From Brasenia schreberi (taxonomy: Eukaryota; Streptophyta; Magnoliopsida; Nymphaeales; Cabombaceae): a stretch of 64,000 bases of DNA. The notes beneath the pieces were generated by a model. That model did no database searches and was not told the DNA's origin. It saw only the letters and a list, made by a program, of their open reading frames with translations. Numbering within the stretch: the stretch's first letter is position 1; each line of letters opens with the position of its first letter. Where the stretch lies: NCBI GenBank assembly GCA_036023115.1, contig JAYKKT010000040.1:2787501-2851500 (forward strand). The letters are read 5' to 3'. Position numbers and translations under genes: made by a program. Below, one piece after another: positions 1-64,000 of the stretch.

Positions 1-917
1 TTTATTGTGGGCATCAACCATGAATTACTTCTGCTACCATCCCAGAAAAGAGCTTACTATGTCAGCTTGTTTGGTGTCTCTGTCGTTTCTTATCAGTCTG
101 AATAAAATCTTGTGGCCATACAAAAGTCAGACTCCTGTTAAACAAAAACTATCATCTTATTAAGTCCCTAAGGATCTAATAAAGATTGGTAAGTGGGCTT
201 ATACTAAATATCTCAGGTACAAGATGGCGAATGGAATTGATAAAAGCCCAATTCCCTTTTTAGCACCCATTGTATGTTACTGTAAATTTTGTCTTTGGAT
301 ATCGAGTATTAAAGAGCCATCTTCAGTGTTTTCGTTTCTCCTTCTTCGAGTCAATGTAGGACGAAAACAGAAAACATTCAAATTGTGATGGAGGAGTTCA
401 AATCTTCTCAGCAATAGATGCCCTACTTCCAGACTCACATGCCCGAACCTTATTTGATGCATACCAAGTCAAATTTTCTAGACACTTTCGAGAAACCAAC
501 TTTAATTATCATAACGATTATAGATACTTTCAAGTTTCAAATGGGTATCTCAATCGATTTGGACAAACACAAAAATAGTTAATGGCTAAAAATCAAATTT
601 GGCGCACACCCTTACTAGAATTAGCACCTCCCTAATTAAAATTATGGAGCACAGTTGAACTACTAGTGGGAAAATGTTGACACCATCTTCAAATCGCTTA
701 GCAAAGTATTCAATGGACATAAAACAAATGCTGGGACTAGATAAAATCTGAATATGATAAATCAGATGTATACAGACTTTGACAAATTTATCTAAAAGTA
801 GATGCATATGAGTGTTATGATTGTATGACAGTTAACAAGAAAACATATCTACCACGTACGAGAAAGTAGGCACCCGTACCATAACCTATCATCTAGAGTT
901 GAGTGAGAAAAGAATAC
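1..917 (-). other. PP2C intron (putative), no exon seen
   Basis: Sequence downstream of the exon-2 donor at 917-916. It is AT-rich, and no reading frame carries the expected third-exon PP2C motifs on the minus strand. The most economical reading is an intron of more than 900 bp that runs off the window. Confidence 0.5.
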
Positions 918-2357
918 CTGTATAAGGCCCTTCACACGCCATACGTTATGCTTCAATACTACAATATTTGAATCATCGGGATGCGTGAACCGCAACTCCT
1001 GTCTTACAGATTCAATACTTGCATTATGTTCTGCCGATAACTGCACGGGCAGGACCTCCCCTGTTCCCTTGACTAGCCTCCCCAAAACGGCACGAGAGTC
1101 GCCCGCATTTGCAACATATAGTTTGCCATTGCAAATCACTCCAGCCAGGCAACATGACCCAACCGCAGCAAGTTGAGGCCTAGTAGACCATTGCTTGGAG
1201 ACAAGAGAACAAAATCCCTCTTCCGTTGAGAGAAATGCCTTCCTTATAACATCAGCTGACATTGACTGCTGCTCCGACGTGAATTCTGCATATAACAACT
1301 AATCTTTTTCATTACTGCACATCATTGTTCAGATGGCTCACTCTTAACAATTCAAGGACAACTAGGACACCCGAATAGCATTCCCCTCCAAAATAAACGA
1401 GACTGTCTATCAACAAATTGAGGAAAACCAAATCCATATGAGACAACAAAGAAACTATGCATTGGATGACATACAGAAGGAGCCAAATGATAGCTTAACA
1501 AAACAGAAAGCAACAGATCGAATTGAAAACGACATTTAAGTTCATAAATTTGCCATTAAGACGGTGAACTTTACTACCACGAAGAACAAACCGATGAAAA
1601 TCCTATAGAGTAGCCGCCAGTAAAACACTTAAAAATGTCTTTCGAATTCATGAACCTCGGACTTAAAATAGAAAAAGCTACTGCCAAGGACATGCAAACA
1701 GAGCAACGTTTTGAAAGTTGAAGTACAAACTAAAACTCAAACGCATAACCTCCGAATCAAGAAACTCACCGACCTGGAGAAATCACTGAGCATTAAAAAG
1801 ATTTAAGCTGAAACAATGGAGACATTCCTGGATCATGTGTCCATACCAACAGGCAGATCTCCAAAACCAATCACAAATTCGATAAAAGAATCCAAAGAAA
1901 CTGAGAAGAAAAGGACAAGTTGGATCCTATCACTTTACCAGGCACCCATAACTAATCAAGCCAGCCACAAGAAAAGAAATTTACTTCACCAAACCGCCAA
2001 CAATAGCATTAAGAGACTTCGCCAAGAGAAAAGCTTACTCTTTAAGTGGTGGAAGAGATGATCGTTGATGAAGCGCGACGTCTCGGGACCACCATGGCCG
2101 TCATAGACGCCGACGAAGGTGCCAGAGGGACCAGAATCGACGGAGGTAAACGGACCTGACTCTATCTGGCTCTGATCCTCGATTAGTTGGTTGGCCTGAA
2201 CGACGGCCATCGAGAATTGGCCGCCCAGATGCTGGCCAGAATCCTTGTACCAGAGAAGCCCGTCCTGCCGGCCTCCTCCGGCGCTGCCATCGGCATATCG
2301 ATCAGACACCGACGGCCGAAAGCAAGAGCTCACAAGCTTCATCAAATTTGACAGCAT
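918..2357 (-). CDS. Protein phosphatase 2C, clade-D-like (3' partial: exons 1-2)
   Basis: Mg/Mn-dependent Ser/Thr phosphatase of the plant PP2C family, by motif. Exon 1 is 2357..2039 and exon 2 is 1285..918; together they give 229 codons ending in phase 0. Residues 82-90 read VGVYDGHGG, holding the metal-binding Asp of PPM motif 2, and exon 2 carries the [11 protein letters not shown] motif. The N-terminus (LVSSCFRPS, then GLLWYKDSG) and the segment [11 protein letters not shown] are typical of the plant clade-D PP2Cs known for dephosphorylating plasma-membrane H+-ATPase; that specific role is inference from family resemblance. The intron between the exons runs 2038..1286 with a GT donor and TGCAG acceptor. 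Exon 2 ends CAG|GT at VKGLIQ, where relatives continue with a VSRSIGD-like exon. No such exon is visible in 1..917, so the rest probably lies beyond the left edge behind a long intron. I cannot exclude that the 3' part was lost. Confidence 0.85.
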
Positions 2358-3438
2358 CCCTCATCTCATCCAAACCGGTCTTCTGTTTTCCTCTCTCCGC
2401 GTCAATCTCGAGGGCGATGAGTAACAGGCACCGAATTCCAATCTAAAAACCCTAGAATGATCAGATGGGTAGACGCCAACGATGACCCTCTTTCCACTTA
2501 TCTTCATCCGCGGATCATACGCGTGGCAAAGGACGTATGTATAATAGCAGAGAGAGAGAGAGAGGTTTTGGGTGGATTTTGAATCTGCAAGCTTTCCTAT
2601 TGGTTACGCTTAGCAGACGACCAGTGAAAATCAATATGGAGCAAGCAAGACAGCCAGGCAGAGAGAGAGAGAGAGACCACTCTAACGCTCGTAAAAATCT
2701 CAGATTTACAGGAGAAGCAAGAGCGACAAAAGGATAGACAGCACAAGAAGCTGGAAGGAAAAAGGTAGAGAGAAGGCCAGACACAGACGAGAGAGGGCTA
2801 GGGAGCTTTTTCAAGTTGGAAGGATCTTTGAGGACCCGACGAACTGCCCAATCGATGGACACATTCATTTATTACCCAACACCTTCATTGGCTTCATCCT
2901 CCTTTTACTTCTCTGTTTCTATTTCTTAACAAAAATTTCTCCTCTGATCGTTCTCTCTCTCTCACACACAATTCGTTCTCTCTCTCACACATATATATAG
3001 TAAATAGCTCTTAACCATGGCCAAAGATTTCAACCGTTGTATCGATTAGATCGATGATTAAAATTTAAAAAGTACCTCGCTATTTTTTTCAAGTGACACA
3101 TCATTTTTTTTGCTTTAAAGATTTTCATAATTCATGTTAAAAGATCAAGTTTTTTAAAGAGATTTTAAAAAGTAATAATGATGCTAAGTTGAGATCGACG
3201 TGATAGGGATGTAAATTTCAAAGAATTTAATATAAATGATGCATTAACTATCAAATATTAAGTAAAAAAAGTAGATATTTGAATTCAAAAATTAAAAAAT
3301 ATCATTTTATTTTTCATACATGTACCATCTCTCTTAAATGTTTTTTAAATTCAAAGCATGATCGTTCGTGCAAACAAAATGGAAAAGATGTTTTAGTAGA
3401 TTTGAAAATGAATGTATGTAATCATGTTGTTTCTCTTC
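2358..3438. promoter_or_regulatory. 5' UTR and promoter-side region of the PP2C gene
   Basis: This is the upstream flank of the minus-strand PP2C start. It contains GA-rich tracts (about 2552-2565 and 2661-2675 on the plus strand, read as CT-rich by the gene), a CT/CA-rich run near 2950-3000, and then AT-rich DNA. Pyrimidine-rich leaders are common in plant genes, but I see no decisive TATA box or start site. The open frames here are low-complexity and not convincing genes. Confidence 0.35.
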
Positions 3439-4380
<942 letters not shown>

Positions 4381-7135
4381 ATATTTTTAATTCAAATCTG
4401 TTTAATTGATTATAAGAATCAATCGACACAAACTTTTATACACATTTTAAAGCATATTTGCAAGTTAGTATTTTTGCCGTATCTCACCAAACAAAGGCAA
4501 GTTATTGCACTGTTTTGTCATTCAAAACTACTAAAACTTAGTTGAGTACCCTTCGTTGTTATTCATTGGTTGGGTGAATCAGCATTTTGTTGTGCGTTGG
4601 TAGTTTAACAGAGTGAGATTATGACAGCCAAAGCCAGCCAACGAGCCTTCATTTATTGTCTGCTATTGAGTAAGATCCAGCTGGGCATATTGATTGGACG
4701 GTACTTGAGTTTGATCTCAAGTCAATCTGGGTCAGACATGAAGCTCAAAAGGACCCATGGCTGGACACAGCTCATCGACAATCTTGGTCTCTTCAAAACC
4801 ATCGCTTTTAACGTCACTAGAGCTCACATGGATAAGTGAATCTTGCCATCTTTATACTCATATTAATTTTCTATTTTTAACGAATATTTAATATGCACAA
4901 AAAAGTTTTAAAAAATATAAAAATACTCTTATAATACTGAAACGCTAAAAGTAGAGTGAAAGATTAAATATGCATGCGTTAAAAGTTGGAGGATAGCCTG
5001 AGTTTTCACACACTTATCGCAATCACAACCCTATAATTAGATTCTTATTGAAGCCATAAACCATGCGAGGGTCTTGGCCTTATGGTTTTACCACCGCATG
5101 GTGCTGAGTGAGCTTAGCTTCCTCGTAAATATGGGTTTTAGGGGTAGGAGTTATATATAGGTTTTTGTTTCTAATTTTTTTAAATACGAAGAGAAAATAG
5201 GATAAAGCGTTGTTGTTGAAGATAATTAGTACTTCAAAAAAACATAAAAGAAGGCTTGAAAGTGTTAACAACAAAAATTTTATGTAGCAAAAATATTTTT
5301 TTTAAGTAAGGGTTGTGTTGTCCTTTTTTTCTTTAATGTCGGTTTTGAGTATTTAAATAAGAGAGTGGACAAACCTCAATTGTTTTAAAGATTAGATTAT
5401 GAATATTTTAAAAGAAATAAAAGAAGGTCTTAAAAATGTTCAAAAGAATTACTTAGAGATAAATGACAATATGATTACTTGCCTCTCTATTTTGTAATGA
5501 AACATGATACACAACAAGCTTGACACAAGATACTTCTCCAGATAATAACTCCTTTTCTTGACACATTTTCGTAAAATCTAAAGTTCAAACATGATGCCAA
5601 CTGAATAAGAAACTTACAAGTTGATCCTGAAAATGGAGCTCTTGACCTTTGAGTAAAGGTGAGGCCATCCAACTCGTTAAGCTACCTCACTTATATTTAC
5701 ATGTATAATCATAAATAATAAATAAATCCAGCTACATGAGATCTGGGGATCAAGAACAACCACGAAAGTTAGAGGATAACGTAAATCGAGCCACCTATCA
5801 ACATCGACACAAGGATTAATACTATTTAATGTACGATGCATGACGGGTGTCTTGATCACTACCATTCAATTGATCATACGGATGTTGGTGATGATCAAAC
5901 AATGTCTAGTATGAGAAGTTGTCTAGTAGCTTTCACTCCCTCTCTCTCTCTATACATATATATGTATGCGTATATATCTATATATGTACATTGCAAAATG
6001 CATAATATCTTTCGGTGCATAATCTTCCCGTTAGTACTTCCAAGCCAAATATTGATCTCCAAACATTTGGGCCTGCAACTAAGCCCACAATGGTATTGTG
6101 TATGGGTCCCTAATACCGGTTACTGCTGCAGGTTGCTTACTTAGAAAACCTTCTGAAGACAATTCCTTTTGAGTTAAAAAGAATATCAATTATCGCTCAT
6201 TTCATCTGGCTCTTCTCCATGATCAAACACTCACTCCACCATCGGGTCCTATGGAGAAATTATGAGAAAGATCTGCTGCTTATATGGTGAGCATGTTCTT
6301 TCATCTATATATACAAATACGGTTTCTATTGAACCAATACGTATCCGACTACGTGCATATGATCGTGATACGCCCGCATCTGATCTAGGGGTGGCTCAAC
6401 ACAAATTGAGGCCTAAAGCGAAAATGGGATACCATACATGACCTAAATTTGGGGCCTAACACTAAAACTTTGAGTCCTATAATTGATAATATGATGTTTC
6501 GGGGTCCAACTATTGCCTTAGTTGCCTTACCCACAAACCACCCCTGATTTAAAACGACTTATTTTAACTCTTTGACCCCAATTTTGTAGTGTGGATTTCC
6601 AAAGATATCGAAGATCTCCCTAGTGGTTGTACATTCAATACCACTTACATTTATATTTATATATTTTATTTATTTCCTCTAAAGAATAGCAGATCTAGAA
6701 TTCGAAGGTTCGTGAACCGTCTATTCCAGTTTGAGTTTGGAACCGTCTGAAACCAGTAATTCTATTAAACATTTACAAATATAAGAAATATTTTTTTAAA
6801 ATGGAACCGACAGTTTTGTATGACTAGTTCTGGTTTTATAAAAGGTGAAACCGGAACCAAACCAGGCGGTCTATGGTCCCGGTCCCGGTTCTGTTTGGTT
6901 TTGGGTTCAGTTGGTTTCTAGCCTGATTCAATTCCAGTTAGAACTGCCGGGCCGGTTAGGAACCGGCCATTTCTGCTGCATATCTACATTAAAATGAGGT
7001 AAGAGGTCTGCCTTATTCAAATCCTAAATAATTTAAAAGTATTGCCCATGGTTGAAGCTGGGACAATAAGAATAGCCAGCAAGAGTTAATATGTGATAAG
7101 CTCCACTAAAGATTTGGCGCATAAGCTCCATTCAC
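4381..7135. other. Intergenic AT-rich DNA, no gene recognised
   Basis: No conserved coding region seen. It contains scattered short TA/CT runs (about 5940-5985), a possible tRNA-derived SINE scrap on the minus strand near 5630-5690, and at about 6690-6985 a stretch dense in GGTTC/GAACC words (ACCGGAACC, GGTCCCGGTCCC). That word pattern is seen in subterminal parts of plant hAT-type elements, but I could not place its ends. Confidence 0.4.
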
Positions 7136-7143
7136 GCAGGACC

Positions 7144-7294
7144 TAGAGATGTCAATATGGGCCGGGCTGAGTCAGCCCACATTTTATATGAGCCTCTAAA
7201 GAGCTGGCCGGAACCTATATATATAATATTTATGTATAGTTTTTTATATTACATGTATATATGTATAGTTCTTTCCATTACATGTATATACATG

Positions 7295-7333
<39 letters not shown>

Positions 7334-7415
7334 CATATATATATGTAGAGTTTTTTCAATTACATGTATATATGTGCTATATATATGATTTTTTCCATTG
7401 CATGTATATATGTAT

Positions 7416-7456
<41 letters not shown>

Positions 7457-7696
7457 AAGGATTTTTGTTACATATATATATATATATTTATTTATTTATT
7501 ACATGTGTATGTGGCTTGCTGAAGCCTAAAATGCTGCTTGGATTTGCCTAACATAATTTTATATACGGTGGATTTCAAGTAAATTTGGATCGGATTTTAT
7601 AGACCCTGTCTAATAATCAATAGGCCTGTGATCCTGCGAGCCAACCCGGCCTGGCCCCTGCTTCAAATATGAGCCAAGCTCATTTTGACATCTGTA
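7144..7696. mobile_element. Non-autonomous hAT-type DNA transposon with 8-bp target duplication
   Basis: The ends are inverted repeats: TAGAGATGTCAA at 7144-7155, and TTGACATCTGTA at 7685-7696, whose reverse complement differs by two bases. They are flanked by a perfect 8-bp direct repeat GCAGGACC at 7136-7143 and 7697-7704. An 8-bp duplication with short terminal inverted repeats is the hAT signature. The 553-bp body has no transposase frame. Subterminal GGGCCGGGC-like words sit near the left end, and a long TA/TG/CA microsatellite fills about 7285-7490. It must have been moved by a transposase supplied elsewhere (inference). Confidence 0.8.
7285..7490. repeat. Compound TA/TG/CA microsatellite inside the hAT-type element
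   Basis: Alternating (TA)n, (TG)n, (CA)n and (TA)n tracts with ACATGTATAT words between them. Overlapping frames here are low-complexity artefacts. Confidence 0.9.
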
Positions 7697-7704
7697 GCAG
7701 GACC

Positions 7705-7795
7705 CTTACTGAAGGTATGCCGAGGGTATCAAACTCATGACCTACAACTCGAAGGTTCGTTTGATTCAACCCACTAGGCCGAGGATCCTGACCTT
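7705..7795 (-). mobile_element. Possible tRNA-derived SINE head
   Basis: Reverse-complement reading gives CTCGGCCTAGTGGGTTGAATC followed 40 bp later by a degenerate B-box-like ATGAGTTTGATACCC. This is the order of pol III boxes A and B in tRNA-derived SINEs. The similarity is weak and no tail is evident. Confidence 0.3.
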
Positions 7796-8019
7796 TGATT
7801 ACGTTGGGCACCACAGGTTATGGGGTTGGTAGTCCCATTATTTTAGTGCAATCAGACAGATACAGTTGTGTTTGCCAATTGTATCAGGTGGCTTCTAACA
7901 AACGTGCATGGGGTTATGGCTACAGCAAAATGCAAAGGGCGTTGCTATTTTGCACCACTCGCCCTTCCTTTTTTAACAATGAACGTGTCCCTCCTGATAC
8001 TATTCACACAGGTCACTAA

Positions 8020-8225
8020 TGAACGTCGGAGCCCGGGTGCGTCTGCCTCGGCAAGCAGACGACGCACCTGAGTGCGTCTAAGCAGACGCAGCCGAGACAT
8101 CGTCTGTCTCCCTTGTGCGTCTGCCTCCCGCAGACGCGCTACTTACTCTATGGATCTGCCTGCTGAGGTAGAGCAAATGGATTCATCTGCCTCGGAAACA
8201 GAAGAAGCACCCCGGTGCGTCTGGT
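8020..8225. repeat. GC-rich foldback with repeated GCGTCTGC words
   Basis: Within this stretch GTGCGTCTGC or its complement GCAGACGCAC-like word recurs at least six times in both orientations. GGTGCGTCTGC near 8037 can pair with GCAGACGACGCACC near 8056 to make a hairpin. The composition contrasts sharply with the AT-rich flanks, which suggests a transposon end or foldback element. No ends or target duplication could be fixed. Confidence 0.55.
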
Positions 8226-8606
8226 TGAGATACATATGTGTGCGATAAGGAGCAGGGGCAATTTGAGTATAAAAGGAGTAAAGTGTGTGTCAATAGCAAA
8301 AAAAAAAAACCCGGATGTGTGCCTAGCAGTTATGAATACAAAAGCAAGTACTCTACCATTAAGAAGGGAAGAGTTTGAAGTTCTCAAAGGATCTTCAAAC
8401 TTTCAGTAGGGAAGAGAGAAACTCGGTCATGTAACTATGTTCACAGTGAGCAAAGTATTTATTTCTTTTAGTTTTTTAAAAAAAGAAAAAAGAGAAAATA
8501 TATTATGTACTTTTTCTTTTATAATTTGGATCATTCAATCAACAAAATGAACGGTCCAAATTATCAAAAAGAGTAACATAAATTAAAATCTAAGAACTCT
8601 CATTCA

Positions 8607-8620
8607 TTCTCTCTCTCTCT

Positions 8621-8707
<87 letters not shown>
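8607..8707. repeat. (CT)n(TA)n(GA)n compound microsatellite
   Basis: CT tract, then about 55 bp of TA, then about 30 bp of GA. The CT and GA flanks are self-complementary, so the whole tract can fold as a hairpin. Confidence 0.95.
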
Positions 8708-8711
<4 letters not shown>

Positions 8712-9857
8712 GTGCAGTCGGTGCACACTGCCTTGTTTTTTCCTCCACCAACCACCACTCTCATCCTTCCTCACTAACTCTTATCCAACTCCTAGCTGAC
8801 ACTAGTGGTGGCCGACTCTCTCTCTCTCTCACACACACACACAATGAATGCGGTTCAGGGTCAACTGCTACAAACCTCCATTAATGATCTGCTTATGTAG
8901 AAGTTGACGACAACATGCGTACGCTTGTTTCGAGAAATCAAAGTAACTGCTATAAGTAGCCCTTGTTTACGGAACGTGAAATTGGATTAATTCAGATAAA
9001 CTCTCCCCCTTTCGCCTGATTCACTCGACATTCTCGATCAAAGGCGTAATACTGCCCGCCTTAACTGATACCCGGTCAGTTTTTACAACCACCGCCATTA
9101 CAATAACGAACAACAAAACAACGAAGTCTTTTCTCGTTGGTTACATGAATTCTTTGAATCCATAAGATACGATCTCATAGTCATGCTAACAGTTTAACAG
9201 TTGATTCTTTGATCTCACAGTAATGCTAACAGTTAACTCAACAAAAGTAAGATGATTCTTTATTACTTTCTTTTAACACTTTTATGATTTTTTTCATATT
9301 TACCATTTAATTTTTCATGCTTTATCAAAGTTTCCTTTGACCCAAGCCCTATAAATCAACCCCCACTTTGCCATCTTTCTCCGTATTTAAACCATCACAA
9401 ATAATCTTTGTTATTTTATCATCTATTAATGTCACTTTTAACTTGTCAAGTTACATTAATTAATTTAAGAATATAGTTTCCTAATTTGTCTATAGCAATT
9501 TAAGAATGTAGTTTTTCCTTGTCCACACATCCATATTCAACATCTTCATTTCTAAATCAATAAATACCACTACCAATAGTATAAAAAAAAAGATCTAACT
9601 TCTTGAAAGCAGCTAGCTCAGAAAACAGCCTAGCCATCCTTTTAGGAGACAACAGCTTCCGAAAAGCAATGGAGAAAAAAGAGAGAGAGAGAGAGAGCCT
9701 TTAAACATGTCTCGCGCTTTGTTCGTCTCATAAAACAACAAACAAAGGCCAAAAGAACTGGTTCCAGTGCAACTATGATCTACCCTCCAATATAAAAAAC
9801 TTCTCCCCGCACGAAGATATGTGGATCCACAGATTTCAATTTCTAAACTCCCAATGA
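8708..9857. other. Intergenic region and CCT-eta 3' UTR side
   Basis: No gene recognised between the microsatellite and the CCT-eta stop codon. The part adjoining 9857 is expected to be that gene's 3' UTR. I see no single decisive poly(A) signal. Confidence 0.4.
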
Positions 9858-12800
9858 TCATCGTCTTCTCATGCCTCGCCCCCGACTACGAAGGGCACCA
9901 CCACCTCGACTAGCCATTGCGTTTCCAGCCACCTCACCTTGGGCGCTCTCCGACTACACCAGAACAGTGAAATCAGCATGAATAATAGCTCAAGAGATGA
10001 GGACCACACACGCACATATCATTTTGAGTGCATTGGTCTATATTTTCTGCCTTGTGATAGAGATGATGACTTTTTGTTTCAACTTTTATAACGAGAAAAA
10101 TTGATGTCAAAAGGATTTGCCATGTTCGAATTTCAACAAGATTATAAGGTTACCTTTGGGTTTTTTACAGTCTCGTCCACACCGAGTATAAGACAAGCTG
10201 CCTCTGTGGCAGCATTTATGGCATTCATCTGCAGTAGGATATTGATTGGTTTTAGTTGACCAACAAATAAAAAACATAAAAAAGATGGCAAATAAAAGCA
10301 TCGACCGAGTACCTTCACAAGAGCAGGTTCCCACACAAAATTCGCAAAGGAATCTGCAATTCCACCAGTGTTGATGTCGACCCCATAATTCGCACCATCA
10401 CCTGCGCCAGGCACCACTATGTCAAAATTCAGATAATTTTTTCCTTTCTGATTATAACGAGTTACAGAACAAGATTGGATGACGTTCGAACCAGACGATA
10501 AAGCATGCTTTTGTCTGAGCTTGTTTAGCACATCAGTTGCATCGAAACCAGCATTATCACATAACTGCCGTGGGATACCCTGCATTCATCGAAGCAAAAT
10601 AGATGAGAAAAACTATAAAAATAAAGATCTTGGTCGTTTAGCTGAATCTAGTAAGACGCCATAGAAAGTTGCCGCATAAACAAGCACGTGTGTCTCCACA
10701 TGAACCCACATGTGCACGCATCATGTCTATCAAATCCTTAAATCCAATTGTTTGAAAGAATTTTAATTTTTGTATTAATAGATAATAATAAATGACAAAC
10801 CACCAGACCAGAATCGGAATGTCCACAATTTTCTAAAGAGAAAAGTAACAAGAAATATAGTTCAGTGTGAAATCTCAGATTGATTGCTCCCAACTAGATT
10901 TGTCCATGACGCATTCTAGGATGTACAAATATTTATGATACGTATAAGAAGTGCCAGTCCGGCATAGCCATATTCCTTGGACCTAATTAACCAAAAAAAC
11001 ACAAAAGAAATAAAAACAACCTCAAGTGCTTTGGCATACGAGTTTATGAAAAGCTGTGATTTTCCAGGTATACTCCGAGCATGTTGCCGCAAGTAACTAT
11101 TGAGCTCCATCTACCAAAACAACAAAGTCATGATAAGCAATGCTAGCAATGCATAACTAGTAGAACCTTTCACTAGAGCAAGCCACAAAAGAAACCAAGA
11201 GAAAATTATACGTCGATGGCACCACCACCAGCCACAACAGTGGAGTTCTTCAGTGCTCTTCTAACAATCATTATAGCATCATGCAGGCTCCGCTCTGCTT
11301 CTTCAATGAACTGAGATAGACATTAAAATGTCCAATTTGGTTAGTTACCGGGTCAAATGTGTAATAAACAACGATAGTCTACTCTCATGTCATAAACAAA
11401 TCATATGCATGTATATCATCCACGCACATGCAACAACATGTCAAGCCCATTGTCGTCAAAGACATTAAGAGAGTATGATTCAGATTCTGATAAATTCGTA
11501 GCTGAAACAAGTTGAAATAAATGATAACTAAGTCCATCTTGTTTGCTCCAAAGGAGACTTTCCCCCGAAGCACCTCTTCACGTGACAATGTGTGGTGCTT
11601 GCATACGATTATAGGAAGCTATAACCATGCTGCCTTAGTATATCTCAACATCTGAATTTTGTGGATTGAACAATACTGCAATTCATCCATGGGCAAGATC
11701 AAACTTAAAAGATATACATCCAAATACCTGATCTGCTCCACCGCGTAAAACAATTGTTGCTGTTTGACCAGAAGGACACCCACTGAAGATATTGAACCTT
11801 TCGTTCCCAACTTGTCGCTCCTCAAATACCTCACAGGAGCCAAGAACCTGATAAACAATAGCAAGAATTGACAAATCAATATCGAAAACTCATTGAAATG
11901 CAGAACATCATAAAACAATGTAATGAAGATGGATATTGAATATTTGCAGCCAGCAACTACGATTCTCATGCCAAATGAGATGAGGAAAAAGAAGGTACCT
12001 CATTTACAATGTTGTTCACAGTTGTCTGTACAGTTCCCCCAGTTGCGGCTGCAACACGCTGCAGATCTTCTTCAGTCACACGACCAGCACAGAAGACATC
12101 TCTATCAGCAAAATACTGCATGATTGACAACATATCAAATTTATTCATTTGAGGTAAAATGCAGTACATAGCTTGGTCAATGAAGATACCTGTGTTGCTA
12201 AATCACCAATGGCCAACCTTGAAAGAACAATCTTTGCTCCACTTTTAACGCATTTGTCCAATTTGTCATATATGATATTCCACTCGGCATCAACAATTGA
12301 TTGATATTGCAGTGGATCTGAGAGTCTACAAACAAAACGGAAGTCGACATTGGATGTTTACCAATTTAATAAATAAATCTTATTATCTTTGATTCTCTAC
12401 CTCACTTCTGCATTCTCCTTCTCTGATTTCAGCTCTAACTCAATATTCAACAAAAGTATCTTGGGATTCAGAAAATTCTTTGGTTGCTGCTCAAAACCAG
12501 CATAGGAAAATGTCTTTTTGAAAGCAACACCTTGTACAAGAAAAGAGTCACGCATTGTTCCTCCTGGGACCTAGAAAAATGAAATCAAAATGGGTTCATC
12601 AGATTTTACCCTCAGCTAAAACAATTCATGTTAGCCACTATCAGAAAAAGTAGTGATGTCTCTCTTGTAACAACAGTCGAACATGAAATGCTTATGGACC
12701 ATGATGTATCTGAACTTATCAAGGTGAGGACTACCACATGATAGGGCTCTGTGGAAACAAAGAAACCATGTAGCCGACCCCATCAGTATGGGAAAAGGCT

Positions 12801-14953
12801 TAGTTGTTGTGATATCCTTGAAATTATAGTTCTACAAGCCTGATTGCTGTACTGTTCTGTTCTTTTTGAAAGAACTTTGTTACCTAAGTCTTAAGCCAAT
12901 GACAGAACAAATAGCAAGAGAGACTGATCACATTCTATATTTTTCATACTTTTTGTTTAGTTTATGCGATGGCATACTTTCATATTTAGAAAAAGAAAAA
13001 GGACTAACCACATTGACATTGAAGATGCAATAGACAATAATTACCAACCATTTGATAAACACAAACACCTTGCGTGTCAACCTTAAAGTTCTCATGAGAT
13101 AGTGAGAATCATAGAAGAAAACAAACAAAGTACCTTTTTAATACCGATCAAGTTTAATCTATCATCATTCCCTATTGACATTACAGCATCTACCACCATG
13201 TGGGCAAAAAACTCCTTCTCACCGACAATCAACTTTGAAGACAGAGTTGTTGCAGCACATCTGGCCAAAAGCTCTCTTTTCTCTTCAATGCTTTTACCCT
13301 CTATACTTGCAGAGAGATCCTTGATTTTGTTAATTGCCTGCAGGAGAAAGCAGATGATTATTGAGTTTGAAAAGCATGGCTTTGGAACTCAACCATGAAC
13401 CAACTAAAAGGACTTAATTAGAATGAAAGTTTTTACCAAGTTGCATGCTGTTCGGTAACTACGTATGAGGTTTTGAGGATGAACACCATCCTCGATGAAA
13501 GGCTTTGCCTCCTTTAAAAACTCTCCAGCAAGAAGGACGACAGTAGTTGTTCCATCACCAACCTACAAATCAGTAACGACCAATTATGAATCAGAAGCTA
13601 TGAAGCCCAGAGGAGAACATCCATGCTACAAAAGAATAACTTAGATATGCATCAATAAAGAAGCTTGAATGGGTCTTAGACAAAGGAGATCTGAAGATTC
13701 AGCACAGAGATTTAGCTAAGGTAATAATAAATCAATAAAAATCAAACTTCCCAATTCATGTGACATAGCAAAAGTGAACCCTCAAGAAAGGACATATAAA
13801 GATGAACTATGAAGATCAACCAAATTTATGTGCTATTGCAGTTGTAAAAGTTATGGAAGTTAAATGAAGTTGATATGACAAAAGCAGAATAGCTCATCAA
13901 AGAAACCACCCAGTTTCTTGCTAGAATTCGAGTTCAGCAACATGTGACACATTTCTGAGGCAGACATGGAAGAACAGATAGATCTGACTAGACATTTTCA
14001 TCAACAGTCATATATAACAGGTTCTCTCATATAACTAACTAAGTTTCTGATGAGCAATGGGTACTTCATAAGTACATAAACTGAACCACGTCTCATTCTC
14101 GCAGCCAGTAGACGGCATAAAAGAGACGCAGACTAGACTTCCTTTTAAATCATGCACGTCACAGTGACTCCCATCTTAAATGCAGAGCCTACTAAAGAAT
14201 AAAGAACCCAATTCACTTTGGCATCAAAGACCCATCAAATGGATCTGATTTTTGGTTTCAACGGGGTAAACCTAAGATCGCCACTTAAATCCGTGCGCAT
14301 ACATAATGTGATTCTTTGTTTCCAACAGACCAAGCACCAGACCAGCATTTAAATGTGAGAGTTTACATAGTTATTCTTTCTTCCAACAGACTAAGCACAA
14401 GATTAACACTTCAATCCGAAAGTTGACATTGGGGATCAAGACAAAATCAAAATTTGGGGAAACAAACAACGATACTGCGATCAAATTCGACCAAAATCAG
14501 TGCATAACCGAATTAAGCACAGAAAACACGACAACTAAGGCAGGAAAACAGAAGGGAAAGATAACAATGCCTCAGAATCCTGAGATTTGGCGATATCGAC
14601 GAGGATCTTCGCCGCCGGGTGAACGATATCGAGGAGCTTCATGATGGTGGCGCCGTCATTGGAAATGGTGGTATTGCCTTTATCGTCGTGGATGAGTTTG
14701 TCCATGCCCCTCGGTCCAAGCGTCGTCCTAACGGCATCGACGACGACCGTGCAGGCATTGATGTTGCTGATCAGTTGGGCCTTCCCTTGTGACGTATCGG
14801 TTCCTTCCTTTAGAAGGATGATCTGGGGTTGCTGTAGCAGCAACAACACCAAAATGAGAGATTTCTCATACTATCTTCAGATATCAACGAAGAAAAGAAA
14901 AACTAAAGCAATAAAGAATACGAGAAGATAGTACTCACCAACATAGCGACCAT
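9858..14953 (-). CDS. CCT7: T-complex protein 1 subunit eta (CCT7), complete, 14 exons
   Basis: Subunit of the cytosolic TRiC/CCT chaperonin, which folds actin, tubulin and other clients using ATP. Coding exons: 14953..14939, 14831..14571, 13562..13437, 13337..13134, 12570..12401, 12325..12190, 12115..11999, 11847..11728, 11310..11212, 11110..11021, 10579..10492, 10401..10313, 10228..10154, 9953..9858. They sum to 1,686 nt, or 561 residues, close to the usual plant length. All phases agree. Seen: [10 protein letters not shown] near residue 40, the nucleotide-binding GDGTTT (94-99), AGGGAID ending at 416, and a C-terminal Gly/Arg tail ending GRGMRRR. The order [35 protein letters not shown] marks the eta subunit. 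Odd points: intron 2 uses a GC donor; intron 11 is 90 nt and stop-free; the residue after KALE is Gly where relatives usually have Val; the fourth intron carries a LINE 3' tail. A GA-rich leader precedes the start. Confidence 0.96.
12720..12812 (+). mobile_element. RTE LINE 3'-end fragment in a CCT7 intron
   Basis: Plus-strand text reading CATGTAGCCGACCCC, then GGGAAAAGGCTTAG and TTGTTGTG matches the 3' end and TTG tail of the two large RTE copies at 21.1-24.3 and 29.0-32.3 kb, in the opposite orientation. It is a strongly 5'-truncated insertion within the intron between exons 4 and 5. Confidence 0.75.
13563..14570 (-). other. CCT7 intron 2, GC-AG type
   Basis: The exon ends in the codon GAG (14573-14571) and is followed by GCATTG. 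The next exon begins GTTGGTGATGG after TTTGTAG. Only a GC donor at 14570-14569 joins the conserved SQDSE to VGDGTT in frame; a GT five bases further would shift the frame. The intron is about 1 kb with no gene inside. Confidence 0.85.
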
Positions 14954-15420
14954 TGCTGTTCAGAGAGAGAGAGAGAATAGGGTTTAGAGGGGAGCGCGTG
15001 CCGGAAGAGAGGATTCGAGAGGCTTTGAAAGTGAGAAAACAGGGGAGAAATAGATTTGAAATTGAAGAGTGCTTCGAGGTGGGCTTTGCTGGAAACGAAA
15101 CCGGATACAATTTATGTAATGCGGATCGAGCCGATACGGATGTAACAAAGTGTGTATCTAGGTCCGAACTTAGGATTCTAGCCCGAAATTTGAAAAATTA
15201 ATATTGAATTTACTAATTTCTAGCATATAACCTTATATGTTGTGAATTATTTAAATTAATTCGTAAATGATTAAAATTTCAATGTTAGATGCTATTGATT
15301 TTAACTATGTAATGGAGTTTCGAATTCGGGTACGGGACACTCATTACCCCTCCTGCCGTTACTCATGGAAAAATGGAGAATAGATAAGACCTCAAATTAG
15401 GCTTAGTGGTTCTAAGCTTC
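14954..15420. promoter_or_regulatory. CCT7 5' UTR and upstream region
   Basis: Upstream flank of the minus-strand CCT7 start. It contains a short GA run at about 14961-14974 (CT-rich in the transcript sense) just before the ATG. No clear TATA box was found, which would fit a housekeeping promoter (inference). Confidence 0.35.
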
Positions 15421-15670
15421 GATTTTTTGGTTTTCTTGAAACCAAGAACTGGAACTGAATTGGGATGGGACTGATTCCATTTTAAGTCATAAGCCATTTG
15501 GAATCGGAAAAAAAGTCATTAAAAAATAAAAAATGTATGAAACCCTCAGTTTTGGTTTTAACCTAATTTGGCTTCAATAGAAGATGGAACAAAAACCGGA
15601 CCAGGTAGTCCTTGAATGTGGGTCTAGTTTAACCGGTTATCATTCCAATCATTTTCTGGCATAGTTTTAT
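15420..15670. mobile_element. Possible degraded hAT-like sequence (GGTT/AACC-rich)
   Basis: Dense in GGTT/AACC words such as AAACCAAGAACTGG, AACCGGACCAGG and TTAACCGGTTATC, like the block at 6.7-7.0 kb and part of 18.06-18.24 kb. Such words mark subterminal regions of many plant hAT elements. No inverted ends or target duplication could be identified. Confidence 0.3.
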
Positions 15671-15694
15671 ATAATGATCTTCTCTTTTATAATG

Positions 15695-15800
15695 AGAAGG
15701 TTGAAGCCAGATGCACGCTCAAGATATCAAACTTATGACCTTCACCTTGTGAGTCCAACCCCTTGCCAGTCGGCTATTTCTTGTGCAAAAATTGAAGTTG
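15695..15800 (-). mobile_element. tRNA-derived SINE fragment (family shared with 25.7 and 54.0 kb)
   Basis: The reverse complement reads AATAGCCGACTGGCAAGGGG, then TTGGACTCACAAG and GTCATAAGTTTGAT. This is the same ordered head as the plus-strand copies at about 25,705 and 54,000, with a box-A-like start and a degenerate box B. Confidence 0.55.
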
Positions 15801-15967
15801 GTATTGAAGCCAGGTACATGACAGGACCTTACTATCATCTTTGTTTGTGTCCCTCTTACACGAAAAAGATAATGTCGTGTTTACTTTGACACGAACACAA
15901 AACTGACGAGGAACATCCCCGTCGCCAACAAATGAAGAAAATAAGGATGAAGTCTCACTACTTACCT

Positions 15968-16067
15968 GGGGTATGGAATACACAAAAGAGCCCTTATTTT
16001 TAACATGTGAAAGAATTTTGGTACCTTCAAGAGAGACCTCAAATTTGTGTGGTGGTTGACCAGACAT
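15968..16067 (-). CDS. Possible orphan first exon, unknown product
   Basis: A 33-codon open stretch begins ATG at 16067 (MSGQPPHKFEVS) and runs into CCCCAG|GTAAGT at 15967, a perfect plant donor. About 60 bp upstream on the same strand is CTATAAAGG, a TATA-like word. I do not recognise the peptide and find no second exon; a SINE lies just downstream. It may be a gene fragment or chance. Confidence 0.2.
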
Positions 16068-16119
16068 CTAGTTCTTGGTGGCTGATAAATGCTAGCTGCA
16101 CTCACTCCTCACCTATCTG

Positions 16120-17217
16120 GAAACCTTTATAGTCTATCTTCTTTGGATGGAGAACGGAACTTCCTTTGGTTCCTCAACCTGGTGTAGGTCTCGACATATG
16201 CTAACTGTTTTTGGTTTACTCACAAGTGACAATCTAAACTAAAGTATTGGCAGTACGGTTCCTCTTTGGTTTGTCTTTTATTCAAGCTGCATTTCCATAC
16301 CCATACCAGATGCATACTGGGTTTTGAATTCCTGACCTCCCATTAGTACTCTCATTTCGGGTTTACTAACGTGAATTGTTTATCATGAAAACAAAATGTT
16401 GTAGAAGGGTTGTCCTTGGTTTATGTTTTGGTTATGATTGAAAAAACATTCTCCTTATGTTCATATTATAATAGAACAAACATACTTTTTTATTAATCAT
16501 GGGGGATGTCTCCTTCGATGTCCAGCTATGATCATGGAAGCTGGCCTTCTTGTAATTTTACCTGCTCAGCCTTTTCAGTGAGATTTATCCTTGTTTCTTT
16601 CTACTAGACATTTGGTTTCAGTTCATTTCTTGCTAGGTTTTTGAGAAATTTGTTCCTGTCAAAGTTTTCTGCCATGAGTCTGGTTTGCCAGTGAAAATTG
16701 AGAGAGTTCTAAAATCATTCTGTTCCATTCTACTTGTGTGTCTTCTATATCATGAGAGATTGTTGTTACTACTCCAGATGCACTGCCATTTTCAAGCAGG
16801 AAAAGTTCTGTCTTCCCAACGTTCTGCACTAAAGTTGACATCTTTTTCTGTTTTGGTGGGGAATGTGTTCTGGTTTCGGGTTCTAACCAGATTTGCCTTT
16901 CTGCTAGAGGAGAGTAGTTCACCCCGCCTTGAAATTATATGGGGTGGTTTCATAATTGTACCGTGACGTGTCCAAGGATAGGCTTATCTCGTTTTGGTGA
17001 TTCTCGTCATAGTTTGTTGACTGTGTAGATATTTGTCTCTAATTTCTGATCATATTTTGATCTCATCGTGATGATGTATGCCTTGTTCCGATTCTTGAAC
17101 GATGGCTTGCCTTCGGATCTTGAGCCTTTACTGTACTGTGTTTTATGCTTCAAGCTTTGCCACGTTTGATGGTCGAACAATGTTAGTTCCCCTGACACCT
17201 AATGATTCAAATTTGCA
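16120..17217. other. Non-coding flank of the protease pseudogene
   Basis: No conserved coding sequence seen. The part just before 17218 ends in ATTTGCAG, so it may be the surviving intron of the ancestral protease gene. The upstream exons that should carry the catalytic Cys were not found. Confidence 0.4.
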
Positions 17218-17218
17218 G

Positions 17219-17811
17219 TGTGATCCATCAGAAGCGTCATCTTGAGACTCAGGGTGCAACGGTGAACTAATGACCAATGCTTTTGAATATGCAATGGAAG
17301 CTGGTGGACTTAGAGAAAGGACGACTATCCTTATACTGGAACTGATAAGGGCACTTGCAAGTTTGACAAGAACAAGATCGCTGCATCAGTCTCTAACTTC
17401 AGCACCATTTCTGTCGACGAAGATCAGATTGCAGCAAATCTTGTGAAGTACGGGCCACTGGCAGGTAATTAATGAAAGTTTTTTTTCCCTTTGCCATGAA
17501 TAAAGGTTTCAACTTCTGTGCTTGACATTGCCATGTTGGTATTGCACCATCATTGCAGTTGGGATCAATGCTGTTTTCATGCAAACCTACATTGGAGGCG
17601 TTTCATGCCCATGGACCATGGAGTGCTTCTTGTGGGCTATGGCGCCGAAGCGTATGCGCCCCTCCGTCTCAAAAAGAAGCCTTACTGGATCATTAAGAAC
17701 TCGTGGGGAGAAGGGCGGGGAGAGAAAGGATTCTACAAGATTTGCAGGGGTCGCAACGTCTGTGGTGTGGATTCCATGGTCTCGGCTGTTGCCGCCATTC
17801 ATGTCCATTAG
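17219..17811 (+). pseudogene. RD19-like papain-family cysteine protease, 3' pseudogene fragment
   Basis: Two terminal exons of a vacuolar papain-type (C1A, RD19-like) protease gene. Exon A is 17219..17464, after an ATTTGCAG acceptor; exon B is 17559..17811, ending TAG. Seen: DSGCNGELMTNAFEYAM, TGTDKGTCKFDKNKI, the active-site His in DHGVLLVGYGAEAYAP, the Asn in PYWIIKNSWGEG, and CGVDSMVSAVAAI at the end. Damage: a TGA at 17243-17245 where relatives have Cys; a frameshift between GGL and the following DYPYTG-equivalent; a small deletion with frameshift between SCP and MDHGV. The exons with the signal peptide, prodomain and catalytic Cys are missing. The intron is kept, so this is a truncated DNA-level duplicate and not a retrocopy. 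It is not expected to give an active enzyme. Confidence 0.88.
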
Positions 17812-19545
17812 AACCACGGATTGCTCAAGGAGTGAATTATCTACTTGATGTAAATAATACACGAATGTCACCAAAGACGTTATGCTGCCAAAAGGGTGAT
17901 TGGCGTGATACTTTCATAAGTTGCTCTCTTAGTTCTTATGTAAGATGGTTTGTGGCTTCAGTTGCATCATAGCTGGCAGGTATGCAGTGCATTCTCTGAT
18001 ATCCTTTCTCAGTTTCTTCTTAGGTGTTGTCCTTTTCATAAGAAAAGGAGAGACAAAATGCTCCAAATATGTAGTGGACAGGGGTTTTCATGCTCGGGTT
18101 TGGTTCAGTTCTAAGCTAAACCTCAAACCAAACCAATTTGCTTGGTTCTTAAATTTTGGAGAACCAAATCAAACATGAAACTGAACCGAACTGAACAAAG
18201 CCATTGGTTTCTGGTTTGCTTTGGTTCTAAACCGTGCTTCTGCATATAGGATGAGCAATGCCATATGAACTCGTTAACAAAAGTTGTAATTGTGGCTACT
18301 CTTGCACAAGCTCCCTCATGTTCAGTACCATGTAACATGAGCTATGGTTGGGGGCTTGGAGGTGGGTTAGCTTCTCCTCCATTAGAGTGGGGGTCAAATT
18401 AATCCATTAATGTGGGCTAACTGCAAACCGCATTTTTTAGGTATTTCTAGTTCTATTCATGATATTGGTGGTAGGAGGCTATTTTATCTTGCTCGTGGTC
18501 TTTAAATGAAATCAAAACCAAGTATTTCTTTACATTACATGTTATTGGCTACAAGGGGTTCCTAGTTGTTGCTTCAATCCGTCAAGGATCACATTCATTT
18601 TGAAAGAGCAAGATTCCAACATATTTTTAACCTTCGTCGTTATTGCAGTGCACATGTTTCAGCCTTTCACATGTTTGAAATTGAAATTCTCTGTGGCTTT
18701 GGCTCGGTTGCAAGTTGGGCTGCCAATGTGCTCATTTTTCATGCTAAGCTTATCCCTTGTCTGCTACAGAACCTAATACCACAAGTTGGGTTGGTCTGCA
18801 AACGGGTGGGGCTCATCTTAGCTGGGCTTTTAGAGGCTTGTTTAGTTGCCAAAACCATAACTAAGCCTTCTCTCACACTAAGTGGGATCTGAGTACATGG
18901 ATTCACCATTATTCTCTAGCCTGTGTTGGATTGTGTGATTTACGATATGTGATATTTTTACATGCATGTATGCTAACAAAATGCTAAACCAGTTTCTTAG
19001 ATAGGTTTAAGTTTTCAATGGCTAACATTTAAATTGTAAAAGTTGCGTTGAAAAACTAAATCTTAACTTAAAATGAGCAAAGTTTTATTTTCTATTGGGG
19101 ATTTTTATTCTTTAAAGTTTAATGAGCAATCTCATGTCTGGCTTGTCTACCTTGCAACTTGGTTCATGCTAAATGAGAAGAGTCAAGCCGCCGACATGCG
19201 ACAGTCTAATGGATAGGTCTGGCTCGGCCAATCATGTAGTTCCAATTTTGAACCCAAGTTCTCATCAGGACCACACCCCTCTAGAGCAGGATGCTGGCCC
19301 ATATGGAACTGGGAGCCAACCCAGACTTTCGTGTATACGCCTGAAGGCCTAATCGACGGAAACTGGCGAATGTTCGTGTAGTACTCCTTGTTGGTCATGA
19401 GAACAAGCCCACAGGGTGGCTGTGACCACGATCCAGATGTATGATTTGATCTTAGTTTCAACCCGGGTCCAAATTGGAAGCATATTTTCAACCCGATCAA
19501 CCTGCCTCGATGCATCTTTAATGCATAGCTAAACTTGGCAATGGC
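17812..19545. other. Intergenic region with AACC/GGTT-rich block, no gene
   Basis: No recognisable gene. At about 18,060-18,240 it contains a run of AACCAAACC and TTTGGTTC words resembling the AACC-rich blocks near 6.8 and 15.5 kb. The frame at 18,566-18,892 has no domain or homologue I recognise and is probably chance. Confidence 0.4.
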
Positions 19546-19550
19546 ACTAA

Positions 19551-19660
19551 AAGAATTAGCTCAAATGGCAGGGATCTTGGCTCGCGTAATGTTGGCCACG
19601 AGTTCGTCTCCTCTGGCATGCATACCTGGCTCCGGCCTCCAGTTGTAATCAAAGAAAAAG
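19551..19660 (+). mobile_element. tRNA-derived SINE
   Basis: Box-A-like TTAGCTCAAATGGCAGGG at about 19556, box-B-like GAGTTCGTCTCC about 50 bp later, then GCATGCATACCTGG, CCGGCCTCCAG and an A-rich end (AATCAAAGAAAAAG). This order matches tRNA-derived plant SINEs and the other copies in the window. Confidence 0.65.
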
Positions 19661-19981
19661 TAAAAACTGGGCAATAAATTGAACAGCACAGGGATTTGGG
19701 CACTAACAGCTTCCAAAATTTGGCATCTCCCTCCATTGCTCCATCTTTGAGCAGAACAATGGTTGTTTTACCAAGAGAGGGTTGAGTGCTTGATTATATC
19801 AAACCACTCCATTTTTTTTGTTACAATAGGAGGGAAAGCCTAAAACACACACATGCACCCCTCAGTAATCGAAAACAAATGGGCCGTAGCAGATTTAAAA
19901 CTTTTGGTAGGATCGGGAAAATAGCCTATAGTGTTTAAGGTGGGACGAACCATGCATTAACAACTTAGGGTGCTTTGGTTC

Positions 19982-20239
19982 AATGCATTGAGAGAAAAGA
20001 ACCAAAGCACCCAAATGGGCCTGTGGATCCCGTCATGTCCTATAGTTTTCTTATTGATTTCTCAAATTTCATATGAGGCGATTGCCCTACCTCGGTTCAA
20101 TGTGGATCCGCTGTTGCAAGTGGGTGTCAAGTAGTCTACCAGTGAGCTAATGGTCTGGGTGCACGCCATTCAATGTTTTAATTTATAAAGAAAAGAGTAT
20201 GCCCATTTGGGTGCTTTGGTTCTTCTCTCTCAATGCATT
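19982..20239. mobile_element. MITE-like foldback with 39-bp inverted ends
   Basis: The left arm 19982-20020 begins AATGCATTGAGAGA and runs through GAACCAAAGCACCC. The right arm 20201-20239 is its reverse complement with very few mismatches. The 180-bp core has no gene and may hold a minus-strand SINE head (TTAGCTCACTGGTAGAC near 20,150). A TGCTTTGGTTC word next to the left arm makes a second, smaller palindrome. Sequences resembling CATTAACAACTTAGG flank both sides. The family (PIF/Harbinger-like from the TTTGGTTC words) is a guess. Confidence 0.65.
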
Positions 20240-20492
20240 AAAAACTTAGGGGAAGTTACCAGAAATGGCAACTTTTAGTCAATTCAGCAAAATGAACCCC
20301 ACTCAAGAGACATCTCTAGATTAACAACTTGCACTGACTTCACTTTAGTCTTTCATGTGCCCGTTTTGGTGCTTGTCTTCTCTTTCTAATGCATAATGAT
20401 TTTAGTCTTTCACGTGCCCACCGGGGTACACAAATATTAGCTCAACTAGCACTCTCTTGATTGACCAGCAATTGATGGATGCACGGTGTTTT

Positions 20493-20494
<2 letters not shown>

Positions 20495-20539
<45 letters not shown>
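20495..20539. repeat. (CT)n microsatellite
   Basis: About 45 bp of uninterrupted CT dinucleotide. Confidence 0.95.
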
Positions 20540-20542
<3 letters not shown>

Positions 20543-20593
20543 TCCATGTTTCAGCAGCAGAACACTGCTCTACGCAGTGGCACTCACTGAAGA

Positions 20594-20706
20594 TGCTAGT
20601 TTTTTTTTCTGTTACAAGAGGAGGCCAAAGCCTAACACACACACACACACATGCATGGAGTCGAACTCCCCACCAGCAGCAACGGTGCTAGCGCTTCATA
20701 CCCATA
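20594..20706 (-). mobile_element. tRNA-derived SINE, minus strand
   Basis: The reverse complement reads GCGCTAGCACCGTTGCTGCT, then GGGGAGTTCGACTCC (a good box B), a CA/TG repeat, TTAGGCTTTGGCCTCC, TCTTGTAACAG and an A run. The same order occurs at 49.36-49.47 kb (minus) and 35.52-35.63 kb (plus), so these are one SINE family. Confidence 0.75.
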
Positions 20707-20709
20707 TTA

Positions 20710-21080
20710 AACAGTTTACACTGTCATTTTAGTTAATCACTCACTTTCTTATATATACTTATCGTGAACACTTGATAAGGAATAAGAAAGGTGATAATCC
20801 AATCGACAATGATTCCAAACAAATTAGAAACTTAAAGAGCATATAAGATACCTAAAAGAATATGAGAGGGAACTTGGAGAAATTCTAGAAGGGAGGAAGC
20901 CTGAAAATCTTATCTTGCTTTTATGCTAAATTTAGCACAGGATTAAGCTCAATTGCATCATACATTCTATATAGACGACCCCCACTTAGTGTTGAAAAAG
21001 GATTGGTTTAGGTTTCGGCTTCGATTTTGGATTTTCTAAGCAAGGTTTTGTGAGGAGGGGATTCGCATAAAAAGGGGTTG
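20710..21080. other. Intergenic, no gene seen
   Basis: AT-rich flank of the first RTE element. No coding, RNA or repeat structure recognised. Confidence 0.5.
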
Positions 21081-21097
21081 ACAAGAAAATCACGGTT

Positions 21098-24000
21098 ACA
21101 AACAACAACAACAACAACTAAGCCTTTTCCCATACTAGACGGGGTCGGCTACATGGATTCTTTGTTTCCACAGATCCCTATCGTGTGCCATGTTAGCAGT
21201 TACCTCCCAATAAGCTAGATCATTCTTTATTGTTTCTTTCCAACACTTTTATGGTCGTCCTCTACCTCTTTTAATACTTTCCAAATTTAGTTTTTCTAAC
21301 CTTCCTACAGGTTCTTCTTTTGATCTTCTTTCTATATGTCCAAACCATCTTAAACGATGTTCTCTCATTTTATCCTCTATTGGTGCCACTCCTAATTTGT
21401 TTCTAATAACCTCATTATGTATACGGTCTTTTCTTGTATGACCACTCATCCATCTCAACATCTTCATTTCTGTCATGATTAACTGCCCAACACTTAGAAC
21501 CATAAAACATGGCAGGCCTAATTGCTGCTCTATAATATTTACCTTTTAACTTTAATGGTATCTTCTTATCACAAAGAATACCTGATGCTCCTCTCCATTT
21601 TAACCAACCAACATTAATTCTATGTGTAACATCTCCATCAATTCTTCCATCACTATGAAAAATTGACCCTAGGTATTTAAAACTTTCCTTTTGGGGAATG
21701 CAATGTGTGCTAATTTTAATTTCCATGTCCTCTGAAGTAACCAAATGATCAAACTTACATTCCATGTATTATGTCTTTGTTCTACTAAGTCGGAGGCCTT
21801 TGCTTTCTAATGTTTCTCTCCATAATTCCAATTTTCTATTAACTTTTTCCTTAGACTCCTCCACTAATACAATGTCATCTGCAAATAACATATACCAAGG
21901 TACTTCATCTTGAATATGTTTTGTTAACTCATCACCATTATAAATAAGTATGGACTTAAAGTTGATCCTTGATGTAACCCAATATTAACTTCAAAGAAGT
22001 CTGTTGTTCCTTCATGAGTCCTCACACATGTTTTTGCACCATCATACATGTCTCTTATAAGGTTAATATATGTCAATGGGATACCTCTTTTTTCCAAAGT
22101 TCTCCAAAGAACCTCCCTCGATACCCTATCATAAGCTTTTTCTAGATCAATAAATATCATATGAAGGTCTTTCTTTTTTGCTCTAAAATGTTTCAAAAGA
22201 CGTCTCAAAAGGTGAATCGCTTCAATAGTAGATCTGCCTGGCATGAATCCAAATTGGTTCTTTGTTGTACTTGATCATTGTCTTAACCTACGTTCGATAA
22301 TTCTTTCCCATAATTTCATAGTATGACTCATTAACTTGATACCTCAATAATTCACACAATTTTGAATATCTCCCTTGTTCTTATATATGGGTATAAGTGT
22401 ACTTGCTCTTCATTCCTCGGGCATCTTTTGGTTTTTTTATATTTCATTAAATAGTCTTGTGAGCCAAGTGATTCCTATTTCTCCTAGTATTTTCCAAACT
22501 TCTATAGGAATATTATCTGGTCCTACCAATTTACCACCCTTCATATGTTTAAGAGCCTCTTTGACTTTATTCTTTTGAATACGTCGGTAGAAATTGTGGT
22601 TTATATACTTTTCTGATTTGGCTAAATCTCCTAAACTAATACTAACATCTTTATTTTCATTAAAAAGATTATAAAAATAGTTTTTCCATCTATTTCTTAT
22701 ATCATCATTTGCCACTAGAATTTTTTCATCCTCGTCTTTTATCCATCTATCATAATTAAGATCTTTAGTTTTCTTATCTCTAGCCCTAGCTATCCTAAAA
22801 ATATCTCTTTCACCCTCTTTTGAGTTGAGTTTTTTATATAAGTCCTCCCAAATCTTAGCTTTTGCTTCACTAACGGCCTTTTTCGCTTCCTTCTTTGCTT
22901 TCTTATAAGCTTCTAAAGTTTCACTAGTTTTCTTGGCATAATGTAATTTGTAACATGCCCTCTTTGCCTTGATTTTATTTTGCACTACTTCACTCTACCA
23001 CCAAGCTTCTTTTTGTGCAAGTACACCTCCCTTAGATACACCTAACACATCTTTCACCACTTTCCTAATATGTATAGCCATATTGTTTCACATATCACAG
23101 GGTGTGCCAACATAATTCCAAACATCTCCTTGAAGGACTTTCTGTTTAAATATGTCTTCTTTCTCGCTTTTGAGGTTCCACCATTTAGTCTGAATAGCTC
23201 GATGCACTCTTTTCTTCTTTGTCTATTTTTTTATTTGTAAATCCATAACTAAAAGTCGATGTTGGGTGGTTAAGCTTTCTCCTGGAATTACCTTACAATC
23301 TTTACAACACACTCTATCTTTTTTTCTACAAATAAAGTAATCAATTTATGTTTGTGATAAGCCACTCTTATAAGTAATTAAATGTTCATCTCATTTTTTG
23401 AAGATTGTATTGACTATAAAGAGATCAAATGCCATAGCAAAATTTAAAATCTCCCTACCTTCCTCGTTTATATCCCCAAAACCAAAGTTTCCATGAATCC
23501 CTTCATATTTTAATGCCTCTTTACCGACATGTCCATTTAAATTTTGAAATACCTTATCTAACTCTTCCCAAAAAATTGTCTTTATACTATCTTCTAGTCC
23601 TACTTGGGGTGCGTAAGCACAAACTATATTCAAAACCTCTGCTCCTAACACTAATTTCAACGTCATGATTCGGTCACCATATCGTTGTATGTCTACTACA
23701 CTCTCCTTTAAATCTTTATTTATAATAATACCAACTCCGTTTCAAGCCTTTTCTTTACCTGAGTACCATAATTTAAAATCTGTATCCTCTATCTCTTTTG
23801 CTTTTTCTTCAACCCATTTTGTCTTTTGTAAACATAAAATATGAATCTTTCTCCGAATCATAGTATCTACCACCTCCATTAGCTTACCGGATAATGTTCC
23901 GATATTCCAAGAACCAATACGAATCTTATTATCTAGGACTAGTTTCCTTACCCCCCGCATCCGTCCATAATCAAAATGCAGAGACCCTCTCTGAAAATTT

Positions 24001-24317
24001 TTCACTATATTCGGGCGGCAATGTAGCAGGACTAACTTCTTTACCCACACCCGTCAATGATGTGGGAACCCTCTCTGTAATTGATTCACTACATTCGGGT
24101 GAAAATGTAGTGGTCCTTGCTTACTTCTTACTGCATTCGGGCTCTGCAGCACGTCGCTAGGCGGGGATGCCCCAAAGCAATGCTATCATTTTTGTAATCC
24201 ATGTTATAAAAATCCGACTAAGTTTTACGCTGGCTGTAGGAAGCCTAACACAACCTTCCTCCTTTATCCGGGCTTGGGACCGGCAATGCAAGGGTGATCC
24301 CTTACATGAGCAGAGTT
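21098..24317 (-). mobile_element. RTE-clade LINE, copy A (near full length, defective)
   Basis: Non-LTR retrotransposon on the minus strand, flanked by a 17-bp target duplication: ACAAGAAAATCACGGTT (21081-21097) and ACAAGAAAATCACAGTT (24318-24334). From the 5' end it has an endonuclease part (IRIGSWNIGTLSGKLMEV, about 23.9 kb; CAYAPQVGLEDSIKT), a linker rich in Lys, a reverse transcriptase ([39 protein letters not shown]) and a C-terminal region ([31 protein letters not shown]). It ends in a CAA/TTG microsatellite tail. There is no RNase H and no poly(A), as expected for RTE. It is broken by many frameshifts and stops. It also lacks about 36 nt of the endonuclease around the catalytic GGDLN segment, and about 22 nt near the 3' end, relative to copy B. 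Confidence 0.92.
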
Positions 24318-24334
24318 ACAAGAAAATCACAGTT

Positions 24335-24919
24335 GCTTTAAAAAATATGAAGAGAAAAACTTTAATCAATCGAGTTAAGGCAATAGTTAGGAACTTAGGA
24401 TATGATTGCCAGGGGAAAGTGAGGAATCAATCCAAGAGAATGCCCTATATCTTCTTATGAAGACAAAGAAATTCCATTTACAGGAGATGATGGAAAAGAA
24501 TATACGAATGTGAGACGCTTTGTATCCTTAAAAGTATTGGCAAATTATAAAAGATGAGAAAAACTTTCACAAGGTTCCAATTCTGCACTAGATTTTTGAA
24601 TTTATCATTACTCTGAATATGAGAAAAGATGATGCAATTATCAAAATCTTGACGAGAACCATGGTTTTTATTTTTAACACTCCTCATATGCTAATATTTC
24701 TCATGAAACAAGCTCTTAATTTACCACGAGAGCTTACTTCACCAAGAAAACCCAAGAAGATAGATTAAGAAGGATGGCTTTGCTAATATTTCTCTTTGAC
24801 AGTTCTCTTTGCATAGAAAGTCCCCATTTTAAATCCAAAGGAAGAAATTTATACCTCTTGGTTTCCTTGTCACAACTTTTTATGTTATTCATCACCCCTT
24901 TTTGAATAACATATAAGAG
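24335..24919. other. Intergenic, no gene seen
   Basis: Right flank of RTE copy A; the first 17 bp or so belong to the insertion target. Frames here are short and unconserved. Confidence 0.4.
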
Positions 24920-25060
24920 GGAGAGAAAGCAGTAAATCATGATCTTTCTTTTATAGAGTTAAATGCTAAAATGGACATGATCGAGCTCTATGGCAACTAA
25001 GAATCTGTGTGGCTGACCCAATTTGATGCGGGAAGATGCTTGGTTTGGTTTGGTACTCAT
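24920..25060 (+). repeat. LINE-like 3'-tail repeat, member 1
   Basis: Contains AAATCATGATCTTTC, TTTTATAGAGTTAAATGCTA and GTGGCTGACCCAATTTG. The same ordered words occur at about 26,048-26,170 and 57,925-58,060. The GCTGACCC segment resembles the GCCGACCCC of the RTE 3' end, so this is probably the tail of a related, older LINE family. Confidence 0.55.
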
Positions 25061-25699
25061 CACCTCTTTTGGGTTCTACATCTTCCAAACTTCACACACA
25101 TTTTTACACTCGAGCTCTTGTTCTTAAGGACTGTTGGTTTAAACTAATCAATGGCAAATGAGTTGCCCTGTATGCCAAGTGAAGCACTACTGGTGAATCC
25201 GAGTTCCCGTTCTTCAGGGCCCGATGGATCGAGAAGGAAGTGTGGCTGCTGTGTGCTCATGAATGGCTATTGCATGGTTGTTCATGTATGCTATGTAAAG
25301 TTGAGTTAGGTGTGGGAAATCATCATCCAAAGTCATAATATCTGCTCTCCAAAAGGAAGAAAAGTTGTCTCATCTCTATCCGGTGTTCGACATTGCGAAG
25401 CATCTTAGATGAAAAGTAAAAAGTATGGAATTGCTTTTGGATAGTTTCCACTTAAATAAAAATTGGTGAAGCAATCTGTAAAAAGTGGGTCGGGCTCTAT
25501 ATTGCAACAGATGCATATGCAATACTGATATCACAAGATGGATTTGCATTCAATGAGTGAAAATAGATTAAAAGTTAAAAAAAATAAAATATCGTAAATA
25601 ATCAAGGAAAATAGGAAGTGTCAAATATTGATAGAAAACATAGAAACAACAAAAGATATGATCAATAAGAAAGTATATCAAAAATTTTAAAAAACCACA

Positions 25700-25815
25700 T
25701 TTTTTGCACAACAAGCAATAGCTCACCTGGCTAGGGGGCCGATTCACAAGTTGGTTATGAGTTCTACAGCCAGAGGCTGCTGCATCTTGCAACACTCCCC
25801 ATCGCACAAAAAAAA
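25700..25815 (+). mobile_element. tRNA-derived SINE
   Basis: AGCAATAGCTCACCTGGCTA at about 25,710 is nearly identical to the head at about 54,000. Then come GATTCACAAGTTGG and ATGAGTTCTACAGCC (weak box B), and the copy ends in a run of A at about 25,807-25,814. Confidence 0.7.
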
Positions 25816-26044
25816 CTATAAAAACCATAGGTACACTAGGCTGTTCTGTGATGCTTCATCATACACTGCTAGAGTAGAAAAAGTATGGGTCTTATCAGTT
25901 GAAGCACTAATATACGATATCATTGTATTGTATCTTATGAGCGGGTACTATATTTACAACGTTGGTTGAAACATTATAGGGTGTTAATCTCTAAACCAAT
26001 TGAAAAACTTATCAGTAAACCGGAAAGTGTTAGAAGTATTCAGA

Positions 26045-26170
26045 AGAAACAATAAAACATGATCATGCTTTTTTAGAGTTAAATGCTAGTATTATACATG
26101 ATCACAATGGCCAAAAGGATTCAAGAATCCTACCCCCTTAGTGTGGGATAAATGCTTTCTTTTGATTTTG
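26045..26170 (+). repeat. LINE-like 3'-tail repeat, member 2
   Basis: Starts AACAATAAAACATGATCATG, then TTTTTTAGAGTTAAATGCTA, and ends with TTAGTGTGGGATAAATGC. It matches the 24.9-kb and 57.9-kb members in order and orientation. Confidence 0.55.
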
Positions 26171-27041
<871 letters not shown>

Positions 27042-28679
27042 AAGTCTACTGATCTGCTCTATAGTGTGTCTCCATGAAAAACACTAATGGGCACTGAGAC
27101 AAATACAGAGAACGTAAGCCACGGTTAGACTTAACGCGATGCAAGTAAGAAGTTGATCATCGGCGCAGTAAAAGTGCACAAGACTTAGTACATGACCATA
27201 CATGTTGAGCAGCTAAGTCTAGACAGCATATTTAATTCATTCTTGTCATGAACGAATCGAGCCATAACCTTCTGAAAATGTACATGTTCCGCCCTGGGCC
27301 CAGGATGGATCCCCCTTAGATCAGATTAGTGCTAGGACGGATGAACCGATTGATCAAAAGTACAAGGTCCACTGTGGAGCATTTGTTCAGCAGCTTGGCT
27401 GGTTTATGATAATAAATCCTTGTCTCAGATGAAGCCAAACACAATTAGAAAGTACCTAATGCGCCAGAATTTGCAGTGAACCCACAAGGACTCTCACAGC
27501 ATATCATGCTTTGTGACAAGAGGACTAACATGATGACCTCATTGCATCATCTCCTTGGATCCACTGATACATTGCATTACTTGAATCATAACAAAACTAG
27601 ATATGAGTAGCTCGAATTGAATCGAATTATATCCTCTGGTTAACCGATTTGGCCTGTCTTGTCATATTAGTCAGCTCTTATAAATTTTCAAACATTTCTT
27701 TATCCTTTAATCTCAAACTTTCCGAATCTGTTAGATTTGTCTGTTTCTCTTAATCATTTTAGAAAGCAAATAGATTCGGAAAGCTGACTCTGACAGCATT
27801 GTATGTGGCTTTTAGTTGGGGAGTTGAACAAGGTCATTAGGTAATTGTGAGTTGACATGTCATGTGGTTCTGTCAATATACCTGCCATGGTGTGTCCAAA
27901 CAATGTATCTTATGCAAGGGCCCAACTCAAACAACAGGGTGTGCATCTCCCCGATCTCTCTGCCCCTTTTTAGGTTCATGGGTGGTGCATGAGCACAAGG
28001 TTTTCCAAACCACTCAAATGATCTTACAGGTTCATACCTTTCTTTTTATCTTCTGCCATAATCGCAAACAAAAATGATTTGTTCTTTGATTTACCATCCA
28101 CTCAAAGTGAACCTATGCTGGCACGAAACAGTGACTTCATCAGCAAAAGGTTACTCATTCTTCACCCATATTCACACACAGAGATGACAACTGTTCCCAC
28201 TAGTACTAAACATCACAGAGTGGAGTACAATGAGCTGCTGATGCTTTGGAGTGCTTTATGATGCATCAAACAGTGTGAGGATCTGCTCGAAGTTACAAGG
28301 ATAGTTATATTCATTTACGTACTCTGACATAGTTTACCGTATGATACTGTTCACGTGACCCTTGATACTTGCAGTGAATTCTATAACAAGGATGCTAACC
28401 CAAGCAAGCTTATACCTCTCTTTTTGAGGGTTCTACCCGACTTGTTACTGCTACTATCTAGAACTTTCTTTCTCTTTTATATTTTTCTGAATTTAGAGAG
28501 AAAATTCATGTATGACACGAAGGCTGAGCATCTTTCATCTCCAACAGAATCGTAGACACCATGATCGTCATCTTCTCCAAGTCTGCAACCAATACAATTA
28601 TTTATCTGTCATTGTTATCATCACATAATACTCCAGTATATCATCATGGCCGTTATAATTGAATGTTAATCTTAACCAC
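27042..28679. other. Region upstream of the copia remnant, no gene identified
   Basis: No domain recognised. A short palindrome (CTTTCCGAATCT near 27,718 and AGATTCGGAAAG near 27,771) lies here. If the copia element below was once complete, its gag, protease and integrase parts should be here, but I cannot see them. Confidence 0.35.
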
Positions 28680-29020
28680 ACCAATGCTAAGAAGATAACG
28701 TATATAGGTTGAAAAAATCTCTATATGACCTGCAACAATCACCTCGCCAATGGTATTTGACTTTTTAAAATGCCTTCGTTTTGTGGCTAATGAGCTTGAC
28801 AGTGGGAGTCACTTTATCATCTTATCTTTATATATTATCATCTTATCTTTATATGTAGATGACATATTATTGACTAAAAATGATAATGCGATGATTGTCA
28901 AAACCAAGTCATGGTTAAACTCAAGGTTTGAAATGAGGATATGAGGAAGCATCCTATATCCTAGGTATAAAGATTTCTCGAGATAGAGAATCTAAACTCT
29001 TATATCTAAGTAAAGAGAGG
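28680..29020 (+). pseudogene. Ty1-copia polyprotein remnant, reverse transcriptase part (5' of the RTE insertion)
   Basis: Frameshifted pieces of a copia-type reverse transcriptase in order: SLYDLQQSPRQWYLTF (usual form SLYGLKQSPRQW), SLYVDDILLTKND with the catalytic YVDD, then SYILGIKISRDRESKLLYLS. Several frameshifts and stops interrupt it. The element is cut at 29,020 by RTE copy B and resumes at 32,317. Confidence 0.85.
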
Positions 29021-29032
29021 GATTGAGCATAT

Positions 29033-32000
29033 ACAACAACAACAACAACAACAACTAAGCCTTTTCCCATACTAGACGGGGTCGGCTACATGGATTCTTT
29101 GTTTCCACAGATCTCTATCGTGTGCCATGTTAGCAGTTAACTCCCAATAAGCTAGATCATTCTTTATTGTTTCTTTCCAACACTTTTGTGGTCGTCCTCT
29201 ACCTCTTTTAATACTTTCCAAATTTAGGTTTTCTAACCTTCTTACAGGTTCTTCTTTTGATCTTCTTTCTATATGTCCAAACCATCTTAAACGATGTTCT
29301 CTCATTTTATCCTCTATTGGTGCCACTCCTAATTTGTTTCTAATAACCTCATTATGTATACGGTCTTTTCTTATATGACCACTCATCCATCTCAACATCT
29401 TCATTTCTGTCACAGACATCTTTTGTACATGTTGATGATTAACTGCCCAACACTCAGAACCATAAAACATGGCAGGCCTAACTGTTGCTCTATAATATTT
29501 ACCTTTTAATTTTAATGGTATCTTCTTGTCACAAAGAATACCTGATGCTCCTCTCCATTTTAACCAACCAGCATTAATTTTATGTGTAACATCTCCATCA
29601 ATTCTTCCATCACTTTGAAAAATTGACCCTAGGTATTTAAAACTTTCCTTTTGGGGAATGCAATGTGTGCCAATTTTAATTTCTATGTCCTCTGAAGTAG
29701 CCAAATGATCAAACTTACATTCCATATATTCTGTCTTTGTTCTACTAAGTCGGAGGCCTTTGTTTTCTAATGTTTCTCTCCATAGTTCCAATTTTCTATT
29801 AACTTTTTCCTTAGACTCCTCCACTAATACAATGTCATCTGCAAATAACATACACCAAGGTACTTCATCTTGAATATGTTTTGTTAACTCATCCATCACC
29901 ATTATAAATAAGTATGGACTTAAAGTTGATCATTGATGTAACCCAATATTAACTTCAAAGAAGTCTGTCGTTCCTTCATGAGTCCTCACACATGTTTTTG
30001 CACCATCATACATGTCTCTTATAAGGTTAATATATGTCAATGGGATACCTCTTTTTCCAAAGTTCTCCAAAGAACCTCCCTCGGTACCCTATCATAAGCT
30101 TTTTCTAGATCAATAAATATAATGTGAAGGTCTTTCTTTTTTGCTCTAAAATGTTCCATAAGACGTCTCAAAAGGTGAATCGCTTCAATAGTAGATCTAC
30201 CAGGCATAAATCCAAATTGGTTCTCTGTTGTACTTGATACTTGTCTTAACCTACGTTCAATAATTCTTTCCCATAATTTCATAGTATGACTCATTAACTT
30301 GATACCTCGATAATTCGCACAATTTTGAATGTCTCCCTTGTTTTTATATATGGGTATAAGTGTACTTGCTCTCCATTCCTCGGGCATCTTTTGGTTTTTC
30401 CATATTTCATTAAATAGTCTTGTGAGCCAAGTGATTCCTATTTCTCCTAGTATTTTCCAAACTTCTATAGGAATATTATCTGGTCCTACCGATTTACCAC
30501 TCTTCATATGTTTAAGAGCCTCTTTGACTTCATTCTTTTGAATACGTCGGTAGAAATTGTGGTTTATATACTTTTCTGACTTGGCTAAATCTCCTAAACT
30601 AATACTAAAATCTTTATTTTCATTAAAAAGATTATAAAAATAGTTTTTCCATCTATTTTTTATATCATCATTTGCCACTAGAATTTTTTCATCCTCGTCT
30701 TTTATGCATCTAACATAATTAAGATCTTTAGTTTTCTTATCTCTAGCCCTAGCTATCCTAAAAATGTCTCTTTCACCCTCTTTTGAGTTGAGTTTTTTAT
30801 ATAAGTCCTCCCAAATCTTAGCTTTTGCTTCACTAACGGCCTTTTTTGCTTCCTTCTTTGCTTTCTTATAAGCTTCTAAAGTTTCACTAGTTTTCTTAGC
30901 ATAATGTAATTTGTAACATGCCCTCTTTGCCTTGATTTTGTTTTGTACTACTTCACTCCACCACCAAGCTTCTTTTTGTGCCGGTACACCTCCCTTAGAT
31001 ACCCCTAACACATCTTTCGCCACTTCCTTAATATGTATAGCCATATTGTTCCACATATCAGAGGGTGTGCCAACATAATTCCAAACATCTCCTTGAAGGA
31101 CTTTTTGTTTAAATATATCTTCTTTCTCACTTTTGAGGTTCCACCATTTAGTCCGAATAGCTCGATGCACTCTTTTCTTCTTTGTCCATTTTTTTTATTT
31201 GTAAATCCATAACTAAAAGTCGATGTTGGGTGGTTAAGCTTTCTCCTGGAATTACCTTACAATCTTTACAACACGCTCTATCTTTTTTCTATAAATAAAG
31301 TAATCAATTTGTGTTTGTGATAAGCCACTCTTATAAGTAATTAAATGTTCATCTCGTTTTTTGAAGATTGTATTGACTATAAAGAGATCAAATGACATAG
31401 CAAAATTTAAAATCTCCCTACCTTCCTCGTTTATATCCCCATAACCAAAGTTTCCATGAATCCCTTGATATCCTAATGCCTCTTTACCGACATGTCCATT
31501 TAAATCTCCTCCTAAACAAATCATCTCCCTTTGTGGAATCTTTTGAAACACCTTATCTAACTCTTCCCAAAAAACTGTCTTTATACTATCTTCTAGTCCT
31601 ACTTGGGGTGCGTAAGCACAAACTATATTCAAAACCTCTACTCCTAACACTAATTTCAATGTCATGATTCGGTCACCATATCGTTGTATGTCTACTACAC
31701 TCTCCTTTAAATCTTTATTTATGATAATACCAACTCCGTTTCGGGCCTTTTCTTTACCTGAGTACCATAATTTAAAACCTGTATCCTCTATCTCCTTTGC
31801 TTTTTCTCCAACCCATTTTGTCTCTTGTAAACATAGAATATGAATCTTTCTCCGAATCATAGTATCTACCACCTCCATTAGCTTACCCGATAATGTTCCG
31901 ATATTCCAAGAACCAATACGAATCTTATTATCTAGTACTAGCTTCCTTACCCCCCGCATCCGTCCATAATCAAAATGCGGAGACCCTCTCTGAAAATTTT

Positions 32001-32316
32001 TCACTACATTCGGGCGGCAATGTAGCGGGACTAACTTCTTTACCCACACCCGTCCATGATGTGGGAACCCTCTCTGCAATTGATTCACTACATTCGGGCG
32101 AAAATGTAGTGGCCCTTGCTTACTTCTTACTGCATTCGGGCTCTGCAGCACGTCGCTAGGCGGGAACGCCCCAAAGCAATGCTCATAATTTTTGTAATCC
32201 ATGTTGTAGAAATCCGACGAAGTTTTACGCTGGCTGTCGGAAACCTAACACAACCCTCCTCCTTTATCCGGGCTTGGGACCAGCAATGCAAGGGTGATCC
32301 CTTACATGGGCAGAGT
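29033..32316 (-). mobile_element. RTE-clade LINE, copy B (near full length, few lesions)
   Basis: 3,284-bp non-LTR retrotransposon on the minus strand, flanked by a perfect 12-bp target duplication GATTGAGCATAT (29021-29032 and 32317-32328). Frame pieces run 32202..31252 (endonuclease: SWNIGTLSGK, LCLQETKWVGEK, GGDLNGHVG, TQIDYF), 31170..30037 (linker plus reverse transcriptase: [30 protein letters not shown]) and 29902..29072 (catalytic LFADDIVL, KYLGSIF, C-terminal [11 protein letters not shown]), ending at a CAA/TTG tail. Lesions seen: a frameshift near 31,250; loss of one base in a T run near 30,052 where copy A has one more; and a TGA in place of the Gly of GLHQGS near 29,935. Otherwise it is very similar to copy A. 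Plant annotation pipelines often call such frames craniofacial-development-protein-2-like. Confidence 0.95.
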
Positions 32317-33085
32317 GATTGAGCATATCCTCAAGAAATTCAAAATGGGTGAATGTAAGTTTGCTATTACACCCATTGTAAAAGGGATCAAATTGAGCAA
32401 GTCTCATTGTTCAGGTGAAGGAGACGATAAGCCTAACATTTCCTTACGCACAAGTTGTGGGTAGCTTGATGTATCCTATGCTGTGTATAAGACCTGATAT
32501 CAACTAGTCTTGTGAGTAGATATCAAAATAATCCTAGATGGTAGTATTGGATAGTTATAAAAAAGATTTTAAAAAATCTCAAAGGAACAAAAGAATTGAA
32601 ATTGTGTTTTAAAGCAGATAAACTAAAAGTGGTAGGATACTCATATGCTGACTTTGTTGGGAGCAAAGATGACAACAAATCAATCTCAAGACAAATATTC
32701 TTATTTGGAGGTAGAGTTGTTTTTTGGGCATATAAGAAATAGGGTTGTGTAGCATTGAATACACAGAAAGTTGAGTATGTGACTTGTTGTAAGGATGTAA
32801 CGAATGCCATTTGGATAAGCCGCTTCATACGAGATTTGAAGTTAGAAATAACTGACGAGCTAGTTATCATTTACTGTAACAATAATGTAGCAATTACTCT
32901 AACAAGAGTGGAACTGACAACTCTAAAAGTAAGCATATAATGGTAAAGTACTACTATGTTCATGATATGGTTATGAGAAAAAAAATATCAATCTCATACA
33001 TGCCAACTCATGATATGTTGGCAGACTCCTTGACTAAAGGCATAACAAAGGATCTTTTCTTAAAACATGTTATAAACATGTGTTT
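32317..33085 (+). pseudogene. Ty1-copia polyprotein remnant, RT end and RNase H (3' of the RTE insertion)
   Basis: Continues the element cut at 29,020: IEHILKKFKMGECK, SYAQVVGS then LMYPMLCIRPDI in a shifted frame (usual copia form VGSLMYAMLCTRPDI), then an RNase H part (KLKVVGYSYADFVGS, ALNTQKVEYVTCCKD, AIWISRFIRDLKL). Multiple stops and frameshifts show it is dead. Confidence 0.85.
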
Positions 33086-33420
33086 GAAATATGTTTGATT
33101 GTTATGTATGTAACAAATCACACAACGGGTAATAATTGCAATAGCAATCATGAATTGACCTTACTAGGAAAACCTCACAAAAGTGATTATCTATGGTGGA
33201 GGTTACAAAGCTAATCCGTAATAGTCATTCAATTACGGATAAGCTTGGTAACCGACTAGATAAGAGCTCCAACAAGGAAAGGTCAACTAGGAAATTTGGG
33301 AGGAAAGGAGAAAGGGCTCCTTTATAAATACATAGCAACGTAGAGAGTTAAAAACAAATACATAAATCCCTGTCTAGAAAGCCAACGGTGTGAAAAACGG
33401 AAAACTACCGAAAACTCTCA
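33086..33420 (+). mobile_element. Possible 3' LTR region of the copia remnant
   Basis: Follows directly on the RNase H end, where a copia 3' LTR is expected. It holds CCTTTATAAATAC at about 33,318, a plausible LTR TATA box. No matching 5' LTR was found in the window, so the borders are unknown. Confidence 0.3.
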
Positions 33421-33819
33421 TCCGTTAGTTGTGAATCAATTGCTCAAAGAGAAGGTCGGCTGCAGCTGCGTACCAGGAGCGAGGAAGCAGAAAACCGCCT
33501 CGGATCATTGCAGAGGTCGTCGGTGTCATCACGTGAGTCGTCCCCCTAGCCATGCGAGCTTTTGCTCTTTGTGCATACTTCGTTACAGGTCGTACTGATA
33601 AGAGAAACCTATATAATCTAACAAAGAAGACAGCAGTCAGGACAGGCGATTTCGCAGGATTGTTTCCAAAAACAATGGACATTGCCTGCAGTGGCTACAA
33701 ATAATTTCTAGTGGTTCCCTGTGCATATATACTTGTATGTATTATTTACGTATTTATGTATGTGTGTATGCATATATGTGTGCATTATTTACGTATTTAT
33801 GCATGCATGTATGCATGTA

Positions 33820-33831
<12 letters not shown>

Positions 33832-33891
<60 letters not shown>
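33832..33891. repeat. (TA)n(GA)n compound microsatellite
   Basis: About 32 bp of TA followed by about 27 bp of GA, preceded by TGTATG-type repeats from about 33,720. Confidence 0.95.
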
Positions 33892-33895
<4 letters not shown>

Positions 33896-35515
33896 GTGGT
33901 AAATATGCACAGCCCATTCACGCTGGAAAAATTGTAATACAATTCAAATTGAAATTTAAAAATAAAAAAATACAATGACACTTTTGCAAATGCATTTAAT
34001 ACACTTGGTACTATTTTGCTTTATGTTAGAGATCCAACATTAAAATCTTTTAAAAGATCTTAATCAATGGTGTAAATATCGTATTGGACCTCATATCACA
34101 AGGGATATTGATACATCTATATTATACAATATTGATGATTTTTAAATTATTTTTTAAATCATCTTTTTCTGTTCCGAGCCCTTGAATATAAAAAATTATG
34201 CAATATACACCATACCAAGAGACAATGGATTCAACATCAAAACAAACTAAATCACATGCATAATTATTTTTGGCTCTCATTCTAAACTTAAGATTGATGA
34301 TTATTAATGAACATCAAATTCATATAGGATTTTAGAGAGAAAGGAGTTGGTCTTAAAAGAAGGAATAGAAATGCAAGAGGAGCCAATGAAGCTATCCTAT
34401 AGGGAGTTTAAACATACCTCAATTATGATTTTTTATTTAAAAATACAAATTTTGAAACTTACAACGTAATAATATAGTACCCATATCGCAACATACCATA
34501 CAATAAACATCGATATGGTGCGATAAATATATTTTGTGATGAATGTACCTAAATCGTATTGATTCATGTACCGATACACCTGATATATATCATATCATAT
34601 GATACAATATCATTTTTGTAACATTGATTGATATTAGCATATGAGTATGCATATGGAGGATCCTCTCTCCCTCTCTCTCTCTCTCTATAAAAGAGTTTGA
34701 GTGTAGGGCCAAGCTCCTTTATGGCGTTCCGTTGCAAGACAGTTAAAAGTGCCGTGCCTTTAACTTTTAAAGTGTATGTCATTCAAAAAGCTCTGTGGAT
34801 TCTTTCTCCTTTTCATTTCTCTATTGTTGCCTTCTCCTGCTCCCCCTTCTAAGCATGCCCCAAGTTACAAATTGGAAATTGTCTCCCACTTGATCGAAAT
34901 GGACATGATTGGTGCTCGTCCTTTCGGAGATATGTCAAATAAGGCTTTCACCTTATGGATGACAATATGTGGTGGGCATGGACCATTGTCGATGGCATAT
35001 TAATCAATTCTTGGAATGTGGTCAAACCTAAAATTTTGTTCTAAGTTCCACAGATCAAAAGAGTGGAATCTATCATTCCTATGATAGGTTGGATTTGAAG
35101 GGGGGGCACTAATTTATGGGCTTAGCCATGCAAAGCCTTTTCGACAAGTCAAGACCTGAAATTGGAAACATGATTTAATCCAATCTTTTATTCACTTAAT
35201 GCATTAAATTGTTGGAAAAAAAAAGGAGATAAGGACAAGCAAAAGGATTTCGTCAGACTTCTTTTTTCTAATTTTTCATTAGCAAAAATTGGTAAATGCA
35301 ACTTCTTCACGAAGATTGGATTGTTATTTTCTTCCTTATTTGTGATCGTATATATTATGCAAACTAATCATAGAACTATAATTAAGACCCACCATGATTA
35401 ATAAACAGTATAAATAAATAGGTCTAATAACCAAACTCTTAACAGCATTTTAAGGGAAAAGGTTTATTTTGTTCTGTTGGTTCATACCCATCCCTTTCCA
35501 ACAAGAAGCCATCAC
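33892..35515. other. AT-rich intergenic region, no gene
   Basis: No supportable gene. The frame at 34,776-35,003 begins with a hydrophobic, signal-peptide-like stretch (LCGFFLLFISLLLPSPAPP), but its remainder matches nothing I know and there is no promoter or splice support. A short CT tract followed by TATAAAAG lies near 34,665-34,690. Confidence 0.4.
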
Positions 35516-35640
35516 CCAGCACTCAAAGGGTTAGCTCAATGGCAGGGCGCTCTAGTACCGTTGGTGTTGGTGAAGAGTTCGGACTCTTAGATGGTGCATG
35601 TGTGGCTGTCTCCTCTTGTAAAAAAAAGAAGAATCTACCA
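35516..35640 (+). mobile_element. tRNA-derived SINE with A tail
   Basis: GGGTTAGCTCAATGGCAGGG (box A) at about 35,527, CGCTCTAGTACCGTTGGTG, GAAGAGTTCGGACTC (box B), GTCTCCTCTTGT and an A8 run. Same family as 20.6 and 49.4 kb. Confidence 0.8.
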
Positions 35641-36283
35641 CTCAAAAATATATATACAAGCTGGGTTTGGCAGACCAATTGAGATGCATGCCCCGGTAAC
35701 ATAGTTTCTTCGAGTCAACCCCGTAACGAGATAAAAAGGAACTTAGAAGACTCATGATAGATATCACCATCTTTTTTTTTCCACAAGAAACGACTTTATT
35801 TAGAAAGAAAAAGTGCAAAGTAGGCTTGATAGAGCAGCATACAAAAAAAACTATCAATATAAAATTCAAAAAATCTTACATTACATAAAGATAAGACGGG
35901 CACATCACTGGTGCAATCGTAGTAATCATCCTTGCAAGGCATCACCACATAATGAATTACTCCACCATCGATATTTGACACGCAAAAAACCTTTGGAAAA
36001 CCTCCTCAAGCATAATAGAACCCGACCAGGCACAAGGAGCCCTCTCCAGACCAAAATAGCTCCACCAGTGCTCCTTTGCTTCTTATCGTTTGCTTTTTAG
36101 GGTAACGAAACCTCTTAGTTTAGCAAATTAGTCATTTAAACAAGAATCTATCCAAAATCACATGAAAAGGATCCATTGTAGAAGAGATTGGCTACTAGAT
36201 TTTCCAGTTATTTTTTAACACAGAAACAACTATTTAACAAATTTGTAAACCAAGGCTATTTAAGAGAGACATACATAGACCAT

Positions 36284-36575
36284 AACAACAACCCAGCTTT
36301 TTTCTGGTATTAGATGGGGTCGATTAGATGAATTCTTTGTTTTTATATGGCTCGATCACGTACCATGTTTGCAGTTAACTCAAAATAAGTTATATAATTT
36401 TTTATTGTTTTCTTCAAACACTTTAATGGTCTTTTTCTTCTTCTTTTAATATTTTAACAATCTACTTTCTCATACCTTTTTACTTAAAGTTTTCTTTAGT
36501 TGTTTCTATATTTCAAACCTCTTAAACGATTTTCTCTCGTTTTATCATCACCATCTAATTTTAATTATTCCAAAT
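36284..36575 (-). mobile_element. RTE LINE 3'-end fragment
   Basis: Diverged copy of the RTE 3' end: AACAACAACCCAGC tail, GATGGGGTCGATTAG, CATGTTTGCAGTTAACTC, AAACGATTTTCTCTCG, in the same order as copies A and B. Truncated at its 5' side. Confidence 0.75.
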
Positions 36576-39500
36576 GCCTAGAACGATGATTCGACGTGAA
36601 ACTTACACAAATCATTTTCATCTCCTTCTCATCCTTCCGGTGTGGCAGCGTCAATCGCTGCCTTGTACTTAGATGAACAATTTGGATTTATATGAAGTCG
36701 AGCATCAGATTGACGAAGAACAGATTCTGGCAGGTACGTAATATTTGTCTGAAAGTAGCTTCTGTACATGGTTAACTGGGCAGTTAAATCAAGCAAACAA
36801 CAGAAGTCGGCCAAATTCCTTCACTACCTGTGTAATTCACTCAAATGAATAGCTGATCGTGAGCAAAACGTCTAGATTAATTCATCAATGCCAAATAAAA
36901 TATACCAATAGTGATGCACTATTACTAATTAGAAAGACAAGTATGTTGACAACAGCTACGTTAATGTATGGTACTAATATGATTCTCACTGTTTCTCATG
37001 GTTATCATAAATCTTTTAGTAGATACTATACCTTTACAATATCATGTCAGAGATTTTTGTTAATTATAAAATGAGCAGAGGAACCTGTCCAATCGGCATG
37101 CAGTTATTTTATCATAGATTTCCTCTTAATGATTGAGAATCTATACTAAGTGGGAAAACGTATATATGCTGGAACAGGCACGTATAATAACGAAAGTTGC
37201 GCGCACTCATCAAGGATAATCTGATCCTAATATGCTTCTTTATGGCGAAAGCAAGTTCAGCACCTTCCATGACCAAAGATTTTTCTCGTACGGACTTCTG
37301 AATCACAGTGGCGCACACACACAGAGATGATTATGATGATCCCATCTTTGGGCCATCAGCAAGTTGATTTAATGAAACAAAAAGTCAGTGCTTTCTTCTT
37401 TTGAGAGTCAAGCTTTTTTTTTTGAGGTGCGAAGTAGCCATGGAGAGAGAGAGAGAGAGAGGGGGGGGGGGGGTGGGGTGGGGGGGTTAAGGCTTAGTTT
37501 TGGTTTGAAAGTGACTAACATATCCATGGTTACAGCGCAGAACAGATTTGTATGGCGAGCTGATGGAGCCAATTGATCTGAAACTTCTATCATTAATGTT
37601 TCCAAGTGTCAATAACACCTTCCTCTGTTATGACTAATTAAGCAACCTACACCCCTCTACGATTACCATTACCATTACTACTTCTTATCATCATCATCTT
37701 CTTCTTCTTCTTCTTCAATATTACTGTTATTATTCATAATTTCTTACAGGAAAACACCTTTGGGAGGTATATACTCGGAGCACCCAGTGTAAATTCCAAG
37801 GCTAGGGCTCTTCTCTCCCCAATCGCAACTCAAGGTTCTATTTTCCTGCCCATAAGTTTAACTCCAAGGCCCTCCTTTAACTATTAATTCTTTATATGAT
37901 GGTCTGTCTCTTGGTTCAAGTTGAGTTGCAACAGGAAGATCAAAGCTGCTGATAAAAGCATGACCTTGTTGTTACCATTCTGCCCTACAAACCAAGTGCA
38001 TATACGTAAATGGTCCTACTGGTTCCAACTTGCCACTTTGATCCAAATCCAAGTTCACATTCGTGGGGACACCACTAGGATATTATAAGTATTGAGTCCC
38101 TTTTAAAGTTTTGGCTTGCACACATGGTCCTCTGGGTTGGACCCAAGTAGGTCTAGATCTGGACAAAGATATCAAGATCCCTATCATATCAAAAACATAC
38201 AAAAATGGTTTTAGCATCGACATCGGTTATAATAATATCTCATTAATTGTGAAAGAACAAAATTAAAGGGAAGAATAAATCATATGGACTAAGTATCAGA
38301 TGGTGAAAGGGAAGTGTGGGGACATGGTTTCTGTGGCAAAAGGGGGCCTGGCTAAGAAGCCGACTCCAGCATAATATATCACGACATGTCTAAATGTCTG
38401 CCTCTTAAAGAAGTAATATGCTTTCTAAGGACAAGATGATGTGGGAGACCAATTTTATCGTTTACCTTGTCATTCCTTGTGCTTGGTTTTGTTCACCTGA
38501 AATTATTCATGTTGGTCAAGTTGGAGAGCTAAAAGAAATATATAGGGTGAGGTAAATAGCCCATGAGTTCAAACCTATGGGCACGAAAATATTTTAGGGA
38601 GAGGTGATTACATAGGGCTACATATTTTCTATTAGGTCAGGTTTTCGAGATTGGGGTGGGATGGATGTGCCACCTTTATATATCAGTGTTTTACATATAC
38701 ATGCTAGCATATCCAAATAAATCTCAACCATGTATGTTAGATGTTTGAAATTTAAAATTTTAAAATAAGTGTGTCCATTTTTTCAAATATACTTTAGTTA
38801 CATGCACTTTTTTTGTTTTTTGAATTTAAAATTTTCATCTTAATTGAAAATTGTTTAGATATGCTGTATGTGTCCACTTTACCAGTGTATTTTAGTTATA
38901 TGAATACTTTTTGTTTTTTCAATTTAAATTTCAAACATTTATATGAATGATCAAAAATTGTTTAGATATGCTAGCACCTAAGTATGTTAGTATATAGTAG
39001 ATTTTATATATAAAAAAGAAAGAAAGTACTGCACATGTTAGCGTATACTACGTGTTACATCCTAAAAAGAACAAAGAGAAAATGAGGTTCTGATAGAACA
39101 AACAAACTATCCAACCAAAAAAAGGTTCTTATTTATGGAAGATAACATATATGACAGTAAAATCACCTAACTTTTTGTGTAAAATAAAACTACAGGGGTT
39201 TGCCCTCTTTACTTTGGTGATGGGGCCATAATAATGTAGGTCTTTCTGAAAAAAGGAGTGAGAAAGGACAGTTTTCGGACTCTCAGCATGCAGCAAGCTT
39301 GGATTTCCACGTCGCAACAGCTCATGTATCTTACAGTCCAAGAAGAAAAAGAAGTGAAAGGTTGGCTTGCCCCACAAAGGCCAGGAAAGTTTCCCTTCTG
39401 GGGCTTTCTAACTGTATTTAGATATGTGGGCGCCTTATCTATGATATTTTTTTTAACGCGGATTTATCATTTTTGGAGAATCGCATAACCTTTCTCTCTC

Positions 39501-40064
39501 TCTCACACACACACTGAGAGAGAATAATTGTGTGTGTGTGAAAATGGATTCATGTCTGATTTACCTACTTATGTCTGACCATTGTGTTCAAATAAGATTG
39601 TAAGAGTATTTAAAAATCGATAGAAAATAATTTTATTATATTCATATCAATAAAAAACAATGACCAAACATATAAATGATGAGTAGGATCTAGTTTCTCT
39701 CTTTATATATTATAATATAAAAAAACTGGATCCTACTCACTTATAACATGTCCATTCACCTATTTTTTGGTACCATTAAGATTTTTGACAAAAAATAAAA
39801 ACAATATTATTACACTATGTGAACGGAACCCAATTACTATATATATAGATAGGGAGAGAGAGAGAGAAAAGAGAGAAACCAACCAAAATAAAGTTTTTCC
39901 CCACGTGAAGTAGGGTTGTATTTTTAGATGGGACGCCGGACCACATTGGTCTGTCATGGGTCAAAAAGCAAGATTAGGTATTATGGTTTGTTATCTTTTT
40001 GAGTCTCACTTCTTCAATAAATGCTCATGTCCCTGCCATCAAGAGTTATCAAATTTCAAATGCA

Positions 40065-40070
<6 letters not shown>
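36576..40070. other. Intergenic, no gene seen
   Basis: AT-rich DNA with a GA/poly-G tract at about 37,441-37,488, a TCT/CTT-rich run near 37,695, and small CT/CA runs near 39,495. About 38,690-38,990 contains a repeated ATGCTAGCATAT / GTTTAGATATGCT theme. No reading frame with a recognised domain. Confidence 0.4.

Positions 40071-40122
<52 letters not shown>
40071..40122. repeat. (TA)n(GA)n compound microsatellite
   Basis: About 28 bp of TA followed by about 25 bp of GA. Confidence 0.95.
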
Positions 40123-40123
<1 letters not shown>

Positions 40124-40799
40124 TTAAATGGTGAAAATAGGCGAGGTACGTTGAGTTCCACTGGACCTCGCCTGTTTTCACCAGTTTCGAGCTTTTGAGA
40201 AAACGTCACAATCTTTAGGATCCGGCCGGACATCAAAATCTTGTCCTACTGTTGCCGACTCCCGTTCTGTTCAGTCCATCAAAGTCTCCACACCTCCCAT
40301 TCTGTTCTGTCCACACATCTCTCTAAGGATGGCAATCAAGTCCCTGCCATCCATGTCCCGCCCCGTGGTACTCACTCCAACCCACACATCCATGGCATGT
40401 TTCTCAGTTCATGTCCACTATCAGAAACGAAGGCCCCACGCCCACATACTGAGTGCCCCCCACTTCATCGACTCACTCACTGATATACACCTGCAAATTT
40501 GGCTAATCTGTTCAATTAGCTCTTCAAAAAGCTCTAAATTGGTGCCTTTATTTTTATAAAATCTATGCTTTATTTGCTTAAATATCATGCCAATGAGTGC
40601 ATGCATGCACGTGTGCGTGTTCTCAGATGGTGACACATCCATGTACTTCTCCACTAATCATGCTTCAATTAAGTTAATCAATGGTTTAATATAATGTTGA
40701 TGTAATCTACATTCCTTGTATGAACAATATGCATATGGAATCTTCAATTATTGGACAAACCATTAGATCCTTGCAGAACGTACATTTGTGTGTAAGCGT

Positions 40800-41290
40800 G
40801 TCTTAGTTGAACGTTACTTGCTCGTCACTGTGGGTCTAATCAACCCAAGTCGAGCTCTAGTATAAGCAAGCTCGACTCAATTCATTAAGAAAAATACTCG
40901 GGTTCAAATGGGGCTTCAATCTTCCAAGCTCAAGGCTCTAGCTTGAGCTTGAGTTATGTTCAAACAACTTGTTGGCACTGAAAATCTTACTTCTACGAGC
41001 GGGTTCATACAAATACTATTAGAATTGCATTGTCATTTTTTACATAAAACTTATTAATTTTGTAGTTCGGTGCATGAAGATTGACTGATTATTGAAGCTC
41101 AGAGCAGATCGAGCTCAGTGAACTGCAGTCCAATGACTGAGCTCGTGAATTCATATATGTGTGTGTATTGGTCAAGTGAGCTTGCAAGTAACTCCAGCTC
41201 AACAAAGTCTAAGTTGAGTTCGATTTTTTTTTCTTTTGGAATCGAGCTCGAGTAGCTCATGAATGCTCGGTTCACTTGCACCCCTACTGG
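40800..41290. mobile_element. hAT-like element, GAGCTCG-rich, right end visible
   Basis: Dense in GAGCTCGAG, AAGCTCGA and TCGAGCTC words in both orientations, and it ends TTGCACCCCTAC at about 41,274-41,287. CAGGGGTGCAA-like ends and GAGCTCG-rich interiors are typical of plant hAT non-autonomous elements. The left inverted end was not found, so the element may be truncated or decayed. It lies about 420 bp upstream of the GA20ox start. Confidence 0.5.
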
Positions 41291-41625
41291 CCACAATTAA
41301 TATGCATGCAACCGTGGTCATCTTTCGTACACACACTTTGCTATTATCTTTAGAGAGAGAAAGAGAGATACGTATGCTGTTGATTTCTCACACTGATGAA
41401 AAAAACACGAGAGAGAGAGAGAGAATTGGTGGGACTAAATTGGAGAGAAACGACGATCGAGTAGCAGAAAACGATGACGGTCGAGTTCTTGGAACTGTAA
41501 GTATGCGTCCACGCTTTTTTGTCCAAGCAAAATGACGCAATGGGGTGAATCAACTAGATTCCAAATCCTCGTCATCAACGCCCTCCACCCGCCTCTCTCT
41601 CTCTCTCTCTCTCTAGACTTGCCTC

Positions 41626-41633
41626 TATATAAA
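41626..41633 (+). promoter_or_regulatory. TATA box of the GA 20-oxidase gene
   Basis: TATATAAA, 81 bp upstream of the ATG at 41714. It is preceded by a 23-bp CT tract (about 41,593-41,615), a common plant core-promoter neighbour. This spacing predicts a leader of roughly 50 nt. Confidence 0.7.
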
Positions 41634-41713
41634 GTCCAACTGCCCGACCTCCTGATGCATTCACATTCATACACACACAAAAGCAGAGGGATTGTGGTGT
41701 CACCTTCTTAAAT

Positions 41714-43109
41714 ATGAGTCTCCCTCAGCTCAATAATCACCTCACTGATCAAGAGATGACCAATAAAAGATCAGAACTAATTTTTGATGCTGCAGTCATC
41801 AGGCAACAACAAGACATCCCTAAGGAGTTTATTTGGCCTGAAGACGAGCGCAGCTATGAGCTGGATGAGCTCCATGTTCCTCTGATTGATCTCTCTGCTT
41901 TCTTTTCGACCGGCGATCCTGCGGCCGCTGTTAAGGCCGCTGCCATGATGGGCGAAGCATGTAGCAAGCATGGATTCTTCCAAGTCATAAACCATGGAGT
42001 TAGACCTGACCTCATCGAGGCCGCACACGCCCACATGAACTCCTTCTTTGATATGCCTCTATCTAAGAAACAGAGAGCTAAGAGGAAGCTTGGGGAGAGT
42101 TGTGGCTATGCTAGCAGCTTTACCGGAAGGTTCGCTTCTAAGCTCCCATGGAAGGAAACACTCTCTTTTGAGTACTCTACCTCAAATCCCGATGCTGTAG
42201 ATCAGTACTTCAAGAGGGTTCTTGGTGATGAATTTGATGAATCAGGGTGAGGAATTATCATCACAATTTTGACAAATCATACATCTTAATCTGCTTCTTT
42301 GTTACAATTTTGAGAAATGTTGATGCATATCTGCCTTGTTGAATGTGTTTCAGATCGATTTACCAAGAGTACTGTGCAGCAATGAGCAACTTGTCCTTAG
42401 GAATCATGGAGCTTTTGGCTACGAGCCTAGGGGTGGACAGGATGTATTACAGAGACTTTTTTCAAGGCAACAATTCAATCATGAGGTTGAATTACTATCC
42501 TCCCTGCCAGAGGCCCGATCTTACCCTCGGCACTGGGCCGCACTGCGATCCTACATCTCTTACAATCCTTCACCAAGATGATGTTGGGGGCTTAGAAGTG
42601 TTTGTGGAGGGCAAATGGCACAGAATCAGGCCTAATACGAATGCCTTCGTTGTGAACATAGGCGACACTTTCATGGTAACAACTTGGTTCTCTGAAATCT
42701 CCATCTTCATTCTCACAAACCATGAAGTAAATTGTATTTCTCCTTCATCAAATAGCTCTTAATATTATCTCATATACTGATATGAGACATGAACTGATCA
42801 AATTGCGATTTCTCACAGGCATTGTCAAATGGGAAGTACAAGAGTTGCTTGCACAGGGCAGTAGTGAACAGTAAAACTCCTAGGAAATCCTTGGCATTCT
42901 TCCTGTGCCCCCTAATGGACAAGATTGTGAGGCCCCCAACAGCATTGATAGATCAAGAAAATCCAAGAATCTACCCAGATTTCACATGGTCTACACTGTT
43001 GGAATTCACTCAGAAGCATTACAGGGCAGATATGAAAACTCTCGACACGTTCACCAAGTGGATTTCAAGCAGCGGTAATAATAAATCAAAATCCACTTTC
43101 TGTTTCTGA
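41714..43109 (+). CDS. GA20ox: Gibberellin 20-oxidase, complete, 3 exons
   Basis: Fe(II)/2-oxoglutarate dioxygenase that oxidises C-20 of gibberellin intermediates (GA12/GA53 to GA9/GA20), a rate-limiting cytosolic step of gibberellin synthesis. Exons: 41714..42246, 42354..42675, 42819..43109; 1,146 nt, 381 residues, normal for the family. Seen: the GA20ox-specific LPWKET (144-149), [11 protein letters not shown] (224-234), iron ligands H241, D243 and H297 (GPHCDP and SCLHRAVVN), and the 2-oxoglutarate-binding R307/S309 (PRKSLAFF). The DIOX_N half with VPLIDLSAF and [11 protein letters not shown] lies in exon 1. Both introns are short GT-AG, at the positions usual for GA20ox. LPWKET and NYYPXCQ distinguish it from GA 3-oxidase and C19-GA 2-oxidase. 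The ATG chosen is the first after the TATA box. Feedback repression by gibberellin is known for the family; nothing in the sequence proves it here. Confidence 0.95.
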
Positions 43110-43975
43110 AAGCAAGATTGTAGTAAATTTGTTTCTCCTTTTAGCCATCTTCACGTATCTTTTTCTTTGATCTTTTTGCTCATCCTTTGATGAAAAGGCA
43201 TGTCTCGGGAAATTGGTAGCTGGGAAATAATTGAGAATCACTTGTACAAAATGAAGAGGCAGCAATTGGAAGGGAAGATCCTGTTTGTGGGAATGGGGCC
43301 GTAAAAGGCAGCAAATTGTAGCTGAATAGATGCCGGCAAAAGCATATTAAACTTTTCCCACCGCAAGTTTTAGATAGTGCAACCCATAAAGTATTTTAAG
43401 ATAGTGCGATGCTTTTGGTACTTCCATTAAATAATGAGAGGGCACCATCAGTTGTGGGAGCATTAGTCAACTCACCCACTTAAGAACAAGTGAAGATCTT
43501 TGCGCCAAACCTCGTTTTCTTATCTTCTGTGAAGCTAATGACGAAACCACGTCACAGAGAGAGAGAGAGAAAGAGAGCATCTGTCAATGAAGATGGATCT
43601 ATAAGACAACATAGCCAACAATGAGAACGATTAGAAAGTTGTTGGACATTACTGGAAGAGAAAAGTTTTCTTATGGTTACAGCTAGTCATTGTTATCTTT
43701 TGTTCCATTCAGTCATTGATGGTTGCCCCCGCCCCCCCCTCTCTCTTGTCTTATCCTCCCGTACCCAATTGTTGTCCTATAGATCCACCAAGCCATTCTT
43801 GGGTATAAGTCACACAAACAAGCGAGCTACTATTTACTCGGCTCTGTTTGCCTCATAAGTTCATCTACCAGCACCAAACATCTGGCTCAATAAGCCATCT
43901 GAGCTGCGCACAAAACTGTGTTCTATTTGGCTTAGCTTCTATAAGAGCATACGTTTAAGAGAGTGCATGTGTGCA

Positions 43976-44060
<85 letters not shown>

Positions 44061-44605
44061 TATGTGAACCCAACTACCCCACTGCGTAAGAGAGCCTAGT
44101 AAAGGGAATTATAAAATTATATGAAATATTTGCAGAATTCAGCTTGCGTAACTCGGGTCACCTGGAATCAGCTATACGACTAGGAGGTGATTCGCAGTCG
44201 GTGTATTATATCAAATTCAATGATCTAAATTCCGTGATTCCACGATATATAATTGTCTAAGCATCATTTTGCTCCACCTCTACGTTAAAGATCATCTGGA
44301 ATTAGACAAAATTCGACCAAGTTGAGCACTAACAAAAGAAATATGAAGATGCCTAGTAATGCCATACATCCATATATCTGCTTCCTTGAGGAAGAATTCC
44401 TGTCAAATGACAAAATCGGTCGCCGAAATACTTTATGACCTTCACCAACTTGTTAGTTGGGCTGGTAATCGAGCTTAACAAATCAAATGAACCAAGATTG
44501 CTTGGTTCCATAATTTTCTATACGAATGGAGCTGGAATCGGCTCGTCATTCTTTTAGGAGACAAGCTAAAACGAGTTGAGAGAACATTTACTTAAATTAA
44601 CACCA
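43110..44605. other. GA20ox 3' flank, no further gene
   Basis: 3' UTR followed by intergenic DNA. It includes a (GA)n run near 43,557 and the (GT)n(GA)n tract listed separately. No coding region recognised. Confidence 0.45.
43978..44058. repeat. (GT)n(GA)n compound microsatellite
   Basis: About 33 bp of GT followed by about 47 bp of GA. Confidence 0.95.
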
Positions 44606-44606
44606 A

Positions 44607-44705
44607 CGGTAACAACAACTAATCCCTTTTCCATACTAGATGGAATCGGTTCCATGAATTCGTTGTTTTCATAGAATCTGATCATGTGCGATACTTGGCC
44701 TAAAC
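44607..44705 (-). mobile_element. RTE LINE 3'-end fragment
   Basis: AACAACAACTAATCCC, then CCATACTAGATGG, TCGGTTCCATGAATTC and GATCATGTGCGATAC parallel the 3' 100 bp of RTE copies A and B, with substitutions. Confidence 0.7.
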
Positions 44706-45700
44706 GAAGCGGCCCTCAACCTTTTTCAGTGAAAACCAGGGGCAATACCCAAAAGAACAGAAGAAACCATGTGACAAATGCTGGGCAAAACCCCAACGAG
44801 ATTGCCCAGAACAAGGGGTCTAAGTTAATGATCACCAACAATGTCACTACCAAATTAGTCAAAATGGGACATGCACATTTGGTATATAAACATGAACCAC
44901 TCGCACATATGCTCCCAGGAGGAGAAGCTATAAAAAATTCTGATGATGGGAAAAGAACAGTGGCCACGCCCCCGCCGTCATTAGAACTATACCTTGTTCC
45001 CGAGCCACCGCCTCTTTTCAAACTCAACTAGCCCTAGATTAGTGAGAATTGGGTTCTTGCCGACAGCGAAAGGTGAGAATCCAATTCCATTTAAGCTACA
45101 TTTTCGGCTTCCACATCTACATAAGCTACCTTTTGGGCTTCTACATCAGCAGGGCTTACTGAAACCAAATCTTTTCTCTCGGTCACCGCTTAAAGTGGCT
45201 GGAATTGGAATCGTTTTCTTGTGACTCCGATTCCGGAGATGAACCAAACATGCCTTAAGTGGAGAATCTATAATCTGTACCTCAGATGATCAGTATGCCA
45301 ATGATAGTTCTTTTGTTAAAAGAAGTAAAAAGAGAGGGCAGGGTACGAAGGAGTAGGACCCTTTAGCACATGTGCGTCAACCATAAAGATTCATTGGATT
45401 CTTTTAATCAATGCCCATGATCATCAGCCAACTCTTTTTCACCATCAAATCCAAATTGGATCCTGCACATTTTAGCTATTCAAATTCAGTTTTCGGATTT
45501 CAAAATCATTGAAAATCACAAAGAGGAGTTTCGTCACTCCTAGACAGCTCAACCAATTCACTAAAATTTGATTTTGTAATATCCGCCAACATCTCCTATT
45601 AGAATCCGGTGAGTCGAGAATCGGTTCCTCTGAAAATCGAGAAGCAGAGCCTGCACCTAATTTCAGAACTTTGGTAAAGAAAAATGCGGTTGTGAGAACA
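44706..45700. other. Unassigned region, no supported gene
   Basis: A 115-codon frame (44,684-45,031, plus) overlaps the LINE fragment and has no recognisable domain, so I do not call it a gene. At about 45,228-45,255 the text GATTCCGG then AACCAAACATGCC resembles the end of a Harbinger-type MITE, but no partner end was located. Confidence 0.3.
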
Positions 45701-45708
45701 GAGAAGAA

Positions 45709-45895
45709 TTGATCATTTTCCGGCAATGTACCACAGTCCAAGGTTGGATTTCAGCATACACCATTTTCTCAAAGCAGCCTATTTAAGTTGATTTTGCAGT
45801 AAATGACCGTTTTCCGGCAAGTTACCGCATTCCAAGGATGGTTCATCATGCACCATTTTCTTGAAACAGGATACTGAAGTTGGTTTTGCAGTGTT
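45709..45895. repeat. Imperfect tandem duplication, about 92-bp unit
   Basis: Unit 1 (about 45,714-45,800) and unit 2 (about 45,806-45,890) share TTTTCCGGCAA, ACCACAGTCCAAGG / ACCGCATTCCAAGG, CACCATTTTCT and GATTTTGCAGT / GGTTTTGCAGT in the same order. Confidence 0.7.
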
Positions 45896-45946
45896 GAACT
45901 AAAAACAGTTTGTTCATGAGAGCGCAGGAGCTAGGTCTTGGAGCAA

Positions 45947-45948
<2 letters not shown>

Positions 45949-45991
<43 letters not shown>
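45949..45991. repeat. (ATT)n microsatellite
   Basis: About 14 trinucleotide units, followed by a short TA run. Confidence 0.95.
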
Positions 45992-45997
<6 letters not shown>

Positions 45998-46019
45998 TAT
46001 TAAGAGTTTTTTTTACGAA

Positions 46020-46604
46020 TGTACAACACTAGTTAAAGAATTAAAAATATTAAATATTAAATAAAAAATAAAAATATTTAATATATTAAAAATTTATGAA
46101 GCATTTATTAAATAATTAAACTATTTTATATATGTTATTAAATATTTAACTAGTGTCCATACTAGTAACACTTAATTGTTAGTAAAACTTAATTGTTAGT
46201 AAAACTTTATTATTATTAAAAAAAGTTATTTTACAGACTTTTCTAAAATAAAAATGACACAGATTACATACAGGACCATTGATAAGAGGGGAGGAAAGGG
46301 AAAGGAAAAAAATATAGTGATTATTGATCTGTGACCTCTTTCCCAAAATATTTGTATGTGTGTTCCAACATTACCTTATTATTATTTTTACTACTTGGTA
46401 AGTATGTGTGTCCCTGTGTACGCGCTCTTGAATGGCAAAGTGGGTTTTGTTTGAACTGAATGGTTATATATATATATATATATATATGTGATATATTTAA
46501 TGAGAGAAAATAACAAAAATAAATTTTAATCTAAATAATTATATATGAATAACTAATAATTAAAAATTTCTTAAAATTAATTACTTAAAAAATTTATATA
46601 TATT

Positions 46605-46642
<38 letters not shown>

Positions 46643-47022
46643 CGCGCTTCAAAAAGAAGTAGAGGGGGAGGGGGAGCCCACAGAGCATGTGTTAAGTGAT
46701 AGAAGCACGAACATAGGGGCCTCAAAGGGGGGAGTGCCGCATATATTTTTGTGGGTGCGACCGAACAAGGCTGCCACTATGGACAAACTGTGCCTCTTCT
46801 TTTAACACCACATACGATCCAAAACCCTCCATCACAACACGAGACTATTGATTGTCCTTTCTCCCTCACGCACTCTTCCTGTCGTACCTCTCTGTTGCCA
46901 AAACAATACCATCAATTCGCTTCACAATTCTGTTTCTTTTACCTTTACCCGCAGCTCTCACTTGAACCAAATTGGCTTAAATATGATAATCCCTAAACAA
47001 AATAAATAAATAATATTTGAAA
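46020..47022. other. AT-rich intergenic region with TA and TG microsatellites
   Basis: TA tracts at about 46,466-46,488 and 46,603-46,622, the latter followed by a TG run to about 46,642. No gene recognised. Confidence 0.45.
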
Positions 47023-47038
47023 TTATTAAAACCAGCAA

Positions 47039-47249
47039 CAACAACAATAATAACTAAGCTTTTTTTCCATATCATATGGGTCGGCTACATAAATTCTTTG
47101 TTTTCATGTAACTCAATCATAATTTGTAGAATCGATGATAAATAAGTCCGACAAAGTTTTATGTTAGATGTCGGAAGCCTAACACAACCCTCCTCTTTTA
47201 TCCGGACTTGAAACCGTCATGCAAGAGTGATTCCTTACATGAGCGGAGT
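47039..47249 (-). mobile_element. Miniature RTE element: both ends, no coding body, own target duplication
   Basis: About 210 bp on the minus strand. The left half matches the RTE 3' end (CAACAACAATAATAACTAAG, GGGTCGGCTACATAAATTC). The right half matches the RTE 5' end (CCGACAAAGTTTTATG, GTCGGAAGCCTAACACAACC, then CTTTTATCCGGACTTG, GAGTGATTCCTTACATG). The whole ~3-kb coding interior is absent. A 16-bp direct repeat TTATTAAAACCAGCAA flanks it at 47023-47038 and 47250-47265. So it inserted as a short unit, or suffered an internal deletion after insertion. Confidence 0.85.
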
Positions 47250-47269
47250 TTATTAAAACCAGCAAGAGA

Positions 47270-48352
<1,083 letters not shown>

Positions 48353-49354
48353 TTGGTGTCTTGTACTGGCCGAATGCATCCAAAAGGAGAACGGTAGCCT
48401 GATCTTGAAGCTTAATAGGACAAGTCAATGCTTTCATTTCAAGCAAGTGACCAACTCAACCAGCAAAACTTTCTGAGTCTCCTTTACATTTTTAATTATT
48501 TTATCACCTCATCTCACACTTCTATCCATCTGTTAATCAAGGAGCCCACTGGGTTGTCCTAGAGCCATACTTGAATGGGACAATTGAAGCATATTTTGTA
48601 CAATTAGGTGCTCTGAGCTGGAAGGAGAGTGAAGAGTCCCCCTGTGACTTATGGCATTCAAGCCCACACAACGGCACGAACAACTCGCATTCAGCTGCAT
48701 TTGAGCTCATTAACTGGGTTAGTTGGTGTTGACACTGAAAAATGGCACGTTCTGCATCACATTGGATTTCAGCGATTTTTCTAGTGCTATTCGAATTGCT
48801 TCGTCAGTTTTGACGGTCTTGAAGAACAAGAATTATCTTCTTCAGCTTCACCTTCCTCATCCTTTTACAATATTTATGAATATGAATATACAGAAACGAA
48901 AGTACTTAGATGGTTGTAGCTTTAATCCATGAATCATAGATTTCATTTTCATGCATCAAGTTCTCACAAGAATGAAAAAGCTTGTGCTGAGGGACTTGTT
49001 TTAAGAAAGGAACTCAGTATTGAAAAACATTAACCTTTTACTTAAATGAGTCCCTCCTGCTAATCTCACCTAGCCCAGACTTTACAAGCCTGTGCATATG
49101 TTCAGGCTAGATTAAGCCCAAACTCCTTCAGCTTGATTTTCTCAGCTCGATTATCAGGCCTAGTTATGGGCAGTTGGACATCATTTAGTCTAAATAAGCA
49201 TCCATCTCGTACCATGAACCTCGCTTTATGATCAATTTAAATGAACCATCACCATCTCCTACAAAGTGGGAGTCAAAAAATACTGCCCCTCTCAAGCATG
49301 TTTAATTTTTGGAGTTTGGATATTATGTAGTGGGTAATGTATCCGATGAAGTCT

Positions 49355-49472
49355 TTTTCCTGATTACAAGAGGAGGCCGAAACCTAACACATGTACTCTC
49401 TTAGAGTCAACTCCTCACCAGCAGCAACGGTGCTAGAGTGCCCTACCATTAAGCTAATGCTCCGGGTGTAAA
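49355..49472 (-). mobile_element. tRNA-derived SINE, minus strand
   Basis: The reverse complement reads GGAGCATTAGCTTAATGGTA (clear box A), GGGCACTCTAGCACCGTTGC, GAGGAGTTGACTC (box B), TTAGGTTTCGGCCTCC and TCTTGTAATC. Same family as the copies at 20.6 and 35.5 kb. Confidence 0.8.
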
Positions 49473-50310
49473 ACCATCAATAGTAGAGTTCAAAATTAAC
49501 CCCCCTCCTCTAGGATCAGGACCTGGTGGTGGAGTTCTCTTTGACAAAACACATGAACCAAGGTAAGTGTAATCTTATGATTGTTTTGGCCCTTGACAGA
49601 AGGAAATAGAGAACCAAAGAGAGACCAGAGAAGGAACAAACACAAAGACAAATCTACTCCGTACTTGTTGAAGTTGCATGAGATTTAGAGGCAGGAAACG
49701 GACAGCGGTAAAGCTGGTGTGGCTCACGCACGCGCACACAGAGGACCCTTTATATCTGAGTTTGTTGTATGAGATGGTCGACACCTAAGCAAGCATCACT
49801 CCCTTCATAAATGTAAAGTAGACAAATGGATTCAATTTTATGTCTCCATCTGCCAAGATGGTTTGGTCCCCAACTTTGTAGCTGAAAGTGGATAGAAAAC
49901 GGAACAGTTGATAAGAATTCTTGAGCTTTTACCAGAATGTCTTGTTGTGTGTGTGTGGAGTCTCTGTGCGTTTTCATCGCTTGAGCCTTACCGCAGTAGC
50001 AATGGCTTGCTTGTTTGTGTACATCTGTGAGCGCGTCTTATAACAGGGCCAGTTCGAAGGAAGATGTTGAAACCTTGTTACAGAAAGTGTCGCAGTTTCA
50101 GTGTGGGTGGGTGAGCGCATGCACTGTACAAAAACCAGTTGACAGAAGATGGAGGGCTCTCTCTCTATCCCTATGAGAGTGTATTTGCATTGTGTCACCA
50201 AGTAATAGTTTATTGTAGTGCGGGTTTAAAGATAATTAAGTCACGCTAGAGCACGAGTTTATATTGGATTGTTGATTACAGAGAAACTCCATAATTTTAG
50301 ACAAGAAGCA
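49473..50310. other. Intergenic, no gene seen
   Basis: Short overlapping frames only; none has a recognised domain, promoter or splice pattern. Confidence 0.4.
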
Positions 50311-50462
50311 ACAACTAAGCATCTTCCCATCTAAAATGAGGTCCATACTATTAAATCTGACAAAAGTTAAATACTATTAAATCCCACAAAAGTTAGGTTT
50401 TGTAAGTCTACCGCAACCTTCTTTTCACATTCAGGTTTGAGATCTGTCATAACAGAGTTAAC
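50311..50462 (-). mobile_element. Second miniature RTE-like element (diverged)
   Basis: The left part resembles the RTE 3' end (GCAACAACTAAGCATC, TTCCCAT). The right part resembles the RTE 5' end (CTGACAAAAGTTA, AGTCTACCGCAACC, then TTCAGGTTTGAGA, TCATAACAGAGTT), with no coding body between. It is a worn cousin of the element at 47.0 kb. No convincing target duplication found. Confidence 0.5.
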
Positions 50463-51540
50463 ATCTATAATTTTTGAGAATAGATTGTTTTAAGTAGGAA
50501 CTAAATATAAATAGGAAGGAGGGATCATATCCCAAGTTAGCAATTATTCCCCACCATCGAGATTCGTGTCAAGGAGCTCTCCGACAAAAATTCTAAGATC
50601 GACAGTGCCGAATCCATGATGAACGTTGGAGCAAGCATGCAAAAACCCCTTTTTTGGCAAAACATTTAGAAGGTTGATCTAGGAGAAATGACAAGTCATC
50701 CCCCTGCAACACGTCCGCGCGCCCGCACAGAGGCACATATACACACCCACGGCAAGCAACCTTGAGCTCAACTAGAACTTACTCCAAAACTGAATTGACA
50801 TGAGATCCTTGACTCAAAATTCCACATAATTAGCCAAATTAAAGACATGCTTAAAGTAAGGGACAGGAGAGCTCGATTCTTAGAGTTCAGGCTTCTGGAG
50901 ATAAATCAACTTGAACAGCCCACAGCTGGATCTAGCTGGCTCGTGAACGCTCATATTAGTGTAGTTATTTGGTGTGTTTGACGTACTACTGTAAATGCCT
51001 TATAACACGGTTGAGAACATCAATAGTATACAGTAGAAATCCTTGGACCATACTATATCTTAGAATTAAATCATTTCCCTCAAGAAATATTTACTTAACA
51101 TAGAAATAACCCTTCCAAGACGCCATCCTTGAACAAAACATTCTTCACGATGGTGGGATTGCTTTTCATTTTGCTTCACCACATGATAGAGTACACCAAA
51201 AACATAACCAACTTGTCTGTGGATCATTGCATATTCAATTTCTCATCTGGCTCAGGACTGCTTAAAAGCCTGAGAACACGAGTTCAGTGAGTTTGCATGC
51301 GGTCAACGTCCTACCTAAGCTTAGGTCACCACACGATATAATGCCATATGATTTCTAACAGCAGGCAAACTTTAGAGGATGCATCCTAACCATTAGTTTT
51401 GAAGCCTTTCAAAATTGTTTATGTATTGCAGTTACATGCTCCAGAACATGTTTCTTATTGGATACGCTATAAATAGGCGTTTGATACACAGAATTCATGA
51501 AACATTTAGACAGAAATGGGTTCTATAAAGTAATATGATA
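50463..51540. other. Intergenic, no gene seen
   Basis: No coding or RNA feature recognised. Confidence 0.4.
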
Positions 51541-52299
51541 CAAAAATGAAATAGCTTGCATCAGTGTCCTTCCAAAGGTCGGTCACCTCTATGATGATGT
51601 CCCGCAAGGAATGCCTCTCCTAGATGGAGGCAATGTCGGCCAGTTTCCTGGAAACAGATCAAGAAGTTCAAAAAATGGTATAGATTGGCCTATCAATCTT
51701 TGAAGGATCAAATTAGCCATATATCAACTTTCCACTTCCATTAGAAGCTAATAAAAAATTGCAACTGGCGATCTTCAAGAAGGCCAGGAGTAAATGCGTC
51801 CTGCAAGCAGTAATAGGACAATAGCAGCAGAAGATGATAAAACTGCATCAGCCACCCCCATCAGCAAGACACAATGGATCGTGATATGAATAGAAAAACA
51901 AGATTTAGCTGTCTTGTTGATAAGTTCAATTTTCATAGAAGAAAGCTATCCATTTTCAGCAAGCCTTCATCAATTATGTGATGTTTACATCGGCACTCCT
52001 GGAGCCCCGCCATATAATGGTCAGGCTTCAACAGAAAGAACCTTCAGATCTCCATTCTTTGCAGCAATCATTAGGCTTATGAATTACATGTACTACATAT
52101 ATTTAACAAACAGTGAGAAAAACAGCGTTCAAATCTCAAATTCATAAAAAAAGAGAGGAAACAATACAAATATGAATATTCAAAAAGCCATATATTGTCT
52201 GTATGCACAAATAGGTGTGAAGGCAACCAGTATGGTCCCAATGAAATGCTTATCCATCAATGAAGCTCCACCACAAATATCAAAATTTGAATTCATGTT

Positions 52300-52560
52300 C
52301 ACGTTCTTCAAAAATCATCCTAGGCACAGATTATGATCAACCACCATCACCCCAATACCAACCGAAACCAAAACCAGGACCTTCTTACACTAACTGGGGT
52401 CAGCTACACTGATTCTTAATTGCCATTCTGTTCTATCTTGTAATGCATGTTCATGTTCTTCTAATATCATCCTAGGCACAGATTAAAGGCAATCACCATG
52501 GACACAATACCAAGCCAAACCAAACTAGGACTTATCTCAGACTAAGTGGGGTCAGTTCCT
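52300..52560. repeat. Imperfect tandem duplication in a LINE-like sequence
   Basis: About 52,303-52,400 and 52,452-52,555 share GTTCACGTTCTTC / GTTCATGTTCTTC, ATCATCCTAGGCACAGATTA, ACACCAATACC-like text, ACCAAAACCAGGAC / ACCAAACTAGGAC and TGGGGTCAG, in order. The last words recall LINE 3' ends. Confidence 0.6.
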
Positions 52561-52599
52561 AATTTCCATCTCATAGCATATCAGCATTTACTCCAAAAA

Positions 52600-52915
52600 C
52601 AAGATCATGGTTTACAGTTTCCCTCCAAGATTCTTGAGGTGTTCCTAGGCTTCCTTAAAAAATATTGACCTTTTCACCATAAGCACATCTTGCTGAATCC
52701 CAGAGTGCCCAAATGATCTTATACAGATCTTATTGTTTGATGTACATCAACTTTTTCAACTTTTTCTTTGATAACCTCATTATAGATCTACTCTGTTTTT
52801 TTCTTTTTACCATCCACCTCTACTGCTATTTTATCTACCTAATGATGTATGACTATCCCATACACGACATAATATAGCATAGCTGGTCTAAATTTAGCCT
52901 AGACGAAGACAGAAA
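52600..52915 (-). mobile_element. Old RTE-like LINE fragment
   Basis: Contains GATAACCTCATTATAGATC, then GCATAGCTGGTCTAAATT, which parallel the C-terminal coding region of the RTE copies (TAATAACCTCATTATG and CATGGCAGGCCTAA) in the same order and strand, with heavy divergence. Confidence 0.4.
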
Positions 52916-53599
52916 GTCATAACAGATGCAACAGCAAACTTATGAACTCCCGCGGTGTAGCATTAGCAGAAGCCAGTAACGAACAAAACTGGAACAATCA
53001 AATAGAGCATAGAACCAACAAACAAATTGAGCTTTCACAAGAAATGAAGCATACCAACATCGGCATTCACAAACAAAATCCAGTAGAATCGACGAAAAAA
53101 TCAGCCGTTACCTGTAGGAAAGGGAGAAGGAAATTTTAAACCAGAAAAAGAAAGATGGTCTCACTTCAACAGAAATACAAATGGATCTTCTTGAACGAGA
53201 ACTCCGGAACGGATCTTCACGAAATCACAAGAACCATAACCAATCGATCAAGAAATCAGCAACCAAAAGCTCCAAACCAAGCAAAGAAGATGCACATAAA
53301 AGAATTTAAGGATGCTAGAACTATACCTTACCATTTCCTCTAGGGATCAGGGTTAATAAGACGTGGCGTTTCATCCTTTTCTCCCTTCCATTTTGACCTT
53401 TCCTCAACATGGAAGATAGACAGTGGATTGGGAGAAACGCGACAGATAAAAAGTGGGAGAAACGGGGGGATGAATACGTGTTTGCGTCGAAGAACTTCCC
53501 TAGGCTACTCTGCGATGCTAGTCCCTCAAAGCAAACGAGTTAAATGGGTTTCTTTCCGGATTTGGGGTTGACTGAAATACATTAAAAACCAAGCTTGTG

Positions 53600-53722
53600 A
53601 AAAGGTGCTGTCTGAAGGCTAGCTTACCTGGCAGGTCTGTAGACTCAGATGTGGGTAGTGGGTTTGGTCCTGGGGCGTGCATACCTGGTGCCGACCTCCC
53701 CATCGAAACTAAAAACAAGTGA
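53600..53722 (+). mobile_element. tRNA-derived SINE
   Basis: GGCTAGCTTACCTGGCAGG (box A) at about 53,619, GTGGGTTTGGTCCTGG, GCGTGCATACCTGGTGCCG, ACCTCCCCATCG and a short A-rich end. The last part parallels the 19.55-kb copy. Confidence 0.6.
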
Positions 53723-53993
53723 TTGTTTTCTTCAACTTCTTCATTAAAATTTTTATATTTATTTATTTTCGTTATAATTTGTTATTCAGTTGATTGGACT
53801 CCAATTCTTTGATTCTTCTTCAAAATCATTCTATAAAACTAACCGACTCTGACCACACTAAGTTATTTGTAGGAATGTTTTCTTTTGACAGTATTGCAGG
53901 GATGAAATCTGAACAAAACCCAAAATGTTTAAATCGGAAAAATAAAATGGGTTGAGTTCGTCCAGACATGGATTTTGATAAAACCAGATTTTA

Positions 53994-54085
53994 ACACAAC
54001 GAGCAATAGCTCACCTGGCTAGGGGGTCGACTCACAAGTTGAAAGTCGCGAGTCTGATACCTGGACCACGCACAGAAAAGAAAAG
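53994..54085 (+). mobile_element. tRNA-derived SINE head
   Basis: GAGCAATAGCTCACCTGGCT, then AGGGGGTCGACTCACAAG and GTCGCGAGTCTGATACC (degenerate box B). Nearly identical head to the copy at 25.7 kb. Confidence 0.65.
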
Positions 54086-54479
54086 GCCTATTAATGACCT
54101 AATATCATATTATATGTTAGGACATACTCTATTAGCAGCCTCCCGTTTAAATTGAACATCACAGAATAACAACAAACTAGATTTTCATCCTCTATTATAA
54201 CAGACAAACTGGCTTTGTTAACGATCTAACATATAAGTTGAACTGCCTCCCATACAAAACTTTTACAGTACAACAGAGGATGGAAAGACAATAGAATCCA
54301 CCCTTTGATGTTTAATGTACACTGACCAATCATCAGAAAAACTGCAACCAACATAAAGGACTTGACCAACTCAACGTTACATCAGTAACGAATATTTTTT
54401 TCGCATGCGAATACCAAGAAACCATACTACAAGTTGGTTAAGGATGCCAAGCATCAAAACCATAATTCTTCTACTGTCA

Positions 54480-57400
54480 TTAAGCTTCCATTTCTGATAG
54501 TAGAGCACACTTTCTTTTCGCTAGCATCAACTCTCTTTCCAATCTCTCGATCTGTTCGGATGATGGAGGAAGCAGAGAAAACATGGACATACAAACTCTT
54601 AGTTAAGCATATTTGCATAAAGAGCAGTATTCCAAGGAAAACAAATTAAGTTTCAAATGTACCTCCTGCCTAAGTTCAGTTTGTCGTTGCCTATGTTGTT
54701 CGCACCTGTTTATAGTAGCTAAACTTAGCACTTTAAGTAAAACAATTAATGTCCAATAATATTTTAAACCCACCAAATAGCATTTTTAATTGAAAATCAA
54801 AATCCTAAGCAAAATATTAGTAAAAGCCATATCTATAATATCATGAAGCAGTACCAACACTTGTACTGATTCTAGGATTTGTAACCTCCTAAGTACCTCA
54901 TGAAAAGCTGCACATTTTCTTCACATAGTGTATCAATTGATACGGGATCTGCACCCTCCACAAGTGCCTCCATTTTAATGGGATGCTGCAAAACAAGTGA
55001 GTCACTTTACATGAAGTGCTGTGTGGAACCCACAACAATGAATTCTGCAAGGTCAAACAGACCAAAAGCCTAAGGATTTTATCTACCATACTACCACAAA
55101 AGAATCCATAATAGATAAATACGATAAAGTTTTATGCGGGCTGTTAAAAGCATAACGCAACTCTCTTCCTTTATTCGGACTTGGGACCAGTCATGCAAGA
55201 GTGATCCCTCTCTTCCTTTATTCGGACTTGGGACCAGTCATGCAAGAGTGATCCCTAACATGTCATACTACCACAAAAGAATCCATGGTAGACAACTTTA
55301 TCCGATTTATCTACCATGGATTCTTTTGTGGTAGTATGGCATGTAAGGGATCACCCTTGCAAGACTGGCCCCAAAGTAGGTTACCGCAAAATAACATTCA
55401 CTAAAACTTTCCTTGATGTATGTTATTTGCATATCACATTACTTTAGTGAAATAACAAAAAAATTGAATTATGGGGAGAAACATTAGAATGTAAAGCCTT
55501 TTGACTTAATAGAATAAAAATAGAATATATGGAATGTAAGTTTGATCATTTAATTACTTCGATTACTTCGGAGCTAAGTCACACAGACACTTCTAAGAGG
55601 TGGAGTGTCGACCTCGACACGAGTGTGACACCGACACCGTGTCGGTGCGGCATGGCAAAACAAAAAATGAAAAAAAAAATTTTAACTCATGGTTTTGCCG
55701 TCTATGGTGTATTTATCCTGGAAAACCCGATCAAAGAGGGAGTAATCCACGAAGACGATACCGAAGCCTCTTAGTCGACTCGTGACCTTACCTCCCATGA
55801 TGACACCTCAATTACCTCACCATAGTTTCCAAAATGCTCATTCAGCTTGTCTTCCATCATCTCCCATAAAACTCTGCCGATGAACATAGAAAAATATCTC
55901 AACGTGGACCTTCTTCACTTCCTTTTGTGTGGATATTCCACGCTTCAAAATCTGGTATCGATTTTGAAGTTCGGGTCTTTTTGGATAAATGAGTCTGAAA
56001 ATGTGAAGATGATTTGTGTATTATGATGAAATTAGTAGTTGTTTACCGTTTATGTGTTTTACTTTAATATAAAGTTGTGTACTTGCTATTGTCATATACT
56101 TATGTTAATTGATGTCTCACTTGTTGTAGCTTGGATATTATATATAATATATAATATTATATACCCTAGCCGTGTTGCTGCACCCAAAAAATTTGAAATT
56201 TGCTGTATCTCGCACCCGTGTGACATAACTTCGGAGGATATAGAAATTAAGATTGGGACACAATGCATCGCTCACAAGAGTTTTAAATATCTAAAGAGAT
56301 GAAAAAATGGATGGAGATATTACACATAGAATGAATGTAGGTTGGTTAAGATGGAGAAGGGTATAAGTGTTCTATGTAACAAGAAAACACCATTAAAATT
56401 GAAAGGTAAATATTATAGAACAGCAATTACACCTCCTATATTTTATGGTTTTGAGTGTTGGGCAGTTAAGCATCAACATATACATGTTTGTGACACAATT
56501 GAAGAGGTTGAAATGGATGAGTAAAAAGAAAAAACCTACATAATAAGGTTATTAGAAACAAATTGAGAGTGGTACCAATAAAGGATAAAATGAGGAAAAA
56601 TCATTTAAGATGGTTTGGACATGTAGAAAGATGACCAAAGGAAGCAACAGTAAGAAGATAAAAAAATGTATATTTAAAAAATGTTAAAAGTAGAAGAGGA
56701 ATACAACAAAAGTATTGGAAAGAAACAATAAAGAATGATCTAGCTCATGTTGAGTTATCTACCAGCATGGCACATGATTGAGCTACATGGAAACAAAGAA
56801 TTAGTTGTTGTTGTACTACTACAAAAGAATTATTTGAATTTGAACAACTTAAATTCATGTGTGCCACAGCATGGCAGAACTTAGAAAGACATTACATAAC
56901 GGAGCTATACAAGAAAAACTCATTTACAAGATCTCTATACTCATTTTTCATTTGGTGATTTATACCATTTATAAACACGCAAGTACATAATGAAATCCAC
57001 CTGTACTTCTAAGAGAAAACCAAATGAACACTGGATCCCAGACTCCAACGACAGTTAACAGTTTGGACAGAAGAACCCAAAGTTGGAGTAGAAATTGGGC
57101 GCTTTCCAGAAGTTGGACACACCTGTCCATTTTCTGGAGACCATATTAAAGCTAAAGGGCTTAGGCATGTCTCTCTCCAGTCATGTCCAACAACCATGCT
57201 CTATGTAGTCATGTGTTCCAGCAGAAATCAAGTTAAATGGAGGACATCTTTAATAAGTACTGCAATGCCATGGCAAAAATTAAACTGTCAACATGCACAT
57301 CCGGGAAGGCAAAAGCTTACTTGTGCACCTCCAACCAGGCTGCCAGATTTGGCCGCACCATGGATGATAGGCGAAGGACCAACCACATTTCTTGAAGCTG

Positions 57401-60322
57401 AAAAAAGGAGGCAAAAAGGAACGTGATGTAGAAGAATGAACTATCAGACAAGTAAAAGACCACAAATGTGAACAAGGAAACAGAAGTATCATCTATCACG
57501 AAATTTAAAAGCAGACACAGTTGCTTCCAGCTTTGACTAATCGATGGCTATTGATGAGGATGACTATTACCTGGAATGGCCCCTCCATCTACCGGACTTG
57601 TGCCTCTTCTTTTTGTTTGGATAACATTATCAGCATGAAGATTTGGCTGTGAGAGTACCGTTGCTGCAGGAGCAGGTAACCCTATAACAGATTGAGCTGG
57701 AGAAGAACCCCTTAGCTTATAGCCAGCCAAATGACATGTGCGCCTCCTGCAGAGATAAGACAGGAAATCAAAATGAAGTGTGACATGCATTTTTTACGTG
57801 GCTCCTAGACCAAGACACACTTAAGGTCTGAGGTGGCTACATGGAGATTTAATGAGGAGTAAAAATTAGATGTTAAAGACTTCAAAGCAGGCAGATAAGG
57901 CCTCAAAGATGCTAGAAGGGAACAATAAAACATGATCACTTTTTTTTGAGTTAATGATAAATATGGAAAGGGATTGAGCCCAATGTGCAATAAGAATCCA
58001 TCTAGCTGACCCAATTCGTCAAGTAAAAGGCTAAGCTTTGACTACAGTTTTATATATTAAGTACTAACGAAAGGATAAGGTACCATAGCAAATGGAAAGC
58101 AAGAATCTTAGGGTAAAAGGCTCAGCTATGATTACAGTTTTAGTTATTATGTATTAATGAAAACATAAAATGGCATATCCATTATAGAGAACATCACAGG
58201 TACACATACAAATAAATAAATACATATAGATGTACATAGTATCACAAATTTGCTGATAAAAACTTTCCATCTACTAAAAATTTTAATATATGAGTAAAGT
58301 ATATGGAAACGAACTTCTCAGAATCACGGGAATGTGTGTGCATACACATCCATGCATGCATGACCACATGCACTCTGACACAGACACCCATGCATGCATG
58401 CACACAGACGGAGGCATAACAGCCTTGACTGTATTGAATCAATTCACACAGAACCAAGGAACGCCAAAACCAAACCTAGGACAAGCCACAACTTTGAAGT
58501 GAAAACAATATTTTCCTGTTCCTTTTGTCACCCCAAGGTATATATGGATAAGCAAGTGAAAGTCGTCACGCAAATAGAAAAACCTGGTTTAACCCAGTTT
58601 TATAAACCAGGTTTTGCAAGGTGTCACCCAAACAGGGGCCTTAAAGATGTGCAAACATTATGATGTACCAAAGCAAAAGATAAAAACATTACCAATATTC
58701 ATATGTTATTTTCTTTAACCTGGCCTCTAAGCGAATGAAAACAGTTGTTCGTTCAAAGTCCTGTTTGTCGTGAGCTGGTTCCATGAAATTTGCCTCAAAG
58801 ACTCCTGGAAAAGACATGGACACAAAATTTTTGAAAGGGAAGCATTGTCGAGATTGAAATAAAGGTGAACACGTACCCACTACACCCCTTCCGTCACTAC
58901 CACTAGTGTGAATCACCTTCCAGAATGGCTAAAACAAATAGCAATAATATTAATATAATTCACCATCATCGCAAAAAAGAAAGAAAGGGAACTGCAATCT
59001 AGCGAAATATATTTACTGAAGAAATTTATGTAACAAATTGCTTTATGAAAGACATGGAGATTCATACCATGATAAGGCGATTTTTATGGTATACATTGAA
59101 CCCATGGATACCAACTATATCCTCCTTAACAAACCCAAGTGTTATCGTCACTGAAACCTGAAAACCATCGCGATATCATCAGTAGCAATGAACACATAGG
59201 AAGTGTGTTCCAAACAAAATATATAAGCAACACAAAGGAAATAACCAAATTGCATTATATGTCAAATGTTGATAAAACTAATCAAATATGTAACTAATTA
59301 ATAAGGTGAGCCCTGTTGGTCTAAAGCTGGTGAACTCATTACGGCCAGCTCCTACTCCTTTTGTTATCAGCTCTGTTTGTCTTTCCCCCTTCTACTGTCT
59401 ACATATAAGGGTCCTCTACCCGTTGAAATTATTATCTTTCATGAGATTTTGTGTCAATCTAACGTTGTCTTTGTTAAATTGGTGAGTTTCTGCTCTCGGT
59501 AACTTTGGATGTGTCGAATCAATTATAGGGGTATTGAATATCTTCATGAACCATGTACGGCTTAATGTATTGGTGAAGTCTCCACGCTTATAAGTTATAA
59601 CAATTTATCCACGTCAAATGACATTACTCAATAAAATCAACCAACCCATTCCCTAGAGTGTCATTGGATAGCCTAGTTTTATCTGCTACAGCTTATGCAT
59701 TCATATTTTAAATGCTTGGATATGTCCTTTCTCATGTTGCTGGTGCATGAGAATTCTATCGTATTTCATAAAGCGCACACACAGAAGGCGAGAGGAATGC
59801 AGTATATACATCATGTGTTCTGCATGTTTTCTCTCCTAGGCACTGCATCAGCATCGTTGGAACAATGCCACTAACGGGGAATCAAAACCATAAACAATTC
59901 ATTAACGAGAACAGGGCACTCTAGCTAAAATTGGACTTATTTTGTTTGTCAGGAAAAACTTTTAATTCAAGGATTTCAACACAATTACTATTTTATCTAT
60001 CATCAATTTTTCATGCATTGTAGTACGTGGAATCCTGAAACCATCTGTAAAGCTACTCATTGGGATCTGTTGCACTTAAACATGTTTGTAACAAACCACG
60101 TATCATATAAGAACACCCATAAACCAACCAATAGAAAATGATGACTTTTAGTGTTTTAAATAGGGGGCACGTGTCCACAAGAATAGCAAACATGAAACAA
60201 TTCTTCAAATATCATATATATATATATGTATATATATATATATGTATATATATATATGTATATATATATATATGTATATATATATGTATATATATATGTA
60301 TATATATATGTATATATATATG

Positions 60323-60371
<49 letters not shown>

Positions 60372-60377
60372 GTATAT

Positions 60378-60409
<32 letters not shown>

Positions 60410-60934
60410 GTATATATATATGTATGGATCTATGCATGTATATGCATGTACATATATATGATATCGATGCAAATTAAGACTGGTATTACAGCAGACTGGA
60501 TGTATATGCATGTACATATATATGATATCGATGCAAATTAAGACTGGTATTACAGCAGACTGGCAGCAGTTCCTGCCTTTGCCTTAAAAGTTCTTTAATT
60601 TCTTGATAAACAAATTGTGAACAAAGAAATGCATTATCGGCTCTTGCATTATGTACAATCCAAGGCAGAAGAACCCAAGGTACCAAAAAGACAACTTGGA
60701 TCAAGTCATCGCTTTGCAACATGGGGATAAGTGTGTGACGAGTATTGAGCCTCAATATTGCAAGAGCCAAAATCCTATCCATATCGCCAAATAGCCAGAC
60801 AATGAGTGCAACAAGCCTTGCAAAAAAAATAATGAAAGGATACAAGAGATGTTGCCATTTCAAGATATTGATGGTTTAATTTCTAACATGAGACTGGTTC
60901 TACCCAACACCAATATCTACCTTTAAAACAGTTC

Positions 60935-60985
<51 letters not shown>

Positions 60986-63045
60986 ACATTTTAACTCGTG
61001 CAATATATGAAAAGAACTGCATGTAATGTATCTCATGCAATTAAATATATCAGGTGACAGTTGGAACCTCCAAAAATTGCATTAGCTATTTTTCTGTTAT
61101 TCAAAAGCATAGAGTAGGGATAGAGTCATTCATGAAAGAGAAATCTTTTGGCAACCGAGATTGATTTCTTTGAGCAACCTTTATGCATCAAAAGATACGA
61201 AAGGGCTCAACTTTTTCCCCTCCCTTTCAAAGTTATGCATTTCGATCTCTCCCAAGATAAAGGATAGCATTTAAGAAGATCCATGTAGAAAAAACATGGC
61301 TGAGAATCATGAGATTGACTACCTAACCAAAGGGAATTATGAAGCAGGAAGAACTAAAAGTTACATATAATGGGAAATGTAGGATTCATATAATGTAACT
61401 GAGACTGCAAGGAACTTTTTCTTCATCACCTCTTTGGACTGAAACCGGAGTTGAGGCTTGTATTTTACTTCTTCAACAAATTTCAAATCATTTGCAATGT
61501 TGTGCTGCTCAACAGGTTTTCCTCTAAGGATTATCTGAAAGTTTTCAAATCTTCTAAGGTAGAGAATGGAAGCATATGCCTGCAAAATTACATACGGTTA
61601 GAAAAATTATGTACATTAAAGTTATGCCCTGACAACCAACCAAAGGAATACATTATTACACGCAAAGAATGCCGAATATGGTGAGAAATGTGAGACTCCT
61701 CCTTTGCTCGTGATTTAGAAAGCCCCTCCAATGTGCTTGCATCCCGAAGCCTTATATCCTTCAAAGAGAGTACATGAATTTACTGTAAAATAACGATTCT
61801 TCAATCGACTTGAGGAATCTTAATCAATCATCAATTGCAAAGAGAGTCACCAAGAAACCAATTCACCAAAAGCTTTGTGCTTCAATGTCCAATACAAGTC
61901 AAATATTGAAACAATCAAGGAGTCAAACAAGTGTCAAGGTGCTGCAAAACAGCATGTTTTATTAGTGTTAGGACTGCTCAATTTATAGAGCATTATACAT
62001 AGTGTATCGGATCTAAAGATTTTAAGAGTGGTGTCAAATTGATTCTTAATCATATTGTGAAATGTCAAAAAAATTCTAAAGACTTCGGATTTATGTTTTA
62101 AAAAATGTCAAAACGCCAAGCATGAGAGAGGAAAGTCTGTTATGATCTGAAATATTAAATAGAATTTACTTCTAGGCATTAGACGGTTCAAAACTTGAAA
62201 TTGGCATTCTGCTTTTTTAGGTTTGGCAAACGTAGGTGGGGCAGATTAGAGATTGGGGTGGGGCAGCGTTTATATTGAAAATTTGAAAGGCCCGTTCTGC
62301 GTTTTCACAAATTTTGGGTGGGGTGCCCCCACCTCACCTCAACATGGATCCACCACTGGGGACTGATATCTTGCATCATTTTCTCTGTTGAGAATCTACA
62401 AACCTATTTAGCATTAGGAAGATCAGAAAAATGGTTAGGAAAAGAGTTAGGCTTGGAGGAGGTAAATGGAACTAAGAGAACCCCAGGGGAGGTACTAGCT
62501 CAAGACCAATAACGGTTTGAGTTAGTGCATGTTGCATCTTAAAGGGTATCAAAAACCAATAGGTGTCTTACATCAATTTTCCGATGCTTTGAGTAGAAAA
62601 TTGGTATGCACAATAGAGGGATTTAGACAATCATTTATATTCTACTAGCGTGGTGCGTCTTCTCTTCTAAGGGTAACTTTTCCACATAAATGTTTGAGAA
62701 CAATGAGTACAAATAAATGTGATGTTATCCCCAGCTTTTCATGGTTGATCATGTACAGATGGATTACAAGGTTGCCACAACGCATTTCATATAAAATTCA
62801 AATTGAAATGCAAAATATGAAACAAGGAAGTTATGCCCAAAAGTATTTCACAGACCTACTTGAATTTTTTGCTCAGATATAAAAGCAACAAATAAATAAA
62901 TGCAGTGAGGACAGCAAATTCAGATACAAAGGTCTGAGATGTCTACCTCCTTGTCAACATCAAAATCAAGCTCCAACAGTCCACCATCATTTAACCACAG
63001 ATTAAATATTATTACTTTGGTTCCTTGAACACCGATGTCTTCAAA
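54480..63045 (-). CDS. MORC: MORC-family GHKL ATPase, 5'-partial (11 downstream exons)
   Basis: Microrchidia proteins are nuclear ATPases that compact chromatin and silence transposons in plants. Exons seen: 63045..62947, 61758..61660, 61579..61430, 59157..59068, 58928..58877, 58804..58693, 57746..57571, 57397..57321, 54985..54897, 54705..54663, 54551..54480. They total 1,059 nt, or 352 residues plus stop, all in phase. Seen in order: [119 protein letters not shown], then a C-terminal coiled coil ([20 protein letters not shown] to [20 protein letters not shown]). This covers the S5-like transducer part of the ATPase module and the tail. The N-terminal GHKL ATP-binding half must lie beyond the right edge. 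Which plant MORC it is (for example MORC6- or MORC1-type) I cannot decide. Its introns are unusually full of transposons. Confidence 0.9.
55155..55256. repeat. Tandem duplication, about 49-bp unit, in the rearranged RTE
   Basis: The text CTCTTCCTTTATTCGGACTT then GGGACCAGTCATGCAAGAGT and GATCCCT occurs twice in immediate succession with no visible difference, implying a recent duplication. Confidence 0.9.
55230..55372. repeat. Large hairpin: 63-bp arms, 17-bp loop
   Basis: The left arm 55230-55292 (GGGACCAGTCATGCAAG through CCACAAAAGAATCCATGGTA) is the reverse complement of the right arm 55310-55372 with few mismatches. The arms contain both RTE 5'-end sequence and the host target motif. In the MORC pre-mRNA it would fold as a long near-perfect stem. 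Confidence 0.9.
55574..56227. mobile_element. DNA transposon with 9-bp target duplication nested in the RTE remnant
   Basis: A 654-bp segment splits RTE coding text between TTTGATCATTTAATTACTTC and GGATATAGAAATTAAGATTG. It is flanked by the perfect 9-bp direct repeat ACTTCGGAG (55565-55573 and 56228-56236). The ends CTAAGTCACAC and GTGTGACATA are short inverted repeats (9 of 10 matching). Near the left end are GACACCGACACCGTGTCGG-type words. A 9-bp duplication suggests a Mutator-like element, though the inverted ends are very short. No transposase was seen. Confidence 0.65.
57925..58060 (+). repeat. LINE-like 3'-tail repeat, member 3, in a MORC intron
   Basis: AACAATAAAACATGATCACT, TTTTTTGAGTTAATGATAAA, AGAATCCATCTAGCTGACCC, matching the 24.9 and 26.0 kb members. 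An adjacent imperfect duplication (about 58,023-58,085 and 58,113-58,175: AAAAGGCTAAGCTTTGA / AAAAGGCTCAGCTATGA) extends it. Confidence 0.55.
60212..60426. repeat. TA-rich microsatellite with periodic ATATGT words, in a MORC intron
   Basis: About 215 bp of (TA)n interrupted every 10-18 bp by TATGTA. All frames through it are artefacts (Tyr/Ile repeats). Confidence 0.95.
60437..60564. repeat. Perfect 64-bp tandem duplication
   Basis: The unit starting TGTATATGCATGTACATATA occurs at 60437-60500 and again at 60501-60564. The two copies look identical, so the event is recent or the sequence has been homogenised. Confidence 0.92.
60576..60863 (-). other. Open frame inside a MORC intron, unknown
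   Basis: A frame of about 96 codons ([19 protein letters not shown] through [20 protein letters not shown]) runs on the minus strand within the intron between 61,430 and 59,157. It then continues into the 64-bp repeats. The composition is protein-like, with hydrophobic segments. It may be a decayed retroelement piece. I recognise no family. Confidence 0.25.
60941..60980. repeat. (GA)n microsatellite
   Basis: About 40 bp of GA dinucleotide in a MORC intron. Confidence 0.95.
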
Positions 63046-64000
63046 CTGCAATAAGAAGGAATTCAACAAAGAGAATTCGCATACCACAGAAAACAAGCCC
63101 AAATGGAAAAAATGAACAGAAACAAAAAAAAAGTCCCAGTCTTGCATATAATTTGCACGTTTCACATATTGTTGTTAGTTTGTTCTAATTCTTCAATCGC
63201 TTGATGCATTTTCACGCGCCCTGCTAATTAACAAGCCCAATACTGCTACCCTTACTTGGAAAGCATTGATCCAAATGTACTATGCATGCTTTATTAGATT
63301 ACTTTCATTGAGAATTATTCAAAGCTCACATTTTCTAGCACACCAATACCTATATGTGCGTAGATTTGTGTTGAAGGATCATGTTCTAATTCTGCTGCTA
63401 CATATACAGAAAGTAAAATTAATGCATTACTACAGGTATCCCTGGTTAAAAGATGATATAGACTTCGTAACTTTATACATGCAAGCTTTGCCTATATAAT
63501 GTTTTTCGGCACAAAGTGTATTACTATGGTATCTGTCTTGCAACTTTGACATAAGTTCACACGACCACAGGGAAAGTGCCCTTCAGAGAGTCAGAGACCA
63601 TGAGTTTACAAGCATGAACCGAGATTCAATGTCAACTTTCGAGAGATCAAGGATTTCTCATAATCTAAACTAGGCTTCTAAATGATATTTTCAGTGGCTC
63701 ACCAAAGATTGTCTTCTGAGCCATCCTCTGAAGCATAATGTTTTAATATTTTAATAAGTTTGTTATATGAACAGTATAATATACAGTAATATAACAAAAT
63801 TTTAAACGAATCAAATACTAAGAATGTGTACCCGCTGTCCTATTCCGCATGTAATATATGAATAACATAAATTGTTCTCATGGAGACAATCCTTTAACTT
63901 GTCTGCTTCTCCTCCTACAGAAGAATCTGAACAACCTCATATTTACCCTAATTCTTCTAGTGGCAATTTCATATTGCATGAATCTTTTCACTGGTAGCCA
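63046..64000 (-). other. MORC intron sequence to the window edge
   Basis: Upstream of the TTATTGCAG acceptor at 63,046. The preceding exon should end in a conserved WSPF...LLQ segment, which I could not find on the minus strand. This is therefore read as intron, continuing past the window. Confidence 0.5.

Follow-up and report, generated by a model that had tools for sequence, protein, structure and literature searches.

Host genes and RTE copies in the window

The window, that is, the whole 64,000-nucleotide stretch of Brasenia schreberi DNA analysed here, holds a coding stretch like that of a gibberellin 20-oxidase (41714-42250; DIOX_N domain), which matches flowering plants, and a piece of a TCP-1/cpn60 chaperonin gene (10142-10585, minus strand). 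One of the window's genes has named protein matches that include Nelumbo (58%) and Datura (56%). Exact-pattern scans of viral, bacterial and archaeal contig collections gave no match, a result that says little given the contents of these collections. The window also contains full-length RTE retrotransposons and two short elements built from RTE ends, with the following features:

21101..24317, minus strand: full-length RTE, target duplication AAC(T/C)GTGATTTTCTTGT
24250..24322, minus strand: twister-P1 match at the 5′ end of this RTE, 46.8 bits, E 3.2e-7
29034..32316, minus strand: full-length RTE, target duplication ATATGCTCAATC, RVT_1 and Exo_endo_phos domains, 0.7% from locus L064
32250..32322, minus strand: twister-P1 match at the 5′ end of this RTE, 49.4 bits, E 5.7e-8
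47023..47038, no strand: target-site duplication on the 3′ side of the focal element, perfect 16-bp repeat
47039..47249, minus strand: body of the focal element (family SIDE1), 211 bp; all 40 scored genome matches span its join
47039..47053, minus strand: TTG-type 3′ tail, read from the sequence; tails vary among other copies
47039..47120, minus strand: RTE 3′-end segment including the tail, 81-82% to 21101-21170 and 29034-29107
47117..47120, minus strand: internal join, where the two segments overlap by 4 nt (ATGA as read on this strand), the same in 30/30 aligned copies
47117..47249, minus strand: RTE 5′-end segment, 81% to 24185-24317 and 32183-32316
47184..47255, minus strand: twister-P1-like ribozyme (RF03160) match, E 0.0016, its 33.9 bits falling short of the gathering cut-off (67.2)
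47250..47265, no strand: target-site duplication on the 5′ side of the focal element, perfect 16-bp repeat
50309..50459, minus strand: another, worn end-only copy that lacks the SIDE1 join

The partner LINE has endonuclease and reverse transcriptase domains and a TTG tail. Pieces of 29072-32202 match Exo_endo_phos with 25.5 bits and RVT_1 with 57.6 and 36.1 bits. On sequence features, namely its tail, its length of 3.2 kb, these domains and the likeness of its ends to those of plant RTEs, it is assigned to the RTE clade. Our RTE set comprises 18 loci, the two copies of the window and 16 from the twister-model search described below (one of them, L074, without a recognisable 3′ end). Across 17 copies the mean pairwise divergence is 3.5%, and the closest pair, the copy at 29-32 kb of the window and L064, differs by 0.7%. 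Open reading stretches reach a maximum of between 138 and 738 codons, depending on which of the 18 copies is read. A target duplication under the strict measure given below flanks 14 of the 18 (swapped-flank control 1/174), and 11 of these 14 end within -2 to +2 of AAC. The RTE copies are young, which makes a supply of RTE protein plausible.

Other RTE remnants are scattered through the window. Isolated 3′ ends with no 5′ end alongside lie at 36284-36358 and 44599-44672 and, on the opposite strand, at 12752-12808 and 56774-56802; some of them carry GAATTCATG-type variants. Between 55060 and 55400, RTE 5′ ends are rearranged: about 47 bp are duplicated in tandem, an inverted copy comes next, and palindromic arms surround CATACTACCACAAAAGAATCCATGGTAGA within this region.

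An element made of two RTE ends

The first-pass annotation had described the focal element as a miniature RTE consisting of ends only and flanked by its own 16-bp target duplication. The perfect repeat is indeed found at both sides: TTATTAAAACCAGCAA occurs at 47023-47038 and 47250-47265, with no third occurrence on the plus strand of the window, and it scores 16 on the strict measure. The first A of the element's AACTCC may coincide with position 47250 and thus be common to element and duplication. The annotation's composition, about 100 bp of the RTE 3′ end and 110 bp of the 5′ end with nothing between, is right in architecture and slightly off in the lengths, which we find to be about 134 nt of the 5′ end and about 70 nt of the 3′ end plus a TTG-type tail, the middle being absent. 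The predicted fold of the family consensus contains a 3′ hairpin in the segment 47039..47120 (minus strand).

The copy at 50309-50459 had been offered as a second example of the same architecture, favouring a family over a single deletion. It is end-only, as claimed, and so supports the architecture; it does not support the same family, the SIDE1 join being absent there. Only some 40 nt make up its 3′ part, and its target duplication scores 8, below the strict threshold, with about 12 of 15 letters agreeing by eye.

The focal element belongs to a dispersed family

We searched the plant's own genome (1.055 Gb, 92 contigs) with the focal element and scored 40 matches from 6378 first-look candidates, a figure that is not a copy count. 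The annotation had proposed such a search, on the grounds that many copies sharing one internal junction, each with a different target duplication, would support a mobile family. All 40 scored matches span the join, at 83-100% identity, although picking them by likeness to all 212 bp gives an advantage to copies that have the join. The 30 best matches to the worn query (L001-L030, hence not a random sample) were aligned, and every one has the same join, point changes aside. Divergence in this alignment averages 7.3% from the consensus and 11.6% between pairs, and position 114 is a sub-group site, with T in 16 copies and C in 14. We refer to the family as SIDE1, after the short internally deleted elements (SIDEs) considered in the Discussion.

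Target duplications were assessed with a strict measure (ungapped, at most one mismatch, score at least 11), and flanks swapped between copies served as control (809 pairs, about half of those possible, chosen by a fixed random rule). Twenty-six of the 40 SIDE1 copies have their own duplication, against 13 of the 809 swapped pairs; the other 14 fall under the threshold. An earlier gapped measure gave 24/30 copies and 42/870 control pairs. Seventeen of the 26 duplications end within -1 to +2 of AAC, where an offset of +1 or +2 may reflect only shared As because AAC opens with two of them, and the remaining nine end elsewhere (-18 to -2, and +4). AAC forms the first bases in 28 of the 30 aligned copies, L018 and L025 being different. 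At position -1 the 40 DNA-selected copies have A in 16, T in 9, C in 8 and G in 7, and this mixture upstream of AAC indicates that the element begins at AAC. The 3′ tails are variable among copies.

SIDE1 copies therefore combine both LINE ends without a coding middle, one join in many copies and the hallmarks of target-primed reverse transcription. The single join together with separate target duplications identifies SIDE1 as a real family that moved in its short form. The same evidence supports the earlier suggestion of a non-autonomous passenger of the RTE, with the RTE proteins as the presumed means of movement.

When 239,420 bases, made up of flanks and the window, were scanned, three non-focal matches across the join region were returned, of which L025 carries the SIDE1 join and L015 and L051 are gapped; since the scanned sequence is clustered and biased, no copy number is drawn from it. 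At the 5′ flank of L015 (match 1501-1707), 18 extra nucleotides lie between the target duplication and AAC. They include CCCATGTAA, which is itself part of the element, and look like the product of a small jump at the 5′ junction. For the second 5′ hairpin of SIDE1, the copies compared gave no informative covariation.

A twister-like 5′ end

In a relaxed Rfam scan, the 5′ ends of four SIDE1 copies matched twister-P1 over the full model length. Extended to L001-L030, the scan gave a match at E<=1 in 27 of the 30 loci (model positions 1-68; best E 2.3e-11, weakest 0.007) and none at that level in L017, L018 and L028. Within the window, Rfam at the gathering cut-off found nothing, and at E<=10 the only twister matches are the 5′ end of the focal element and those of both full-length RTEs. 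The cut-off of 67.2 is reached by no SIDE1 copy among L001-L030, the best scoring 61.2. The 5′ strand of P1 lies in the host flank, which is not conserved, and a P1 stem conserved on both sides of the cut was not found. The scores below the cut-off are likely due to this, because the model includes both halves of P1 and here the half upstream of the cut is host DNA. The focal match, for example, takes in about 5 nt of host flank.

We take the cut to fall between U and A of UAAC, in keeping with the usual position in twisters and with the U5-A6 site of a review, so that the cleaved RNA would begin with AAC; the expected cut in the focal element is directly 5′ of AAC. The Rfam twister-P1 consensus has U directly before the cut. 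Thirty-one of the 40 DNA-selected SIDE1 copies have no T before the expected cut, and T is present there in 41 of 52 twister-selected loci, where a preference for T is built into the model. Should cleavage require the U, most insertions could not cut themselves and only some copies could serve as active sources. The review names the U5-A6 cut site for one twister and calls P1 dispensable for twister cleavage (PMC6154101). Judged by the covariance model only, the SIDE1 5′ end is like a twister ribozyme that lacks its own P1 stem, and this modelled resemblance offers a reason why just two RTE ends suffice.

Hammerhead ribozymes were absent by Rfam from the 30 SIDE1 loci at E<=1 and from the window at E<=10. 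A plant retrozyme, which has hammerheads in its terminal repeats, was ruled out on the lack of a hammerhead match in these loci and the window.

A twister-selected sample contains a second family

A genome search with the twister model, in which 62 of 85391 first-look candidates (again not a copy count) were scored, gave 55 matches at E<=0.001. A single one passes the gathering cut-off, with 67.3, and it is an RTE 5′ end. Classified by downstream sequence, the 55 loci comprise 38 RTE 5′ ends, 10 end-only elements and 7 other or truncated loci, two of which (L049 and L110) are RTE-like. Because this sample was picked by ribozyme score, conservation of the ribozyme within it proves nothing; the picking took no account of joins or duplications.

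The SIDE1 join is present in only two of the 55 loci, L052 and L102. Seven of the 10 end-only loci (L037, L040, L059, L087, L092, L103 and L109) have another join and form a family that we call SIDE2. In these copies a stretch resembling GGATTCTA lies near the end of the 5′ part, and an A-rich stretch of variable length comes after it; six of the seven go on with AATCCATG, L092 being shorter, and L040, L059 and L092 have a (TTGTAG)n-like tail. All seven SIDE2 target duplications score at least 14; in five the end lies exactly in front of AAC, and the other two end at -1 and +4.

The remaining end-only locus, L095 (G000:C90:39258082-39258582), has a unique join, a longer 3′ part and a twister match. 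Its target duplication scores 11 and ends at -1, and it is possibly a newborn SIDE. In the duplication test of 11 elements, the 10 end-only loci and the 50.3-kb copy, eight pass and none of 110 swapped pairs does; L052 and L102 are under the strict threshold.

Sequence beside the join and its likely ancestor

At the position of the join, RTE 5′ copies read AATTATGA, and a further RTE fragment of the window has ATGATTGAG in its 3′ end; the young RTEs carry CGATAG at the place where this fragment has ATGATTGAG. The 3′ side of SIDE1 is mostly GGGCTATGTGG or near variants, and the sampled RTEs have mostly GGGATCTGTGG or GAGATCTGTGG there. Likewise, SIDE1 has GGATTCTACAAATT where the sampled RTEs mostly have GGATTACAAAAATT. 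SIDE1 thus differs from the sampled RTE copies on both sides of the join, and it looks older than they do. These differences suggest descent from another RTE subfamily: the ancestor of SIDE1 was probably an older subfamily than those sampled.

The two ends of the RTE share a 9-nt complementarity, ACATGGATT/AATCCATGT, in six of eight copies tested; the other two are without it. In each of the six, 1-7 of 100 single-letter shuffles do as well, and the complementarity lies near the breakpoints of both SIDE1 and SIDE2. As a lead, pairing of the two ends could favour a jump from one to the other.

Discussion

An end-only design headed by a ribozyme was predicted, and then found for R2 in Drosophila and named SIDE (PMC3414825). 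The R2 SIDE, which has a 5′ self-cleaving ribozyme and a non-LTR 3′ end with no middle, is moved by its partner's machinery, and its 5′ end is set by self-cleavage from a co-transcript (PMC3414825). SIDE1 has a similar layout. The R2 element differs in that its ribozyme is HDV-like (PMC3774820) whereas ours resembles a twister, and in that it targets the 28S rRNA gene and is called rare, whereas the elements described here occupy dispersed sites and have an RTE partner. TbRIME of Trypanosoma brucei is described as apparently an internal deletion of a LINE, with a 5′ end that matches the L1Tc ribozyme (PMC3414825). It belongs to another clade, ribozyme class and kingdom, and is likened to SIDE1 by description, not by sequence. 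The Persaeus SIDE of Lepidoptera, derived from CR1 Zenon, reaches a high copy number, has several independent origins and shows a 5-bp direct repeat around the deletion (PMC6740152); it differs from SIDE1 in clade (CR1), and its description there names no ribozyme. The same source calls SIDEs rare and, apart from its Lepidoptera case, names those of fruit flies, Anopheles and T. brucei and no others (PMC6740152).

RTE partners are also on record. RTESINE1, MAR4, Bov-A2 and RTE1-N1_LA combine an RTE (or BovB) 5′ head with an RTE or BovB 3′ partner (PMC3747384); these are mammalian, the likeness is again one of description, and no ribozyme is named in their entries. The land-plant SINE/LINE pairs consulted in the table of that source are all tRNA-headed, and plant RTE tails are given as (TTG)n or (TTGATG)n (PMC3747384). 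Truncated but competent twisters are stated to be conserved at RTE 5′ ends in one sentence referring to work in preparation (PMC7761336), a sentence that names neither plants nor end-only families. Among the open-access journal papers listed in our search, there was none on a plant SIDE or twister-headed SINE.

Three other explanations have to be weighed. The short copies could be independent internal deletions of full-length RTEs after landing, with no mobile short form at all. The 50.3-kb copy, which lacks the shared join, and L095, with its unique join and longer 3′ part, are what such deletions would leave, but one join at separate sites (30/30 aligned, 40/40 spanning) and the duplications belonging to each of 26/40 copies argue against them. 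For SIDE1, independent deletion is refuted by the shared join, and as an account of the short copies in general we regard it as very improbable, though it may hold for L095 and the 50.3-kb copy. Alternatively, every copy might be newly made by an RTE reverse transcriptase that jumps from the 3′ to the 5′ part at a preferred spot, without SIDE masters. Such jumps fit the ATGA overlap at the join, the complementarity between the RTE ends in 6/8 copies and L095 as a possible fresh product. They do not account for the letters beside the join that SIDE1 copies share and that are absent from the RTE copies seen, nor for sub-group sites such as position 114, which are as in a self-propagating family; jumping anew for each copy is very unlikely.

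Finally, SIDE1 might be an ordinary pol III SINE with an internal A/B-box promoter, its twister likeness inherited but idle. Its size, TTG tail and RTE-type 3′ end are like those of the tobacco TS SINE, a plant element with a 3′ end of about 100 nt in common with an RTE LINE; the TS SINE differs in having a tRNA head with A and B boxes (PMC3747384). The SIDE1 consensus has a B-box-like stretch at position 37 and an A-box-like stretch at 27, with two mismatches each in a scan without chance control. The two stretches are only 10 nt apart. In tRNA genes the spacing is wider than that. Moreover, the twister model's match on this strand covers the B-like stretch, the A-like match with the fewest mismatches (one, position 191) is at the 3′ end, and SIDE1, SIDE2 and the RTE all start at or near the expected twister cut. 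We consider a pol III origin unlikely. The consensus scan, again without chance control, yielded no convincing pair of boxes for a pol III promoter; A and B boxes of tRNA-like quality and spacing were not found in the consensus, and a tRNA search of the window found none.

The explanation that we favour, and consider probable, is that these elements are SIDEs of the RTE, released by a twister from read-through RNA and inserted by RTE proteins. SIDE copies would be transcribed by read-through from host promoters, the twister would cut off the upstream RNA, and the remaining transcript would start at AAC. The RTE endonuclease and reverse transcriptase would then recognise the 3′ hairpin and TTG tail, and target-primed reverse transcription of the SIDE RNA would leave the target duplications of 11-23 bp. 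The short form may have been born in a different and probably older RTE subfamily, by a jump or deletion where ATGA gives a 4-nt overlap, and may then have multiplied as such. Such an origin would have occurred at least twice, for SIDE1 and SIDE2, with L095 as a possible newborn.

A broader and more speculative reading, to which we give about one chance in three, is that the RTE repeatedly spawns promoterless, twister-headed SINEs in which the ribozyme replaces the pol III promoter, that complementarity of the RTE ends aids the end-to-end jump, and that new families keep forming. Any host transcript running through a suitable copy would then yield a correctly ended RNA, and the complementarity would bring the RTE 5′ and 3′ ends together to give SIDE1, SIDE2 and L095.

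At least two SIDE families are thus present in one plant genome, with 5′ ends that coincide with, or lie close to, the cut expected for a twister-like ribozyme. Their presence may help explain repeated twister matches in such a genome, and they would offer a clean case for the minimal needs of a LINE RNA, namely a 5′ end that is defined and a structure for recognition at the 3′ end. For annotation, end-only copies are easily mistaken for RTE fragments. If the arrangement is general, twister matches in plants would mark RTEs and, with them, a hidden class of ribozyme-headed SINEs.
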